Below are positions 1 to 64,000 of a DNA stretch of 64,000 nucleotides, piece by piece. The notes under the pieces were generated by a model. It made no database searches and was not told the origin of the DNA. It saw nothing but the letters and a program-made list of their open reading frames with translations. The DNA is taken from NCBI GenBank assembly GCA_014896295.1, contig JADBKR010000004.1, positions 1 through 64,000 on the forward strand. The letters run 5' to 3'. Made by a program: the position numbers and the translations under genes. Within the stretch, counting starts at the first letter, position 1, and every line of letters begins with the position of its first letter. This stretch comes from Limnochordaceae bacterium. GTDB taxonomy: Bacteria; Bacillota; Limnochordia; Limnochordales; Geochordaceae.

Positions 1-153
1 GACCACCAGCGGCCCGAGGTGGGAAATGGAGCCCTCCCGGCGGCGCACGGCCTCCTCGTAGAGCGCAGGGGTCACCAGGTTCCAGTACACGTTGCCCGTG
101 TTGACGATGCCGTGCCGCTCCAGCCCGTAGGAGCTGCGCGGGGTCTCCGCCAT
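1..153 (-). CDS. pckA: Phosphoenolpyruvate carboxykinase (ATP), N-terminal part, cut by window edge
   Basis: Only the first 51 codons are present; the gene runs off the left edge. The product begins MAETPRSSYGLERHGIVNTG and continues with the VYWNLVTPALYEEAV stretch that is typical of the N-terminus of ATP-dependent PEP carboxykinase. That enzyme converts oxaloacetate and ATP to PEP, CO2 and ADP in gluconeogenesis. The start is the ATG at 153. The catalytic kinase and metal-binding motifs lie outside the window, so identity rests on this N-terminal block alone. A PEP carboxylase gene lies at 29735-32761, so the organism probably has both directions of the PEP/oxaloacetate node. Confidence 0.82.
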   Translation of the reverse strand, partial: MAETPRSSYGLERHGIVNTGNVYWNLVTPALYEEAVRRREGSISHLGPLVV

Positions 154-225
154 GCCCGATCGACCGCCCTTCTCACGGATGCCTCGCCCACCCCCACGCC
201 CGGCACCCGCCCGGTGAGCCCTTGC

Positions 226-1289
226 TTACGTCGCCCGCACCGCAGTCCCTGCCGGGCCGGCGGGCCGTTGCTGCGCCAGGATCCGGTGCGCGTCGTCGTA
301 GCCCTGGCGCATCAAGGACGCAATCGCCCGGCTCTCGCCAAAGCCGAACGTGCCCGGCGCCTCCACACCTTCCGGCGGGCAGATCGGCACGATCCTGAGC
401 GCCCGCTTGCGGCGGCCTGCGCTCTCGTACCCGATGGCCCGCTTCAGGCGGCGCATGACCGGGCTGTCGGGGTCGGGGCTCTCCTCGATGATCGAGACGA
501 TCTCGCTGACGAGCAACGCCTTGCGCAGGTCTCCGTACAGGAGCCGGTCGAGCATCAGCGGCCACAACCGGCGCATCACCGCATAGACGTCGGCGAACGG
601 CCCGCTTTCGTACCCCGGCGCTCCCTCGCCGCACCGCGGGGCGGTGCCGATGAGCACGATGTCGGTGGCTCCCCGGCGAATCGCCTGGTCGAGCGGCGCG
701 TTGTCGAAGATGCCCCCGTCCACGTACCAGCGCAGCCCGATCTCGCCGGGAGGCGAAGGCCCCCGGGAACGCCGACGAGGCCAGCACCGCATCCAGTACC
801 CGCACGTCCGGCTGCGTACGGTCGAACGCGTGGGTCACCCCTTCGTTGAGGTCGGTCGCCGTCACCACCAGATCGACGCGGCGAAAGTCGCCCATGCGCC
901 GCCGGGGCGGTAGGAAGCGACACAGCCGCCGCACCACCACCTCGCCGTCGAGCAGGGAATCGATGGCCTGCAGCACGAGGGGCGACGGACCGTGTACCAC
1001 GAGCCGCCACGAGGCCCGCAAGCAGCGCCCGCCAGTTGAAGCGCAGGAGGCCCGACAGGGAAAGCCACTCCTGCTCGAGCGCCGCCAGCGCCCCCTCGAG
1101 GTTGCCGGCCTCGATGCCCTCCGCCATCACGGCGCCGTTGACCGCCCCGATGGATGACCCGCTGACGATGCCGATGCCCTGCGGGCCGAAGCGCTCGGCC
1201 ACGGCTCGAAGCGCCCCGACCTGATACGCGCCCCGGGCTCCGCCCCCGCTCAGCACCAGCGCCACACGGGCAGCATCTCCCGTAGACAT
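226..1289 (-). CDS. Patatin-like phospholipase, interrupted by two frame breaks
   Basis: Patatin-family serine acyl hydrolase, probably a cytoplasmic or membrane-associated lipase. The conserved elements are all present in order but spread over three frames. The oxyanion loop GGGARGAYQVGAL and nucleophile elbow GSSIGAVNGA are in the frame starting at ATG 1289. The middle part (VVTATDLNEG, ASSAFPGAF) is in a second frame from about 1000. The catalytic Asp motif DGGIFDNAPL is in a third frame from about 752. Both breaks are single-base shifts in the same direction. Because every catalytic motif survives, indel errors are more likely than decay. With corrected frames the protein would be about 354 residues, normal for the family. 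Substrate unknown. Confidence 0.85.
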
Positions 1290-1435
1290 GGCCGATTTCC
1301 TCCCACGCTCGGCTTATGCCGCTGGCCTCACCGTTTCTTCACACACCCTGCATCATCCGTTCGGCGCTGCCCACCACCCGTTCGGCATCAACCGGCCCTT
1401 TTTGCGCGACAATGCCGTTGCGAGGTGACGCCATC

Positions 1436-1711
1436 GTGTGGACGTGGCATGGGGGTGGCGGTCCCGGCGTCATGTGGTACGGCTCGTGGTGGATCGGCGG
1501 GGTCATGACCATCGTCTTCTGGGCTCTGGTCATCGCCGGCATCGTGCTGCTCGTCAGGGCGTTGACGTCGCCCGGCAGGACGTGGGCCCGCGCCGAGGAG
1601 AGCCGCGCCATGGCCATCCTGGAAGAACGGTTCGCGAGGGGGGAAATCACGGCCGAAGAGTTTCGCCACATGCGCGACGAACTCCGCCAGTCCCGCCGCT
1701 CCTCCGTCTGA
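1436..1711 (+). CDS. Small membrane protein with C-terminal SHOCT domain
   Basis: A 91-residue protein. It has a tryptophan- and glycine-rich N-terminus, one hydrophobic segment (residues about 20-42, GVMTIVFWALVIAGIVLL), and a C-terminal SHOCT domain (residues about 58-85) with the typical AILEERFARGEITAEEF pattern. SHOCT domains are short oligomerisation modules; the role of this protein is unknown. I chose GTG 1436 because a GAGGTG sequence lies about 10 nt upstream; an in-frame ATG at 1412 would add eight residues. It stands alone between the divergent patatin gene and the PIG-L gene. Confidence 0.7.
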   Translation: MWTWHGGGGPGVMWYGSWWIGGVMTIVFWALVIAGIVLLVRALTSPGRTWARAEESRAMAILEERFARGEITAEEFRHMRDELRQSRRSSV

Positions 1712-1961
1712 GAGGGCAACGGCCGGCCGGGCAGCGCTAGCGCTGGAGAAGCCCCCGCCGGAGCCGCTGCCCGGCCCTCGCGCCACCGGCCGATCCTCTC
1801 CGTTTTGCGTCTTGCGCCATGTCCTCGCCCGCCTTTCCCGGGTTCCTCCGGGCCTGCTACCCACGCCGCGGCGGGACTCGGCACCGGGCTTTCCGGTATG
1901 ATGCTGTTGCCGGGAAAGCGACACCTCGAAGCGCTGGCCGTAGAGGAAGGGGTGGTGGCTC

Positions 1962-2741
1962 ATGGCTCCTGAGACCATCGACGTGCTGCGCTCGGCGCTG
2001 CCGCTGCCCAGGATCGAGGATGCGCGGCGGATCCTGTGCGTGCAGCCGCACCCCGACGACGTCGACATCGGTGTGGGCGCGGCCATCGCGAAGCTGGCCC
2101 GGTTGGGGGTCGAGGTCGTCTACCTCACCGTGACCGACGAGTCGGTGGGCACGCTCGACCGCGGCCTGACTCCGAGCAGCCTGGCAGCCCTGCGCAGGGA
2201 GGAGCAAGAGAAGGCGGCACGGGTCCTCGGCGTCAAGGAGGTGCGCTGGCTCGGGTACCCGGATGCGGGCGACTACTCCGAGCACGCGGTGCGGCAGGAC
2301 GTGATCCGGACCATCCGGCAGCTGCGCCCCGACCTGGTCGTGACCGTCGACCCCAACCTGCCCTACGAGTCGCACCCGGACCACCTGCGGTGCGGGCGGG
2401 CGACCGCGGCGGCGGTCTTGCTCTACAACTTCCCCCACATCCGCACCGACCCGGCCGTCGACGAGGCGTTCACACCGTACGCGATGAAAGGGATCGCGTA
2501 CTTCCACACGGCCCATCCCAACGCCTACGTGGCGGTCGGCGAGGAGGACTGGCAACGGCGCTTCGAGGCCATCGCCTGCCACCAGAGCCAGGTGGACGGC
2601 CCCACTTTGGAGCTGTACAAGTTTTACTTCGACCTGAAGGCGCGGGAGTACGGCGCGACGGCAGGATGCGAGCGGGCCGAGGCGTTTCGGGTGCTCACTC
2701 CTCAGATGATGCACTGTTTCGTCGACGCAGCGCGGATCTGA
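1962..2741 (+). CDS. PIG-L/LmbE family deacetylase
   Basis: Zinc-dependent N-deacetylase of the PIG-L family, 259 residues, which removes acetyl groups from GlcNAc-type or related substrates. The metal-binding HPDD motif is seen in VQPHPDDVDIGVG (residues about 27-39), and the second conserved histidine motif in YESHPDHLRCG (about 136-146). The start ATG 1962 follows a purine-rich AGGAAGGGG. No signal peptide is present, so it is cytoplasmic. The gene lies 74 bp upstream of iolB on the same strand, so the two may be co-transcribed. Its exact substrate cannot be told from sequence; other members act in bacillithiol or mycothiol synthesis and in sugar catabolism. Confidence 0.88.
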   Translation: MAPETIDVLRSALPLPRIEDARRILCVQPHPDDVDIGVGAAIAKLARLGVEVVYLTVTDESVGTLDRGLTPSSLAALRREEQEKAARVLGVKEVRWLGYPDAGDYSEHAVRQDVIRTIRQLRPDLVVTVDPNLPYESHPDHLRCGRATAAAVLLYNFPHIRTDPAVDEAFTPYAMKGIAYFHTAHPNAYVAVGEEDWQRRFEAIACHQSQVDGPTLELYKFYFDLKAREYGATAGCERAEAFRVLTPQMMHCFVDAARI

Positions 2742-2815
2742 GCCGGACCCGGCAGGCGGGCACGGATCGCGCGAGGGCGGCGAGGTCTCAGGGGGAGGAA
2801 GGGAGCGGAGGATCG

Positions 2816-3679
2816 TTGTCGGCAGACGTGCGTCTTCACCGCAGGCCCCGGAGCGCGCAGGGACTGGAGTGGGTGGCCCGGGCAGGCGCAGACCTGCGCC
2901 ATCTCTCCTTCGGCTTGCTGCGCCTGGGGCAGGGCCAGGCACAAGAGGTGGCGCTCGCCGGCGAGGAGGCGGTGCTGGTGCTCGTGGAGGGCAGTCTGGG
3001 CGTGCAGGGCCGGGTGGCCGGGGCGCCCGAGGGCTTCGCCTTCGATCCGGTGGGCCCGAGAGCGGGGGTCTTCCGGCAACGGGCCAGCGCGGTCTACCTG
3101 CCGCCCGGCACCGAGGCGGTCATCCGGGCTCACGCCCCGCTGCTGGCGGCATGGATCACGTCACCCACCGGCCCCGCCGGCCAACCGGGTGCAGCAACGC
3201 CCGCCGCCGGCCGGGCGCCCCGCCCCGTCTGGATCCGCCCGGAGGAGGTTCGCGTGGCCGTGCGGGGGAAGCCGGGCTACCAGCGAGAAGTCCACGATCT
3301 GGTGGACGAGCGGGTACCGGCCCTGCGCCTGCTGGTAGGGGAAACCTTCAACCGGCCCGGCGAATGGTCCAGTTACCCGCCCCACAAGCACGACACGGCC
3401 ATCCCCGGCGTGGAGACGCCCCTGGAAGAGGTGTACTTCTTCCGGGTCGACCCGCCTCAGGGCTTCGGCGTCCAGATGCTCTACAGCCCTTCCCGGGAAA
3501 TCGATCAGGCGTATCGCGTCCTGGACGGCGACGTTACGCTGTTACCCTTCGGGTACCACCCGGTAGCGGCGGCCCCGGGGTATCGCATCTACTACCTGTG
3601 GGCCCTGGCCGGCGCCGAGCGGCACCTGAGCGTCCAGGACGATCCCGACCACGCCTGGGTAACGGCCCGCCCGGGCTGA
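2816..3679 (+). CDS. iolB: 5-deoxy-glucuronate isomerase
   Basis: About 287 residues, KduI/IolB bicupin family. IolB isomerises 5-deoxy-glucuronate to 2-deoxy-5-keto-gluconate in myo-inositol catabolism. The signature metal-binding segment WSSYPPHKHDT is present, with further cupin residues in EEVYFFRVDPPQGFGVQML and a C-terminal GYRIYYLWALAG block. I chose TTG 2816 because GGAGG precedes it by four to five bases; a GTG further in is possible. No other iol genes flank it. The nearest possible partners are the PIG-L gene upstream and a Cgl0159-type barrel at 15067-17108, a family often found in inositol loci. It may therefore serve another deoxy-uronate pathway. Confidence 0.88.
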   Translation: MSADVRLHRRPRSAQGLEWVARAGADLRHLSFGLLRLGQGQAQEVALAGEEAVLVLVEGSLGVQGRVAGAPEGFAFDPVGPRAGVFRQRASAVYLPPGTEAVIRAHAPLLAAWITSPTGPAGQPGAATPAAGRAPRPVWIRPEEVRVAVRGKPGYQREVHDLVDERVPALRLLVGETFNRPGEWSSYPPHKHDTAIPGVETPLEEVYFFRVDPPQGFGVQMLYSPSREIDQAYRVLDGDVTLLPFGYHPVAAAPGYRIYYLWALAGAERHLSVQDDPDHAWVTARPG

Positions 3680-3718
3680 AGACCCGGCGGCTCCTTGCTT
3701 CATCGGCAGCGCCCCGGC

Positions 3719-6169
3719 TCATCCTTCCGGTTGCAGGGCCACCTCGACGAACGGCCAGCCGCTTTCGGGGTCCACGCCCCTGCCCGTTTCGTCGCCTTGC
3801 ACGACGAGCCGGCGCGCCTCGTGCGGGGGTAACAGCCAGCGCACGCTGCCGTAGGCGGGCCTCCATCCCTGTGGCGAGCGTACGCTCGCCGAGACGCGCA
3901 CCTCCCGGCGATCCCATCGCGCACGAAGGGTCACGACAGCGAAAGCCCCCTGCTGGTAGGCGAGCGTCTCCCCGTCGTCCTCGTACAGGCCGAACGAACT
4001 CTCCCCGTCCTCGCTGCGCCCCGGGTAGACCCGCACCCCCCGGAAGTCATCCGGACTCGCTCCCACGTGCGGCACGACCTTGCCGACGGGCACGAGGGCT
4101 CCTTCCCTGGCGAGCACCGCCGGCCTTTCCAGGGGAACGGGGATCTCGTGCTCCTCCCCTCCGCGCCCTACGACTGCTCCCGTGAAAAAGTCGAACCATT
4201 CGACATTTCCGGGGAAATAGACAGGCCGTGCCCTCATTCCCGGCTCGGCCACCAGCGGCACCAGCAAGAACGGCCCCAGCATGAAGTCGAAGGATTCGCC
4301 CCTGGCCCGCTCGTCCTCCTGGAACTCGTAGACGAGCGGCCGGTGGATGGGATGCCCCTCCGTGGCCGCCTCCCAGAACAGGGAGTACAGGTACGGCAGC
4401 AGCCGGTAACGCAGCGCGATGGCCTCCCGGATGATGGGCGTCGTCTCGGGGTACGTCCACGGCTCGGTGGGGCGGCCGGACCAATTCCACGAGTGGATGC
4501 AAAACCGCGGGTGGAAGATGCCGTTTTGCACCCACCGCACCAGCAGTTCCGCATCGGGCTCGTCGCCGAAGAAGCCTCCCACGTCGTGGCCGGTGTTGGC
4601 CATCCCGGATAGGGCCAGGTTGAGCCCCATGGGAACGTTGTACCGCAAGGTCCGCCACGACGTCGTGTTATCTCCCGACCAGGTCTGGGCGTAGCGCTGC
4701 ATCCCGACGCTCGCGCTGCGCGTGATCACGTACGGCCGCACGCCGGGGCGGTGGCGCAGCTGGGCTTCGCGGGACGTCTTGACCATCAGCAGGGTCTGGA
4801 CGGGGTTGAGCGCGAGGGCCGGATGGCCTAGAGCGACCTGTGCGTCGGCCGTCCAGAGCGGGTATTCGTTGTTGTCGTTCCAGGTCGCGTCGATGCCCGC
4901 GTCGAGCAGGCACCGCTCCACCTGTTCTCCCCACCACCGCCGGGCCTGCTCGGCGGTGAAGTCGAGGTGCGCCCCCTGGCCTCCCCAGAACCCCTGCAGG
5001 TACACCCGAGAGCCCCCGCCGGCCTGCCGGACGAGGCAACCCTGGCTCGCCAGCTCCTGGAAGCGCGGGTGGGTCGTGAGGACGGCCGGCTTGATGTTGG
5101 CCGCCACCCGCAGGCCCGCTTCGTGGAGCCGTCGCATCAGGGCCGGCGGATCGGGGATGCGGGTCCGGTCCCACTGGAAGACGTGGCGCTGCCCGTCCGG
5201 GGTACGGCAATACCCGGAGGAGAGGTGCACCAGGTCGCACGGGATCGACTCTTCTGCCAGGCGGCGGGCGAAAGCCTCCAGGCGCTCCCCCGGATCCGGT
5301 GCCTCTGTGTACTCCATGCTCGAAGCGAGGTATCCGAGGCTCCATCGGGGTGGCAGAGGCATGCGGCCCGTGAGCCAGGTGAGGCGCTCGACGACCTCCC
5401 GGATGGACGGCCCGTAGATGAAGTAAAGATCCACGTCGCCCCACCGGAACGTCGCGTAGCGATAGGGCCCGTAATAGTTGTGCAGCTCCTGGCCGAAGTC
5501 GAACTCCGCGGCCGACGGGTTGTCGTACAAGAGACCGTAGGCCGTGCCGTCCGGCCGCAGCGTGATCACGAACGGGAAGTGCTTGTACAGGGGATCGGTG
5601 CGCTCGGCGTCGTAGCCGAGGGTGTCTCTCGGCTCCAGGCGGAATCGCCGCCCGTGGTGATCGAGGGGCCCGGCCACCTCCCCGAGCCCGAAGTAGCGCT
5701 CCCTGGCGTCCCGGCTCAGGTAGTGAGCGATCCGGCCGTCCGGGAGGCACTGGTACCCCAGGGCCGGATGGTCCCCGGCGAGATAGCCGGAAGGGCCGTA
5801 CCAGGTGATGGCGAGCGGGCTCAACTGTACTCGGAGGTGCAGTACGCTACCCCTCAGGTTCAGCACGGCGCCAGGCTCCGCCGGCTGCGGGAAGCTCCCC
5901 GCCAGGTCGGGCTCCTGCTCGAAGGGCGGGCACGAGAAGCGGCCCATGTCCTCCCGGTCGCGCCCTTCGTACGGCACGTCGCCCGAGGCATCCGCGATGG
6001 CCCACGTGCGCGAAAGCCCGCCACCCCTGCCCGGCCGCACCTGCACGCGCACGATGGCCGGCTCGAGGCTGGTGATGGCGATGCGCTCCCCGTGACTTCC
6101 CACGAGCGTCACCCGCGAAGGCGCCCTCGCGTCCACGGCGGCAACCGCTACCGGATCCGTCAGGTCCAC
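3719..6169 (-). CDS. Glycoside hydrolase family 31 (alpha-glucosidase/alpha-xylosidase type)
   Basis: A retaining alpha-glycosidase of 816 residues without signal peptide, so probably cytoplasmic. The N-terminal galactose-mutarotase-like beta domain covers about residues 1-240. The catalytic barrel follows (about 250-600), with the nucleophile Asp in GIDATWNDNNE and the acid/base Asp in QTWSGDNTTSW. The C-terminus has the beta-sandwich domains usual in GH31, including FGLYEDDGETLAYQQG. GTG 6169 is chosen because the frame further upstream would run into the divergent binding-protein gene. The 136-bp gap to that gene holds a LacI-type palindrome, so GH31 is probably co-regulated with the sugar operon and cleaves the imported oligosaccharide. 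Exact linkage specificity is unknown. Confidence 0.92.
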   Translation of the reverse strand: MDLTDPVAVAAVDARAPSRVTLVGSHGERIAITSLEPAIVRVQVRPGRGGGLSRTWAIADASGDVPYEGRDREDMGRFSCPPFEQEPDLAGSFPQPAEPGAVLNLRGSVLHLRVQLSPLAITWYGPSGYLAGDHPALGYQCLPDGRIAHYLSRDARERYFGLGEVAGPLDHHGRRFRLEPRDTLGYDAERTDPLYKHFPFVITLRPDGTAYGLLYDNPSAAEFDFGQELHNYYGPYRYATFRWGDVDLYFIYGPSIREVVERLTWLTGRMPLPPRWSLGYLASSMEYTEAPDPGERLEAFARRLAEESIPCDLVHLSSGYCRTPDGQRHVFQWDRTRIPDPPALMRRLHEAGLRVAANIKPAVLTTHPRFQELASQGCLVRQAGGGSRVYLQGFWGGQGAHLDFTAEQARRWWGEQVERCLLDAGIDATWNDNNEYPLWTADAQVALGHPALALNPVQTLLMVKTSREAQLRHRPGVRPYVITRSASVGMQRYAQTWSGDNTTSWRTLRYNVPMGLNLALSGMANTGHDVGGFFGDEPDAELLVRWVQNGIFHPRFCIHSWNWSGRPTEPWTYPETTPIIREAIALRYRLLPYLYSLFWEAATEGHPIHRPLVYEFQEDERARGESFDFMLGPFLLVPLVAEPGMRARPVYFPGNVEWFDFFTGAVVGRGGEEHEIPVPLERPAVLAREGALVPVGKVVPHVGASPDDFRGVRVYPGRSEDGESSFGLYEDDGETLAYQQGAFAVVTLRARWDRREVRVSASVRSPQGWRPAYGSVRWLLPPHEARRLVVQGDETGRGVDPESGWPFVEVALQPEG

Positions 6170-6220
6170 GATGTCGGTCTTCCACCTTTCCTGGCCAGCA
6201 GGAACTCCCGGCCGGCTGCA

Positions 6221-6230
6221 GAAACGTTTC
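6221..6230. promoter_or_regulatory. Candidate LacI-family operator between GH31 and the sugar operon
   Basis: GAAACGTTTC is a perfect 10-bp palindrome with the central CG typical of LacI/GalR-family operators. It sits in the 136-bp divergent intergenic region. A weaker inverted element GGAAACCTTCC lies at 6245-6255. A LacI-family gene is encoded four genes downstream at 9449, making local autoregulation plausible. No footprint evidence is available. Confidence 0.5.
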
Positions 6231-6305
6231 ACCACCCGGCAGGAGGAAACCTTCCGTGCACCGGGAGACCCCCGGTTTTCGCCGGGAAGAAGGAGGGTCC
6301 CGACC

Positions 6306-7565
6306 ATGAGGCGTGTCGTGACGCTGACAGTGGCACTGGCACTCCTGGCCGCCGGGATCGGCGTACCGGCCGCAGCGGCGCCTGCACCCACGCCGCTCCG
6401 GTTCGTCTGGTTCACCGACGGGCCGGATCTGGCGGCGATCCAGAAGCTCGTTGGCCAGTTCAACGCCGCCAACCCGGACGTGCGCGTCGAGTTGTCGGTA
6501 CTGCCGTACGCCCAGCTCAACCAGCTCCTGCTGACCCAGGCCGCGGCCGGCAACGCGCCGGATCTGGCGCGCGTTTCGGAGCCCGGCCGGTTCTTCCAGT
6601 ACCTGCTCGACATGCGCCCCTACCTTTCGGACCGGGCCTTCCGATCGGCGTTCATCCCGTCGGCTTTGAAAGCGGTTGAGGGAGATCATGGGGAGCTGTA
6701 CGGCATTCCCCACGACTTTACCCTCAATGGTCCTTTCGTCAACGTCACCCTTTTCAAGAAGGCCGGCATCGCCCTGCCGGCGGACCGCTGCGTGAGCTGG
6801 GAGACGTGGGGCAAGCTGGCGGCGCAGGTGCGCGACGCGACCGGCGTACCGTTCGCGATGGCCGTCGACCGGAGCGGCCACCGTCTGGACGGGTTCATCC
6901 AGTCTTTCGGCGGTAGCTTCTTCACGCCAGACGGCAAGGGCCTGCGCATCACCAGCCCGGAGACCCGCAAAGGCGTCGAGGCCTTCGTGCGGATGCACCA
7001 GGAAGGAATCATGCCCCTCGAGGTGTGGGCCGGCGGCGGCCAAGGGTATGCCGCGGCCAACCAGTACTTCATCAACGGCCAGTTGCCGTTTTACCTCTCG
7101 GGCAACTGGCAGGTCGCCCAGTTCCACGACAACATCGGCGACAAGTTCGAGTGGAAGGCCGTCTTCAACGGCTGTGAGAAGCAATACGGTGGGATGCCGG
7201 GCGGCAAGTTCATCGTGGCCTTCGCGCAGACCAAGGCGCCGGCCAAGGTGGTCCGCCTGATCGAGTTCCTCGGGAGCAAGGAAGCCATGCGGCAGTTCGC
7301 CAGGGAGAGCCTCTTCCTGCCGACCCGCAACGACCTCATCAAGGAGGGGATCGAGTATCCCTACGCCAGCGACGTCATGAACACGTTCTTGAAGGGCATC
7401 CCGCTTTTGCCCGAGACCTCGTACGAAAACTACAACATGTACTTCGGCCCGGTCGCCAACGAGGTGCGCGACAGGGTCACCCAGGCCATCCTGGGCGAAA
7501 TCTCGGTGGACGAGGCGCTCCGGCTGGCCGAGGCCAAGTCCCGGGAGATCATGGGCATCAAGTGA
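6306..7565 (+). CDS. Sugar ABC transporter substrate-binding protein (CUT1 type)
   Basis: A 419-residue extracellular binding protein of the MalE/UgpB class that captures an oligosaccharide for the two permeases encoded next. The N-terminus MRRVVTLTVALALLAAGIGV is a signal peptide ending near AAAAP, with no lipobox cysteine, so the protein is probably free in a periplasm rather than lipid-anchored. Mid-protein blocks such as YGIPHDFTLNGPFVNV and FYLSGNWQVAQF match the family. ATG 6306 follows a strong AAGGAGG. First gene of the LacI-controlled operon, divergent from GH31. The substrate is probably an alpha-linked glucoside or xyloside, inferred from GH31 only. Confidence 0.93.
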   Translation: MRRVVTLTVALALLAAGIGVPAAAAPAPTPLRFVWFTDGPDLAAIQKLVGQFNAANPDVRVELSVLPYAQLNQLLLTQAAAGNAPDLARVSEPGRFFQYLLDMRPYLSDRAFRSAFIPSALKAVEGDHGELYGIPHDFTLNGPFVNVTLFKKAGIALPADRCVSWETWGKLAAQVRDATGVPFAMAVDRSGHRLDGFIQSFGGSFFTPDGKGLRITSPETRKGVEAFVRMHQEGIMPLEVWAGGGQGYAAANQYFINGQLPFYLSGNWQVAQFHDNIGDKFEWKAVFNGCEKQYGGMPGGKFIVAFAQTKAPAKVVRLIEFLGSKEAMRQFARESLFLPTRNDLIKEGIEYPYASDVMNTFLKGIPLLPETSYENYNMYFGPVANEVRDRVTQAILGEISVDEALRLAEAKSREIMGIK

Positions 7566-7650
7566 CGAGGGCAAGAGTCGCGCGGCGGGGGCACCGGCGC
7601 TCCTTTGGGGCGCCCCCCGTCGCCGGCCGTGACGGAGGAGGGCGTCGATT

Positions 7651-8529
7651 TTGGCGTCGGGCAGCAAGCTGCGCGCTCGCCTGGCCCCGTACCTGTTCGT
7701 AGCGCCCAACGTGCTTTTCTTCGCCACGTTCGTGGCGGTGCCGGCGGTGTACGGGTTCTGGCTCAGCCTCTTCACCACGTCGCCCTATCGGCCGACCCAG
7801 TTCGTGGGGCTGGGCAACTTCGAGGCGTTGGCCCGTGACGACCTCTTCTGGAGAGCCGTCCGCAATACCGTCACTTTCGTCGTTGGGGACGTGGCGCTGG
7901 TCGTGGCCCTGGCGGTCGCGATAGGGATGCTGCTCAACCGATCGGTGCGGGGCCGGGGGTTTTTCCGGAGCGCGTTCTTCTACCCGGTGCTCCTCTCCCC
8001 CGTCGTGGTGGCCATCGCGTGGCAGTGGATCCTCAACAACCGCTTCGGCGCGCTCAACAACGCGTTGCGGTGGCTCGGGATACGGCCTGTCCCGTGGTTG
8101 CTCGATGCCTCGTGGGCCATGACCTGGGTCATTCTCGTCCACACGTGGGCCACCGTGGGGTTTTTCGCCCTCATCGTGCTGGCAGGGCTGCAGTCGATCC
8201 CGCCCGTGCTCTACGAGGCGGCATCCGTGGACGGCGCCACTCCGTTGCGGCGGGCCCGGCACATCACCCTCCCCTTGCTCGCCCCTTCGGTGCTCACGGT
8301 GCTCATCCTGAGCCTCATCCATGCTTTCGAGATCTTCGACTACGTTTACGTGATGACCGGCGGCGGCCCCGGATTTGCCACGCTCATGATGGTCCAATAC
8401 ATCTACCGGGCCGGCTTCGAGCTCGACCAGTTCGGGCTGGCGGCCGCCGGGTCGCTGGTGTTGTTCGTGATCATCCTGGCCTTGACCGCGCTCCAGTTCG
8501 TCATGGGCCGGCTCGTCGAGGCGGTGTAA
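7651..8529 (+). CDS. Sugar ABC transporter permease (MalF/UgpA type)
   Basis: A 292-residue inner-membrane permease with six predicted hydrophobic segments, beginning with APYLFVAPNVLFFATFVAV and ending with LVLFVIILALTALQFV. The cytoplasmic EAA loop for ATPase docking is visible as YEAASVDGATPLRRARHITL (residues about 189-208). TTG 7651 is chosen because GGAGGA lies about 12 bases upstream. It forms a heterodimer with the product of 8533-9438. No ATP-binding protein is encoded in this operon, so a shared MsmX-type ATPase encoded elsewhere is expected. Confidence 0.93.
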   Translation: MASGSKLRARLAPYLFVAPNVLFFATFVAVPAVYGFWLSLFTTSPYRPTQFVGLGNFEALARDDLFWRAVRNTVTFVVGDVALVVALAVAIGMLLNRSVRGRGFFRSAFFYPVLLSPVVVAIAWQWILNNRFGALNNALRWLGIRPVPWLLDASWAMTWVILVHTWATVGFFALIVLAGLQSIPPVLYEAASVDGATPLRRARHITLPLLAPSVLTVLILSLIHAFEIFDYVYVMTGGGPGFATLMMVQYIYRAGFELDQFGLAAAGSLVLFVIILALTALQFVMGRLVEAV

Positions 8530-8532
8530 GGG

Positions 8533-9438
8533 ATGGAAGCGAGGCGGGTGGGGGCAGCAGCGGAAGGCCCGGGGTTGCACCCGAGCCCGGTCGCACCGGC
8601 GCGCCGGGCGTCCCGGCGCTCTCCGCTCTGGAGCGATCTGCTTTCGTATGCGGCATTGGTACTGGGCACCCTGGTGATGTTCGGGCCGGTCTTGTGGGTG
8701 GTCGTCTCCTCGTTCAAGGTGCCGTCGGAGCTTTACCGGGTCCCCGCCACGTTCTTGCCGGAGCGATGGGTCTTCTCCAATTACACGGACGCTCTCCGGC
8801 AGTTTCCCTTCGTGCGCTACCTGGCCAACAGCGTCTTCGTCACCCTGGCAGCGACGGCCATCACGCTGGCCATCAACTCGATGGCAGCGTTTGCGCTGAG
8901 CAAGTACCGCTTCCCGGGCCGGGACTTTCTTTTCCTGTTCATGCTGAGCACGCTCATGGTCCCGCTCCAGGTCATCATGATCCCCATCTACCTGGTCGTG
9001 GCACGCCTCGGCATGATCGACACCTTGTGGGGCATCGTCATCCCGCCGGCCGCCACGCCGACGGGCGTCTTCTTGCTCCGCCAGTACATGCTGACGATCC
9101 CCGACGAGCTCCTCGACGCCGCCCGCATCGACGGCGCCGGCGAGTGGCGCATCTACCGGCAGATCATGCTGCCCCTGACCCGCCCCGCGCTGGCCGTGCT
9201 CGCCATCTTCTCCATCATGTGGCGCTGGAACGACTATCTCTGGCCCCTCATCGTCATCAGCTCCGACCGCAACTTCACGCTGCAGTTGGGCCTGGCGCGC
9301 TTCCAGGGGCAGCTGGTCACCGATTGGAACTACGTGCTGGCGATGACGGTGCTCAGCATCCTTCCGATCACGCTGGTCTTCGCGTTCTTGCAGCGCTACC
9401 TGGTAAGCGGGATTGCCACCACGGGACTCAAGGGGTGA
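8533..9438 (+). CDS. Sugar ABC transporter permease (MalG/UgpE type)
   Basis: A 301-residue second permease of the importer. It has a hydrophilic N-terminal tail of about 35 residues, then six membrane segments. The EAA-like loop reads [20 protein letters not shown] (residues about 194-213), and the C-terminus ends [11 protein letters not shown] as in other MalG proteins. ATG 8533 lies three bases after the stop of the partner permease, so translation is likely coupled. Together with 6306-7565 it forms a CUT1 importer that lacks its own ATPase. Confidence 0.93.
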
Positions 9439-9448
9439 CGAGCCAGCC

Positions 9449-10495
9449 ATGAAAGGCCGTCCGACCATCGCCGACGTGGCCAGGGCGGCGGGCGTCTCCA
9501 TCGCGACGGTGTCCGCCGTGCTCAACGGCCGTCCCGGGCGCATCCCGGACGCCACCAGGGGTAGAGTGCTCCGGGCCGCGGAGATGCTGCACTACCGGCC
9601 CAATCCCTTTGCCCGGAGCCTCAAGACCAAACGCAGCTACACGCTGGCCCTCGTCGCCACCGACATCAGCAACCCCTTTTACCCGGGCCTCGCCAAAGGG
9701 ATCGAGCAGGCCGCTCTTTCCCAGGGCTACCAGCTGATCATCTGCAACACGTTCGGCTCGCTCGAGCGCGAGCAGGACCACCTGCTGCGGCTGAGGGACC
9801 GGCAGGTCGACGGGATCATGCTCGCGTCGTCGATCACGCGCCACGACGCCCGTTACCCCGTGGATCTCCTGAAGGACGTGAAGACCGTGCTGCTCAACCG
9901 CACCATCGAGAACGTGAAGGCGCCCGTCATCCGCATGGACAACGTCGGAGCGGGCAAGGACGTGGGGCGCTACCTGGTGTCCCTGGGCTATCGCTCCATC
10001 GCCTACATCGGCGGCCCGGAGGATCGCCCGGCTTCTGCCGACCGTCTCCGTGGACTGCGAGAGGCCCTCGACGAGGCTGGCGTCCCATTGCCCGACGGCT
10101 GGGTGCGGTTTGGGGACTGGGAGCGGGAGGAAGAAGGCTACCGGCATGCCCGCTCCGTCTTCGGAGCGCCGGGCCCCCGTCCTCGGGCGGTCTTTGCCGG
10201 CAACGACATTCTGGCGATGGGGGTCATCCGGGCCGTGAAAGAGATGGGCCTGCGCGTGCCGGAGGACGTGGCGGTCGTAGGGTTCGACGACCGTGACATC
10301 GCGGCCTTCAGCGATCCCCGGCTGACGACGGTGCGCTATCCCTCCGTCGAGATGGGCTACCACGCCGCCCGCATCCTGCTCGACTGGATCGAGCGGCCGG
10401 AGGTGGAGCCTCCCCCGGTGGTCACGCTGGGCTGCCAGCTCATCGTGCGGGGCTCCTGCGGCGGGCAGGCCGTCCAAAGGGGCCCGACGGCATGA
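9449..10495 (+). CDS. LacI-family transcriptional regulator
   Basis: A 348-residue repressor. The N-terminal helix-turn-helix with hinge helix is clear: PTIADVARAAGVSIATVSAV (residues 4-23) followed by NPFARSLKTKRS. The effector domain is of the periplasmic-binding-protein type, with VALVATDISNPFYPGL-like and VFAGNDILAMGVIRAV blocks and the GFDDRD motif near the C-terminus. ATG 9449 lies 10 bases after the permease stop. The gene is embedded in the operon, so it probably controls the operon and the divergent GH31 gene through the palindrome at 6221-6230. The inducer is presumably a product of the imported sugar. Confidence 0.92.
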   Translation: MKGRPTIADVARAAGVSIATVSAVLNGRPGRIPDATRGRVLRAAEMLHYRPNPFARSLKTKRSYTLALVATDISNPFYPGLAKGIEQAALSQGYQLIICNTFGSLEREQDHLLRLRDRQVDGIMLASSITRHDARYPVDLLKDVKTVLLNRTIENVKAPVIRMDNVGAGKDVGRYLVSLGYRSIAYIGGPEDRPASADRLRGLREALDEAGVPLPDGWVRFGDWEREEEGYRHARSVFGAPGPRPRAVFAGNDILAMGVIRAVKEMGLRVPEDVAVVGFDDRDIAAFSDPRLTTVRYPSVEMGYHAARILLDWIERPEVEPPPVVTLGCQLIVRGSCGGQAVQRGPTA

Positions 10496-12756
10496 TCCGG
10501 CCCCTCTCCGAGCCGGGTAGGGCTCCTGCGCTCGAAGGCGACGGCCCGGAGGAGGTAGCGCTCACCCTTTCCAACCGGGCCTTCACGATGGCCCTCGATT
10601 GCTGGGGGCGCGTCCGGAGCCTCAGGCTCGTCAATCACGGCACGGTGATCCGCCCGGGCCGCTTGCGGTGGCACCTCGCCCCGGCCAGCGGGCAAAGCCG
10701 CCGGTCCGCGACCCTCTCGCTCACCGGAAAAGCATGGCGCTTGTGGCCGGGCATGCTCCAGGCCTCGCTCTTGGCGGAGCCGGGAGATGTATCCCTGGAG
10801 GTGGAGGCCGGCGCCGACCGGGAGGCGCCGCTGGTCTGGTTGCGATGGCGCCTGCACGGGCCCCAAGCTTCCGGTGCGGCCCCTGACCGGCAGGATGCCG
10901 CTTGCCCGGCTCTGGTCGTCCGGATCGCTCCCCGTCGGGACGAAGAGCTCGCTCGCGCCGTCGTGCTGCGCATGTTCGGGCCGGCCCGCTACGTGCCGGA
11001 GGCGCTGGAGGCCGTGCGTCGCCACGCCGAGGAGGCTGCGGCGGCCCTGCGGACGCAGGCCGTCGCCGTGCAGGCAGGCGCACGGTCGTGGCTGCTGGAC
11101 GGCGTGTGGTTGCACGCCTCTCTGGAGTGTTCGGGGCTTCAGGTCGCGGATCGAGGTGAGGGCGATGGCGCACGCTGGACGTGTCTCCCCGGCTCGCCGT
11201 CCTCCGGCGGCATGGAGGCCACGCTTGTGCTTTGGGTGGAGAACGCCGTGCCGACGGTCCATCAGGCCCTTCTCGCTCGGGCGCCGACGGCCCCACCGAA
11301 GCCCCTTCCCACTCGACCCGGCCCCGCATCTTTCGAAAGCGGCGACGCCCTGCTCGATACGCTGTTCGCCTTCTCCCTGGACGCGGCCGTCTCCAACTTC
11401 AAGGCCGACCCTCTGGGCGGCTTCGAAGGCCTGACGGCGGGCGTACACTACGAGACCCCGGCCCGGACCTATTTCCGGGACGGCTACTGGACGTCCCAGG
11501 CGCTCTTACCGTTTTACCCGGACCTCGTGCGCGCCCAGGTCGTCGCGCTGGCCGGGGGCGTCCACGACGACGGCTCGTGCCCCAGCGCGGTGCTTTTCCC
11601 CAACCCCGTGCTGGCCGCCGCGCTCGAGGCGGCGCACCGGTTCGTCCCCGGGTTTTCGGCGCTCCACCGGCCGCCTCGCGACTTCTGGTGGGGCCACCAC
11701 GACTCTCCGTCCTTCTTCCTGCTGCTGCTGTACGACTACCTGGCGTGGACGGGCGATGGCTCCGTGTTGTGGGAACCGGTCCCGGGGAGCCCCCGGGAGG
11801 CCGGATCGCGCCACACCGTCCTGGGAAGTGCCGTACGGGCGGCCCGCTACTTGCTCGACGCAGACGTGCATGACGAAGGGCTCGCCCGCAAGCCGTACGA
11901 TACCCTGGACTGGGCCGACAACGTCTTCCGCTCCGGGTGGGTGACGTATGACGAGGCCTTGCGGGCAGCGGCCCTGGGCCGTGCAGGGGCCATCCTGGCA
12001 CGGCTTGCCCGCTGGGGGGATCCCCCTCGGGAGGAGGGCCTCCAGGAGCTCGCGACGAGCTCGGCCCGGCTGGCCCTGGCCCGGCGCCTCGAAGAGGCCC
12101 GCCGCCGCGCCCGGCTCGCCATCAACGAGAAGCTGTGGTTAGCCGACAGGGGATACTATGCCGAGTACGTGGAACCACCCGCCGGCGGTGGCACGGCGCC
12201 CTCGGTGCCCGAGCCGCACCTGGCCATCGACACCCTCACGGTGCTGTTGTGGGACCTGGCCCCCGTGGACCGGGCGCGACGAGTCCTGGATCAAACGGAG
12301 ATCCTCCTCGAGTCCCGTCGTAACCACCGCCAGCCCTACGGTGACTGGGGCGTCATGTGCTGTTTTCCCCCTTATCGGGACCGCCGCCGGCTGACCGGCA
12401 AGACGCGCTTCCCCTACCGCTACCACAACGGGGCGGAGTGGCCGTACTGGAGCGCGGTACTGGCCCTGCTGCGCATGCGGTACGGCACCGGCGACTGGCG
12501 CTATCCGCTCGTGCGATGCTGGGAGGTGGGCCTGGCCAAGGGCCGGGCGGCTCCCGTCGAGTACCACTCGCCACCGTATGCGCCGGGTTCGCCCAACCAG
12601 GCGTGGAGCAGTATGCCGGCTGCCGCCATGGTGCGGGGCGGGTTCGGCATCGAACCCGATCTCGACGGCCGGTTCACGGTGCGGAGGCCCCCCTGGGGCC
12701 CGAGCCGCTTGAAGGGAGTGCACATCCACGGGCAGCGCTACGACTTCGACCTCTGA
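10492..12756 (+). CDS. Six-hairpin (alpha/alpha)6-barrel glycosidase, trehalase/GH63/amylo-glucosidase-like
   Basis: A 754-residue protein without signal peptide. The first 270 residues look like an N-terminal beta-sandwich; the rest is an alpha/alpha toroid as in GH15, GH37, GH63 and debranching enzymes. Supporting stretches are TYFRDGYWTSQALLPFYPDL (residues about 323-342), KPYDTLDWADN (about 466-476), YHNGAEWPYWSAV (about 643-655) and a GSPNQAWSS segment. The RDGYW and HNGAEW elements resemble catalytic-site motifs of this clan, but I cannot place it in one GH family. ATG 10492 overlaps the LacI stop by four bases. It probably processes the sugar imported by this operon. Confidence 0.72.
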   Translation: MIRPLSEPGRAPALEGDGPEEVALTLSNRAFTMALDCWGRVRSLRLVNHGTVIRPGRLRWHLAPASGQSRRSATLSLTGKAWRLWPGMLQASLLAEPGDVSLEVEAGADREAPLVWLRWRLHGPQASGAAPDRQDAACPALVVRIAPRRDEELARAVVLRMFGPARYVPEALEAVRRHAEEAAAALRTQAVAVQAGARSWLLDGVWLHASLECSGLQVADRGEGDGARWTCLPGSPSSGGMEATLVLWVENAVPTVHQALLARAPTAPPKPLPTRPGPASFESGDALLDTLFAFSLDAAVSNFKADPLGGFEGLTAGVHYETPARTYFRDGYWTSQALLPFYPDLVRAQVVALAGGVHDDGSCPSAVLFPNPVLAAALEAAHRFVPGFSALHRPPRDFWWGHHDSPSFFLLLLYDYLAWTGDGSVLWEPVPGSPREAGSRHTVLGSAVRAARYLLDADVHDEGLARKPYDTLDWADNVFRSGWVTYDEALRAAALGRAGAILARLARWGDPPREEGLQELATSSARLALARRLEEARRRARLAINEKLWLADRGYYAEYVEPPAGGGTAPSVPEPHLAIDTLTVLLWDLAPVDRARRVLDQTEILLESRRNHRQPYGDWGVMCCFPPYRDRRRLTGKTRFPYRYHNGAEWPYWSAVLALLRMRYGTGDWRYPLVRCWEVGLAKGRAAPVEYHSPPYAPGSPNQAWSSMPAAAMVRGGFGIEPDLDGRFTVRRPPWGPSRLKGVHIHGQRYDFDL

Positions 12757-14270
12757 GGCGCAGGCCTGCCGCATCCGAGCGCCTGAGCCCGCTCACGAAG
12801 CTCATCTTCGGCAGCGGCGACATCTACGGCGGCGGCGGGCAAAACATCGTCAATTTCCTGTACCTGATCTTCCTGACGGACGTGGTGCGGATCCGTCCCG
12901 CGCTGGCCGGCCTCGTGTTCCTCGTCGGGCGGATATGGGACGCCGTGACCGACCCGGCCATGGGCGTGGTGACGGACCGCACCCGGACCCGGTGGGGCCG
13001 CCGTCGCCCTTACTTCCTGGCGGCCACGGTCCTCGTCTTCGTCTCCTACGTGCTCTTGTGGGCGCCGGTGACGGCAGCCGGCGAATGGGCACGTTTTGCC
13101 TATTGTCTGGCAGCATACCTCTTCTTCGACCTGGTGATGACCATGACCATGGTGCCCTACTCGGCCATGAGCGCCGAACTCACCCTGGATTACCACGAGC
13201 GCACTTCGGTCATGTCGTACCGCCTCGCCTTCTCCATGGGAGCCACCATCCTCACGGCGCTGTTCCCCATGTGGATCGTGGAGAGGGCCCCCGATCCCCG
13301 CACCGGATACCTGGTGATGGCGGTCGTCTTCGGGGCGCTATTCGCCCTTCCATGGGGTCTCATCTTCAAGTACTGCCCCGAGCGGCCGTCGTTCCAGCGG
13401 CGGATGCCGTCGCTCGACTGGCGCGACCTCCTGCTCGAGCCGTGGAGGTTGCGGGCCTTTCGCACGCTGGTGGGCATGTACCTGGCAGGCTTCATCGCGC
13501 TCGACGTCGTCTCTTCCCTCATCGTCTACTTCATGAGGTACAACCTGGGCCGCCCCACGGAGGCCAAGTTCGTCATGGGCACCACCATCGTGATGCAGCT
13601 TTTCTCCCTGCCCCTCTGGGCCTGGCTCGCCTCGCGGATCGGCAAGGGCCGCGCCTACGCCGTCGGCGGCGCCTGGTGGATCGCCGTCATGCTCGTCTTC
13701 CTCGCGTTCGACCCCGCCTGGCCCGCCTGGTCCATCTATCTGCTGGCGGGCGCCATGGGCCTGGGCGTTTCGGCCATCGCCTTCATCCCCTGGGCCATTT
13801 TCCCCGACATCACCGAGGTGGCGGAGCTGGCCACGGGCGACCGCCGGGAGGGGAGCTTGAGCGGCTTCATGACCTTCCTGCGCAAGGTCGCCTCGGCCAT
13901 CGCCCTCTTCGGGGTCGCGCAGGTCCTGGACCTCACGGGCTACCGCCCTCCTTCCGATGAGGTAACGGGAGCGGCGGCGGTCATGGCGCAGCCGCAGGCA
14001 GCCCTGGCGGCCATCCGGCTGATGCTCACCCTCGTGCCGATCGCGCTGGCAGGCGTGGGGATCGTCCTGGCCCTGCGATACCCTCTCACGGCCCGGATGC
14101 ACGCGCGGTTACGGGACCTCCTCGCGTTGCGCCGGGGCGAGAAGCAGGCAAAGAGCATCGCACAGCAGGAGGAGATGGAAGCTTCCTACAAGTCGCTTTA
14201 CGAAACGCTGGTAGGTGGCCCGCCCCCGTCGCCGCCCGGCGTAACCCGGGACCCGGCTCCCAACCGGTGA
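12753..14270 (+). CDS. GPH-family sugar:cation symporter (MFS)
   Basis: About 505 residues, a glycoside-pentoside-hexuronide:cation symporter with around 12 membrane segments. The family pattern is seen from LTKLIFGSGDIYGGGGQN onward, with the cytoplasmic loop DPAMGVVTDRTRTRWGRRRP and later FIPWAIFPDITE. The start is unclear. After the stop of the preceding gene there is no in-frame ATG, GTG or TTG before conserved sequence begins; CTG codons at 12753 and 12783 are the only candidates, or a base is missing here. The operon thus encodes both an ABC importer and a secondary transporter. The symporter may take up a breakdown product or a second substrate. Confidence 0.85.
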   Translation: MRRRPAASERLSPLTKLIFGSGDIYGGGGQNIVNFLYLIFLTDVVRIRPALAGLVFLVGRIWDAVTDPAMGVVTDRTRTRWGRRRPYFLAATVLVFVSYVLLWAPVTAAGEWARFAYCLAAYLFFDLVMTMTMVPYSAMSAELTLDYHERTSVMSYRLAFSMGATILTALFPMWIVERAPDPRTGYLVMAVVFGALFALPWGLIFKYCPERPSFQRRMPSLDWRDLLLEPWRLRAFRTLVGMYLAGFIALDVVSSLIVYFMRYNLGRPTEAKFVMGTTIVMQLFSLPLWAWLASRIGKGRAYAVGGAWWIAVMLVFLAFDPAWPAWSIYLLAGAMGLGVSAIAFIPWAIFPDITEVAELATGDRREGSLSGFMTFLRKVASAIALFGVAQVLDLTGYRPPSDEVTGAAAVMAQPQAALAAIRLMLTLVPIALAGVGIVLALRYPLTARMHARLRDLLALRRGEKQAKSIAQQEEMEASYKSLYETLVGGPPPSPPGVTRDPAPNR

Positions 14271-14273
14271 CGC

Positions 14274-14286
14274 TACCGTAACGGTA
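14274..14286. promoter_or_regulatory. Palindrome upstream of second PIG-L gene
   Basis: TACCGT-A-ACGGTA is a perfect odd-centred palindrome, followed at once by TACAAT, which resembles a -10 hexamer, 21 bases before the GTG start at 14312. No convincing -35 is seen. It could be an operator for an internal promoter. Function is inference. Confidence 0.3.
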
Positions 14287-14311
14287 CAATGGCAGCAGCG
14301 AGGAGGCGCAC

Positions 14312-15037
14312 GTGCCCATGGCCAAGACCCAAGGCGAGGTGCTGGAAGCCTTCGCCCCGGCTTCCGAACGGGGAGGCCCCGTCGACGTGCTCGCCATCGG
14401 GGCCCACCCGGACGACATCGAGCTGGGCGCGGGAGGGCTCTTGATCCTGGCGCGGCGCAAGGGCCTTTCCACCGGCGGGATCGTCCTGACGCGGGGCGAC
14501 GCGGGCCGCTTCGGCACCGAAGAGCAACGCCGCAAGGAAGCCGCCGAGGCGGCGCGCATCCTCGAGCTCTCCCACTTCGAACAGCTCGACCACCCCGACG
14601 CAGCGCTGGCCGCCACCCGCCAGGCCGCGGTCCAGCTCGCCCTGCGGCTGCGCAAGCTGCGGCCCCGGCTCATCCTGGCGCCGCATCCCGAGGACCGCCA
14701 CTTCGACCACCAGGCCGCCTCACGGCTGGCCGACGAGGCCGCCTTCCTCGCCGATCGGGCCACCTTCGACCCGGAGACGGCTCCGCTGTCGAGGCCTGCT
14801 CTCTGGTGGTTCGGGCTCGACCCGGCGACCCTGCACCGCCCCCACCTGGTGGTAGACATCACCCCGGTCTGGGCGCAGAAAGAGGCCGCCCTCCGGGCGC
14901 ACGCAAGCCAGGCGCCCATCGTGGCCGGCGCGGAGCTCTACGCCCGGGTCTACGGCGCCATGATCGGCGTGATGTTCGGCGAGGGGTTCATCCCGGCGCG
15001 GCCGGCGGCGATACAGCCCGACCTCTCTTTGCTGTGA
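14312..15037 (+). CDS. PIG-L/LmbE family deacetylase (BshB1-like)
   Basis: A 241-residue zinc-dependent N-deacetylase. The metal motif is in AIGAHPDDIELGAGG (residues about 29-43) and the second histidine block in PHPEDRHFDHQAAS. The C-terminus carries the VYGAMIGVMFGEGF segment shared with BshB1-type enzymes. GTG 14312 follows GAGGAGG with good spacing; ATG 14318 is an alternative. It lies 41 bp after the symporter gene and closes the sugar operon, suggesting that one operon substrate is an acetylated amino sugar. A bacillithiol role is possible, but no other bsh gene is in the window. It is only distantly similar to the PIG-L protein at 1962-2741. Confidence 0.87.
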   Translation: MPMAKTQGEVLEAFAPASERGGPVDVLAIGAHPDDIELGAGGLLILARRKGLSTGGIVLTRGDAGRFGTEEQRRKEAAEAARILELSHFEQLDHPDAALAATRQAAVQLALRLRKLRPRLILAPHPEDRHFDHQAASRLADEAAFLADRATFDPETAPLSRPALWWFGLDPATLHRPHLVVDITPVWAQKEAALRAHASQAPIVAGAELYARVYGAMIGVMFGEGFIPARPAAIQPDLSLL

Positions 15038-15066
15038 GGGGCCCTCCGCGGCCGGCCCCCGTCGCC

Positions 15067-17108
15067 TTACCGCAACAACCGCTCGACGAGAAAGCCCTCG
15101 TCTGCCCCGCGTGCGGCGGCGATGTGGCGCACCGCCTGGACGGCGCTCGCCTGCCGGTGGATGATGAGGCTGACCCCTTCGGCGACGGCTCGCGGGTCGT
15201 CCCTGCCCGGGTACAGCACGTTGCGCCCGACCATGGCGCCGCGCACGTTGGGACCCTCGGCCATCCCCCGCTCGAAGTCCTCGAGCACGGGCACCGGGCT
15301 GTCGTGGGTCTCGCCGCCCAGCAACAAGATGGGCAGCGTGGTGGCCCTCGCCACCCTCCAGAACTCAGGCACGTAGGGGATCTTGAGCCACACACGGTCG
15401 CTCGCCTCGCCCAGGCCCGCCGCCACCCCGACGGCCCGGATCATCTCATCGGGCTCCAGCACGACCTGGTAGCGGCCCTCGACCCGGCGGACCGGCAGGA
15501 CCTCCACGAAGCCCGGCAGGGCGAAGCGCCGCAGGCCGTTGAGGGCCTGCGCCACGTAGGACATCGTCTGGATCGAGTAGCGCGAGTGCGCCCCGGGGTC
15601 GATCCGCAGCAGCACTTTGCCGGCGTCGAGCCCCCGGGCGTGGATCGCCTCCGGGGTGAAGGCCGTCACGCGGTCTTCCATCTCGTACTCCACGCCCGCC
15701 AGGCCCGAGCGGTTCATCGAGCCGATGACGACGCGCCCGTCCAGGAGCCCCTCGTGCCCGCGCTCCTTCAAGAGGTAGTCGACGAGCAAGAGTTCGTCCA
15801 CGACGTCCGGAGTGGCCATCACGCCGTCCACCATGGGGCTGGTGAGCACCCTCAGCACCCGTCCCAGGTACTCCCACCGATCGCCCAGGGCGACGGGGTC
15901 GCTTCCTGCGGCCGTGACCCGCCGCGCCGGATGATCGGCGGCGAGCACCAGAAGCTTGCCGTCCTCAGGGGCGATGGCCGCGGGTCGCCGCCTCGATCGG
16001 GCCGCCTCTTCGATCCGCTGCGCCTGGCGGACCCGGCTCTCGGCGAGCAGGGCCCAGAGCTGGTCGGTCAGGAAGCGCCGCGTGTGCCAGTAGAACGTGC
16101 CGGGCGTGTAATTGACGTCGATGCGGTGGCGGGCCACCTCGTAGATGGCCCGGGTGCTCTCGAGCACGGCCTCCGACAGCTCTCCGGGCCTCGGCACGAC
16201 CTCGAACCCCACCGGCCCCTGGTACCCGATGTCGACCAGCGCGGCCAGGAAAGCAGCCAGTTCCTCCTCCCTCACGGCGCTCTTCGGGTGATCGAGCCGA
16301 GGGTGGCTGTCGCCGTAAAGGGGTCGGCCGGGTCGAGCACCGCGCTGCCGATGTGCACGTGCACCAGGAAAGGCGCCAGCAGGCGCACGGCGTCGGGGGT
16401 CTCCGGCGAGCCGTCCGCCTGTTGGATGAGGGGCATGTGGGAGAGGTCGTACAAGAGCCCGAAGTTGGTGTGGCCCAGGTGGGCCCGCACCACCCGGGCC
16501 ACGGCCAGGGCCTCGACCGACGGGCCGATGAGCATGTTGCGGAAGCCCGGCTCCGGCCGCCGGTCGAACGACTCCAGCACGATCATGATGGGCGCCCTGC
16601 CCAGCGCCTCGGCGCGCCGGCGCGCATACCCGGCGATTTCCCCCAGCGAGCGCACCAGCGCCTCGGTGGCCTCCTGCCGGCGCTGGTTGCCGGGAGAGGG
16701 CCCGGGGTCCCGCCCGCTCAGCAGGCTCAACGAGACCGCCCCCAGCTCGTACGCCTCGTCCACGCACCGCAGCAGCCGATCGACCGCCTGGCGCCGTGCC
16801 ACCTCGTTGGGGCTCGATATGTCGCTCGGAGGGATCCAGCGCTCCTCGTTGACGAGCTGGACGGGCTGAGCGCCGTAGTATACCTTCTTGCCCCGTTCGG
16901 CGCACAAGGCCCCGATCCGGCGGCGCAGGGCCGGGTCCTTGATCTGGGTCAGCTCGATCCCGCCGATGTACTCCTGGGCCGTCAGATGCTCGACGGTCGA
17001 CAGCATGTAGTGGGCCGGGGCCTCTCCGCGGCTCGTCGAACGGGTGCTCCCCGGCCCCGGGTACGCCATCCAGTGCACGACGGTCACAAGGTTGGACTCC
17101 AAAGCCAC
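15067..17108 (-). CDS. Apparent fusion: sugar-phosphate isomerase/epimerase TIM barrel plus Cgl0159-type (beta/alpha)8 aldolase-like domain, one frame break
   Basis: About 680 residues if one missing base is restored. The N-terminal half (about 1-350) is a xylose-isomerase-like TIM barrel: GGIELTQIKDPALRRRIGAL, MIVLESFDRRPEPGFRNML, LLYDLSHMP, then the HIGSAVLDPADPF / YGDSHPRLDHPKS metal-site region, split by a one-base deletion near 16317-16321. The C-terminal half (about 370-680) matches the Cgl0159 family: LLVLAADHPARR, VDGVMATPDVVDELLL, VVIGSMNRSGL, TLPILLLGGETHDSP. No stop, ATG, TTG or well-placed GTG separates the halves. GTG 17108 follows GGGGGTGA. It lies 14 bp after the FGGY kinase gene, suggesting a ketose-phosphate pathway in which the kinase product is epimerised and cleaved. 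The reaction is not known. Confidence 0.78.
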
Positions 17109-17122
17109 CGGTCTCACCCCCG

Positions 17123-18705
17123 CTACGGCTCCCCCGTCAGCCCTGCTCCGCGATCCCACAATTCGGAGTAAACCGGCATCATGACCTGCACGAGCCGCTC
17201 GTAGCGCTCCGCAAGCGAACGGTAAGCGGCGGCCAGCGACGGATCCACCGCCACCTCCCGCTCCGGCGGGTTGAACGCCCGCGCCGCCTCCAGGGGGTCG
17301 CGCCACAGCCCGACGCCCCACCCGGCCAGGACCATGGCCCCGAGGGACGCGGCCCGGCCGAGCCGCGGCACGATCACGGGCCGCTCGACAGCGGCCGCCT
17401 TGATCTGCAGCCACAACGGGCTGCGGGCCCCGCCTCCCATGGCCACGATGCGGCTCACGGCCAATGCCGGCGCTCTCCGAGCACCTGCCGGCACGCCCTC
17501 AGCTCCAGCGCGACGCTCTCCATGGCGGCCCGGACCAGGTGAGCGCGGGTGTGCTCGAGGGTGAGCCCGATGGCGGCTCCCCTCGCCTGAGGTTGCCAGC
17601 GCGGCGCACGAGCCCCCATGAAGTACGGGAGCAGGAAGAGACCGTCGGCTCCGGGCGGGACCTCTCCGGCCTCCTCGCTCATCGCGTCGTAAACGTCCTT
17701 CCCTTCCCGCTCCAGCCTCCGGCGCTCCTCCCCGAACGCGAGCTCCCGCAGCCACCGCAGGATGGCGCCCGTGGCGTTGAGCCCCTGCTCGACCAGCCAG
17801 TGGCCGGGCAGCACGTGCACCGTGTACAGCAGGCCGGGGACGCGCGCCCCCCGGCCTACCGCCTCTGGCACCACCGTCGACACGTTGGACGTCGTGCCGG
17901 TGGACTCCATCGCCTCCCCCGGCCCGAGCGCCACGCCCAGGGCCTCCAGGCACCGGTCGCCGCCCCCCGTCACCACGGGCACGCCGGCCCGCAGCCCCAG
18001 CGCCTGGGCAGCCTGCGGGGTCAGGCTCCCGGCTCGCTCGTGAGAGGCCACCACGGGGGGAAACCGCCCGGGGTCGATGCCGGCCTCGTCGAACGCAGCC
18101 TCCCACCACCGCCCCGCCAGGGAGTCCCACATCATGGTGCGCGAGGCGAGCGACGGGTCCGTGACGAACCGGCCGGTCAGCCGGTGGACGACCAGGTCCC
18201 TCGGTTGGAGCAGGTAGGCGGCGCGGCGCAAGAGCTCTGGCTCGTGCTCCCGCATCCACAGGAGCTTGGCCAGCGTGAAGGTCGCATCCGGCACCATGCC
18301 CGTGTGCCGGTGAATCCTTTGCGCGCCGAGCCTCCGGGCCAGCGCCTGGACCTGGGCCGCTCCCCGCCTGTCCATCCACGAGATCGCCCTGGCCAGGGGC
18401 CGGCCGTCGAAGTCGACGAGGGCGACCGTCTCCCGCTGGGAACTGAGCCCGATGGCCGCCACGTCCGGCGGCACCTCGCCCCGGTACGCCCCCGCTCGCT
18501 CCATGTGCGCGAGCGCGCGGCGCACCGCAGCTATGCACGCCTGCCACCAGTCCTCGGGGTCCTGCTCGGCCCACAGGGGCCGGGGATGGTAAGTGGGGTA
18601 CTCTTGCTCCCCCTGGCCCACCGGCCGCCCCGTGGCGTCGAACATCACCGCCTTGCACGCGGTGGTGCCGACGTCGATGGTCAAGATGAACGGGCCGGCG
18701 CTCAT
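17123..18705 (-). CDS. FGGY-family carbohydrate kinase (xylulokinase-like), one frame break
   Basis: About 527 residues. The ATPase fold begins FILTIDVGTTACKAVMFD; GLSSQRETVALVD and AISWMDRRGAAQ follow, with TGGGDRCLEALG holding the likely catalytic Asp and STGTTSNVS in the phosphate region. The C-terminal SRIVAMGGGARSPLWLQ adenosine motif is in another frame, joined by a one-base shift near 17462-17470. ATG 18705 follows GGAGGAGG. Members phosphorylate ketoses or polyols; overall order and length fit xylulokinase, but substrate cannot be fixed. It is the first gene of a two-gene minus-strand operon with the TIM-barrel fusion. Confidence 0.87.
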
Positions 18706-18843
18706 CCGGCGGCCTCCTCCCGCCGCAGGGGCATTCCCGGCAGTACCGGCGCACTCCTGCCATGCCGTGGCCGCAACCTCCCATACTTTGCCACGGCGGG
18801 TCCGACATGAACCATGCCCCCCGCTGCCGAAGCTCCCGGGTAG

Positions 18844-20775
18844 GTGTTGGCCTTGCGCACGAGCCCTCGTTTCGCCCGGACGAGCCCCCGCATCACCGCC
18901 CACGTCGTCGCCGCGATCGTGGCTGCCCTGGCCGTGTCCGGCCCGACCCGGCCGGCGCCGGCTTCGTCGGTCCCCGAGCCCGTGACCGGACACCAGGCCT
19001 TCCAGGCATCCTTCATGCAGGCTCACCAGGCGCTGGAAGAGCGGCGCGCCCGGGCCGCGGTGGAGCACGCCCGGCAGGCTCTCCGGGCTGCCGTGGGCGA
19101 CGACGTGCTGGATGCCCGGCTGGCGCTCGCCGAGGCCCTGGAGGCGGCGGAAGAGCCCGAAGAGGCCGCCGACGTGTGGATGGACGCACTCCAGGGGTAC
19201 GCCATCCTCTTTCGCGGGCCCCTGAGAGACCAGGTGCTCGCCCGTCTCGAGCAGCTGCAACCCTTCATGGACGCCCGCACGGATCGAGGCCGGGAACAGT
19301 TGTTACGGTACTCCGGGTTGCTGATCCGGTTCGGGAGAGCGCAGCAGGCAGTCGCCATCCTTTCCCGCCCCTCCCTCCTCGAAAGCCCGCACGGCACCCA
19401 GGTGGCAGCCCAGCTCGCCGCCGCCCTGGATCGACTGGGGCGGCACGATGCCCGCCTGGCGCTGGTCCGCCGGGCGCTGGATCGCGCGGGGCAACGGCCG
19501 CCCCAGAGCCCGCAGGAGCGGGAGGCGATCCTGCGGCTGAGGCTCGCGCTGGCCGACGAGCAGGTACGGCAGGGGCAGGAGGAGGCGGCCGCAGACTCCC
19601 TGGAGCAGCTCATCGAAGAGGCCCGCGGGACGGAGCCGGCGGGCGACGCGCTGCTGGAGCTCGTCCGGCTCCGGCTCGAAAAGCGCGACCTGAGGGGGGC
19701 CAGGGAGTACCTGGCCCGCCACGAGTCCGCCACCCGCGCCACTTCCGGCCGGGACGAGGCCCTCCGAGCACTCCTGGCCTGGAGCTACCCGCACGACCGG
19801 GAAACGGCGGGTTGGGCCCTGGACCGCCTGGGAGAGCAGGCGCCGCAAGACGCGACGTATCTCTTCTGGCGGGCGAAGTGGATGCAGGCCGCTCCCTCCC
19901 CCGAGAGGGATCCCGGCGCGACGCTCGCCTCGACGTTGCGCCGCCTGGTGCGCCTCCACCCGCTCTCTTACCAGGCCCTGCTGGCGGCCGAGCGGTGGGA
20001 GCCGGCCGCCGCCGAGCTCTCGGGCGTGCTGGGGCCTCCGGGTGGCCCGGCCGTCTCTGCCGCTGCAGCGCCGTCCGACTCCTCGCTGGAGGCTCTGGAC
20101 GCCGCCTACCACCGCGGCCTGAAGCGGGAGGCCACGCTCGACCTGCGCTACCTGGTCCACTCTCGCCCCACGGTTGCCCGCCTCGCCGCCCTGGCCCGCT
20201 GGGAGATCGAGCTCGGCTGGCTTCGCCCCGCCATGGACCACCTGGCCCAGCTGTTGCGGGTGGCCCCCGTTCACTACCAGGAACGCTGGGTACTCGAGGG
20301 AATGTTCCCGCGGCCGTACCGGGCGCTCGTGGAGCAGGTCGCCTCCCAGGAGGGAGTCGACCCGTTGTGGCTGTTCGCCATCATGCGGGAAGAAAGCGCC
20401 TTCGAACCGCAGGCGCTGTCCGTCGCCGACGCCTACGGGCTCATGCAGATCCTCCTGCCCACGGCCGCCGAGGTGGCGGCCTCCCGTCGGTTCGAGCCGC
20501 CGGATCCCGCCGGCCTCTTCGTTCCCGAGACCAACGTGCGCCTCGCAGGAGCGTACGCCGCCGAGCTGTACCGCCGTTTCGGCGACGTCAGGCTGGCGTC
20601 GGCCGCCTATCACGCCGGGCCCGGCAGGGTGAGCGGGTGGTTGCAGGCATTGGGGGCCAGCGACGATGTCGATCTCTTCGTGGAGCGGATCCCCTTCGAA
20701 CAGACGCGCACGTACGTGCAGAAGGTGTACCGGTCGTACCTGATGTACCAGCGCCTGTACGCATCCCGCAGGTGA
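18844..20775 (+). CDS. Soluble lytic murein transglycosylase (Slt70-like)
   Basis: A 643-residue cell-wall enzyme that cleaves peptidoglycan glycan strands to 1,6-anhydro-muropeptides. It has an N-terminal hydrophobic export signal (residues about 17-35), a long helical-repeat region rich in Ala, Leu and Arg (about 45-480) like the Slt70 superhelix, and a C-terminal SLT domain (about 490-640). The catalytic Glu is in IMREESAFEPQALS, followed by AYGLMQILLPTA and YHAGPGRVSGWL. GTG 18844 is taken as start. The gene stands alone, divergent from the kinase. The long superhelical form is typical of diderm bacteria, which fits the lipobox-free binding proteins here. Confidence 0.9.
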   Translation: MLALRTSPRFARTSPRITAHVVAAIVAALAVSGPTRPAPASSVPEPVTGHQAFQASFMQAHQALEERRARAAVEHARQALRAAVGDDVLDARLALAEALEAAEEPEEAADVWMDALQGYAILFRGPLRDQVLARLEQLQPFMDARTDRGREQLLRYSGLLIRFGRAQQAVAILSRPSLLESPHGTQVAAQLAAALDRLGRHDARLALVRRALDRAGQRPPQSPQEREAILRLRLALADEQVRQGQEEAAADSLEQLIEEARGTEPAGDALLELVRLRLEKRDLRGAREYLARHESATRATSGRDEALRALLAWSYPHDRETAGWALDRLGEQAPQDATYLFWRAKWMQAAPSPERDPGATLASTLRRLVRLHPLSYQALLAAERWEPAAAELSGVLGPPGGPAVSAAAAPSDSSLEALDAAYHRGLKREATLDLRYLVHSRPTVARLAALARWEIELGWLRPAMDHLAQLLRVAPVHYQERWVLEGMFPRPYRALVEQVASQEGVDPLWLFAIMREESAFEPQALSVADAYGLMQILLPTAAEVAASRRFEPPDPAGLFVPETNVRLAGAYAAELYRRFGDVRLASAAYHAGPGRVSGWLQALGASDDVDLFVERIPFEQTRTYVQKVYRSYLMYQRLYASRR

Positions 20776-20828
20776 TCGCCGGGAGCGACGCCGACCCCAG
20801 CCGTGTCGGCCTCCGTGGTACGGGGATG

Positions 20829-20895
20829 CTTGAGTCTGCTCGAAAGTCCCACTCAAGTGCGTGGTGTTGCGCGCTTTGCGTGAACGTGATAAGAT
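20829..20895 (+). promoter_or_regulatory. Promoter and inverted repeat upstream of the DeoR gene
   Basis: CTTGAGT at 20829-20835 and ACTCAAG at 20851-20857 form a perfect 7-bp inverted repeat with a 15-base spacer, a plausible operator. Downstream, TTGCGC (20867-20872), 17 bases, then TAAGAT (20890-20895) resemble a sigma-70 type promoter. The predicted transcript would start about 25 bases before the DeoR ATG at 20927. Autoregulation is inference. Confidence 0.45.
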
Positions 20896-20926
20896 TTGCG
20901 GGGGTCACCCGGGCAGGTACGACGCC

Positions 20927-21682
20927 ATGATCAAACCCGAACGCCACGACCGCATCTTGAGCGAGATCGCCCGGCGCGGCGCGGCCAGTGTCGCGGAGCT
21001 GGCCGCGTTGCTGGGAGTTTCGGAGGCGACCATCCGTCGGGACCTCCAGGAGCTGGGAGAGAGCGGGCTCTTGCGCCGGACCCACGGCGGAGCCTCCCTC
21101 GCCGACCAGTCCGACGAGCTTCCCTACCACTTCAAGGTCACCGCCTTCTTGCCCGAGAAGCGGCGGATCGGGGCGGTGGCGGCTTCCATGGTGCAGGACG
21201 GCCAGGTCGTGGGTTGCACCGGCGGCACCACGGTGGCGCAGTTCGTACGGGCGCTGCGGGGCCGCAAGGTCACCGTCGTGACGAGTGCCGTCAACGTAGC
21301 GGCAGACCTGGCCAGTTCTCCCGAGACCGAGGTCTTCGTGACCGGAGGGGCGTTGCGAGGCCGATCGTTCGAGATGGTCGGGCACACGGCCGAGCGGGCC
21401 ATCCGGGAGTTTCGTTTGGACGTGGCCGTCGTTGGCGTGGACGGCCTGTCCGTTGAGTACGGCCTCACCACGTACAATCCCGCCGAGGCCCACGTCAACC
21501 GCACGTTCATCGAGCAAGCCAAAGAGGTGTGGGTGGTCGCCGATCACTCCAAACTCGGCAAGGTGACCCCCGCCATCATCGCGCCGGTGGAGCGCATGCA
21601 CCGCCTCGTCACCGACTCCAGCGCCCCCCACGACTTCCTGGCGAGGCTCCAGGAGCTCGGGATCCAGACGATCACGGCCTGA
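20927..21682 (+). CDS. DeoR-family transcriptional regulator
   Basis: A 251-residue regulator. The N-terminal DeoR winged helix is clear: ERHDRILSEIARRGAASVAE, then GVSEATIRRDLQELGESGLL (residues about 27-46) and RRTHGGA. The C-terminal sensor domain is of the DeoRC type that binds phosphorylated sugars, with GTTVAQFV-like, TSAVNVAADLAS and VADHSKLGKV blocks. ATG 20927 is chosen because it begins exactly at the usual family N-terminus (MIKPERHDRI). It stands alone with its own promoter, downstream of the transglycosylase; its targets may be the nearby FGGY kinase operon. That link is inference. Confidence 0.9.
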   Translation: MIKPERHDRILSEIARRGAASVAELAALLGVSEATIRRDLQELGESGLLRRTHGGASLADQSDELPYHFKVTAFLPEKRRIGAVAASMVQDGQVVGCTGGTTVAQFVRALRGRKVTVVTSAVNVAADLASSPETEVFVTGGALRGRSFEMVGHTAERAIREFRLDVAVVGVDGLSVEYGLTTYNPAEAHVNRTFIEQAKEVWVVADHSKLGKVTPAIIAPVERMHRLVTDSSAPHDFLARLQELGIQTITA

Positions 21683-21816
21683 GGTCTGCTGAGCCGCTGC
21701 CGCGTGCCCTCCGGTATACCGTACACGGGATGTGCCAGGGATTGGTGCATGGTTATTCATCTCGCCGGCAGGAACCGGTGGGGTGTCGTCGAAGCTCCCC
21801 GCAATCTCCAGGCGCA

Positions 21817-21831
21817 TAAAACAGTGTTTTA
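21817..21831. promoter_or_regulatory. Palindrome upstream of the IclR gene, candidate operator
   Basis: TAAAAC-AGT-GTTTTA is a perfect inverted repeat of two 6-bp arms around three bases, A+T-rich in an otherwise G+C-rich region, and 53 bases upstream of the IclR start. IclR proteins often bind such short palindromes near their own promoter. Binding is inference. Confidence 0.45.
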
Positions 21832-21884
21832 GCTTTCCAAACGCCTGGCGATCGGTCGATGTCCCCACGGGAGGCACGAGAGGC

Positions 21885-22769
21885 TTGCCGACGACCGGAG
21901 GTAGCCGCCGGCGGCGGTCACCGGACGCATACGCCATAGCCAGCGTGGACAAGGCGGTACGGCTGCTCCTGACCCTCGGCCACATGCCCGGTCGGGCGGC
22001 GGGGATCACCGAGCTCGCCCACCGTCTGCAGCTGACCAAGAACCAGGTCTTCCGGCTCCTCAAGACGCTCGAGCGCCATCGCCTGGTCGACCAGGACCCC
22101 GGCGGCTCCCTCTACCGTCTCGGGTCGGGTCTGCTCGTCCTGGCGGCAATGGCCCGCGATGGCCTGCAGCTGGTACGGGCGGCCTCTCCGACCCTGGATC
22201 GGCTGGCCATGGCGACGGGAGAGTCCATCCACCTGGCCGCCCGGGAGGGGCTGGAGGCCGTCATCGTGGACGTGCGCGAGAGCCTGCATCCGGTGCGCCT
22301 GACCGCCCAGGTGGGTGGCCGGTATCCCCTCCACGCAGGGGCATGCCCGAGGGCCATCCTGGCCTTCCTGCCGCCGGAGCAGCAGGAGCAGGTCTTCCGC
22401 GCGTTGCCCCGGCTGCCGCGGTACACCCGCCGTACGGTGGAGGATCCCGAAGCGCTGCGCCGGGAGCTGGACGCCATCCGGCAACGGGGCTACGCGATCA
22501 GCGACGAGGACGTGGACCTGGGCGCGCGGGCCGTGGGCGCCCCCATCTTCGCCGCAGGCCCTTCGCCGTCTGCGGACGGCGGGACATGGGCGCTTCAGGC
22601 CGTAGGCGCCTTGAGCATCGCCGGGCCGACCGTGCGCCTGCCCGATCCCGTCCTCGCACGGTACGGGGAGATGGTCGCGGCCGCCGCCCGGGAGATCTCC
22701 AACCGGCTCGGCGCGAGGGCAGCCGTCCCGGCCATCCCCGGCGCCGACGGCGAGGAGGGCGCCCGGTGA
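21885..22769 (+). CDS. IclR-family transcriptional regulator
   Basis: A 294-residue regulator. The N-terminal winged helix-turn-helix (residues about 24-85) contains GITELAHRLQLTKNQVFRLL and LERHRLVDQD. The C-terminal effector domain contains ESIHLAAREGLEAVIVDV, YPLHAGACPRAILAFLP and RGYAISDEDVDLGARAVGAP, all standard for IclR. I chose TTG 21885 with GGGAGG about nine bases upstream; the frame stays open to 21732 but that part is not IclR-like. It overlaps the first base triplets of the DppB gene (GTGA), so it probably heads and controls the peptide import operon. Confidence 0.88.
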   Translation: MPTTGGSRRRRSPDAYAIASVDKAVRLLLTLGHMPGRAAGITELAHRLQLTKNQVFRLLKTLERHRLVDQDPGGSLYRLGSGLLVLAAMARDGLQLVRAASPTLDRLAMATGESIHLAAREGLEAVIVDVRESLHPVRLTAQVGGRYPLHAGACPRAILAFLPPEQQEQVFRALPRLPRYTRRTVEDPEALRRELDAIRQRGYAISDEDVDLGARAVGAPIFAAGPSPSADGGTWALQAVGALSIAGPTVRLPDPVLARYGEMVAAAAREISNRLGARAAVPAIPGADGEEGAR

Positions 22770-23717
22770 CCCGTTACGTGCTGCGCCGGCTGGCCATCAT
22801 GGTGCCGGTGCTGATGGGCATCACCGTTGCTCAACTATGCCATCGTCAACCTGGCTCCCGGCGATGCCGTGGACCTGCTGATCAACCCGTCGATGAGCGA
22901 GGCCGACCGGGCGGCGCGCCGCCAGGCCCTGGGCCTGGACCAGCCCTTTCTCGTGCGTTACGTGCGGTGGGCAGGCGAGACGCTGCACGGCAACCTCGGC
23001 TACTCCTATACCACCTCGGAGCCCGTGGCCCGGCGGATCGCCGAGCGCGTGGGCCCCAGTTTGCTCCTCATGGGCACCAGCTACCTCGTCGCCTACGCGG
23101 CGGCGTTGCCGCTCGGCGTGCTCTCGGCCGTCCATCCCTACACCTGGGTGGACTACCTCTCGGGCTTCGCTGGCCTGCTGGGCGTCTCGTTGCCGACGTT
23201 CTTCCTGTCGCTCGTGTCGATCTACGGGTTCGCCTTGAAACTCGGGTGGTTGCCCACTGGGGGCATGACGACGCTCGGCGGCCCCTTCGATCTCCTGGAC
23301 CTTCTCCGGCACCTCGCCTTGCCGGCCCTGGTGCTGGCGTTGTCCAACGTGGGCCTGGTGCTGAGGCTGGTGCGATCGAGCACCCTGGAGGTGCTGCGGC
23401 AGGATTACGTTCGCACGGCTCGCGCCAAAGGCCTCCCGCAAGGCGCCGTCATCTTCCGGCACGCGTTGAAAAACAGCCTGATCCCCGTCGTGACCATGGC
23501 CGGGTTGCAGCTCCCGGCCCTCATCGGCGGAGCAGTCGTCACCGAGCAGGTCTTCCAGTGGCCGGGGATGGGATCTCTGTCGATCCAGGCCATCCTGCAG
23601 CGGGACTACCCCACCCTGATGGCCCTCAACCTTCTGGCCGCGGTCGCCGTGCTCGCCGGTGGCCTCCTGGCCGACGTGCTGTACGCCGCCATCGATCCCC
23701 GCATTCGGTACGAGTAG
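22766..23717 (+). CDS. Peptide ABC transporter permease (DppB-like), one frame break
   Basis: About 316 residues. GTG 22766 overlaps the IclR stop. The first 20 residues (TRYVLRRLAIMVPVLMGIT) are in one frame and the rest (LLNYAIVNLAPGDAVDLL onward) in the next, with one extra base near 22826. The remainder is a normal DppB: LGLDQPFLVRYVRW, membrane segments, and the EAA-like loop YVRTARAKGLPQGAVIFRHA with the ending TEQVFQWPGMGSLSIQAIL. It pairs with the DppC-like protein encoded next. No ATP-binding subunits follow, unlike most dpp/opp operons. Confidence 0.9.
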
Positions 23718-23730
23718 GAGCGTGCTCACC

Positions 23731-24663
23731 GTGGATGACTTCCCCACCCCGCCGGTGGCAGCCACCTTCCGCCCTGAAGTCGCCGGCTCGGCGCTCCCGG
23801 CAGCGGCCGTCCGCGCCGAGAGCTTCGGCGCGGTGGCGGCGAGGCGTTTTCTGCGCCACCGCCCGGCCGTGGCCGGCCTGGTGGTCCTGCTGCTCATCGC
23901 CCTGGCGGCGGCCCTGGCGCCGGCCCTCTCGCCGCACGATCCGTACGCCCTCGACCCCACGGCCTTCGGAGCGCCTCCGTCCGCCGCGCACCCGTTCGGC
24001 ACGGATGCGGTCGGCCGGGACGTGCTGAGCCGCCTCCTCTACGCCTCTCGCGTGTCGCTGCTCGTCGGGGTATCGGCGGTCGCCATCAACGTGGTGCTGG
24101 GTACGCTGCTCGGCGGCATCGCCGGGTGGGCCGGCGGGGCGGTGGACGCGGCCATCATGCGGGTGACCGACATGGTGCTGGCCTTTCCACTCCTCATGTT
24201 GATCCTCGTCCTGGTGAGCGTGCTGGGCCCTGGGCTCACCAACGTCGTGCTGGTGCTCGGCCTGCTCGGCTGGCCGCAGGTGGCCCGCCTGGTGCGAGCC
24301 GAGGTGCTGCGCCTCAAGCAGCAAGAGTTCGTGACGGCAGCGCGGGCCATCGGCTGCCGCGGCCCTCGCATCCTCTTCCTCCATCTGCTGCCCAACGCTT
24401 TCGCGCCGGTGCTGGTGACCGCCACCTTCCTCACCGCGCAGGCGATCGTCATCGAAGCGTCCTTGAGTTTCCTCGGAATGGGGGTGCAACCGCCCACTCC
24501 CAGCTGGGGCAACTTGTTGACCGACGCGCAGTCCATGGCCGTGCTCGAGCAGATGCCGTGGTTGTGGGCCCCTGCCGGGGCGCTCACCGTGCTCGCCGTC
24601 CTCTCCATCAACTTCGTCGGCGACGGGCTACGGGACGCGCTCGACCCGCGGCTCAAGCTCTAG
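23731..24663 (+). CDS. Peptide ABC transporter permease (DppC-like)
   Basis: A 310-residue permease of the OppC/DppC class. After a hydrophilic N-terminus comes the HRPAVAGLVVLLLIALAAAL segment, then HPFGTDAVGRDVLSRLLYA, the family signature. The ATPase-docking loop is FVTAARAIGCRGPRILFLHL, and the protein ends GDGLRDALDPRLKL as is normal. I chose GTG 23731 because AGGAG lies ten bases upstream; GTG 23722 is too close to it. It works with the DppB-like permease and the binding protein encoded next. Confidence 0.91.
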   Translation: MDDFPTPPVAATFRPEVAGSALPAAAVRAESFGAVAARRFLRHRPAVAGLVVLLLIALAAALAPALSPHDPYALDPTAFGAPPSAAHPFGTDAVGRDVLSRLLYASRVSLLVGVSAVAINVVLGTLLGGIAGWAGGAVDAAIMRVTDMVLAFPLLMLILVLVSVLGPGLTNVVLVLGLLGWPQVARLVRAEVLRLKQQEFVTAARAIGCRGPRILFLHLLPNAFAPVLVTATFLTAQAIVIEASLSFLGMGVQPPTPSWGNLLTDAQSMAVLEQMPWLWAPAGALTVLAVLSINFVGDGLRDALDPRLKL

Positions 24664-24734
24664 CGGCCGTGCTTCGTCATCCCGGAGTGTCCACCGCGAG
24701 CGTGCATCCACGAGAAAGGAGCTGGAGTTTCGTC

Positions 24735-26339
24735 ATGCAGCGCGTATTTCGGTTGCTGGCCCTGGCCCTCTTGACCGGCATCCTGGCCGCCGTCCCCCTG
24801 CCGGCTTCGGCAGAGAAGGTGATCCGGGTCGGCCTGTGGAGCGGGCCGGGCACCTTGAGCCCCATCAACGCGGACTCGAGCTACGGGTACTTCGTCGTCC
24901 ACTTCATCTTCGACACGTTGGTGGAGATGGAGCCCGACTTGACGTTCGCCCCCCGCCTGGCGCGCTCCTGGGAGATTTCCAAGGACGGGCGCACGTACAC
25001 GTTCCACCTGGATCCCAAGGCCACGTGGCACGACGGCAAGCCGGTGACCGCATCCGACGTGGCCTTCACCATCCGCACCATCGCCACGCCGGGAGTCCAG
25101 ACCAACCGGGGTAACGCCATCAAGGCCATCCAGGGGCTCGACGAAACGGGCAAGATGACCGGTAACGCCATCCAGGGCGTGCGGGTCATCGACGCCCACA
25201 CCATCGCCATCACGACCCAAACGGCCGTCGACCCGGCCCGCTTCCTGGAACAGCTGGGCACCGGGGTCTTCATCATCCCGGAGCACCTGTTGAAGGGCCT
25301 GACACCGCAGCAACTGTCGCGCGCTCCGGCCCTGTTGAACCCAACCGTCGGCAGCGGGCCCTTCCAGTTCGTTCGTTACGTCCAGGACCAGTACATCGAA
25401 CTGAAGCGCTACGACCGTTATTACCGTGGACCCGCCCGGGTGGACCGGATCCTGGTCCGGATCGCCGGAGCAGCCTCGATCGCTGCGGCACTCATCAACG
25501 GAGAGATCGACGTCGTGGCCGGCCCGGGCATCGGCGAGGTGCCTTTGCAGGATTGGGAGATGGTGAAGCGAGCTCCCAACCTCCGGCCCGTCACCGCTCC
25601 GTCGCTCGGCTATCAGTTCATCGCGATCAACAGCACCCGGCCCTATTTGAAAGATGACCGCGTGCGGCAGGCCCTGGCCCGGGGAGTGGATCTCAAGCTC
25701 CTGGTGCAGCAGCTGTACCGTGGCGAGGCGATCCCTGCCGTGGGACCTTTCTCGCCCGTGACCCCGTACGTCAACAAGTCGCTCCAGCCCATCCCGTACG
25801 ACCCGGCGGGCGCGCGCCGGCTGCTCAGCGAGGCCGGGTGGGACTTCTCCCGCACTCTCCAACTCCTGGTGCCCACGGGCAACACGCTGCGCGAGCAATC
25901 GGCGAGCATCATCCAGGCAACGCTCCAGGCGGCGGGCGTGCAGGTGCAGATCCAGCGGCTCGACTTCCCGACCCTCCTGAGCCGCGTTTTCAAGCACGAC
26001 TATGATCTCGCGCTCCTCGGTTGGACCGACACCTTCGACCCCGATCACGTGAGCTCCACGTTTCGAACCGGCGGGCAGTACAACCTGGGCGGGTATTCCG
26101 ATCCCGAGGTCGACGCCATCATCGATCAGGCGGCCCGGGAACAAGACCCCGCGCGCCGCAAGGAGCTCTATGATCGGCTGCAAGTGCTGTTCCAGCAAAA
26201 GGTGCCGGCCGTCTTCCTTTACTATCCCAACATGCTGGCTGCCGTCAGCAAGCGTCTGGTCAACGCCGACCCGGGCATCGTGCCGTTCGAGTTTTACGCT
26301 GCCCGGTGGGACGTAGCCGACGGCCCTGCAAGCCGGTGA
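24735..26339 (+). CDS. Peptide ABC transporter substrate-binding protein (DppA/OppA type)
   Basis: A 534-residue SBP family 5 protein. The signal peptide MQRVFRLLALALLTG is followed by a cleavage site after ASA, with no cysteine for lipid anchoring. Family blocks include FAPRLARSWEISKDGRTYTF, ATWHDGKPVTASDVAFTI and, late in the protein, DPARRKELYDRLQVLFQQKV. ATG 24735 follows AAAGGAG. Next to it lie two peptidase genes, so it probably delivers peptides or N-acyl amino acids for hydrolysis inside the cell. Ligand identity is inference. Confidence 0.91.
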   Translation: MQRVFRLLALALLTGILAAVPLPASAEKVIRVGLWSGPGTLSPINADSSYGYFVVHFIFDTLVEMEPDLTFAPRLARSWEISKDGRTYTFHLDPKATWHDGKPVTASDVAFTIRTIATPGVQTNRGNAIKAIQGLDETGKMTGNAIQGVRVIDAHTIAITTQTAVDPARFLEQLGTGVFIIPEHLLKGLTPQQLSRAPALLNPTVGSGPFQFVRYVQDQYIELKRYDRYYRGPARVDRILVRIAGAASIAAALINGEIDVVAGPGIGEVPLQDWEMVKRAPNLRPVTAPSLGYQFIAINSTRPYLKDDRVRQALARGVDLKLLVQQLYRGEAIPAVGPFSPVTPYVNKSLQPIPYDPAGARRLLSEAGWDFSRTLQLLVPTGNTLREQSASIIQATLQAAGVQVQIQRLDFPTLLSRVFKHDYDLALLGWTDTFDPDHVSSTFRTGGQYNLGGYSDPEVDAIIDQAAREQDPARRKELYDRLQVLFQQKVPAVFLYYPNMLAAVSKRLVNADPGIVPFEFYAARWDVADGPASR

Positions 26340-26352
26340 GGAGGTCGACCGC

Positions 26353-27792
26353 GTGAACGTCCCCGCATCCTCTACCCCTTCGAGCGGAGTGGAGAAGGTG
26401 GTCCAGCACCTGCGCGCTCGATTCGACGAGGACCTCGAGCAGGTGCGGGCCTTCCTGCGCACGCCCAGCGTCAGCTACACGGGGCAAGGCATCCAGGAGA
26501 CGGCCCGACAGGTCGCCGGATTCATCCGCAGAGCTCGGCGGGACGGCGAGCGTGGTGCCGACCGCGGGCCATCCCATCGTCTTCGGGCGCCTGGACCAGC
26601 AAGCCGCGCACACCGTCCTGGTCTACGGCATGTACGACGTCATGCCCGCGGACGAGCCCAACTGGTCGAGCGATCCGTGGGCGGCCGAGATTCGCGAACT
26701 GCCGGGCCTGGGCCTCTCCGTCGTCGCCCGCGGCGCGGTCAACACCAAGGGGCCGCTGGCGGCGTTCTTCCGGGCCGTGGAGGCGTACCGGCACGTGGCC
26801 GGCCGCCTGCCCGTCAACCTCCTGTTCGCCATCGAAGGGGAGGAGGAGATGGGCAGTCGCCACTTCCTGCCGTTCGTCGAAAGCCATCGCGAGGAGCTGC
26901 GGGCCGCCGACGCCGTGCTCTTCCCGTTTTTCAGCCAGGACGAGGCGGGCGTGCCCTCCCTCACGCTGGGTACCAAAGGCATCCTCTACTTCGAACTCGA
27001 ATGCCGGGGCGGCGATTGGGGCGGTCCGGCCGAACGAGGGATCCACGGCTCCAACAACGCCTGGGTGGCCAATCCGGTGTGGAGACTGGTGCAGGCGCTG
27101 GCGACGCTGGTCGACGAGGAAGAAAACCCGAAGGTGGAGGGGTTCTTCGACGGGGTCACCCCCTCGATCCGGCCGAGCGGGAGATCCTGCGCCGTCAGGT
27201 CGAGAGCGGGCTGATGGACGAGCGGCCGTTCATGCAGTTCGAGCACGTGCGGAGATTCAAGGGGGGCTTGCGGGGCGTGCCGCTGTGGGAGCGGCTGTTC
27301 GGCCAGCCCCAGTTCAACATCGACGGGCTCGTGGGCGGCTACGTCGAGGAAGGCACCAAGACGCTGCTGCCCCACCGGGCGCTGGCCAAGCTCGACGTCC
27401 GCACCGTGCCCCGCATGGATCCCGACGCGGTGGCGGCGGCCATTCGCCGGCACCTCGATACGCACGGTTACGCCGACATCGAGATGCGGGTGCTCAACAA
27501 CTATCCCTGGTCGAAGGTGCGCCTCGACGAGCCGGCCGTGCAAGCCATGGTCGAGACGTACCAGACCATGGGCCGCACGCCCCAGATATGGCCGCTCAAT
27601 CCGGGTTCGGCCCCTTACTACGTCTTCGAGCGGGTGCTCGGGATCCCGTACGTAACCGGCGGGTTGGGACACGGAGGCCGGCAGCATTCGACCGACGAGT
27701 ACTGCACGGTCCAGGGGATTCTCGACTTCGAGATTTCCATGGTGCGCTGGATGGATGCTTTCTCCCGCCGCATGGACGAAAGGAAGCGATGA
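26353..27792 (+). CDS. M20-family metallopeptidase, two compensating frame breaks
   Basis: About 479 residues with frames corrected. M20 enzymes are dizinc aminoacylases, dipeptidases or carboxypeptidases. The first 60 residues (FDEDLEQVRAFLRTPSVSY) are in the start frame. An extra base near 26530 shifts to the frame holding VLVYGMYDVMPADEPNWSSD, VARGAVNTKGPLAAF and FAIEGEEEMGS, the metal and catalytic Glu motifs. A missing C in the run at 27159-27163 restores the first frame for LDPAEREILRRQ and GGLGHGGRQHSTDEY, the last metal histidine. GTG 26353 follows GGAGG. All catalytic motifs remain, so this is probably a working gene. Likely acts on substrates brought in by the Dpp system. Confidence 0.87.
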   Translation: MNVPASSTPSSGVEKVVQHLRARFDEDLEQVRAFLRTPSVSYTGQGIQETARQVAGFIRRARRDGERGADRGPSHRLRAPGPASRAHRPGLRHVRRHARGRAQLVERSVGGRDSRTAGPGPLRRRPRRGQHQGAAGGVLPGRGGVPARGRPPARQPPVRHRRGGGDGQSPLPAVRRKPSRGAAGRRRRALPVFQPGRGGRALPHAGYQRHPLLRTRMPGRRLGRSGRTRDPRLQQRLGGQSGVETGAGAGDAGRRGRKPEGGGVLRRGHPLDPAEREILRRQVESGLMDERPFMQFEHVRRFKGGLRGVPLWERLFGQPQFNIDGLVGGYVEEGTKTLLPHRALAKLDVRTVPRMDPDAVAAAIRRHLDTHGYADIEMRVLNNYPWSKVRLDEPAVQAMVETYQTMGRTPQIWPLNPGSAPYYVFERVLGIPYVTGGLGHGGRQHSTDEYCTVQGILDFEISMVRWMDAFSRRMDERKR

Positions 27793-27793
27793 A

Positions 27794-29584
27794 GTGAGCC
27801 ACTCCGAGCAGACGACGCTCACGGCCGATGAAAGGCTCCTGCTCGCGGACGTGACGGGCGACGAGGCATGGCAGCTGGTCGAGCGCTTCGCGGCGCTCCG
27901 CCGGGAGTCGGGAAGCGAAGACGAACGCCAGGCCGCCGCTTACGTCGTCGAGCGCCTGCGCGCGTACGGGGTGCCCGTTGAAGTGCACACTCCCCGGCTG
28001 TACTTGAGCTTGCCCCGGGGCGCAGAGATCCGGGCGGGCGACGTGCGCGTCAGGGGCAAGACGCCCTCCTTCTCCGTTTCGACCGGGCCGGCCGGCCGCA
28101 GCGGGCGGCTCGTCTACGTGCCCTCGGGCTTCGCCCGGGGCAGCGGCGACCTCTTCGAGTCGGGCCTGTCGGGGCACGGCGGCGAGCGCGACCTCGAGGG
28201 CGCGGTGGCGATCACCGAGGGGTTGCCGTTGCCGCAAAAGGTGACGGATCTCCAGGCCAGGGGCGCCGTTGCGGCCATCTTCGTCAACCCGGGCGAGCGG
28301 ATCCACGAGGCCATCTGCACCCCGATCTGGGGCGCGCCGGACCTGGACAACCAGCACCGCAGGCCGGCCCTGGCCGTGGCCGCGGTCAACCGCTTCGACG
28401 GGCAGCGACTCATCGAGCGAGCCCGCGCGGGCGGGATCGCCACCGTCGAAACCCACCTCGAGGAGGGGCTCTATCCGTGCCCCGTGGTCGTGGCGACCAT
28501 CCCCGGCGCCGTGGAGCCGGACGCATTCGTGCTGCTCCACGGGCACCTCGACGCCTGGCACGTCGGAGTCGGCGACAACGCCGTGGGCGACGGGGCCCTC
28601 CTGGAGGTCGCCCTGGCGCTCTGGAAACACCGCCAGAAGTTGCGCCGCAGTGTTCGGGTGGCCTGGTGGCCCGGCCACTCCCAGGGCCGCTACGCCGGCT
28701 CGACGTGGTACGCCGACACCTTCGGCGTCGACCTCGCCGAACACTGCGTGGCCCATCTCAACTGCGATTCGCCGGGATGCCGGTGGGCGGAGCGCTTCGA
28801 CGACCTGTGCTGGACGCCGGAGCTGGAGGCGTTCGTCCGGGAGGTGATCCGGGATGGGGCCGGGCAGGAGGCTCGCGGCGGCCGGCCGCCCCGGGCGGGC
28901 GACTACTCGTTTCAAAACCTGGGCATCAGCGGCGCGTTCATGCTCTCCTCGACCATGCCCGACGAGCTCCGGGAGGCCAAAGGCTACTATGGCGTGGGCG
29001 GTTGCGGGGGCAACATCGAGTGGCACACGGAGGCGGACACCCTCGAGGTGGCGGATCGCCGGCTCTTGCAGCGTGACACCCGGGTGTACGCCCTGGCCAC
29101 CTGGCGGCTTGCGACGGTGCCGGTGCTGCCTCTGCGTTTCCGGGCGATGGTCGCCGACATGCACGAGGCGGCACGCCGCTACGCCGCGCTCTCCGAAGGC
29201 CGGGTCGACCTGGAGCCGGTGCTGCGGGCGCTCCAGGAACTGGATCTGGCGCTCGTCCCCGTGGAAGAGATGGCTGCCGGTGCGGCCGGCCTCGCCGCCT
29301 CCGGCGACGCCCCGGCCTTACGCGAGATCAACCGCGCCCTGGTGGAGCTGAGCCGCATCCTGGTGCCCCTGCACTTCGCCAGGGAAGGGCGGTTCCGCCA
29401 GGATCCGGCACTGCAGGTGCCGCCTTTGCCCGACCTGGCTTTCGCCGAGCAGCTGAGCGCGTGGCCCGACGGAAGCCTCGAGGCATGGTTCGCCTCCAAC
29501 TCCCTGGTGCGCGGGCGCAACCGGGTGGTCTACGAGCTCCACCGCGCCAGGCAGGTCGCGGAGCAGCTGTCCGCACGGCGCTGA
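27794..29584 (+). CDS. M28-like peptidase with PA insert and altered catalytic motif
   Basis: A 596-residue protein without signal peptide. Residues about 100-250 look like a PA domain (DLQARGAVAAIFVN); the M28 fold follows. Metal-site elements seen are LLHGHLDAWHVG, GDNAVGDGALLEVAL, and IEWHTEADTLEVAD. The usual Glu-Glu pair of M28, the second Glu being the general base, is replaced: the corresponding stretch reads WWPGHSQGRYAGSTWYAD. The C-terminal 150 residues are helical and not recognised. GTG 27794 lies one base after the M20 stop, with AAGGA upstream, so the two are coupled. It may be a non-canonical metallohydrolase or use another base. Confidence 0.8.
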   Translation: MSHSEQTTLTADERLLLADVTGDEAWQLVERFAALRRESGSEDERQAAAYVVERLRAYGVPVEVHTPRLYLSLPRGAEIRAGDVRVRGKTPSFSVSTGPAGRSGRLVYVPSGFARGSGDLFESGLSGHGGERDLEGAVAITEGLPLPQKVTDLQARGAVAAIFVNPGERIHEAICTPIWGAPDLDNQHRRPALAVAAVNRFDGQRLIERARAGGIATVETHLEEGLYPCPVVVATIPGAVEPDAFVLLHGHLDAWHVGVGDNAVGDGALLEVALALWKHRQKLRRSVRVAWWPGHSQGRYAGSTWYADTFGVDLAEHCVAHLNCDSPGCRWAERFDDLCWTPELEAFVREVIRDGAGQEARGGRPPRAGDYSFQNLGISGAFMLSSTMPDELREAKGYYGVGGCGGNIEWHTEADTLEVADRRLLQRDTRVYALATWRLATVPVLPLRFRAMVADMHEAARRYAALSEGRVDLEPVLRALQELDLALVPVEEMAAGAAGLAASGDAPALREINRALVELSRILVPLHFAREGRFRQDPALQVPPLPDLAFAEQLSAWPDGSLEAWFASNSLVRGRNRVVYELHRARQVAEQLSARR

Positions 29585-29734
29585 CGCTGCCCGGCCCGTC
29601 CAGAGGATCCGCCCGTGAGGGGCGCCGGGGCGCCGTCAGCCGTTCCCGGGTACGAGGCCCGCACGGCTCGACTTGCCGGCCTCTCCGCCCCTCGCCGCCC
29701 CCTCCCCTTGCGTCGTTCCCTTGCGCCGGTAACA

Positions 29735-32700
29735 ATGGGAGAAAGCGCCGCACGGGTCGGGGGGTTCGAGGTGGCCGACGAGCTCACGTATCCGGACGCT
29801 CGCAGGAGCGTGCCCCCGGCGGCGGACGGCCTCCTTTCCGCCCCGGACGGCCGGAGTAGCGCGCCGGCGCGGACCGGCCCTGCCCCTGCTCTCCCCGCGC
29901 CCCCCTTCGCCGGCGACCGCTTCCGGCCGCTGCGGCAGGAGGTACACTGGCTGGGCGAACTGCTCGGGGAGGTCCTTCGCGAGCAAGGTGGCTCCCGGCT
30001 CCTCGAAGCCGTCGAGCGGGTACGGCTCGCCACCCGACGCCTGCGAGAGGCGTGGAACCCCGAGCTCGACCGCAGCCTGACGGCTTTTCTCGCGGGCCTG
30101 CCCGACAGTCTGGCGGTGCAGGTAGCGCGGGCTTTCGGGCTGTACTTCCTCGTCACCAACCTGGCAGAACAGCACCACCGCGTACGGCGGCGCCGTGCCT
30201 ACCGGCAGGACCACGACCGCCCGCAGCCCGCCTCGCTGCCGGCCCTGGTCGCCGAGCTCAAGGAGCGAGGCCTCGACTCGGCCCAGGTGCTCGAGCTACT
30301 GGGCTCCCTGGAGATCCAGCTGGTGTGGACCGCCCACCCGACCGAGGCTTCCCGCCGCACGGTGCTCGGCATCCTGCGCGACCTCTACGAGCTGCTGGAA
30401 CTCCGGGAGCGGGCGAGCGGCGACCTCGCCCAGCAAGAAGAGATCCGGGAACGCGTCCACGAGCTGCTCACCCTGCTCTGGCAGACCAGCGAGGTTCGCT
30501 CGCGCCGGCCCGACCCCATGGACGAACTGCGCCGCGTCCTCTTCTTCTTCGATGGCACCCTTTTCGACGCCCTTCCCCGGCTCTTCGAGTCCCTGGAACG
30601 CGAGCTGGCGCTGGCGTTTCCCGACATCCGGCGCTTGCGGGCTTCGGGCCGGCGGCTGCCGGGACCCGTGGTGCAGCTGCGCAGCTGGGTTGGGGGCGAC
30701 AGGGACGGCAACCCCTCGGTCACCGCCGCCGTCACGTGGGAGGCCGCCTGCCGCCAACGGGATCTGGCGGTCCGGCGGTACATGCGCGCCGTCCGGGGCT
30801 TGATGGCCCGGTTCGGGCAGAGCAGCCGCCTGACACCGGTCTCGCGGGAGCTGTTGCGCTCGGTCGAGGAGGACGAGGCCCGCTACGCTCCACAGCCGCT
30901 CGGCTTCATCCGGTGGAACGACGACGAGCCGTACCGGCGCAAGCTGGCCGTCATGTACTGGCGCCTCGAACTGCTGCGTCGCCACAACCTGGAGTTGCAG
31001 AGGCGTTGGCCTTCTCTGGAGCCTGTGCCCCCGGGACAGGAGGGGCGCTACCGTTCGGCCGCCGAGTTGCTCGAGGACTTGCGCCTGCTGGAGCGGAGCC
31101 TGCTGGCGGGGCGGGGGGAGACGATCGCCGTCGGCAGCCTCGGGCGCCTCATCCGGCAGGTGGAGGCCTTCGGCTTCCATCTCGCGCCCATCGAGGTGCG
31201 CCAGCACAGCGACGTGCACGCCCAGACCCTGGCGGAGATCCTGGATCGCGCCGGCATCGAGCCGGCGTACGAGGGCCTCGACGAGCAAGCCCGGCAGAGG
31301 GTGCTGGTCCGCTTGCTCGGCCAACTCGCACGCGAGGCACCGGGCCCCTGGATGGGCCCCTCGATCGACCGGGACGCCCTCAGCCCGGTCGCCCAGGAGG
31401 TGCTCCGCACCTTCCACGCCATCCGGGCGGCCCGCCGGGAGATAGGGCCCGGCGCCATCGACACTTACCTGGTGAGCATGGTCCACCGCCCCAGCGACGT
31501 GCTGGAGGTGCTGCTGCTGGCCGAGTGGACGGGTGCCCACCGGATCGGCCCGGACGAGCGCTGGTCGCCCCTGCGGGTCGTGCCCATCGTCGAGACCATC
31601 GAGGACCTCGGGCGATCCGCCGGCATCGTGCATTCGCTGGCCTCCCTGCCGGCCATGCGGCCGTACCTCGAGGCGTGGGGCGGGCTCTTGGAAGTGATGC
31701 TGGGCTATTCCGACTCGAGCAAGGACGGCGGCTATCTGGCAGCCAACTGGGCCCTCTACCGCGCCCAGCAAGAGATGCTCCGCATCGCCGGCCCTGCCCG
31801 CATCCGGATCCGTTTTTTCCACGGGCGAGGGGGTACCCTGGGACGAGGTGGAGGGCCCACGACCCGGGCCATCCTTGCCCTGCCTCCCGGCGCGACCCTG
31901 TGCGGGATCAAGCTGACCGAGCAGGGCGAGGTCTTGTCGGAACGCTACCTCATCCCCGATCTGGCCCTGCGCAGCCTCGAGCAGGTCGTCTGGGCGGCCG
32001 CCCACAAAGCCCTCGCCGATCGGGGCCGGCCGGACGGAGGAGCCGGCGACGAGCCGTCCGCCCGGCGCTGGCACGCGCTCATGGAGCGCATGGCGCAACG
32101 ATCCCTGGAGGCGTACCGGGAACTCCTGTTCGGCGACGGCCAGGCTGGATTGCGCTACTTCTTCGCCGCCACTCCCATCGAACACATCGGACGCCTCAAC
32201 ATCGGTTCGCGGCCCGAGTCACGGGGCGTTGGCCGGCGCTTCGAGGAACTGCGGGCGATCCCCTGGGTCTTCGCGTGGAACCAGAGCCGCCACCTGCTCC
32301 CGGCCTGGTACGGCACCGGCACGGCTTTCGAGACGATGATCCAGGAGGAGGGCGTCGAGAGCCTCACCGAGATGTACGAACGGTGGCCCTTTTTCCGCGC
32401 CCTCGTGGACAACTTGCAGATGGCCCTCGCCAAGGCCGACATGCGAATCGCCGCCCGCTACGCGGCCCTGGCCGGGCCCGACGCCGCCGGCGTCTTCGGA
32501 CGCATCGAGTCCGAATACCGGCGCACCCGGGAGTGGGTCCTGCGCATCACCCGGCAGCAGGACCTCCTCGAACGGGAACCCCACCTGCGCGAGTCCATCC
32601 GGCTGCGCAACCCGTACGTGGACGCCCTCAGTTACCTGCAGGTCATGTTCCTGGAGCGCTGGCGGTCGCCGGGACCGCGCCGTCAGGGCCATGAGGATCT

Positions 32701-32761
32701 CCTCTTCGGCATCCTGGTCACCATCAACGGCATCGCGGCAGGCCTGCGCAATACCGGCTGA
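29735..32761 (+). CDS. ppc: Phosphoenolpyruvate carboxylase
   Basis: A 1008-residue enzyme that carboxylates PEP with bicarbonate to oxaloacetate, replenishing the TCA cycle. Catalytic motifs are all present: VWTAHPTEASRRT with the active-site His, GGDRDGNPSVT, LGYSDSSKDGGYLAANW, FFHGRGGTLGRGGGP, IGSRPESR, and the invariant C-terminal end ITVNGIAAG-like TINGIAAGLRNTG. The start is uncertain: ATG 29735 has no good ribosome site, and the first 65 residues are low-complexity and Pro/Ala-rich, so a later start is possible. The conserved part begins near RFRPLRQEVHWLG. Monocistronic. With pckA at the left edge it completes the PEP/oxaloacetate node. Confidence 0.95.
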   Translation: MGESAARVGGFEVADELTYPDARRSVPPAADGLLSAPDGRSSAPARTGPAPALPAPPFAGDRFRPLRQEVHWLGELLGEVLREQGGSRLLEAVERVRLATRRLREAWNPELDRSLTAFLAGLPDSLAVQVARAFGLYFLVTNLAEQHHRVRRRRAYRQDHDRPQPASLPALVAELKERGLDSAQVLELLGSLEIQLVWTAHPTEASRRTVLGILRDLYELLELRERASGDLAQQEEIRERVHELLTLLWQTSEVRSRRPDPMDELRRVLFFFDGTLFDALPRLFESLERELALAFPDIRRLRASGRRLPGPVVQLRSWVGGDRDGNPSVTAAVTWEAACRQRDLAVRRYMRAVRGLMARFGQSSRLTPVSRELLRSVEEDEARYAPQPLGFIRWNDDEPYRRKLAVMYWRLELLRRHNLELQRRWPSLEPVPPGQEGRYRSAAELLEDLRLLERSLLAGRGETIAVGSLGRLIRQVEAFGFHLAPIEVRQHSDVHAQTLAEILDRAGIEPAYEGLDEQARQRVLVRLLGQLAREAPGPWMGPSIDRDALSPVAQEVLRTFHAIRAARREIGPGAIDTYLVSMVHRPSDVLEVLLLAEWTGAHRIGPDERWSPLRVVPIVETIEDLGRSAGIVHSLASLPAMRPYLEAWGGLLEVMLGYSDSSKDGGYLAANWALYRAQQEMLRIAGPARIRIRFFHGRGGTLGRGGGPTTRAILALPPGATLCGIKLTEQGEVLSERYLIPDLALRSLEQVVWAAAHKALADRGRPDGGAGDEPSARRWHALMERMAQRSLEAYRELLFGDGQAGLRYFFAATPIEHIGRLNIGSRPESRGVGRRFEELRAIPWVFAWNQSRHLLPAWYGTGTAFETMIQEEGVESLTEMYERWPFFRALVDNLQMALAKADMRIAARYAALAGPDAAGVFGRIESEYRRTREWVLRITRQQDLLEREPHLRESIRLRNPYVDALSYLQVMFLERWRSPGPRRQGHEDLLFGILVTINGIAAGLRNTG

Positions 32762-32850
32762 GCGGGCCGCTCGGGCCGTCAGGCGGCCGGGACGTCGCAG
32801 ACGGGCAGTTTCCGGGGATACTTGAGAGCGCTTGCATGACCCTGGAGAAG

Positions 32851-32864
32851 TGTGATATATCACA
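32851..32864. promoter_or_regulatory. Perfect palindrome upstream of the GntR gene, candidate operator
   Basis: TGTGATATATCACA is a perfect 14-bp palindrome, 15 bases before the GntR ATG. TTGCAT at 32832-32837 and TATATC at 32856-32861, 18 bases apart, could be the promoter, with the palindrome covering the -10 region. This layout suits autorepression by the GntR/FCD protein. Confidence 0.55.
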
Positions 32865-32878
32865 TACGGGACTGCGGT

Positions 32879-33601
32879 ATGAAGCACGTGGTCAACAAGA
32901 GCCTCGTCAGCCAGATCCACGACGTATTGCGGGAGGACATCGTCAGCCTGCGGCTCGCCCCGGGTGCTCGCATCGCGGTCGACGCGATGGCGCGACGGTT
33001 CGGAGTCAGCCGTACCCCCGTGCGAGACGCGCTCAACTGGCTGGTGGAGGAGAGGCTCGTGCAGCTGTCGCCGCGGGTCGGCTACTTCGTGGTGCAGCTG
33101 ACGCCGCAAGACGTCGAGGAGATCGCCGACGTCCGCAAGATGATCGAGCTCTACGCGCTGGATCGGGCCTTCGGGCGGTTCGAGCCCGGCGAGCTGGAGG
33201 CGATGGAGCAAGAGCTCGAGCAGACGCTGGCCCTTCCCGACCGGCGAAGGCGGGAGGCGTTCGACCGGATCGACCGGCGCTTCCACATGCGCCTGATCGC
33301 CCGATCGGGCAACCGCCGTTTGCAGGAGCTGGCCGAGCGCATCTACGTGTTCGTCGACATCATGCGCCATCTCAACGTGCGCCCGGTGGAGGCGCTCCAC
33401 GAGCACCTGGCCATCGTGCGCGCCATGCGGGCCGGGGATCGGGAGCGGGCCACACGGCTGTTGGCCGAGCACATCGACAACGTCAAGGCCGTGATCCTGC
33501 AAGACGCGCGAGCCCGCATCGCTTCGACCGACGGCACCAGGAGGGACGACCGTAATGACCGCGTCGAGTGGCAGGGCAGGCGCCGGCGAGCCCCCTCGTG
33601 A
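32879..33601 (+). CDS. GntR-family regulator with FCD domain
   Basis: A 240-residue regulator. The N-terminal winged helix has IHDVLREDIVSLRLAPGARI, then MARRFGVSRTPVRDALNWLV (residues about 39-58). The C-terminal FCD effector domain shows DVRKMIELYALDRAF, DRRFHMRLIARSGNRRL and LHEHLAIVRAMRAGD, with the metal-binding Asp/His pattern of that family. ATG 32879 is chosen; an in-frame GTG at 32852 lies inside the palindrome and is less likely. Its 3' end overlaps the next gene by 47 bp. It probably controls the downstream sugar-acid genes, with a carboxylic acid as effector. Confidence 0.9.
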   Translation: MKHVVNKSLVSQIHDVLREDIVSLRLAPGARIAVDAMARRFGVSRTPVRDALNWLVEERLVQLSPRVGYFVVQLTPQDVEEIADVRKMIELYALDRAFGRFEPGELEAMEQELEQTLALPDRRRREAFDRIDRRFHMRLIARSGNRRLQELAERIYVFVDIMRHLNVRPVEALHEHLAIVRAMRAGDRERATRLLAEHIDNVKAVILQDARARIASTDGTRRDDRNDRVEWQGRRRRAPS

Positions 33602-34533
33602 GGCGGGGCTCATCGGCCTGGGGCGCATGGGCCTCGGGGTTGCCCGGCGGCTTCTCGGAGCGGGCTGGCGGGTGGTAGGATGGGACCTCGCCGCGCCTGC
33701 TTGCCGGGAGGCCGCGAAGGCCGGTGTGCACGTAGCGGAGTCGGCGCACGACGTGGTGGCGAGCCTCCGGTCCTCCCAGGCGGATCTGGCTCATGGTGCC
33801 GGCCGGGGAGCCGGTCGATCGGACGTTGTTCGACCCGTCCCACGGCATTCAGGCGCTCCTGGAGCCCGGCGACGTGGTGATCGACGGGGGCAACTCGTTC
33901 TACGAAGATTCCCGCCGGCGCGCCCGGGAGCTGCGCGAGCGGGCCGGTGCCTGGTTGGTGGATTGCGGGTCGAGCGGGGGAGTGGAGGGTGCCGAGCAGG
34001 GTCTGTGCCTCATGGTCGGCGGTCAACCGGAGGCGGTGGAGGTCGCCTTCCCCCTGCTGCAGGCTCTGGCCGCCCCGGGAGGGCTTGCCCACGTCGGCCC
34101 GCCGGGAGCTGGCCACTTCGTCAAGATGGTGCACAACGCCGTGGAGTACGGGATGCTCCAGGCCATCGGCGAGGGGTTCGAGCTCCTCTCGGCGGCGCCG
34201 TTCGCCCTCGACCTGCACCAGGTGGCCGATCTCTGGACACACGGCAGCGTCGTGCGGGGATGGTTGATGGAGCTCCTGGCGCGGGCCCTGGCGAGAGACC
34301 CGCGCCTCGAGGGCCTGCGGGGCGTCGTCGGGGGCGGAGAGACCGGAGGGTGGGCCATCCAGGAGGCCTGGAGACGGGGCGTCCCCTTCTCCACCCTGGC
34401 GTCCGCCTACGCCATGCGGCTACGTTCGCGGCAGGAGGAGTCGGTGGCCGCCAAAGTGGTGGCGGCGTTGCGCCGGGAGTTCGGCGGGCACTCCGTCACG
34501 CCGGCGAGGCAGGCCGCAGGAGGAGAGCGATGA
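33555..34533 (+). CDS. 6-phosphogluconate dehydrogenase-like protein, one frame break
   Basis: About 325 residues, the short NAD-type 6-phosphogluconate dehydrogenase class (GndA/YqeC-like). The dinucleotide fold GLIGLGRMGLGVARRLLGAG is in the first frame. A one-base shift near 33770-33785 leads to LMVPAGEPVDRTLF, VIDGGNSFYEDSRRRA, DCGSSGGVEGAEQGLCLMVGG and the catalytic VGPPGAGHFVKMVHNAVEYG (substrate Lys and His). Length matches the short class. ATG 33555 lies inside the end of the GntR gene. It oxidatively decarboxylates 6-phosphogluconate or a related sugar acid to a pentulose phosphate. The LarA-like gene downstream overlaps it by four bases, so they are coupled. Confidence 0.85.
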
Positions 34534-35867
34534 GCGTGGGCCGCGGTGGGTCTGCCGAGGGGTTCGAGCTGGCCGGCGGGGGCGGGCGTCCCCGGCGGGT
34601 GCTGCTGGAGCCGAGCGCCGTGCAGGGCCTGATGCCGGGCGGCATCCGGGTGCCGATGCCGGTGGGCCGCTGGGTGCGCCAGCGGTTCGACGCGTCGCAC
34701 GTCCATGACCTGCCCGGGACGGTGCGCCGTGAGCTGGATCGTTCCGGCATCGCCCAAGCCGTTCGGCCGGGCCGGCGCATCGCCATTGCGGCCGGAAGCC
34801 GCGGCATTGCCCATCTCGCCGAGATCATCGGGGCGGTCGTGGAGGAGGTGCGCCGGCGTGGCGCCGCTCCTTTCATCGTGCCGGCCATGGGTAGCCACGG
34901 GGGAGCGACGCCGGAGGGCCAGCGGCGCATTCTCGCCGAGCTGGGCATCGACGAGGCGCGCACGGGGTGCCCCGTGGTCTCCTCCATGGAGGTCATGACC
35001 CTCGGCCATCTGGAGGACGGCACGCCCATCTACTTCGACCGGGCGGCTTTCGAGTCGGACGGCGTCCTGGTCGTCAACCGCGTCAAGCCTCACACGTGCT
35101 TCCGCGGCCCCATCGAGAGCGGCCTGGCCAAGATGATCGCCATCGGGCTCGGCAAGCATCAGGGAGCCACCGCCCTGCACGCGCACGGGTTTCCCCGTTT
35201 CGCCGAGCTCATCCCTCGGGCGGCCCACCTGGCTCTGGAACGAGCGCCCATCCTCGGCGGGCTTGCCATCGTGGAAAACGCATATCAGGAGGTCGCTCAC
35301 CTGGAGGCCATCCCGGCTGCCGCCATCCTCGAGCGGGAGCCGGAGCTCCTGGCCATGGCCCGACAGCGGATGGGGCGACTGCCGGTCGACCGGCTCGACC
35401 TCTTGATCGTGGACGAGATCGGCAAGGAGATCAGCGGCGACGGGATGGACCCCAACGTGACGGGCCGCTACGCCGAGCCCACCATGCACGGCGGGCCCCA
35501 CGTCCAGAAGATCGTGGTCCTCGGCCTCACCGCCAAGACTCACGGCAACGCCTCGGGCATCGGCATGGCGGACGTGACCACGCAGCAGGTGCTGGACGCC
35601 ATCGACTTCGCCGCCACGTACACCAACCTCGCCACCTCGACGCTCCTGGCAGGTGGGCGCATTCCCGTGGTGATGCCCGGCCCTGAAGAGGCCGTCTCGC
35701 TCGCCCTTCGGACCCTCAACGGCGTCACGCCGGACCAGGCCCGGGTCATCCGCATCCGCAACACGTTGGAGCTGGAGCGGATCTGGGTATCGGAGCCGGT
35801 TTGGGAGGAGCTCGCCGGCCGGGGCACGGGGGAGCCCCTGTCGGAGCCGGCGCCCCTGGCCCTTTGA
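34530..35867 (+). CDS. LarA/DUF2088-family protein (lactate racemase-like)
   Basis: A 445-residue protein of the lactate-racemase-like family (DUF2088). Recognisable stretches are VPAMGSHGGATPEGQRRILA (residues about 118-137), NRVKPHTCFRGPIESGLAKM, IAIGLGKHQGATALH and GNASGIGMADVTTQQ. In LarA a nickel-pincer cofactor racemises 2-hydroxy acids; homologues of this longer type are mostly uncharacterised, and no larB, larC or larE cofactor gene is nearby. ATG 34530 overlaps the preceding stop (ATGA). With the dehydrogenase and the GntR/FCD regulator it suggests a sugar-acid pathway in which this protein epimerises a 2-hydroxy acid. That is inference. Confidence 0.8.
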   Translation: MSVGRGGSAEGFELAGGGGRPRRVLLEPSAVQGLMPGGIRVPMPVGRWVRQRFDASHVHDLPGTVRRELDRSGIAQAVRPGRRIAIAAGSRGIAHLAEIIGAVVEEVRRRGAAPFIVPAMGSHGGATPEGQRRILAELGIDEARTGCPVVSSMEVMTLGHLEDGTPIYFDRAAFESDGVLVVNRVKPHTCFRGPIESGLAKMIAIGLGKHQGATALHAHGFPRFAELIPRAAHLALERAPILGGLAIVENAYQEVAHLEAIPAAAILEREPELLAMARQRMGRLPVDRLDLLIVDEIGKEISGDGMDPNVTGRYAEPTMHGGPHVQKIVVLGLTAKTHGNASGIGMADVTTQQVLDAIDFAATYTNLATSTLLAGGRIPVVMPGPEEAVSLALRTLNGVTPDQARVIRIRNTLELERIWVSEPVWEELAGRGTGEPLSEPAPLAL

Positions 35868-35952
35868 GGCCGGTCCCCCGGATCGGGAAAGGGGAGACGA
35901 AGCATGGCCCATACCCTGTTGGGCGTCCCCGGCAACCGGCCCCGTGAGCCCC

Positions 35953-36884
35953 TCACTGCTTCACGGCGCCTTCGAGCCCCCGCATGAAGAAGCGCTGGCC
36001 CGCCACGAAGACCGCGAGGATGGGTACCATGGCGATGACGGTACCCGAGGCGATGGCCCGGGTGTTGGTGGCGAACTGTCCCTGCAGGTCGAGCAGTCCG
36101 GAGGCGAGCGGGTAGTAGCTCTTGTCGGTGAGGACGATGATGGGCCAAAGGAAGGAGTTCCAAAAGGCGACGAACTGCAGGATGGCAAAGGCGGCAACCG
36201 ACGGGGCGGCCAGCGGCACCATGATGCGCCACCAGATGCCGAGCTCCGTCGCGCCGTCCACCCGGGCCGCCTCCAGGAGCTCATCCGGGATGGCCAGGTA
36301 CGCCTGGCGCATCAAGAAGATACCCACGGTGGAGGCCAGGCTCGGCAGGACGACGGCGGCGTACTGGCCGGCGCCGGTATGCAGCAGTCCCAGCTTGATG
36401 GTGGTGATGTAGTTGACGATGAGGCCCGCCTCGTTGGGCAGGATGAGGGTGGCCACGATGGCGCCGAAAACCAGGTTGCGCCCGGCGAAGCGCAGCTTCG
36501 CCAGCGGGTAACCGGCCAGCGCAGCCACCACCAGGCTCCCGAGCACGCCGCCGGCCGTGATGACGACGCTGTTGAGGAGGTACCGGAGCAGGGGCACCGT
36601 TTCGACCACGGTGCGGTAGTTGCGCAGTGTCGGCTGCTGGGGCCAGAGCGGCGGGGGAACTGGAAGACCGCGCCGGTGCTCTCGAAGCTCGTGACCACGG
36701 TCCAGACGAACGGGTAAATGGTCGTGATGGCGATGGCCACCAGCACGAGGTAGACGAGCAACGCCTCAACGTGGCGCATACCCCGGGCAACCAGGGACGC
36801 CCGCGTGGTGGCCCGGGCCGGCCGTATCGCCGCTGCAGCCGCCGCCCCTGCCCGTCCCTGCACGGCCGGCCCGTCGCCCCTCAC
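35953..36884 (-). CDS. Sugar ABC transporter permease (MalG type), one frame break
   Basis: About 310 residues. GTG 36884 overlaps the stop of the partner permease. The N-terminal tail and first membrane segment (VEALLVYLVLVAIAITTIYP, TVVTSFESTGAVFQFP) are in one frame. A missing C in the run at 36653-36657 shifts to the frame with RTVVETVPLLRYLLNSVVIT through the end. The EAA loop reads LEAARVDGATELGIWWRIMV, and the protein ends RGLEGAVKQ. It is the last gene of the GH20-associated importer operon. No ATPase gene is adjacent. Confidence 0.88.
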
Positions 36885-37754
36885 GCCACCTGCCCCCCTC
36901 GCACGTAGCGGAAGTTGAGCAGGCTGAAGAGCAAGCTCACGACGGCCAGCACCAGGCTGGCCGCGGCCGCCTCGCCGTAGCGGAAGTCCTGGAACGCTTT
37001 GGAGTAGATGTAGTACATGGCGGTGTACGTGGAGCCCGCCGGCCCGCCGCCGGTCATGACGAAGATCTCCTCGAAGACCTTGATGGCGCTGATGGTGGAG
37101 AGCAGGCTGCACAACAGGATGACGGGTCGCAAGAGCGGCAGCGTGATGCGCCAGAAGACCGTCCACCGCCCCGCTCCGTCGATGAGGGCCGCCTCCTCGT
37201 AGGTGCGGTCGATGGACTGGAGCCCGGCCAGGTACAGCACCATGTAATAGCCGAAGCCTTTCCACAGCGTGACGAACATGACCGCGTACAACGCCACCGC
37301 CGGCCGGTTGAGGAAGTTGACCGGGCGGTCGAGCAGCCCCAGGCCCCTCAGCACCCAGTTGACCGGCCCGTACTGGTCGTACATCCAGCCCCACATGATG
37401 CCGACCACGGCGAAGCTGGTCACGACCGGCACGTAGTAGGCGGCGCGGAAGAGAGCGATGCCGGGCAGTCTCCGGTTGACGAGCACCGCCGCCCCGATGG
37501 CCGCCAGCTGGATGATCGGCACCACCAGCACGTACCGCAGCGAGTTGGAGAGCCCTGGTCCAGAAGTCCGTTTCTCCTGCGAGCTCCCGGAAGTTGTCGA
37601 GCCCGACCCACTGGGGTGGCGTGATGACGTTGTACCGGGCGAACCCCAGATAGGTGCCGAACGCCATGGGCCAGAAGGTGTAAACCCCCATCAACACCAG
37701 GGCCGGCAGCAAGAACCCGTAGGCGATGAGCGTCGTGCGAAGCTGAGACCTCAT
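36881..37754 (-). CDS. Sugar ABC transporter permease (MalF type), one frame break
   Basis: About 290 residues. It starts at ATG 37754 (MRSQLRTTLIAYGFLLPALV) and reads to DFWT. One extra base near 37557 shifts to the frame with SLRYVLVVPIIQLAAIGAAV and the rest of the protein. The EAA loop is YEEAALIDGAGRWTVFWRIT, followed by FEEIFVMTGGGPAGST. In the present sequence the GH20 frame runs into this gene without a stop; ATGA at 37754-37751 suggests the true GH20 stop overlaps this start. Partner of the permease at 35953-36884. Confidence 0.88.
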
Positions 37755-39945
37755 GGCTCCCGGACGCCGCCCTCTCCGCCCGCCGCCGCCGGTGGGCGGG
37801 AGGGGCGGCACCTCGTCGAGCAACGTCATGCCCAGCACCGCCGGGCTCGTCCAGCGGCTTGCGCCCTCCACCGTCAGCGAGGCGATGGTGCGGGACGGGT
37901 ACGGATTGGGAATGACCAGTACGTCGGCCCCGACCTCGAGGCCCCCTGCGGTCTTGCCCCGCCAGGCCGGGTAGCGGCGCAGCGACTCCACGGGGAGGTC
38001 GGTCCAGGCCGCGATCTCCCGCCCGTAGCGCAGTGGCACCGTCAACCGGCTTCCGTCCTCGTAGCGCAGGACGTAGCTCCCGACCAGCTGCCCGGGGCCC
38101 GGCGCTCCCCACCCTGACGTGTGCAGCACGGCCACGGCCGCTGCCCGGGCATGGAGAGGGATGGTGACGGCCTCCGGCAGCTGACGGGCTGCCCCCCGCT
38201 CCGTGCGCACCATGACCGCCCCGCTCAGGTCAAACCGGTACGGGCCGAGCTTCACCGTCCGGCCCTTCGGCTGCGCCTGCCCTGCCGCCCCTGCGGCCTG
38301 TGCGTCCCGCCCTGCCACGAGCGCCGACCAGTCGTACTCGGGCCCCTTGCCCAGCCAGCCGCTCCCGTCGGGATCGACGAGGCTGCGCGTGGCAAACGGG
38401 CTCAGGTCGACGAGATGCCCCCGGATGGGCCGGTACGGCGCCGGCGCCCACGCGTCCGCGTAAAGCCGGGTCGCCACGTCGTCGGGGACGGGAGCGTCGG
38501 GGTTCCAGAAGCTCGCCGCCGCTCGAACGTACGCCACGGCCTGCTCGGCGTTGCCGTCGAGCACCGTACGGTTGCCCCATTGCCCGGTCCAGCGGGTCTG
38601 GATCATCCCCATGGCGCCGTCCTGCAGCGCGCTGCGGGCAAAGCTCTCGGCGTTGCCCGGCTGGGACCACGTCGCCCCGATGACCCGGAAACCGGCCTGC
38701 CGTATCTGCCGCACCGAGACGAAATCGTCCCCCGGCAGGTAGTGCCAGTCGGTGATCACGATGTCCTTGGGGAGCTGCGGCACGATCTCCGGCGCCGCGT
38801 CCGAGAAGGCCGCGTCCTGCCACATCATGACGCCGACGCCCCGTGCTTTCAGGTGGCGATACAGGCGCAAGACGTCCTGCACGAAAAGCCGGTCGAAGCC
38901 GACGGCCCTCGCCTCGTCCGTGGCGGGGAAGCGGCAAACGCTGCGCACCTCGTCGTGTCCGATGTGCACCCACCGGGCCCCGAACGCCTCCACCGCCTCG
39001 TCGAGCACCGGCAGCACGACCTCGTACGTGCGAGGGTTGAGGGGGTCGTAGGCGAACGGCTCGGGACAGGCGGGATCGTGCAGCAGGTCCCGGTTCTTGC
39101 CGCCGTAGAAAAGCCACTGGGCATGCCCCAACAGCTCGATGAGCGGGATGGGCTCCAGCCCGAGCTGCCGGGCCAGGGCCGCCACCCGTCTCGCCTCGTC
39201 CTTGCTCGCACCGAGGGGGTGCCAGATGTCCCGCGTCGACTCCCACTTCACGTAGTCCGCCATGACCAGGACGGCATTGAACTTGTAGGCGGCCAGCATC
39301 TCGAGCAGGCGGTCGTTGATGGGGCGAGAGAAGGCATCCAGGTAGATCATGGCGCCCCGGAAGGCAAACGCCGGCCAGTCCGCGATACGGGCGAACCGCA
39401 GGGCCGGCCCTTGCTGCGAACGGACCAGGAGCTGGCGCAGCGTCTGCGCGCCCCAGTACGCTCCCGCCTCGTCGGCCCCGGCGACCCACGCGCCCTGCTC
39501 ATCCACCACAAGCGCGTACCCCTCGGGCCGGTCCGCTTCCAAGCCCGACGCCTTGATCCTCTCCGCCAGGTCGGGATGCTCCCGGGTTCCGAGGACGATC
39601 TCCGGCCCCCGGCGGCCATCCGGCGAGGTGGTCACGGGCAGCTCGAACCCGAAGCGCCGCGCCACCTCCGCCTGCACGACCCGCGCCGCTTCTTGCAAGC
39701 GGGCCCCTTCCCCTGCCACCCGGATACGGGCATCGCGGAGCCCCAGGCTTCCCCGTGGGAATTGCGCCTGCCGCGGCGCCGGCACGAGCAGGGGCTGATC
39801 CTCATCGGACGGCGCCTGCATCGAACGCTGCCGCCTCCGGGGTCAGCGCCGCCGGAGCCGGCGCCGGCGCGGCAACCAGGCTGAGGTTCGCCCACGCCAG
39901 GGCGGCACCGGCCCCTGCCAGCGCCACTGCGGCCAGTCGCCTCAC
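37751..39945 (-). CDS. Secreted GH20 beta-N-acetylhexosaminidase, frame break after signal peptide
   Basis: About 731 residues. Family 20 enzymes remove terminal beta-GlcNAc or GalNAc by substrate-assisted catalysis. A signal peptide (VRRLAAVALAGAGAALAWAN) starts at GTG 39945, overlapping the preceding stop. It is in a different frame from the enzyme; an indel between 39804 and 39845 joins them. The N-terminal GH20b domain spans about residues 55-175. The catalytic barrel carries the Asp-Glu pair in WVHIGHDEV and the WQDAAFSD, WHYLPGDD and WTGQWGNRTV blocks. The C-terminal third is a beta-rich domain. A second indel near 37760-37810 probably hides the stop. Located between a binding-protein gene and its permeases, it likely trims chitin- or glycan-derived oligosaccharides outside the cytoplasm. 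Confidence 0.88.
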
Positions 39946-41240
39946 AACTCGGCGTTCCATATGCGGACGATCTCGTCGAGGGCTTGCTTCACCGGCTTCC
40001 CGCCGAAGAAGGCGGCCTCCACGTTGTCCTTGAACGCCTTGAACAGCTTGGAGGCGTTGGGCACGTGCACCGTCAGGTCCTGGGCGTACTGGAGCTGCGC
40101 CGCGTCCGCCACGCGGGCCTGGTCGGCGGCGGTCGGGCCGCCCTTGGTGAAGAACGGATCCCTGGCGGCCTTGATGGTGCTCGGGAACGTGTTGGACGCC
40201 TTCGCGAACGCCAGCTGGTGGGCGTCATCGGTGGCGAACAGCGCGAACTCCACCGCCAGCTCCTTGTTGCGGGTGTTGACCGGCACCGAGAACCCCATGA
40301 GCGGGGTATGGATCACCCGGCCCTCGTCGAGCGGGTAGGCGGCCGCCCGGGTCGACTCGTAGATGGCCGGGTTGTCCTTCTGCACCCGGATCAAGAACTG
40401 CGGCCCCGTCAGGAGCATCCCGAGCCGCCCTGCGGTGTACAGCTCCGTGGCTCCGAGATAACCCCGGCGCATGGTATCTTCCGGGATGTAATCCTGCTTG
40501 AACAGGTCCACGTACTGCTCCACCAGCTTCACGTGCTCCGGCGAGTTGAACAGCGCCCGGCTGCCGCTTTCGTCCAGGACGGGAAGTCCCGCCTCCTGGA
40601 AGACGAAGAGGAAGTTGACCCCGTTGATGTTGGGCATGAAGCCGTACAGCCCGGTCTTGTCCTTGATGCGTTTGGCTGCCTCTATCATGCCTTCCACGGT
40701 GGTAGGAGGGCGCTCCGGGTCGAGCCCTGCCTTCCGGAAAATCTCCACGTTGTACGCCATGACCTTGGGTGCCCAGTACCACGGCGCGCCGTAGATGACG
40801 TCGCCGTCCTTGAACGTCGCCAGAGCCCTGGGGAAGTAGACGCTCCATGCCTGTTTGGGCGCGTACTTGCCCAGATCCAGGAGGGCCCCCTGCTGGTACA
40901 GCTGCACGGCGGTGTCCGAGTTCAAGTTGACGACGTCCGGGGCGGTGCCGGCCGCGATGGCCGACAGCAGCTTCTGCTGGATCGCCTGGATGGGCACGTC
41001 CGTCCACTTGACCTGGACGCCGGGATGCGATGCCTCGAACTCAGAGGCCAGCTGCCGCATCTCGTTGTCGAAAAACGGGCTGAGCGAGATGGTCCAAAAC
41101 TCGATCTGGCGCGCTGCGCCGGCACGAGCGGCGGGAAGCGCCCCGCCGGCGGCCGGCCAGGCGCCCGCCAGCGCCACCGCCGCGATCGCCCCGACCGCCA
41201 CCCGTGCAAGCTTACCGCCCGGCCCTGTCCGTTGCCTCAT
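39942..41240 (-). CDS. Sugar ABC transporter substrate-binding protein (CUT1 type)
   Basis: A 432-residue binding protein. The signal peptide has a basic start (RQRTGPGGKLARVAVGAIAA) and Ala-rich region with no lipobox cysteine. The mature part begins near RQIEFWTISLSPFFDNEM and has NLNSDTAVQLYQQGALLDL, YGAPWYWAPKVMAYNVEIF and TPLMGFSVPVNTRNKELAVE, typical of SBP family 1. ATG 41240 is the start, and its stop overlaps the GH20 start. It serves the permeases at 36881 and 35953. The GH20 gene between them suggests an N-acetylhexosamine-containing oligosaccharide as ligand. Confidence 0.92.
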   Translation of the reverse strand: MRQRTGPGGKLARVAVGAIAAVALAGAWPAAGGALPAARAGAARQIEFWTISLSPFFDNEMRQLASEFEASHPGVQVKWTDVPIQAIQQKLLSAIAAGTAPDVVNLNSDTAVQLYQQGALLDLGKYAPKQAWSVYFPRALATFKDGDVIYGAPWYWAPKVMAYNVEIFRKAGLDPERPPTTVEGMIEAAKRIKDKTGLYGFMPNINGVNFLFVFQEAGLPVLDESGSRALFNSPEHVKLVEQYVDLFKQDYIPEDTMRRGYLGATELYTAGRLGMLLTGPQFLIRVQKDNPAIYESTRAAAYPLDEGRVIHTPLMGFSVPVNTRNKELAVEFALFATDDAHQLAFAKASNTFPSTIKAARDPFFTKGGPTAADQARVADAAQLQYAQDLTVHVPNASKLFKAFKDNVEAAFFGGKPVKQALDEIVRIWNAEL

Positions 41241-41273
41241 GGTGCCGATCTCCCCCCTGACTGGCCTGGCCCG

Positions 41274-42905
41274 TCATGGGCCGCCGTCGATCCGCACCCC
41301 CAGAGCCACCTCGAACAGGCGGTCCCAGGGGAAATCGACCCGCTCGACCCGGATCCGGGGCGAGCCCGAAGCCGCACCCGGCCAGCGATCCATCGTCGCC
41401 TGAAGCCGCTCCCGCGCTCGCTCGGCGAGGGCCTCGCGGTGGCTGCCCAGGGCGTACGGCGACACGCCGAGCCGAACGGCAGCTTCGACCAGTTCCTGGC
41501 GGACGAGGGCCTGATAGCCCCAGTCTTCGGTAAACCGGAGCGCCAGGAAGCTGCGGTGCGCCCGTTCGCTGGCCACCCGCTCGTCGCCGCCGAGTCCCCG
41601 CGCCACCAGCCGAAGCGCAGCATGGGCGAGGGCCGTCCCGATGGTGTTGCTGGCCGTGTTCCACCCGGCGTATGCTCCCAGGGCCCATGGAGATAGGTAC
41701 GCCGGGAGCATCTCCACGAGCTCCCGGTCCGCACCGTTGGCGTAGGCAACGTCGGCCAGCGCCGCCGGCCGCTCCGGCCGCCTCTCCAGGGCGTCCTGCA
41801 AGGCCTCCAGAAACTCCGGCAGGTTGCGGCCCTTGCCCACCGACTCGCCCGGAAGGGCCTGCAGCGGGGCTTCGTGCTGCGGCCCATCGGGACTGTTGAC
41901 GAACAAAGCCAGCTCGCTCTCGCCGAAATCGGGGCTCAACAGGGCGCCGAGGGCCGTTACGTGCCCCTTGATTCCTTCCATGAGCGGCCGATCTTCGTAA
42001 AGCGGCACGACCCCGGGGCCCGCGGTCGACGAAAACCGCACCCCGACGCGGGGCCGCAAGCCCCGATCCCGCAGCGCCTGCCGGGCGAGGAGCACCAGGG
42101 CGGTCTCGTCCGCGCCCGGGTGGATGCGGACCCTGCGGTGCACCCCCCGCTGCGCCACCAACGCCGCCAGCGCCTGCTGCTCCCTGGCGTGCAGACCGAT
42201 GGGCGGGCTGTCGTCCTGGGTGAGGACGAGGAAATCCACCACCCCTTCGGCCACGAGCTCCACCAGCGCCCGGTTGACCTGGTGGTTACGCGCTCGCCGC
42301 CAGCGCCAGTCCTGCCGCACGCCGGCCGGGACCTCCGCCTCGAGCGCGGCGCGCCGGGCCACGACCCCATCGAAGTCGAGCGCTCCGAGCTCCTGCGCCA
42401 CCACCGGCGGCAAATGGGCCTCCCCGCCCTTTCGCAACGCCTCCCACGCCCGCGGACCGAGCTCGACCGCATGCTCCGCCACAGAGAGCACGTAGAGGCG
42501 CCTGCCGTAGCTGGCCCAGTACGCCGGCTCCTCGTCGTCGCTGTCATATCCCGGCGTCCGCAGGATCACGCTCTGGACGAAGATGGGCAGCTCGGGGCGG
42601 CGCTGGCGGATCCGGCGCAAGGCATCCAGACGCTTCAGCGCTTCCTCCTCGCTGACCCCCACGACGCGAGACGGGATGAGACCGCCGAAAGCCAGCGTCT
42701 CTGCCGCCACGATCAGCCCGTCCGCGCGCTCGGCCTCGGCACGGAGCCAATCGCCCAGGAGACGGGTATCCGCAGGCTCTTTCTTGCGGCCCATGAGCTC
42801 TTTCGGGGGTACGGCCACTTCGATGCCCGCCACGGCCCCCAGCATCACGGGGTAGGCGTGGTTGCACGGCCGCTCGTCCAGCGGCAGCAGGGCGACGCGC
42901 CTCAC
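41274..42905 (-). CDS. DUF4127 family protein
   Basis: A 543-residue protein of a family without known function. It starts at GTG 42905 with the family hallmark RRVALLPLDERPCN. Other conserved-looking parts are LIVAAETLAFGGLIPSR (residues about 81-97), RARNHQVNRALVELVAEG, DFLVLTQDDSPPIGLHAREQ (about 217-236), HPGADETALVLLAR and AYAGWNTASNTIGTALAHA (about 404-422). No signal peptide or membrane segment is seen, so it is cytoplasmic. The DDS/GLH and GADE elements could bind metal or sugar, but this is speculation. GTGA overlap with the GHL10-like gene upstream and a 33-bp gap to the binding-protein gene downstream tie it to amino-sugar uptake. Confidence 0.86.
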   Translation of the reverse strand: MRRVALLPLDERPCNHAYPVMLGAVAGIEVAVPPKELMGRKKEPADTRLLGDWLRAEAERADGLIVAAETLAFGGLIPSRVVGVSEEEALKRLDALRRIRQRRPELPIFVQSVILRTPGYDSDDEEPAYWASYGRRLYVLSVAEHAVELGPRAWEALRKGGEAHLPPVVAQELGALDFDGVVARRAALEAEVPAGVRQDWRWRRARNHQVNRALVELVAEGVVDFLVLTQDDSPPIGLHAREQQALAALVAQRGVHRRVRIHPGADETALVLLARQALRDRGLRPRVGVRFSSTAGPGVVPLYEDRPLMEGIKGHVTALGALLSPDFGESELALFVNSPDGPQHEAPLQALPGESVGKGRNLPEFLEALQDALERRPERPAALADVAYANGADRELVEMLPAYLSPWALGAYAGWNTASNTIGTALAHAALRLVARGLGGDERVASERAHRSFLALRFTEDWGYQALVRQELVEAAVRLGVSPYALGSHREALAERARERLQATMDRWPGAASGSPRIRVERVDFPWDRLFEVALGVRIDGGP

Positions 42906-44190
42906 AGCCGCAAAGCCTCCCCGATCGCGTCCCACCATCCCCACTCCTCGACGTGGGACGCGTCGAAGACCATCACGCCGTCGCTCGCCTCCCGGCACAC
43001 GCCGGATGGCCTCCTGGGCCCGTCGTGGGCGTCCCCGGTACTGCTCCAGGTAGATGCCGGCGTAGGTGGGCCGCACCCGGCCCGTCACCGCGTCCACCAG
43101 GCGGGCAGCCCCTTCGACGCTCTTCCACTCAGCCCCTTCGGCCTCGTGCCGGTAGACTTGCGGGTAGTAGTTGCCGGAGAAGAAGAGGTCGAGGATCTCG
43201 GCGTACCCGGTGGCCGAGTACCCCCTGGGGATCAGGGGCCGCACGTCCGGCACCACGTGCTCCAGCGCAGAAGCGAGGGCGGCGCTGGCCCAGTTGACGC
43301 CCACCTCATGGTAGACGGGATACCAGCTGCCCGCATACGCCCCGAGCAGCGCGCCTGGCCGTGTGCCGGACACCGTGCGGCGGGCCGCTTCCATCCACTC
43401 CCGGATCACCTGCGCCCGCAGCTGGAGCCAGGCGCCGTACCAAGGCCCGGGGCGGATCCAGCGGCCGTCCGTGGTGCGGACGGCCCCGGACCCTGTCCTC
43501 GTGGGCCGCTGCTCCCTCGCCGCCAGAAGCTGCGCCCGGATCGGCTTCCTCGTAAACGTCTTCGGGCCAGCGGGCAACCGCCCGCCCCACCAGCGCCTCG
43601 AGCCGGCGGCGCGTATGCTCCCCGAAGTCGGCCACGATCCCCGGGTAACGAGCCCGATCCAGCACGATCCCCGCGACCGGGTAGGCCGCCAGGATTTCCC
43701 GCAGGATCCCGAGTTCGTACGCCTGCACCTCAGGGTTGGCCGGGTCGACGAACGCCCAGCGCTCCTCCGCGAAGCGGGTGAGCCGATCGAGGCGCCCCTC
43801 CCGGTACGCGACGACTTCCCATCCCGCCCGCGCCGGATCGCCCGCCAGCAGGCCACGCAGCCGGCCCTCGTGGACCGCCCCCTCGCAAAAGACGTTGACG
43901 GAGGCGAAAAGCTCGAGCGCCTCCCGGTAGGCCATCTCGACGGCCGTACCCAGCAAGTCGTAGCCCGCAGGCAACGAAACCCCGGAGCGCCATTGTCGCA
44001 AGACGGGTGCCAGGCGGCTGGGGTAGAGCACCTCCCCGCTCGTCGGCTTGACGTCCACCACCACCGTCGTGAAGCCCGCCTCCCTGGCGCGCCCGAGAAG
44101 CGATCGCAGCCCCTCGGCGCTGCTCGTGCGCGGCAAGTTGGCCGTCGCGTCGATCCAGAGCACGTGGCGTCGGGGATGGGACGAGGCCAT
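42902..44190 (-). CDS. GHL10-like glycoside hydrolase (family 10-like barrel), two frame breaks
   Basis: About 429 residues. The N-terminal part (HVLWIDATANLPRTSSAEGL, FTTVVVDVKPTSGEVLYPSR, WAFVDPANPEVQAYELGILR, AGIVLDRARYPGI) matches GHL10/DUF187-type barrels. One shift near 43530 continues to GAYAGSWYPVYHEVGVNWAS and FFSGNYYPQVYRHE; another near 43000 leads to a C-terminus ASHVEEWGWWDAIGEALRL, whose stop overlaps the DUF4127 start. With the middle frame alone the reading runs on into DUF4127, which I regard as an artefact. ATG 44190 directly abuts the FAD oxidoreductase stop. No signal peptide. GHL10 members act on peptidoglycan or other glycans, but specificity here is unknown. Confidence 0.7.
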
Positions 44191-45572
44191 TCAGACGTAC
44201 GCCCCCTGTTCGCGCAAGATCTGCCGCAGCAGGGCGGCGTCCAGCCCCCGGGGCGTAACGCCCCTGGCGGCGGCCAGTGCGGCGGCCGTCCCGGCCGCCT
44301 GCCCCAGCGAATGGCAGTTGGGCTGGATCCGGATGGCCGACTGGGCCTCGAAGGTGGCCGAAACCGACCGCCCGGCCACCAGCAACCCCTCGACCCCCCT
44401 GGGCAGGAGGCAGCGATACGGGATCTCGTGGAAGTCGCCCTCGGGGGGGCGGCCGCTTCCCAGCACCAGTCCCCCACCTCCCCTGCCGCCGTCCCTCACC
44501 AGGTGGATGTCCACCGGGTAGCGATTGCGGGCCACGGCGTCCTGGAACTTGCGGCCGGTCACGATGTCGTCCAGGGTCAGCACGTAATCGCCGACGATGC
44601 GCCGGCTCTCCCTCACGCCGACCATGGGCGCCACCTGCTGGACGTACGCGCCCTCGCAACCGGGCAGGTACTTGCGAACGAACGCGACGAGCCGCCGGAT
44701 CGCCCGCCGGCCCTCGATCTGGGCCCAGGTGAGGTCCTCGGCGCTCGTCCCATCGACTCGGCGGGCGATACGGGGGCAGTTGAACGCCAGGGCGTCGGGC
44801 CGCCCCGGCACGCTGAAGCACTGGAAGTACTCCCCGTCCGCCTCCAGCAGATCCCCGGCCTCCACCGCTCTGCGGAAGACGTCCTCCAGCACGTGTCCCC
44901 GGCCCCATACCATGGCGGCCTCGAAGTAGGGTGCAGGCCACGGCTGCCCACCCAGGCTCTCGACGAACCGGGCCAGCTTCGGCACGTCGACGCCACCCGC
45001 TATCCAGCGCACGGAAAAGCCTGCCGCTCGCCCTGCTCGCCCCCGCTTCGCATCTCGCACCCTGCACTGGCCGCCACGTCGGCGTCGCCGGTGGCATCCA
45101 CCACGACGCGCGCTCGGATGCGCTGCAGCCCGGACTTGTTGTGCACCAGGACGCCGGTGACCCGACGCGGCCCCCCGTCTGCCGTCTCGACCAGGGCCTC
45201 GATGACGCGGTGTAGTACAGCAGCTGCACTCCCGGCCTCGAGGGCCATCTCCTCGAGGACCGCCTTGAGCGCCTCGGGGTCGAACCAGCCGTCGTTCTCC
45301 GGCGTCGCCCCGCCCCCGCCCATCGTGGCCAGCCGGGCCTTGATCTCGTCGGTGATGCCGCGGTTGAGGTTGGCCTGCCCGAGCCGGTTGGGCATGAGGG
45401 GGGTCACCAGCGCTCCCGTCGCCGTCCCGCCCAGGAAGCCTTGCTCCTCGACCAGCAGCGTGCGCGCCCCGTTGCGGGCCGCGGCGATGGCCGCCACGCT
45501 GCCCGCGGTACCCCCGCCGGCCACCACGACGTCCCATGCCTGTTGTTGGAGCCCGTGCGACTCCATGACCAA
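44191..45572 (-). CDS. FAD-dependent oxidoreductase (FAD_oxidored family), three frame breaks
   Basis: About 460 residues. The N-terminal FAD fold reads WDVVVAGGGTAGSVAAIAAA and LLVEEQGFLGGTATGA. Two compensating indels near 45210 and 45232 mask the segment GVQLLYYTRVIEALVE. A missing T in the run at 45014-45017 separates the N-part from SVRWIAGGVDVPKLARF onward. The C-terminus has IPYRCLLPRGVEGLLVAGRS, the second FAD contact, and NCHSLGQAAGTAAALA. The start is TTG 45572 with GAAGGG upstream, or ATG 45566. This family includes oxidoreductases linked to glycan breakdown loci. It sits between the sugar permease and GHL10 genes, so it may oxidise the imported saccharide before cleavage. That role is inference. 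Confidence 0.84.
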
Positions 45573-45582
45573 GGCTCGCCCT

Positions 45583-46470
45583 TCACCCCTTCAGCCCGGT
45601 AGTGACGACCCCTCGCACGAAGTGCTTCTGGTTGAGCAAGAACACCAACAGTACCGGCAACGTGACCACCAGCGTCGCCGCCATCAGGGGCCCCCACTCC
45701 ACCGTGAACTGGGAGCGGAAGATCTGCAGGCCCAGCTGCACGGTGCGCATACGCTCCTGGCTGGTGATCACCAGCGGCCAGAGGAAGTCGTCCCACACCG
45801 TGGTGAACGAGAAGATGGCCAGCGTACCCAGCACGGGCCGGCTCAACGGCACGTAGATCCGCCAGAAAACGTCCCACTCTCCGGCGCCGTCGACACGGGC
45901 CGCATCACCCAGCTCCTTCGGAATGGAACTGAAGAACTGGCGCGTCAGGAAGACCCCGAACACGCTGATCACATAGGGCAACAAGAGACCCCCATAGCTG
46001 TCGATGAGGCCGGTACCTCCCCGTCCCAGCCAGTCGTTGCCACCCGCCAGCGGGAAAGACTTGACCAGGATGAACAAAGGGATGAGGGTGACGTAGACCG
46101 GGATCATCATCGTGCCCAGGATGGCGAAGAAGAAGAAATCCCGCCCGGGGAAGTCGAGTCTGGCGAACGCGTAGCCGGCCAGAGAGCAGAAGAAGAGGTT
46201 GAGCAGCGTGGCGGTCACAGAGACGAACCCGCTGTTGAAGAAGTAGCGCGCGAAGTCGGTGTAGGCAAACGCGTTGACGAAGTGATCCAGCGTCAGGCGA
46301 CTCGGGATCCACACCGGGGGATAGGCGAAGAGTTCCTCGTTGACCTTGAAGGCACTGACCGCCATCCACGCGAACGGCCCCGCCATGACGACGCTGACCG
46401 CCACGAGCGCCGCGTACGTACCCAGCAACCGTAACGCCCGCACCACCGAGCCTTGCATGCGCCCACCCAC
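45583..46470 (-). CDS. Sugar ABC transporter permease (MalG type)
   Basis: A 295-residue permease. Six membrane segments begin with LLGTYAALVAVSVVMAGPFA. The EAA loop is LGDAARVDGAGEWDVFWRIY, and the protein ends HFVRGVVTTGLKG. GTG 46470 has GGAG five bases upstream; ATG 46458 is an alternative. It follows its partner permease by two bases and precedes the FAD oxidoreductase gene by ten. It forms a CUT1 importer with 46473-47447 and the binding protein at 47488-48741; no ATPase is present. Confidence 0.92.
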   Translation of the reverse strand: MGGRMQGSVVRALRLLGTYAALVAVSVVMAGPFAWMAVSAFKVNEELFAYPPVWIPSRLTLDHFVNAFAYTDFARYFFNSGFVSVTATLLNLFFCSLAGYAFARLDFPGRDFFFFAILGTMMIPVYVTLIPLFILVKSFPLAGGNDWLGRGGTGLIDSYGGLLLPYVISVFGVFLTRQFFSSIPKELGDAARVDGAGEWDVFWRIYVPLSRPVLGTLAIFSFTTVWDDFLWPLVITSQERMRTVQLGLQIFRSQFTVEWGPLMAATLVVTLPVLLVFLLNQKHFVRGVVTTGLKG

Positions 46471-46472
46471 CG

Positions 46473-47447
46473 TTACTCCACCGCCGAGCGGAAATACCGG
46501 ACGTTGATCAGGGAAAGGCCGAAGATCACCATCGCCAGCGAGAAGGCGACCGACGACGCTTCACCCATCTCGAAGTACTGGAACGCCCGCTGGTAGATCA
46601 GGTAAGCGACGGTCGTGGTGCGCCCGAGAGGGCCTCCCCCGGTCATCGCGTACACCTCGGCGAAGGTCTGGAAGGTGCTGATCAGACCCATCACCACGAT
46701 GTAGTACGTCACCGGACGCAGAAGCGGCCACGTGACGTGCCGGAACTTCTTGAACGCCGACCCTCCGTCGAGCTCGACCGCCTCGTAGAGCTCGTGGGGG
46801 ATTCCCTGGAGGCCCGCGAGGTAGATCACCATGTTCCACCCGATGCCCCTCCACACCCGCATCAGCACGAGGGAGTGCAGGGCCAACTCGGGATCACCGA
46901 GCCAGTTGACGGGCCCCATGCCCAACCGGTCCAGCAAGAGGTTGAGTAACCCCGAACGCGGCTCGTACAGCCACAACCAGATCATGCTCACCGCGATGAT
47001 GGAGGTGACTACGGGAAGGTAGTACAGGGTCCGGAAGAGGGCGATCCCACGCACCGCCCTGTTCACGAGCAAGGCGAGTCCCAACGACAGCACGATGTTG
47101 AGGGGCAACACCTCGAGCGAATACTGCGCTGTCGTCCGCATGGCGGGCCAGAAGAGCGGATCGTCCAACAGAATGCGGCGGTAGTTGCCCACCCCGACCC
47201 ACACCGGCGGAGTGAGGATCTGGTACCGGGTAAAACTCAGGTACAAGGACGCCACGATAGGGCCCACATGCACGACCGTCACGTAGATCATGACGGGAGC
47301 GATGAACGCGTACCCCATGAGCGCCGTGTAGCGCCTGTTGCGGTTGCTCCAAAAGCTCCGCAATCCCGACGACGTCTGGATGGGAGCCGGGATCGTCCTG
47401 GCCGTCGTGGGTGCCTCGCTTTCCGGGCGGAGGGCGACCGCGGGCAC
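46473..47447 (-). CDS. Sugar ABC transporter permease (MalF type)
   Basis: A 324-residue permease with a hydrophilic N-terminal tail of about 40 residues and then six membrane segments (LMGYAFIAPVMIYVTVVHVG first). The EAA loop reads YEAVELDGGSAFKKFRHVTW, followed by FAEVYAMTGGGPLGRTTT. GTG 47447 is the start. It lies 40 bp after the binding-protein gene in the nanE-rpiR operon. The ligand is probably an amino-sugar-containing saccharide, judged by nanE. Confidence 0.92.
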   Translation of the reverse strand: MPAVALRPESEAPTTARTIPAPIQTSSGLRSFWSNRNRRYTALMGYAFIAPVMIYVTVVHVGPIVASLYLSFTRYQILTPPVWVGVGNYRRILLDDPLFWPAMRTTAQYSLEVLPLNIVLSLGLALLVNRAVRGIALFRTLYYLPVVTSIIAVSMIWLWLYEPRSGLLNLLLDRLGMGPVNWLGDPELALHSLVLMRVWRGIGWNMVIYLAGLQGIPHELYEAVELDGGSAFKKFRHVTWPLLRPVTYYIVVMGLISTFQTFAEVYAMTGGGPLGRTTTVAYLIYQRAFQYFEMGEASSVAFSLAMVIFGLSLINVRYFRSAVE

Positions 47448-47487
47448 GCGACCCGGGGGTGCCCTCCGCCAGCTCTTTAGGATCGCG

Positions 47488-48741
47488 TCATTGCAACTCG
47501 CGCTGCGACTCCCTCGCTGCCTCCTCCAGGGCCTTGGCCGGCGTCATGGCGCCGTACATCGCCTGTTCGATGTAGCGGGAGATGGTATCACGGATCTTGA
47601 CCCACTGCGGAACGTTGGGGTTGCCCCGGGAAACGGCCATGCCCTGCAGGTAGACCTGGAGGTTGGGGTCGGACGCAATGTGGGGGACCTTGCCCAGCGA
47701 CTGGCGAGCAGGCAGGCTCTGCAACGCCACGTTGATCTTCTCCATGGCGAAGGGAGACGATAGGAACCGCAGCACGCGCCACGCTTCCTCCTTGTGCTTG
47801 CTGCCGCTCGCCATGAAAAAGCCGTTGAACGCATACAGGGCCGCCTGGGTCTTCCGCTTGAGGGGCGGGGCTACCCGGAGATTGGGATACACCTGCGGAG
47901 CATACGTCTTCACGTTGGCGAGGTCGCCAGGCACGCCGAATATCATGGCGACCTCGGGCGTCCCGATGGCGGGGATACTCCCATGCCCCATATTGATGCT
48001 CGTGTCGGTCGTGCGGTCTTTCAGCACGAAGCCCGCCATCAACTCCAGCGCCTCGACGCCCTCCGGCGAGTTGAACGTGACCTTGCGGAAGCTCTTGTCG
48101 AAGAAGTCCCCGCCGTTTTGCCAGAGGAAGTTGGCCCAGATCTGGGGCGGATTGACGCCGTTCGTATACAGATCCAGTCCTTCGCGGACGAGCCGGTTAC
48201 CCCGCCAGATGGTCACCTTGCGAGCCGCTTCCCGCAACTCCTCCCACGTGGACGGCGCCTTGTCAGGGTCCAGGCCGGCCTCCCGGAAGAAGTCCGCCCG
48301 GTAGATGAGAAGCCACCCGGATCCGAAGATGGGCATCATGTAGCGCTTGCCGAGGTAGGAGCCGGCATCGAGCGTCACGCCGAAGTCCGCGGCATCGTCC
48401 ATGCGGGCGATGTAGCCGTCGAGGGGCTCGATCTGGCCGCTCGATGCGAACCCGGCCGTCGCCGCCTGCCCGTGCATGAACAAGTCCGGCGCCACTCCGC
48501 CCGCAAACGCCGTGGCCAGCTTCGTGGAGAGCTCGCCCCACGGCACGAAAGTCACCTCGAGGTCGATGTCCGGGTTCTCCCGTTCGAACGCCGGCACCAC
48601 TTCCTTGAGAACAGTATCCATCAATGGTTTCGGGTTACCTGCGAACCACACGTCGATTCGAACATTGCTCGCCGCGGCTACCGGTGCTACCCCGCTTGCT
48701 GCCAATACGATGGCGACGATCAGGGGCATCCACCTGCGCAC
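47488..48741 (-). CDS. Sugar ABC transporter substrate-binding protein (CUT1 type)
   Basis: A 417-residue binding protein. The short signal peptide RRWMPLIVAIVLAASGVAPV is cleaved near AAA, again without lipobox cysteine. The mature chain begins NVRIDVWFAGNPKPLMDTVL and has VTFVPWGELSTKLATAFAGG, APDLFMHGQAAT and PIFGSGWLLIYRADFFREAG, typical for the family. GTG 48741 follows GGAGG by about nine bases. It lies 40 bp after rpiR. Sequence identity with the other two CUT1 binding proteins here is low, so each operon probably has its own ligand. Confidence 0.92.
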   Translation of the reverse strand: MRRWMPLIVAIVLAASGVAPVAAASNVRIDVWFAGNPKPLMDTVLKEVVPAFERENPDIDLEVTFVPWGELSTKLATAFAGGVAPDLFMHGQAATAGFASSGQIEPLDGYIARMDDAADFGVTLDAGSYLGKRYMMPIFGSGWLLIYRADFFREAGLDPDKAPSTWEELREAARKVTIWRGNRLVREGLDLYTNGVNPPQIWANFLWQNGGDFFDKSFRKVTFNSPEGVEALELMAGFVLKDRTTDTSINMGHGSIPAIGTPEVAMIFGVPGDLANVKTYAPQVYPNLRVAPPLKRKTQAALYAFNGFFMASGSKHKEEAWRVLRFLSSPFAMEKINVALQSLPARQSLGKVPHIASDPNLQVYLQGMAVSRGNPNVPQWVKIRDTISRYIEQAMYGAMTPAKALEEAARESQRELQ

Positions 48742-48781
48742 GCCTCTCGCACCTCCGTCTGATGGGATGCACTCCCAGAGC

Positions 48782-49672
48782 TCAGTAGAGCTTGGGAGAT
48801 ATGGCCTTGCCGACATCCTCCTGATGGCGCCGTACCGCGTCCGGACGGCGCGCGACGAGCCCCCGCACCAGGAGGTCCAGCACGTGGAGTTGCCCGATCT
48901 TGGACGTGAACGACCCCGACTGTAGCGGCATCTCCCGGGTGGCGGTCACCAATACCACGTCAGCCACCCGGGTGATGGGCGCCTGCGCGTACCCCGTGAT
49001 GGCGACGGTGCTCGCGCCCCGCCGCTGAGCAGTCTGCAAGCATTGCACGGTGTCCGGGGTGCTCCCCGACACCGACAGGCCCACCGCCACGTCGCCCGGC
49101 TCGAGGGTGCCCGGCGGCCATCAACTGGAAGTGCGGGTCGGCGAACGACAGGGCCGGGAAGCCGAGACGCCAGAAGCGGTAGTGCGCATCCTGGGCCGTG
49201 ATCCCGGAGTGCCCGGCGCCGTAAAAGTGAATCTGCCGGGCTCGGGCCAAGAGCTCCACGGCCTGCTCCAACCGCGATCGGTCCAGCAGCCGGACCGTGT
49301 CGGAGATGACCCGGCTATTCTCCGCGGTCGCCTGCTCCACCAGGTCCGGGGACGCCTGCTCTTCCCGGATCACGGCGGTCGGAGCGTTTTCGGAGAAGAT
49401 GTCCGCGCCAGGGCCATCTTGAAGTCCTGATAGCTGCGGTACCCGAGCTTGCGCGCGAAGCGCAGCACGGTCGTCTCGCCTACCCCGGCGGCGACGGAGA
49501 GCTCCGTCACCGAGGCGTAGACCGATGCCTCGGGGTCCCGCCGCACCGCCTCGGCCACCTTGCGCTCGGAGCTGGTCAGCGAAGCCAGGCTCGTGTGGAG
49601 GCGGGCGAGCACCGGCGCATGCCGATCCGGGCCATCCGGCCGCGCGGAGCGGGCTGCTTCGTACGAAGGCAC
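48782..49672 (-). CDS. RpiR-family regulator (HTH plus SIS domain), two frame breaks
   Basis: About 296 residues. The N-terminal HTH_6 domain reads LTSSERKVAEAVRRDP and AAGVGETTVLRFARKLGYRS. One shift near 49413 leads to IREEQASPDLVEQATAENSR and the SIS start IHFYGAGHSGITAQDAHYRF. An extra G near 49112 leads to the frame of DVAVGLSVSGSTPDTVQCL and the C-terminus. The two breaks compensate. SIS domains of this class bind amino-sugar or other sugar phosphates. It lies 4 bp after nanE and upstream of the binding-protein gene, so it probably regulates this operon in response to ManNAc-6-P or GlcNAc-6-P. Confidence 0.87.
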
Positions 49673-49676
49673 GGGC

Positions 49677-50378
49677 TCAACCCCTCTCGAGCGCTTCGGC
49701 GAACCGCCGGGTGATGAGCTGCGGCCGGGTGATGGCCGTCCCCACCACCACGGCGAACGCCCCCAGCTCCAGGCAGCGGCGCGCCTGGTCCGGCTCCCAG
49801 ATGTGCCCCTCGACGATGACCGGCACCCCGAAGCGCCCGGTCACCTCCGCCACCATCCGCTCGATGAGGGCGAAATCGGGCCGGTACCCCAGGGGCTCGT
49901 GATCGCCGGCGTATCCCACGAGCGTCGTGGCAACGACGTCGAAGCCGAGACGGGCGGCCCGTACGCCCTCCTCGACCGAACTCACGTCGGCCATGAGTGG
50001 CACCGCGCTCCTGGCCCGCATCTCCTCGACGAGCCGCTCCAAGGTCCACCCGCCGGGCCGGGGGCGCGCCGTCGCATCGCACGCCACCACGTCGGCCCCC
50101 GCATCCAGCACCTCCAGCGCCTCGGTGAGGGTCGGGGTGATGTAGACGGGAGAGTCCGAGTAGTGGCGCTTTACGATCCCGACGATGGGAAGGGGTACCG
50201 CCTGCCGGATGGCGCGGATGTCCGCGGCTCCGTTGGCCCGGATACCCCGAGCCCCTCCCTGGTAGGCCGCCTTCGCCATCTCGGCCATGAAATGCGGCCC
50301 ATACAGCGGGTCTCCCTCACCGGCCTGGCACGACACGATGAGGCCGCCCGCCAGACTCTCCAGCACGGATCCCGGCAT
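49677..50378 (-). CDS. nanE: N-acylglucosamine-6-phosphate 2-epimerase
   Basis: A 233-residue TIM barrel that interconverts ManNAc-6-phosphate and GlcNAc-6-phosphate in sialic acid and amino-sugar catabolism. It begins LESLAGGLIVSCQAGEGDPL, with KAAYQGGARGIRANG, PIVGIVKRHYSDSPVYITPT (catalytic Lys), VACDATARPRPGG, MADVSSVEEG and VIVEGHIWEPDQA, all canonical. I chose ATG 50378 because it matches the usual N-terminus; the frame is open to ATG 50426, but there a GGAGG lies only one base away. First gene of the long minus-strand amino-sugar operon. No nanA or nanK is in the window. Confidence 0.92.
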   Translation of the reverse strand: MPGSVLESLAGGLIVSCQAGEGDPLYGPHFMAEMAKAAYQGGARGIRANGAADIRAIRQAVPLPIVGIVKRHYSDSPVYITPTLTEALEVLDAGADVVACDATARPRPGGWTLERLVEEMRARSAVPLMADVSSVEEGVRAARLGFDVVATTLVGYAGDHEPLGYRPDFALIERMVAEVTGRFGVPVIVEGHIWEPDQARRCLELGAFAVVVGTAITRPQLITRRFAEALERG

Positions 50379-50584
50379 CTCCGGGCGTAACCCCTTTCGC
50401 ACGAACGATTTCGACGTGTGGAGCATTCCTCCTTCATCAGCGGCGAGTCCGGTGGAGAAAAGCTCCGACCCCTCTCCCGCGACGCCGGTTTTCCCTGCTC
50501 ACGCTCCTCTTCGCTTCTTGCCGCCGAGGACCCTCACCTCCGTTCGCCGAAGCGAGGTACACCGGCACCGATCACTTTGCGGGG

Positions 50585-51337
50585 GTGAAGCGCCTGGGCA
50601 ACGTCATCACCTACCGGAAGGTCGTGGACCTCACCCACGTCCTCGAGCCCGGCAGTCCTGCCTGGCCCGGCGATCCGCCCGTGACCTTCGAAACCGTAGC
50701 CACGATCGAGGGCAACGGGTACTACCTGCGGCGGTTCAGCATGGGAGAGCACAGCGGCACCCACCTCAACGCTCCGAAGAGCTTCCACCCCACGGGATCG
50801 AGCGTCTCGGAGTACCCGCCGGGGGCGCTCGTTACGCCCGCCGTCCTCGTGGACGTCCGGGAGCGCGCGGCCGCCGCCCCGGACTATACGCTCGCTCTCG
50901 AGGACATCAGAGCCTGGGAGCGTCGACACGGGGACATCCCCGCCGGGTCCGTGGTGCTCCTGTTCACGGGCTGGCAGGAGCGGTGGAGCGATCCGCGTGC
51001 CTTTCTCGGGCTGGACGCAGAGGGCCGGCTCCATTTCCCCGGATTCGGCGTCGAGGCCGCCCGGTGGCTCCTGCATGAGCGCCGCATCCGGGGTCTCGGG
51101 ACCGATGCCCCCGGAGTGGAGCCTGGGTGGGACTCCTCTTTTGCCGTCAACCGGCTGGTGCTCGAGGAGCCCTCCTTCGCCGCCGATCCGGCCATCAAGC
51201 CGCCGCCGCGCCTCGTCCTCGAGTGCCTGGCCCACCTCGACGAGCTGCCTCCCACGGGCGCGATCCTCGTCATCGGGATACTGCGCCTGCGTGATGGCTC
51301 TGGCTCCCCGGCGTCGGTGCTGGCCTTGGTGCCGTAG
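50585..51337 (+). CDS. Cyclase-family (kynurenine formamidase-like) metal hydrolase
   Basis: A 250-residue protein of the cyclase/KynB family of metal-dependent amidases and lactonases. It begins with YRKVVDLTHVLEPGSPAWPG (residues about 10-29). The metal motif normally HxGTHxDxPxH appears as HSGTHLNAPKSFH, so the conserved Asp is Asn here. Later GLGTDAPGVEPG and a C-terminal ALVP match the family. GTG 50585 has GCGGGG upstream. Divergent from nanE and convergent with the MFS gene. The substrate cannot be inferred. Confidence 0.83.
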   Translation: MKRLGNVITYRKVVDLTHVLEPGSPAWPGDPPVTFETVATIEGNGYYLRRFSMGEHSGTHLNAPKSFHPTGSSVSEYPPGALVTPAVLVDVRERAAAAPDYTLALEDIRAWERRHGDIPAGSVVLLFTGWQERWSDPRAFLGLDAEGRLHFPGFGVEAARWLLHERRIRGLGTDAPGVEPGWDSSFAVNRLVLEEPSFAADPAIKPPPRLVLECLAHLDELPPTGAILVIGILRLRDGSGSPASVLALVP

Positions 51338-51409
51338 CGCCGGCGCGGCGGCCGGTGGCTGCACGTCATGGGCTGGAACCGCCCGGCTCTGCAGTTTTTC
51401 CAGCGGGTA

Positions 51410-52792
51410 TTACTTCATCTGGCCGAGGCGGTTCGCGTTGGAAATAGGTACAACTGGAGGCACGGCTCGCCTTCCGGTTCGTCCGGGGGGTACGGCCGCC
51501 CGGTCGGGCAAGGCCGCCGTACAACGCTCCTCGAGCCGCCGCTTCAACTGCCAGGCGAGCCCGGCCAGCAGCGCCGCCACGCCTGCGGCGGCCCAGTAAA
51601 CGGCCCGCAAACCCCACCCATCGGCGACGAGGCCGGCGGCCAGCGCGCCCAGGGCCGTAGCCAGCGCTTCGGCTCCGTCCAGGCCGCCCATCCCTCCTCC
51701 GCGCTCGTCGGCTCGCGTGAGGGCTCCGGCCGACCACGTCGCCCCGATGCGAAGCAGCGCGTACACGGGAAGCCCGAAGGCGATGGCCGCTGTAAGAGCT
51801 CCGGGCGCCGCGGCCATGACGGCGTACGTCACGCCGTAGAGCACGGCGCCCGTGACCATGAGCGGGCCCGGAGCAAGACGCACGCCCGGCCGCCCCATGA
51901 CCGCGTACACCAGCAGCCCGAGACCCGTGCTCGCCGCCACGGTGACGCCGTACCCGGACTCGCTGCCTCCGAGCACGCCCGTGAAGTAGAAGCCGAACAC
52001 CGTGAAGCTCGCCTCCGCGGCCAGCGCGGACAGTCCGAACACCGCGAACAGCAGGGCCATGGTCCCCCGGCCGTACAGCCGGCGCCAGTCCGCGACCATT
52101 CCGGCGAGCCGCCCGCGGAACGTGGCGATCCAGGAGCGGGCTGCGCAAGCCTTCCGGCCCCCGGGCAGGCCTCGCAAGGCCAGGCCGGCCCACACGCCCT
52201 GTGCGGTCACGACCCCTGCAACGACCAGAAGCAGGCCCTGAGGCGAAAGCCCCAGCCGCCCGCGGGCCGCCACTGCGGCGCTGCCGAGCAGCCATCCCCA
52301 CGACTCGAGCTGCAGCCACCACGCAAGCGGGCGGTAAGCAGCAGGGCGCCCGTCCCGGGAGGTGGCCGCCGCGCCGGGCGCCGCTCGACCTGCCGTCTCG
52401 CCCACCAGCGATACCAGGGCCTTGCCGGCCGGCGACAGCGCCGCGAAGAGCGCGGCCGTCAGGCTCACCACCATCATCGCCTGCAAGCCGGTCGAGACCT
52501 GGAGCAAGCCCACGCTCGCCAGCCAGTAGCCTGCGATGCCGACCAACAGCACGCGCTCGGGCCGGCCCGTGACGTCGACCAGCGCCCCCCACGCGTTGGC
52601 CGCCACGAACCTCACCAGAGCCGGCAGGGCCGTGACCAGGGCCAGCTGCGTGATCCGGCGTTCCCCGGAGGCATAGAGGTAGAGAGGGACGTAGCCGAAG
52701 ATGACCAGTTCGGTGAGGGTTCGCGTCAGGCTGGCTCCCAGCACCGCAGCCAGCTCTCCGGCCCGCCCGGGAGCATTCGCATGGAGCCCCAA
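51410..52792 (-). CDS. MFS transporter
   Basis: A 460-residue membrane protein with about 12 hydrophobic segments. The early loop LVRFVAANAWGALVDVTGRP resembles the loop 2-3 signature of the major facilitator superfamily. Between segments there is a basic loop of about 40 residues around residue 220. TTG 52792 is the likely start; no strong ribosome site is seen. No sugar-specific motif is present, and the protein could be an exporter. It is monocistronic, divergent from the glutaryl-CoA dehydrogenase gene. Confidence 0.8.
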   Translation of the reverse strand: MGLHANAPGRAGELAAVLGASLTRTLTELVIFGYVPLYLYASGERRITQLALVTALPALVRFVAANAWGALVDVTGRPERVLLVGIAGYWLASVGLLQVSTGLQAMMVVSLTAALFAALSPAGKALVSLVGETAGRAAPGAAATSRDGRPAAYRPLAWWLQLESWGWLLGSAAVAARGRLGLSPQGLLLVVAGVVTAQGVWAGLALRGLPGGRKACAARSWIATFRGRLAGMVADWRRLYGRGTMALLFAVFGLSALAAEASFTVFGFYFTGVLGGSESGYGVTVAASTGLGLLVYAVMGRPGVRLAPGPLMVTGAVLYGVTYAVMAAAPGALTAAIAFGLPVYALLRIGATWSAGALTRADERGGGMGGLDGAEALATALGALAAGLVADGWGLRAVYWAAAGVAALLAGLAWQLKRRLEERCTAALPDRAAVPPGRTGRRAVPPVVPISNANRLGQMK

Positions 52793-52953
52793 GGCTCGTC
52801 CACCCTCGTCGCAGCGCTCGATCCGCGACGTTCATCATATCATCGAGCGCCGCCGGGAGGAGTCTGCCTCGTGCCGGGCAAAAGGGTACAGCAGAGAGCA
52901 AGAGCCGCCTGCCGGCCCGATCCGGCCGCCGCGACAGGGGGTACTCGGCGCCC

Positions 52954-54115
52954 ATGCTGGACTACCTGCACGCCCTCGACCTCTTCACGCCCGAGCAACG
53001 CCAGATCCAGCAAGAAGCCCGCCGCCTCCTCGAGTCCGAAGCCCTGCCCCACGTCCGCGAGTGGTGGGAGGCAGGGGCCTTCCCGCGCCACCTGATCCCG
53101 CGGTTCGGCGAGATGGGGTTTCTCGGCGCCAATCTGCCGGAACAGTACGGCTGCGCCGGCATCGACAACGTCGCCTACGGTCTGGTCATGTACGAACTCG
53201 AGCGCATCGACTCGGGCCTGCGGAGCTTCGTGAGCGTGCAGGGGGCACTCTGCATGTATCCCGATCTTCGCGTACGGCTCCGAGGCACAAAGGCGCCACT
53301 ACCTGCCCCGGATGGCCTCCGGCCAGCTCGTCGGCTGCTTCGGCCTGACCGAGCCCGAGGGGGGATCCGACCCCGGGGCGATGAAGACCCGGGCCCGCCG
53401 GGACGGAAGCGACTGGGTGCTGTCGGGCACGAAGATGTGGATCACCAACGGCACCATCGCGCACGTCGCCGTCATCTGGGCACGGGACGAGGAAAGCGGC
53501 GTGGTGCGCGGTTTTCTCGTGCCGACCGACGCGCCCGGCTTCACGGCCCGGGAGGTGCCCCACAAGATGAGCCTGAGGGCGTCCGTGACCTCGGAGCTGG
53601 TACTCGACGAAGTGCGGGTGCCCGAGGAGGCGAGGCTTCCCGGAGCCGAGGGGTTGCGGGCCCCCCTTTCGTGCCTGACCCAGGCCCGCTACGGCATCGC
53701 GTGGGGCGCCCTGGGAGCGCTCGAGGCCGTCTACGAGGAAGCGGTCGAGTTCGCCCGCAGCCGCGTCACCTTCGGCCGCCCCATCGCCGGGCGCCAGCTG
53801 GTGCAGGCCAAGCTCGCCGACATGCTGACCGATCACACGACCGGGCTGCTGCTCGCATGGAGGCTGGGGCGGCTGAAGGACGAGGGAGCCCTTCACTTCG
53901 CGCAGGTGAGCATGGCCAAGCGCCATAACGTCCGGGCGGCGCTGAAGGCGGCGCGAGCGGCCCGGGAGATCCTGGGGGCCAGCGGCATCACCCTGGACTA
54001 CCACGCCATCCGTCACATGCTCAACCTGGAGACCGTGGACACGTACGAGGGCACGTACGACATCCACACCCTCATCCTGGGTCGGGAGATCACCGGCCTG
54101 GGAGCCCTCGAGTAG
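52954..54115 (+). CDS. gcdH: Glutaryl-CoA dehydrogenase-like acyl-CoA dehydrogenase, one frame break
   Basis: About 386 residues. Acyl-CoA dehydrogenase that oxidises and probably decarboxylates glutaryl-CoA to crotonyl-CoA, passing electrons to ETF. The N-terminal frame has FTPEQRQIQQEARRLLESEA and LRSFVSVQGALCMYP. One extra base near 53260 shifts to FAYGSEAQRRHYLPRMASGQ, GCFGLTEPEGGSDP, KMWITNG and the C-terminal YEGTYDIHTLILGREITG with the catalytic Glu. These last blocks are diagnostic for the glutaryl-CoA dehydrogenase branch. ATG 52954 is the start. The CoA-transferase gene follows by eight bases, as in glutarate degradation loci. Confidence 0.84.
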
Positions 54116-54123
54116 GGGGCCAG

Positions 54124-55443
54124 GTGGCCATGCTTTCAGAGCAGGCGAGCACGGGCACCGGGACCCCGGGTGCCGTCGCGGGGAGGGCCCCTGTCCCACT
54201 CCAGGGGATCAAGGTCCTGGACCTCTCGCGGGTCCTGGCCGGCCCCTTTTGTACCCAAGTGCTGGCCGACCTCGGAGCCACGGTGTGGAAAGTGGAGCCT
54301 CCTTGGGGGGACGAGACGCGCGGCTGGGGTCCGCCGTTCGTAGGAGGCGAGAGCGCCTACTTCCTCTCCGCCAACCGGGGTAAGAAGAGCCTTGCCGTCG
54401 ACCTCAAACACGAGGAAGGACGCCGGGTCGTACGAGCGCTCGCCGGTCGGGCCGACGTCCTGGTGGAAAACTTCAAGACCGGCGACCTCGCCCGCTACGG
54501 GCTCGACTACGAGCATCTCGCCGGTGCCAACCCCCGGCTCGTCTACGTCTCCATCACCGGCTTCGGCCACGACGGGCCCCGGGCCATGGAGCCTGGCTAC
54601 GACATCGCCCTGCAGGGCATGACCGGCATCATGAGCGTCACCGGCTGCCCGGACGGACCCCCGACCAAGGTCGGGGTCGCCTGGATCGACGTCATGACGG
54701 GGTTGACTGCAGCGGTGGGCGTGCTGGCCGCGCTGCGGGAGCGGGATCGGAGCGGCCTGGGCCAGCACCTGGACCTCTCCTTGTTCGACGTCGGGGTCAT
54801 GGCCATGGCCAATCTCGCCCAGAGTTATCTCGTCACGGGCCGAGTCCCTCGTCGCCTGGGTAACGCCCACGCGCAGCTGGTGCCGTACCAGGCGTTCGAG
54901 GCGGCCGACGGCTGGCTCATCGTGGCGGTGGGCAACGACGACCAGTTTCGCCGGTTTGCCGAGACGGCCGGCCTCGCGGGTCTCGCCCGTGACCCCCGCT
55001 TTGCCACCAACGCGGCAAGGGTGGAGCACCGGGAGGAGCTGGTGGCCATCCTGGCCGAGGCGATCCGGGCCCGCCCGCGCGGGGAGTGGATCCGGCGGCT
55101 GCAGGCCGCCAGGGTACCCGTCTCGCCCGTCTACGACCTCGGCGAGGTGTTCGCCGACCCGCAGGCCCAGGCTCGCAGGCTGGTGTGGCAGGCCGCTCAC
55201 CCGGCGGCCGGGGCGCTTCCCATGGTGGCGAGCCCATTCCAGCATTTCTCCCGGACGCCGGCCGGGCCGGGCGCGCCGCCGCCCCTGTTGGGAGAGCACA
55301 CGGCCGAGGTGCTGCGAGACGTGCTGGGCATGGAGGAGCAGCGCATCGAGGCGATGGAGGCCGCCGGCATCGTCCGGACGGCTTTGCGCGAAAGGGGAGA
55401 ACAGAGCCGTGGCCGTACGCAAGATTCTGATGCTCGTGGGTGA
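54124..55443 (+). CDS. Family III CoA-transferase (CaiB/BaiF), possibly glutarate CoA-transferase
   Basis: A 439-residue transferase that moves CoA between carboxylic acids through an aspartyl-CoA anhydride. It begins with [20 protein letters not shown] (residues about 27-46), then [18 protein letters not shown] and [11 protein letters not shown]. The catalytic Asp is in [19 protein letters not shown]. The C-terminus has the [16 protein letters not shown] element. GTG 54124 is the start, with ATG 54130 as alternative. Next to glutaryl-CoA dehydrogenase, a succinyl-CoA:glutarate CoA-transferase role is most likely. Confidence 0.88.
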
Positions 55444-55990
55444 CTTCGTGGAGGATTACGAGGTGATGGTGCCGTTCCAGGCACTGCAGGCGGTGGGGCA
55501 TACCGTTCACGCCGTCTGCCCGGGCAAGAAGGCCGGGGAGAAGGTGCGGACCGCCGTCCACGACTTCGAAGGCGACCAGACCTACAGCGAAAAGCCGGGC
55601 CACAACTTCGCCCTCAACGCCACGTTCGACGACGTCCGCCCCGAAGCGTACGACGCACTGGTCATCCCGGGAGGCCGGGCGCCCGAGTACATCCGGCTCG
55701 ACGAGCGGGTGCTGGCGATCGTGCGGCACTTCGCCGAGACCCGCAAGCCGATCGCGGCGATCTGCCACGGGCCCCAGGTGCTGGCGGCCGCCGGGGTGCT
55801 CGAGGGCCGGTCGTGCACGGCCTACCCGGCCGTCGGCCCTGAGGTGCGCCGCGCAGGGGGACGGTGGGTCGAGGTGCCCGTGGACGAGGCCCACGTGGAC
55901 GGCAACCTGGTGACGGCGCCGGCCTGGCCGGCCCACCCGAAGTGGATCGCTCGCTTCCTGGAGGTGCTGGGTACCCGGATCACGCCCTGA
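55409..55990 (+). CDS. DJ-1/PfpI family protein
   Basis: A 193-residue class I glutamine-amidotransferase-like protein. It starts [19 protein letters not shown], with the DYEVM Glu near the active site, and has the nucleophile elbow [18 protein letters not shown] (Cys within ICHGPQ). Such proteins act as deglycases, glyoxalases, chaperones or proteases. GTG 55409 with AAGGGGAG ten bases upstream overlaps the CoA-transferase gene by 35 bp. Last gene of the glutarate-type operon; its role there is unclear, perhaps protein repair or aldehyde detoxification. Confidence 0.87.
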
Positions 55991-56026
55991 TATCGCAGGC
56001 AGCCTGTCAGGCGCCGGCGCGACAGG
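55985..56026. repeat. Intergenic repeat, copy A
   Basis: About 42 bases that share the pattern CCTGA...CAGGC.GC.TGTCAGG..GCCGGCGCGACAG with copy B at 58465-58500. The 3' part has CCTGTC and GACAGG as inverted arms 12 bases apart (56003-56008 and 56021-56026). It overlaps the last codon of the PfpI gene and lies before the HybA/HybB pair. Confidence 0.6.
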
Positions 56027-56295
56027 GCCGCGGTCAGCCGGTACGCCGCAGCCACGGTCAGGAGGAGGACGGCTCGCTGCCGTCCTCCTCCGCTTCTCGC
56101 CCCCGGCTCCTCGCCCTCCGCTTCTCGCCTTTGGAGTGCGTTGCACCCCGGGCCACTTTGTGCACGCTTTCACAGTGTGCAAGACGCGTGCAAGGTGGCG
56201 GCACGCTGTGCGCAAGGCGCACGCCAGCTACTCGCCAGCCACTTCGCCTAGGCTTGCATTGGAGCCGGGTGACATTACGGGAGGCTTGCGAGGTG
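55991..56295. other. 305-bp intergenic region before the HybA-like gene
   Basis: No gene is seen. In order it holds most of repeat copy A, a strong hairpin (56061-56091), a direct repeat of CCTCCGCTTCTCGCC (around 56085 and 56115), and an inverted pair TGCACGC (56161-56167) / GCGTGCA (56186-56192) that could be an operator for the downstream HybA/HybB genes. No convincing -35/-10 pair was found. Confidence 0.5.
56061..56091 (+). terminator. Strong hairpin after the glutarate operon, terminator-like
   Basis: GGAGGAGGACGGC and its exact complement (13-bp stem) surround the five-base loop TCGCT, 71 bases after the PfpI stop. There is no T-run after it, so intrinsic termination is uncertain; it may instead stabilise the 3' end of the transcript. 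Confidence 0.5.
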
Positions 56296-57168
56296 ATGGC
56301 CGTGTCCCAACCAGAGCGGGTCGTGGGCAGGCGCCGGTTGTTACGGTGGGGTGCGGCGCTGGCCGGCGCTGCGGCAGCCCGGGCCGCTACGGGAGCCGCC
56401 GGGCGTACCGCCCGGGCAGCGTCGGTGGTCGACGGGCAAGCCTGGGCCATGCTGGTGGACATCACCCAGTGCGTGGGATGCCGCAGTTGTGTGTTGGCCT
56501 GCCAGGAGGAAAACGGCTGGAAGGGGGATCCTGAAGGCCAGCAACTGGACGGCGAGCGGTGGACGGCCGTCCGGGAGGTGGCCGTCGAGGGATCCGAGGA
56601 GCCGCGCTTCGTCCGCACCGAGTGTTTCCACTGCCTGCAGCCTTCCTGCGCCGATGCCTGCATCGTCGGCGCCCTGCGCAAGACGGCCGAAGGCCCCGTG
56701 GTCTACGATGCCGGCAAGTGCATCGGCTGTCGCTACTGCATGATCGCCTGCCCCTTCCAGGTGCCCCGCTACCAGTGGGACCAGACGTTCCCCCTGGTGG
56801 CCAAGTGCGACTTCTGCGCCGATCGGATCGCCGCAGGAAAGCAGCCGGCTTGCTCCGAGGCGTGTCCCACGGGAGCGACGCTGTTCGGCCGACGCGACGA
56901 GTTGGTCGAGCAGGCGCGGGCCCGCCTCGCCTCCGAGCCCGACCGCTACGTCCAGCACGTTTACGGGCTCGAAGAGGCGGGCGGCACGTCGTGGCTGTTC
57001 ATCACGGACGTGCCCTTCGAGCAGCTCGGCTTCGCCCGGGTGGGTACCACGCCGCCGCCCCAGAGGACCCGGGCCTGGATGCAAAGGGTCCCGGCCATCG
57101 CGGTGGGCATCGCCGGGCTGCTGGCGGCGGCCCACGTCATCGAAGGGCGAGGAGGTAACCACGCATGA
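56296..57168 (+). CDS. HybA-like 4Fe-4S ferredoxin subunit with twin-arginine-like leader and C-terminal anchor
   Basis: A 290-residue protein resembling HybA/HmcB/DmsB electron-transfer subunits. The leader has GRRRLLRWGAALAGAAAARA, a twin-arginine-type signal, so it is probably exported folded. Four cysteine clusters for four [4Fe-4S] centres are seen: CVGCRSCVLAC, CFHCLQPSCADAC, CIGCRYCMIACP, and CDFC followed by CSEACP (residues about 58-195). A C-terminal membrane helix (VPAIAVGIAGLLAAAHVI) fits HybA. ATG 56296 follows GAGG. Its stop overlaps the start of the HybB-like gene. It would pass electrons to or from the quinone pool, but no catalytic subunit is encoded nearby. Confidence 0.87.
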   Translation: MAVSQPERVVGRRRLLRWGAALAGAAAARAATGAAGRTARAASVVDGQAWAMLVDITQCVGCRSCVLACQEENGWKGDPEGQQLDGERWTAVREVAVEGSEEPRFVRTECFHCLQPSCADACIVGALRKTAEGPVVYDAGKCIGCRYCMIACPFQVPRYQWDQTFPLVAKCDFCADRIAAGKQPACSEACPTGATLFGRRDELVEQARARLASEPDRYVQHVYGLEEAGGTSWLFITDVPFEQLGFARVGTTPPPQRTRAWMQRVPAIAVGIAGLLAAAHVIEGRGGNHA

Positions 57169-58394
57169 GGCCACACTGGCGCCCCGCGGCCAACTCTTCG
57201 GGCTCTGCCCTCGGGGCCGTGCCGGCGGCCTCCGGCTCCGAGCGGGCGGGGCTCGTCGAGGGCATCAGGCTGTCCCTGCAGGCTGCCGGGCCGGTCCGCC
57301 TGGCGATGGGTCTGGTGGTGGCCGCCGCGTTGGTGGCCGCCGGCTACCGCATGATCTACGGGCTGGGCGCGGCGACGCACCTGAGCGACGCCTGGCCGTG
57401 GGGTCTGTGGAAGATCCTCGGGGTCGTGGCCGGCATCCCGCTGGCGGCGGGCGCGTTCGTCGTGGCGGCGTGGGTACACGTCTTCCGCCACCACGGCTAC
57501 GAGTCGCTCGCACGCCCGGCGGTACTGGCGGGGTTCATCGGGTACTTAACGGCCATCGCTTCTCTGTTCGTCGACATCGGGCAGCCCCACCGCATCTGGC
57601 ACCCCATCGTGATGTGGCAGCCCCACTCGGTGCTGTTCGAGGTGTGCTGGTGCGTCATCCTGTACACGACGGTGCTGGCCCTGGAGTTCAGCCCGGTCGC
57701 CTTCGAGAAGCTCGGGTGGCAGCGCGCCGGCCGCATCGTACAGCACTTCATCGCGCCCATCGCCGGAGCGGGCGCCACCCTCTGCGTGCTCCACCAGAGC
57801 AGCCTCGGCAGCCTCTTCCTCATCGCCCCGAGCCGCATGAGCCCGATGTGGTACACCCCCTGGCTGCCCCTGATCTTCTTCGTCTCGTCGGTGGCGGCAG
57901 GGCTGGCCGTCCTACAGCTGCTGGCCTGGGTGGCCGACCGGGTGTACGGACAGCCGGTCGCCGAGTCCATCCGGGCAGGCCTGGCCCGGGGCCTGACGGG
58001 CGTGCTGATCCTGTACCTGGCCGTACGCCTGGGGGACTGGAGCCTGCGGGGTACGGGCCCGTGGCGGGCTTCTTGGGGCCTCGAGGGGGCACTTGCCTGG
58101 GCTGAGGTCGTGATGGGCATCGTCCTGCCGCTCGTCTTGCTGCTGGCCGCCGGAGTGCGCACGGGTGGCCAGAAGTGGCGGGTGGCCGCGGCGGCTTTCA
58201 CGGCCGCGGGCGTGTTGCTGCACCGGCTGGATACGGGCCTCACCTCCATGCGGGAGGCGGCCTGGCTGCCCTACGTGCCGTCGGCCATCGAGTGGCTCGT
58301 GATGGCGGGCATGGTGTGCGCCGGGATGCTGGCCTACGACTGGGTCGCCCGTCGCCTGCCCCTCTTCGAGCACGATCCCGAGGCGGCGCGCTGA
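57165..58394 (+). CDS. HybB/NrfD-like membrane quinone-interacting subunit
   Basis: A 409-residue polytopic protein of the NrfD/PsrC/HybB family with about ten hydrophobic segments. It contains DAWPWGLWKILGVVAGIPLA, SLFVDIGQPHRIWHPIVMWQ and ATLCVLHQSSLGSLFLIAPS, the HybB pattern. It anchors HybA-like subunits and exchanges electrons with menaquinone or ubiquinone. ATG 57165 overlaps the HybA-like stop by four bases. No hydrogenase large or small subunit, formate dehydrogenase or molybdopterin enzyme lies in the window. The pair may serve a catalytic protein encoded elsewhere. Confidence 0.88.
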   Translation: MRPHWRPAANSSGSALGAVPAASGSERAGLVEGIRLSLQAAGPVRLAMGLVVAAALVAAGYRMIYGLGAATHLSDAWPWGLWKILGVVAGIPLAAGAFVVAAWVHVFRHHGYESLARPAVLAGFIGYLTAIASLFVDIGQPHRIWHPIVMWQPHSVLFEVCWCVILYTTVLALEFSPVAFEKLGWQRAGRIVQHFIAPIAGAGATLCVLHQSSLGSLFLIAPSRMSPMWYTPWLPLIFFVSSVAAGLAVLQLLAWVADRVYGQPVAESIRAGLARGLTGVLILYLAVRLGDWSLRGTGPWRASWGLEGALAWAEVVMGIVLPLVLLLAAGVRTGGQKWRVAAAAFTAAGVLLHRLDTGLTSMREAAWLPYVPSAIEWLVMAGMVCAGMLAYDWVARRLPLFEHDPEAAR

Positions 58395-58460
58395 GGCCGT
58401 GCGCAAAAGGGGCCGAAGCGCCCCGGATGACGGCGGCGAAGTGACCCGGTCCCTCCATGC

Positions 58461-58490
58461 GGCTCCCTGACAGGCTGCTGTCAGGGAGCC
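58461..58490. terminator. Hairpin after the HybB-like gene, overlapping repeat copy B
   Basis: GGCTCCCTGACAG and its exact complement form a perfect 13-bp stem around a GCTG loop, 67 bases after the HybB-like stop. No T-run follows. It could end the operon's transcript or be part of the repeat's own structure. Confidence 0.45.
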
Positions 58491-58500
58491 GGCGCGACAG
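58465..58500. repeat. Intergenic repeat, copy B
   Basis: Shares CCCTGA, CAGGC, TGTCAGG and GCCGGCGCGACAG, in the same order, with copy A at 55985-56026. CTGTC (58478-58482) and GACAG (58496-58500) are inverted arms 13 bases apart. Together the two copies bracket the HybA/HybB-like genes. Confidence 0.6.
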
Positions 58501-58533
58501 TGACCCCAGCGATCGACCTCGAGGAGGGTTCGT

Positions 58534-58887
58534 ATGCTGGAGTCACCCGGGCACCCGTGGTTGGATGCGGCCGCCCGTGCGGGGCAACGACAGGTCCATC
58601 CGCTTCTGCTCCTGCCGGAGGGACGGGACCTGAGCCGGGAATACCACCGCCCCGACTGGGATTACCTGGCCTACGTGCTGCGCCGCTGGCGCCGCCGGCC
58701 GCCGCGCTGGTTGCAGAGACTCGTGGCGAAGCTTGCCGGCCCCCGCGTGAAGGGTCGCCGCGGCTCGGGGGAGGAAATCCACCGCCTGCCCCCGAACACC
58801 CATTTGGGTGATCCCCGTGAACCGGACGGAACGCCTTGCGGCCATTACTCTTCTGTTGCTCGCCCGGCGCCGGGTTACCGCCGCTGA
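58534..58887 (+). CDS. Small protein of unknown function
   Basis: A 117-residue protein I do not recognise. ATG 58534 has a clear GAGGAGGG ribosome site, the best support for it being real. The middle is basic and tryptophan/arginine-rich (YVLRRWRRRPPRWLQRLVAK, residues about 46-65), which could bind nucleic acid or membrane. No signal peptide or membrane helix is seen. Its end overlaps the WYL regulator gene by 71 bp, so the C-terminus may be extended by an indel; the true end could be near 58810. Not a known family as far as I can tell. Confidence 0.5.
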   Translation: MLESPGHPWLDAAARAGQRQVHPLLLLPEGRDLSREYHRPDWDYLAYVLRRWRRRPPRWLQRLVAKLAGPRVKGRRGSGEEIHRLPPNTHLGDPREPDGTPCGHYSSVARPAPGYRR

Positions 58888-59829
58888 GATCGCGCGCACC
58901 TTCGAGATCAGCGAGCGTACGGTCTATCGCGATCTGGATGCCCTCGGACAAGGGGGGCTGCCGCTCATCTCCCAGGCGGGCGCGGGCGGCGGCTACGAGT
59001 TGCCCGCCGATTACCGGCTCATGCCGCTCACGTTGACGCCCGACGAAGCGATTGCCCTGTGGACGGCGCTCCAGGCCATCGGTTCCCGGGACCATCCGAT
59101 GCGGGAGGCGGCCCGGGGGGCGTGGCTGCGCATCCAGGCGGCGCTCCCTCAGGAGCTGAGGGCCCACGTCGTCGACGTGGGCGCCGGCGTCGACGTGAGC
59201 CGGATGCTGCCCGACGCCCAGGTGCCCGCTACGGTTTTTGCCACGGCCGTGCGGGCCCTGAGGGAGCGCCGGCAGCTTCGCATCTGGTACCACGTGCCCA
59301 CCACCGGTCACTCGACCGAGCGGACCGTCGACCTGTATGGATTGGCGTGCGTGCGCGGGCGGTGGTACGCTCCGGCGCACTGCCACCTGCGAGGGGGCTT
59401 GCGGTCGTTCCGGCTCGACCGGGTCACCGCGCGGAGCTCCTGAAGAGTTCCTACACGTTGCCGCGCACCTTCGACCTGGCGGCCTGGGTCAAGGGTCTGT
59501 TCGACTACGAGCAGCGTGCCGAGGAGCGCCTGCCGATCGAGGTGCACTTCTCGCCCCAGGCCGGCCGCAGGGTGGTCGACGACCGCTTCTTCCGGGAGGG
59601 TCTGGAGCGGCAGGCGGACGGCAGCTTCAAGGCCACCCTCACCATTCCCGTCTCCGACCTCGACTGGTATGCGGAGATCGTGGTGGGCTACGCCGGGCAG
59701 GCCCGGGTCGTGTCGCCCCCGGTGCTGCGAGAGCGCGTGGCCATGCTGGCTCGCGGTCTGCTCGAGGTTCACGAGGCCCCTGCCAGCGCAGGAGGGGGTG
59801 ACACCTCGTCCACGCCCCCTTCTCCTTGA
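58817..59829 (+). CDS. WYL-domain transcriptional regulator (YafY type), one frame break
   Basis: About 337 residues. The N-terminal HTH_11 domain reads RTERLAAITLLLLARRRVTA and ISERTVYRDLDALGQGGLP. The WYL domain covers ALRERRQLRIWYHVPTTG and DLYGLACVRGRWYAPAHCH. A shift near 59430 then leads to LLKSSYTLPRTFDLAAWVKG and the WCX-type C-terminus (DLDWYAEIVVGYAGQARVVS). GTG 58817 has GGGTGA upstream; GTG 58808 is possible. WYL domains sense small ligands or nucleic acids. It ends inside the promoter of the Pot-type operon, which it may control. Confidence 0.85.
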
Positions 59830-59854
59830 CGAACGCATGCTCTCATGCGATAAC
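59826..59854 (+). promoter_or_regulatory. Promoter of the Pot-type ABC operon with internal inverted repeat
   Basis: TTGACG (59826-59831), 17 bases, then GATAAC (59849-59854) is a good sigma-70 type promoter. Between the hexamers GCATG-CTCT-CATGC (59835-59848) forms an inverted repeat that a repressor could occupy. The -35 overlaps the WYL gene's stop. Confidence 0.55.
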
Positions 59855-59947
59855 ATGCCCAAGGTGGACGGGCCGGTGGGGGCCGCCTGGGGTCGGATGC
59901 CTCATACCGGCTCGCTGTTCCAAGACCCCCGAGAGGTGGTGCCCTGC

Positions 59948-61000
59948 GTGCAAAACAAGGGGCTGCGCCGGTTGCGGTGGCCGCTGGCCGGAGCCCTGGC
60001 CCTGGGGATGTCGCTCGTTTCCTTCTCGGCATGGGGGGCGGGCAGTCTGGCCGTCTCCACGTGGGGATTCAATCTTGATCTCATTAACAAGAACATCACC
60101 CAGCCGTTCGAGAAAGCGACCGGCGTCCGGATCTCGTACGAACTCGGCAACAACTCGGACCGGTTCACCAAACTCATGGTGCGCAAGGGCAACCCCAACG
60201 TCGACGTGGTGCACCTGACCGACGACTTCGCCGCCCGGGCCGTCAAGGAGGGCCTGTTGCAGCCCATCGACGTCTCCCGCCTCTCCAACTACGACCAGAT
60301 CTACGACTGGGCCAAAGACCCCGTCGGCGGCCACTATGCCGTGGGCTACACCGTACAGGACTACGGGATCGTCTACCGCACGGACAAGATCAAGACGCCC
60401 ATCACGTCGTGGAAGGATCTGTGGCGCGACGATCTGGCGGGTCACATCAGCCTGCCGGACATCACCACGACCCAGGGCCCGGCGACGGTGGTCATGGCGA
60501 GCCGAGCCTGGGGCGGCTCCGAGAAGGACGTCGACGTCGGCTTCGCCCGCCTCAAGGCCCTGCGCGATAACGTCGTCACGTTTTACAACCGCTCCTCCCA
60601 GCTGGTCACGCTCTTCCAACAGGGGGAGGTATGGGCCGCGCCCGTGCTGCGCATCGCCTGGGGCCAGCTGCTGGAGACCGGGCTCCCCCTGCGCTGGGTG
60701 GCTCCCAAAGAGGGTAGCGTGGGGTTCGTCAACGTGCTGGGCATCGTCAAGGGCACTCGCAACCTCGACGCGGCCTACCGGTACGTCGACTTCCTTCTGA
60801 GCGAGCAGGTCCAGAAGGCGGAGGCCATGGATCTGGTCGACTCCCCGGTCAACCGCAAGGTGGAGCTGCCGCCGGACAAGGCCAAGCTGCTCACCTACGG
60901 CCAGGACAACATCGAGAAGCTCATCTTCCTGGACCCCAACTATCTCCTGCAGGCGCGGGAGCAGTGGGTCGACCGCTGGAACCGGGAGATCGCCTTCTGA
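59948..61000 (+). CDS. Spermidine/putrescine-type ABC substrate-binding protein (PotD-like)
   Basis: A 350-residue binding protein. The signal peptide (LRRLRWPLAGALALGMSLVS) ends near WGAGS and has no lipobox. The mature chain begins LAVSTWGFNLDLINKNITQP, with VDVVHLTDDFAARAVKEG, YGIVYRTDKI and NRKVELPPDKAKLLTYGQDN as in PotD-like proteins. GTG 59948 has GAGAGGTGG about ten bases upstream. First gene of the D-B-C-A operon. The ligand could be a polyamine; a nucleoside phosphorylase gene downstream leaves other amines or nucleosides open. Confidence 0.87.
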   Translation: MQNKGLRRLRWPLAGALALGMSLVSFSAWGAGSLAVSTWGFNLDLINKNITQPFEKATGVRISYELGNNSDRFTKLMVRKGNPNVDVVHLTDDFAARAVKEGLLQPIDVSRLSNYDQIYDWAKDPVGGHYAVGYTVQDYGIVYRTDKIKTPITSWKDLWRDDLAGHISLPDITTTQGPATVVMASRAWGGSEKDVDVGFARLKALRDNVVTFYNRSSQLVTLFQQGEVWAAPVLRIAWGQLLETGLPLRWVAPKEGSVGFVNVLGIVKGTRNLDAAYRYVDFLLSEQVQKAEAMDLVDSPVNRKVELPPDKAKLLTYGQDNIEKLIFLDPNYLLQAREQWVDRWNREIAF

Positions 61001-61007
61001 ACGGGGC

Positions 61008-61856
61008 ATGTGGACCACGGGCAAGGGCGCCACGGTGTGGCTCGTGGCGCCCGCACTCACTTTCCTGGGGCTCTTCTTCCTGATCCCCCTCGCCCTGGTG
61101 CTGGGCGGGAGCTTCTACGAGCCCGGCACGGGCCTCACCTGGGCCGCCTACGGGCAAGTCGTCGGCGACCCGGTCGCGCAGCGCGCCTTCTGGCGAACGC
61201 TCCGGGTGGCCGGGGTCGTGACCGTGCTGGCGGTGCTCCTGTGCTACCCGGCGGCGTACGCGGCCAGCCGCGTGACGTCGCCGGCACGTCGCACCCTGCT
61301 GGTCTCCCTCGTCATCCTGCCCCTCATGACGAGCCCCGTGGCCCGCACGTACGCCTGGCTCGTCGTGATGGGGCGATATGGCCTCATCAACGAGTCGTTG
61401 CGCGCCCTGCAGCTGACGAGCCGGCCCGTACCGATCCTCTACACGGAGACGGCGGTCGTGATCGGGCTCCTGCAGCTGTTCAGCCCGCTCATGATGCTGG
61501 CGCTCATGAGTGCCTTCGAGAACGTCCCGCGTGAGGTCGTGCTCGCGGCCCGTAGCCTGGGGGCGTCCGAGTGGCAGCTCTTCCGGCGGGTGCTGGTGCC
61601 GCTCACGGCCGAGGGCCTGGTGGTCGGGGGCACCCTGGTCTTCACCGGTTCGGTGACGGCTTACGTCACGCCCGCAGTCCTGGGCGGCCCTCGCCAGCTC
61701 CTGCTGAGCACCCTGCTCTATCAGAAGGCGTCGGTCACCCTCGACTGGCAAGCGGCCACCGTGATCGCGGTCATCATGCTGGCCACGACCCTGGCCGCCA
61801 GCACCATCCTGCGCCGGGGCGCCACGGCCGCCGTAGCCAGGGGGCGGCCCGCATGA
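61008..61856 (+). CDS. ABC transporter permease (PotB-like)
   Basis: A 282-residue permease of the spermidine/putrescine class with six membrane segments, beginning WLVAPALTFLGLFFLIPLAL. The conserved LVSLVILPLMTSPVARTYAW follows, and the ATPase-docking loop reads VLAARSLGASEWQLFRRVLV (residues about 181-200). ATG 61008 lies seven bases after the binding-protein stop. Its end overlaps the PotC-like gene. Confidence 0.9.
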   Translation: MWTTGKGATVWLVAPALTFLGLFFLIPLALVLGGSFYEPGTGLTWAAYGQVVGDPVAQRAFWRTLRVAGVVTVLAVLLCYPAAYAASRVTSPARRTLLVSLVILPLMTSPVARTYAWLVVMGRYGLINESLRALQLTSRPVPILYTETAVVIGLLQLFSPLMMLALMSAFENVPREVVLAARSLGASEWQLFRRVLVPLTAEGLVVGGTLVFTGSVTAYVTPAVLGGPRQLLLSTLLYQKASVTLDWQAATVIAVIMLATTLAASTILRRGATAAVARGRPA

Positions 61857-62632
61857 AAGAGCCGCTCGCGCCCCGGGCCGCACTGGCGGTCCTCCTTTTC
61901 TTCCTCCTGGGGCCGTTCCTGGTGGTCTTCGTGGCGGCGTTCGGCCAGGAGCGCTCGCTCCGCTTCCCGCCCAGTTCGTTCACGCTCGAGTGGTTCGGCC
62001 GGGTCCTGCATCAGCAGATGTTCGTCGACGGCTTCCGGACAAGCCTCGTCGTGGCCGTGGTGAGCACGCTCGGAGCGCTGCTCATCGGGATCCCGCTCGC
62101 GTACGCCACGGCACGGTTCGACTTCCGGGGCAAGGGCCTCGTTCAACTGCTGGCGACCGCCCCGGTCATCGTTCCCGAGCTCGTGGTCGGCCTCGCCCTG
62201 CTGCGCTACTTCGTCCTGACCGCGCAGCTACCGATCCTGCCCAGCCTCTTGATCGGCCACACGGCGCTGCTGATCCCGTACGCCGTACGGGTGGTGCTCG
62301 CGAGTCTCGCCAACGTACCCATCGACGTGGAGCAGGCCGCCGTCAGCCTGGGAGCGTCGCGGCTGGGCGCCTTTCTCCGGGTCGTGCTGCCCAACATCCG
62401 CAGCGGCATGCTCGCGGCCGCGGTTCTCGCCTTCATCACCTCGTTCAACAACGTTTCGGTCTCGTTGTTCTTGACGGGGCCGGGGATAGCCACCTTACCT
62501 ATTCAAATGCTGGTGTACATGGAGTATTACTACGATCCCTCCATCGCCGCCCTGTCGACCCTGTTGATCCTCTTCACCATGCTGGTGGTCCAGGCGACGG
62601 AGCGGGTATTGGGGCTGTCGCGCTATGTCTGA
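61853..62632 (+). CDS. ABC transporter permease (PotC-like)
   Basis: A 259-residue second permease. It begins LAVLLFFLLGPFLVVFVAAF, with APVIVPELVVGLALLRYFVL in the middle and the docking loop EQAAVSLGASRLGAFLRVVL. The late segment SFNNVSVSLFLTGPGIATLP is typical for PotC-like proteins. ATG 61853 overlaps the PotB-like stop by four bases, and the gene's 3' end overlaps the ATPase gene by eight. Confidence 0.9.
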   Translation: MKEPLAPRAALAVLLFFLLGPFLVVFVAAFGQERSLRFPPSSFTLEWFGRVLHQQMFVDGFRTSLVVAVVSTLGALLIGIPLAYATARFDFRGKGLVQLLATAPVIVPELVVGLALLRYFVLTAQLPILPSLLIGHTALLIPYAVRVVLASLANVPIDVEQAAVSLGASRLGAFLRVVLPNIRSGMLAAAVLAFITSFNNVSVSLFLTGPGIATLPIQMLVYMEYYYDPSIAALSTLLILFTMLVVQATERVLGLSRYV

Positions 62633-63737
62633 AGGCATGGGGCAGGAGCCGTCCCTCCCTTTTCTCCAGCTTCGCGACGTGGTGGTGGCGTACCGTCCCG
62701 GCGAGTGGGCGCTGCAGGGCATCTCCTTCGAGGCCGAGCGGGGCGAGCTCGTCTCCTTGCTCGGGCCGAGCGGATGCGGCAAGACGACCACGCTCCGGGT
62801 GATGGCCGGCTTCATCCCGGTGCAGCGCGGGTACGTGACCATCGGCGGGCGCGATTATACGAACGTGCCCCCCAACCGCCGCAACATCGGGCTCGTGTTT
62901 CAAAGCTACGCGCTCTTTCCTCACCTGACCGTCTTCGAAAACGTTGCGTTCGGGCTACGCTTGCGGCGCCTGGGCGCAGCCGAGATCGGCCGCAGGGTGG
63001 GCGAAGCGTTGCGGATGGTCGGCCTGGAGGGGCTGGACCAGCGGCTTCCCGGGCAACTCTCGGGAGGCCAGCAACAACGCGTGGCGCTCGCCAGGGCCAT
63101 CGTCATCCGGCCTCAACTGCTGCTGCTCGACGAACCCCTCTCCAACCTCGACGCCCGCCTTCGTGTCGAGATGCGGGGCGAGTTGCGGCGCGTCCAGCGC
63201 CGGCTCGGGGTGACCATGGTCTACGTCACCCACGACCAGTCGGAGGCCATGGCTCTGTCGGATCGGGTCATCGTCATGCGCGACGGCCGGATCGAGCAGA
63301 TCGGGACGCCCGAAGAGGTGTACCGCCGTCCCGGGACCCTGTTCGTCGCCCAGTTCATGGGGTTCTCCAACCGTTTCCGGGCGCAGGTGATCGGTTTGGA
63401 AGAGAGCCAGGGCGCCCCCGGGGAGCGGCTCGCGACGGTGGCCTTCCCCGGCGGCCGGATGCGCGTGCGGGCTTCGAGCCGCCTGCACCCAGGCCGGCAC
63501 GTGACCGTGGCTTTCCGACCGGATGCGGCGCGGCTTGCGCCCCCCGGTGGCGAGTCCGGCCTGCGCGGGCCGATTCTCCTGCGGATCTTCCAGGGCGGCA
63601 CGGTGCATTACACCGTGCGCACGCCCGCCGGGGAGCTGGCCGCCGAGGTGCCCGCGGAGCAGGCGACCTGGGGCGAGGGAGACGCGGTCGAGCTGGCCGT
63701 CGAGCCCGACGCCGCCCTCGCCTTCGAGGAGGCGTGA
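62625..63737 (+). CDS. ABC transporter ATP-binding protein (PotA-like)
   Basis: A 370-residue ATPase, the only ABC ATPase in the window. It shows Walker A GPSGCGKTTT (residues about 47-56), the Q-loop VFQSYALFPH, signature LSGGQQQR, Walker B LLLLDEPLSNLD and the H-loop YVTHDQSEAM. The C-terminal 120 residues form a TOBE regulatory domain (TVAFRPDAARLAPP). It energises the PotB/PotC-like permeases. Since CUT1 sugar permeases in this window lack ATPases, a shared sugar ATPase must exist, but this PotA-like protein is unlikely to be it. Confidence 0.94.
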   Translation: MSEGMGQEPSLPFLQLRDVVVAYRPGEWALQGISFEAERGELVSLLGPSGCGKTTTLRVMAGFIPVQRGYVTIGGRDYTNVPPNRRNIGLVFQSYALFPHLTVFENVAFGLRLRRLGAAEIGRRVGEALRMVGLEGLDQRLPGQLSGGQQQRVALARAIVIRPQLLLLDEPLSNLDARLRVEMRGELRRVQRRLGVTMVYVTHDQSEAMALSDRVIVMRDGRIEQIGTPEEVYRRPGTLFVAQFMGFSNRFRAQVIGLEESQGAPGERLATVAFPGGRMRVRASSRLHPGRHVTVAFRPDAARLAPPGGESGLRGPILLRIFQGGTVHYTVRTPAGELAAEVPAEQATWGEGDAVELAVEPDAALAFEEA

Positions 63738-63742
63738 AGCGC

Positions 63743-64000
63743 GTGGCACGGCAGGATTTCTCTCAGACACCGGGAGAGACAACCGGGCTGCAGCCCCAAG
63801 TGGAGCCGCAGCGGCACGTCCGCTGCGTGCCGGGTGACGTGGCCCCTCACGTGCTGCTCCCGGGAGACCCCGGCAGGGCTCAGCGTATCGCTGCCGGGCT
63901 CCCCGAGGCCCGGCTCGTCGCCCAGAACCGGGAGTTCGTCGTCTACACGGGCCGTACGCGAGCGGGTACGCCCGTCAGCGTCTGTTCCACGGGAATCGGC
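63743..64000 (+). CDS. Nucleoside phosphorylase (uridine/purine type), N-terminal part, cut by window edge
   Basis: The first 86 codons of a gene running off the right edge. After a 35-residue polar leader comes APHVLLPGDPGRAQRIA, the phosphate-binding motif of PNP/UDP family phosphorylases, then VAQNREFVVYTGRTRAGTPV and SVCSTGIG. The enzyme would cleave nucleosides with phosphate to base and ribose-1-phosphate. GTG 63743 lies five bases after the PotA-like stop, so it probably belongs to that operon. Base specificity cannot be told from this part. Confidence 0.8.
   Translation, partial: MARQDFSQTPGETTGLQPQVEPQRHVRCVPGDVAPHVLLPGDPGRAQRIAAGLPEARLVAQNREFVVYTGRTRAGTPVSVCSTGIG

Follow-up and report, generated by a model that had tools for sequence, protein, structure and literature searches.

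Is a protein that joins a metal-dependent TIM-barrel isomerase to a Cgl0159-type barrel really encoded by a minus-strand gene of a Limnochordaceae bacterium, and which route would such a protein serve? The gene is located in a 64,000-nucleotide stretch of contig JADBKR010000004.1 (the window below). The structure of Cgl0159 has been solved, but our literature search found no paper assigning its function and none mentioning Cgl0159. A search for an isomerase–Cgl0159 fusion returned nothing relevant, and matches to cg0198 were nearly all methylation probes.

Results

The fusion gene and its reading frame

A first-pass annotation had described, after correction of one base near 16318, a single frame of about 680 residues joining two barrels, with neither a stop nor a usable start between them. 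In the assembled minus strand, residues 1–262 of the isomerase lie in one frame (17108 to about 16323), and its last ~70 residues together with the Cgl0159 barrel lie in a second frame, offset by one base (about 16323 to 15067). A Shine-Dalgarno-like sequence, GGGGGTGA, is located just 5′ of the start codon of the fusion (GTG 17108; Table 1). With the missing base restored, the gene comprises about 681 codons including the stop. Its product matched PF01261 (AP_endonuc_2) with 53 bits (cut-off 31, E 5e-14) and PF22649 (Cgl0159) with 243.9 bits (cut-off 27, E 2e-72) over profile positions 1–245 of 251. The latter score exceeds the curated Pfam cut-off across the domain and places the C-terminal barrel among the Cgl0159-like proteins.

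Table 1. Features of the fusion locus in the window
Feature	Position	Strand	Remarks
Isomerase–Cgl0159 fusion gene	15067..17108	−	GTG start 17108; ~680 residues counting one missing base
N-terminal metal-dependent TIM-barrel isomerase/epimerase domain, PF01261	16123..17108	−	
C-terminal Cgl0159 barrel, PF22649, putative DhnA-like class I aldolase	15067..16122	−	
G run (C run on the coding strand)	16320..16323	−	one base short relative to same-species genome; frame broken in assembly
FGGY carbohydrate kinase	17123..18705	−	directly upstream, 14 bases before fusion; start approximate
IolB-like (KduI/IolB family) isomerase	2879..3661	+	clade linked to Cgl0159 in relatives
DeoR-family regulator	20861..21682	+	kind adjoining fusion in several relatives

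Alignment with five intact homologues located the missing base to 16320; up to the extreme 3′ end, no other gap departed from a multiple of three. G255, a complete genome from this species (identity 97.9% across 30.6 kb), reads GGGGG where the window reads GGGG at 16320–16323, and its fusion frame is intact. The correction proposed by the annotation is thus borne out. Over window positions 1–30633 there are 18 gaps relative to G255, nearly all of one base. Some of them break the frame of the FGGY kinase; others fall in an M20-type peptidase (near 26529 and 27159), and a further gap lies near 22826 in an ABC permease region. Genes of the window that appear split should therefore not be taken as pseudogenes unless the reads have been checked. 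The gap at 16320 is present in the assembled sequence and could mean that the gene carries a genuine frameshift in this organism, being a pseudogene or encoding two separate proteins. We regard this as very improbable: the site is a homopolymer, the same species carries an intact copy and the surrounding 30 kb, kinase included, contains many similar one-base gaps. Since the same-species copy is intact and such gaps abound, a sequencing error is the simplest cause of the frame break, and the most likely one. Programmed frameshifting was rejected, since the shift is absent from all relatives and affects a homopolymer.

The junction is free of stops in the window. The start-like codons closest to it are GTGs within the last isomerase helices, the nearest at 16137, and a search for Shine-Dalgarno-like bases 5′ of these GTGs found none. 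The last isomerase helix is joined almost directly, nearly without linker, to the N-terminal segment of the Cgl0159 barrel. Synthesis of two proteins from an internal start was therefore rejected: no start has a ribosome site, and the frames of the relatives are continuous. The earlier description of one frame with two barrels agrees with all of this. We are almost certain that the fusion is real. The architecture is that of one polypeptide, which would be bifunctional. A structure model of the whole protein, built on an alignment of four sequences, had a mean pLDDT of 49 and was too poor for use.

Conservation and origin of the fusion

The annotation had asked whether homologues are one protein or two. 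Both barrels were found in one uninterrupted frame in 20 other Bacillota genomes of nine families (17 relatives of a first survey, G255, G150 and the separate record L002). These frames span 676–765 codons from stop to stop, far beyond chance. Consistently separate homologues, the pattern named by the annotation as speaking against a fusion, were not seen. Separate proteins are the exception: in G181 a 306-residue isomerase of the same subfamily is encoded 35 bp before Cgl0159, and other genomes carry Cgl0159 alone. Unfused Cgl0159 occurs in 12 genomes of our tree. In this tree the 20 fused sequences lie on one side of a branch (support 92/94), as do the 16 sampled fused sequences in the isomerase tree (support 86/100). 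Both trees are consistent with a single origin of this fusion.

A second type of fusion was found in one genome only, G236 (L087:3862–5862), where a 666-residue protein combines Cgl0159 with an isomerase of a different subfamily and is followed by an ADP-PFK/GK-like kinase. This fusion arose independently. Together with the adjacent pair of G181, it suggests that the two domains share a pathway.

The two barrels

Eight residues of the N-terminal barrel (E176, D218, H221, H247, H249, D264, H266 and E300; L002 numbering) do not vary among 17 members, both fused and unfused. The barrel scores above the PF01261 cut-off and has the Glu, Asp, His, Glu metal-ligand set, and therefore belongs to the xylose isomerase-like TIM barrels. 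For all 17 isomerases scanned the nearest curated family was IolO, and for 14 of the 17 the second nearest was hydroxypyruvate isomerase. Both scored far below the equivalog cut-offs: 22–37 bits against 300 for IolO across the fused type together with its unfused relatives (fused sequences shown, 22–33), and 16–29 bits against 353 for hydroxypyruvate isomerase, TIGR03234 (fused sequences shown, 16–18). A profile search of PDB returned D-tagatose 3-epimerase, xylose isomerase and TM0416. A Foldseek search with a moderate model of the domain (pLDDT 66, pTM 0.71; used for fold class only) agreed with it; in both searches D-tagatose 3-epimerases and xylose isomerases led the matches.

For the C-terminal barrel, the PDB profile search returned 3fok and the DhnA/archaeal FBP aldolases 2qjg and 1w8s. 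The lysines of the motifs LDxxK and WLKxP are invariant in nine Cgl0159 members; a distant member, G314, has lost the WLKxP lysine. A conserved lysine combined with DhnA/FBP aldolase similarity is what is expected in sequence of a class I Schiff-base, DhnA-like aldolase. The Cgl0159 barrel is probably a Schiff-base aldolase that splits phosphorylated keto-hexonates.

Gene neighbourhoods

The FGGY kinase that the annotation had placed upstream lies directly 5′ of the fusion on the same strand, ending at 17123. FGGY kinases are found at the fusion or Cgl0159 locus of the window, G255, G014, G019, G109 and G150. PPi-PFK-like kinases are located at the Cgl0159 locus of G071, G118, G156, G190, G270, G289 and G442, ADP-PFK/GK-like kinases at that of G004 and G236 (in G015 at about 3 kb), and PfkB-type IolC beside Cgl0159 on four actinobacterial plasmids. 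The sugar kinase adjacent to Cgl0159 is thus drawn from four families (PfkB, PPi-PFK-like, ADP-PFK-like and FGGY). In the window 12 kb separate the IolB-like gene from the fusion; the two adjoin each other in G001, G014 and G019, and an IolB-like gene lies beside unfused Cgl0159 in G071, G004 and G270. The annotation had suggested a set of kinase, isomerase and aldolase, and the recurrence of Cgl0159 with a kinase and either an IolB-like or a TIM-barrel isomerase speaks for it. We also noted, in the sugar-use region of the window, a 754-residue protein without a Pfam match at E 1e-5 (10492–12756, plus strand).

A glyoxylate/hydroxypyruvate-reductase-like gene lies near the fusion in five genomes (G014, G019, G015, G109 and G150); none is found near the fusion in the window's own locus. 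The same kind of gene accompanies unfused members of the isomerase subfamily at six of eight loci (G004, G005, G010, G029, G101 and G142). These loci are L097, L098 and L100–L103, and two of them also carry a DeoR regulator and an FGGY kinase. DeoR regulators recur near the fusion as well as near the unfused isomerase. A class I aminotransferase gene directly precedes the fusion in 11 genomes (L035–L039, L042–L045, L048 and L049), which represent at least two classes. The fusion has no adjacent kinase there, and its surroundings are often a housekeeping region that includes ComB-like and groES/groEL genes. One guess is that this aminotransferase forms serine from hydroxypyruvate.

In G289 (L094:3362–9752) the gene order is IolM, Zn dehydrogenase, IolN, IolO-like epimerase, Cgl0159 and PPi-PFK-like kinase. 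IolM and IolN scored above the curated cut-offs, and the IolO-like gene reached 270 of 300 bits. By position and sequence, G118, G156 and G190 have similar operons (L053, L088 and L091). An operon of this type is possibly an inositol route ending in aldol cleavage.

Proposed pathway and its alternatives

Thermotoga maritima uses IolM, IolN and IolO in its inositol route, which gives non-deoxy keto-hexonates. The original description of that route is cited in PMC3750489. In G289, where their counterparts precede Cgl0159 and a kinase, the gene order points to a non-deoxy keto-hexonate as substrate, from which, by chemical inference, kinase and aldolase would yield DHAP and tartronate semialdehyde. 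A partner barrel resembling hydroxypyruvate isomerase and a recurrent hydroxypyruvate-type reductase would both fit this product; Hyi, the hydroxypyruvate isomerase, works with reductases in glyoxylate metabolism. Our best explanation, put forward tentatively, is a bifunctional isomerase–aldolase that operates with the FGGY kinase in a keto-hexonate or ketohexuronate route, its isomerase acting after cleavage. An IolB-like or TIM-barrel enzyme would form a keto sugar acid, the kinase would phosphorylate the CH2OH adjoining the ketone, and the Cgl0159 barrel would cleave the product to DHAP and tartronate semialdehyde. The fused isomerase barrel would then convert the semialdehyde to hydroxypyruvate, for use by the linked reductase or, in other genomes, the aminotransferase. 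Joining the two barrels would stop the reactive aldehyde from diffusing off. The set of kinase, isomerase and aldolase is supported by context; its substrates and the place of the isomerase step are inferred. That the isomerase barrel works on the cleavage product is, in our judgement, slightly less likely than not. Against the best explanation, the 11 aminotransferase-linked fusions have no adjacent kinase, and the window locus has no nearby reductase.

The order of the isomerase step is the main point on which a rival reading differs. With the same fusion and aldolase, the isomerase barrel could act ahead of cleavage on a free or phosphorylated sugar acid, either as an epimerase like IolO or as an aldose–ketose isomerase, in a scheme comparable to FucI–FucK–FucA. 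IolO is the nearest curated family throughout, and the slight lead of its scores over those of hydroxypyruvate isomerase tells against a post-cleavage isomerase, both being far below cut-off. The leading epimerase and xylose isomerase matches, and the clear IolO-like gene before Cgl0159 in G289 and its kin, favor the earlier step too. However, IolO scores of 22–37 bits are remote from 300, and the 2-hydroxyacid dehydrogenase recurring beside the unfused isomerase better suits a 2-keto-acid product. We consider action before cleavage a genuine possibility, if a somewhat doubtful one.

The annotation had noted that Cgl0159-type proteins are often seen in inositol clusters and that an iolB lies nearby; a link to ordinary inositol catabolism was not supported. 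A classical inositol catabolic cluster has at least three of iolB, iolC, iolD and iolE in one cluster (PMC9430895). Only iolB exceeded its cut-off in the window's genome when iolB, iolC and iolD were searched, so that even with an iolE at most two of the four could be present. In addition, the fusion-linked IolB and the IolB found in inositol operons fall in separate clades (support 100/98). G019 carries both kinds: IolB, IolC and IolD are above cut-off on C36 and C151, and a second IolB lies beside the fusion on C127. The fusion-linked IolB is therefore a paralogue. With iolC and iolD missing and the linked IolB in its own clade, classical inositol catabolism is unlikely. A remnant of it could still be imagined, in which DKG would come from IolB, the FGGY kinase would stand in for IolC, and the Cgl0159 barrel would act as an aldolase that splits DKGP into DHAP and malonate semialdehyde; actinobacterial iol operons do place Cgl0159 between iolC and iolA/iolB, and G004, G071 and G270 have sets of IolB, kinase and Cgl0159. 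Besides the missing genes and the separate clade, malonate semialdehyde would, on chemical grounds, leave the fused isomerase with no substrate, and we hold such a remnant to be quite improbable.

Returning to the route through tartronate semialdehyde, UxaC was absent from all 21 genomes with Cgl0159 and UxuA from 20 of the 21, with positive controls. Their absence would allow for a different uronate route in these genomes but is no proof of uronate use. Two genes near the fusion in G001 were discarded as hints of uronate use: a pectate-lyase-like gene matched only part of its profile, and a GH4 gene scored best as alpha-galactosidase, below cut-off. A literature search for a tartronate-semialdehyde split of hexuronates gave nothing relevant. 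A broader proposal, speculative and in our view rather unlikely, is a previously undescribed phosphorylating ketohexuronate or keto-gluconate route (isomerase, kinase from at least four families, cleavage by Cgl0159 to DHAP and tartronate semialdehyde, conversion of the semialdehyde by the fused isomerase barrel to hydroxypyruvate for a reductase or aminotransferase) that would replace UxaC/UxuA in these Bacillota.

Discussion

Cgl0159 is linked to an isomerase–kinase–aldolase route by the fusion itself, by the independent recurrence of such a fusion with a different isomerase, and by the varying family of the neighbouring kinase. Taken together, these observations also leave a short list of substrates, against which the function of Cgl0159 can be tested directly. 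Should the proposed cleavage be correct, it would constitute an additional way of using uronic acids or inositol with formation of DHAP.

The closest known relative of the C-terminal barrel is Cgl0159 of Corynebacterium glutamicum (PF22649, PDB 3fok), which belongs to the same family (phmmer E 3e-53) and keeps both candidate catalytic lysines. In the iol operons of actinobacteria it neighbours a sugar kinase, but it is a standalone protein that shares about 40% identity with the fused barrel, in an operon with iolC, iolB and iolD. The DhnA/archaeal class I FBP aldolases (1w8s, 2qjg) are distant relatives that have the GG...vGRN phosphate-site region in common with the C-terminal barrel; they are standalone, act on other substrates and align with only part of the barrel. 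IolO, the 5-keto-L-gluconate epimerase (TM0416, PDB 2zvr), is of the same superfamily as the N-terminal barrel, but the latter is in another subfamily, far under the IolO family cut-off. Hyi is the second nearest curated family, yet the fused barrels are far under its cut-off as well.
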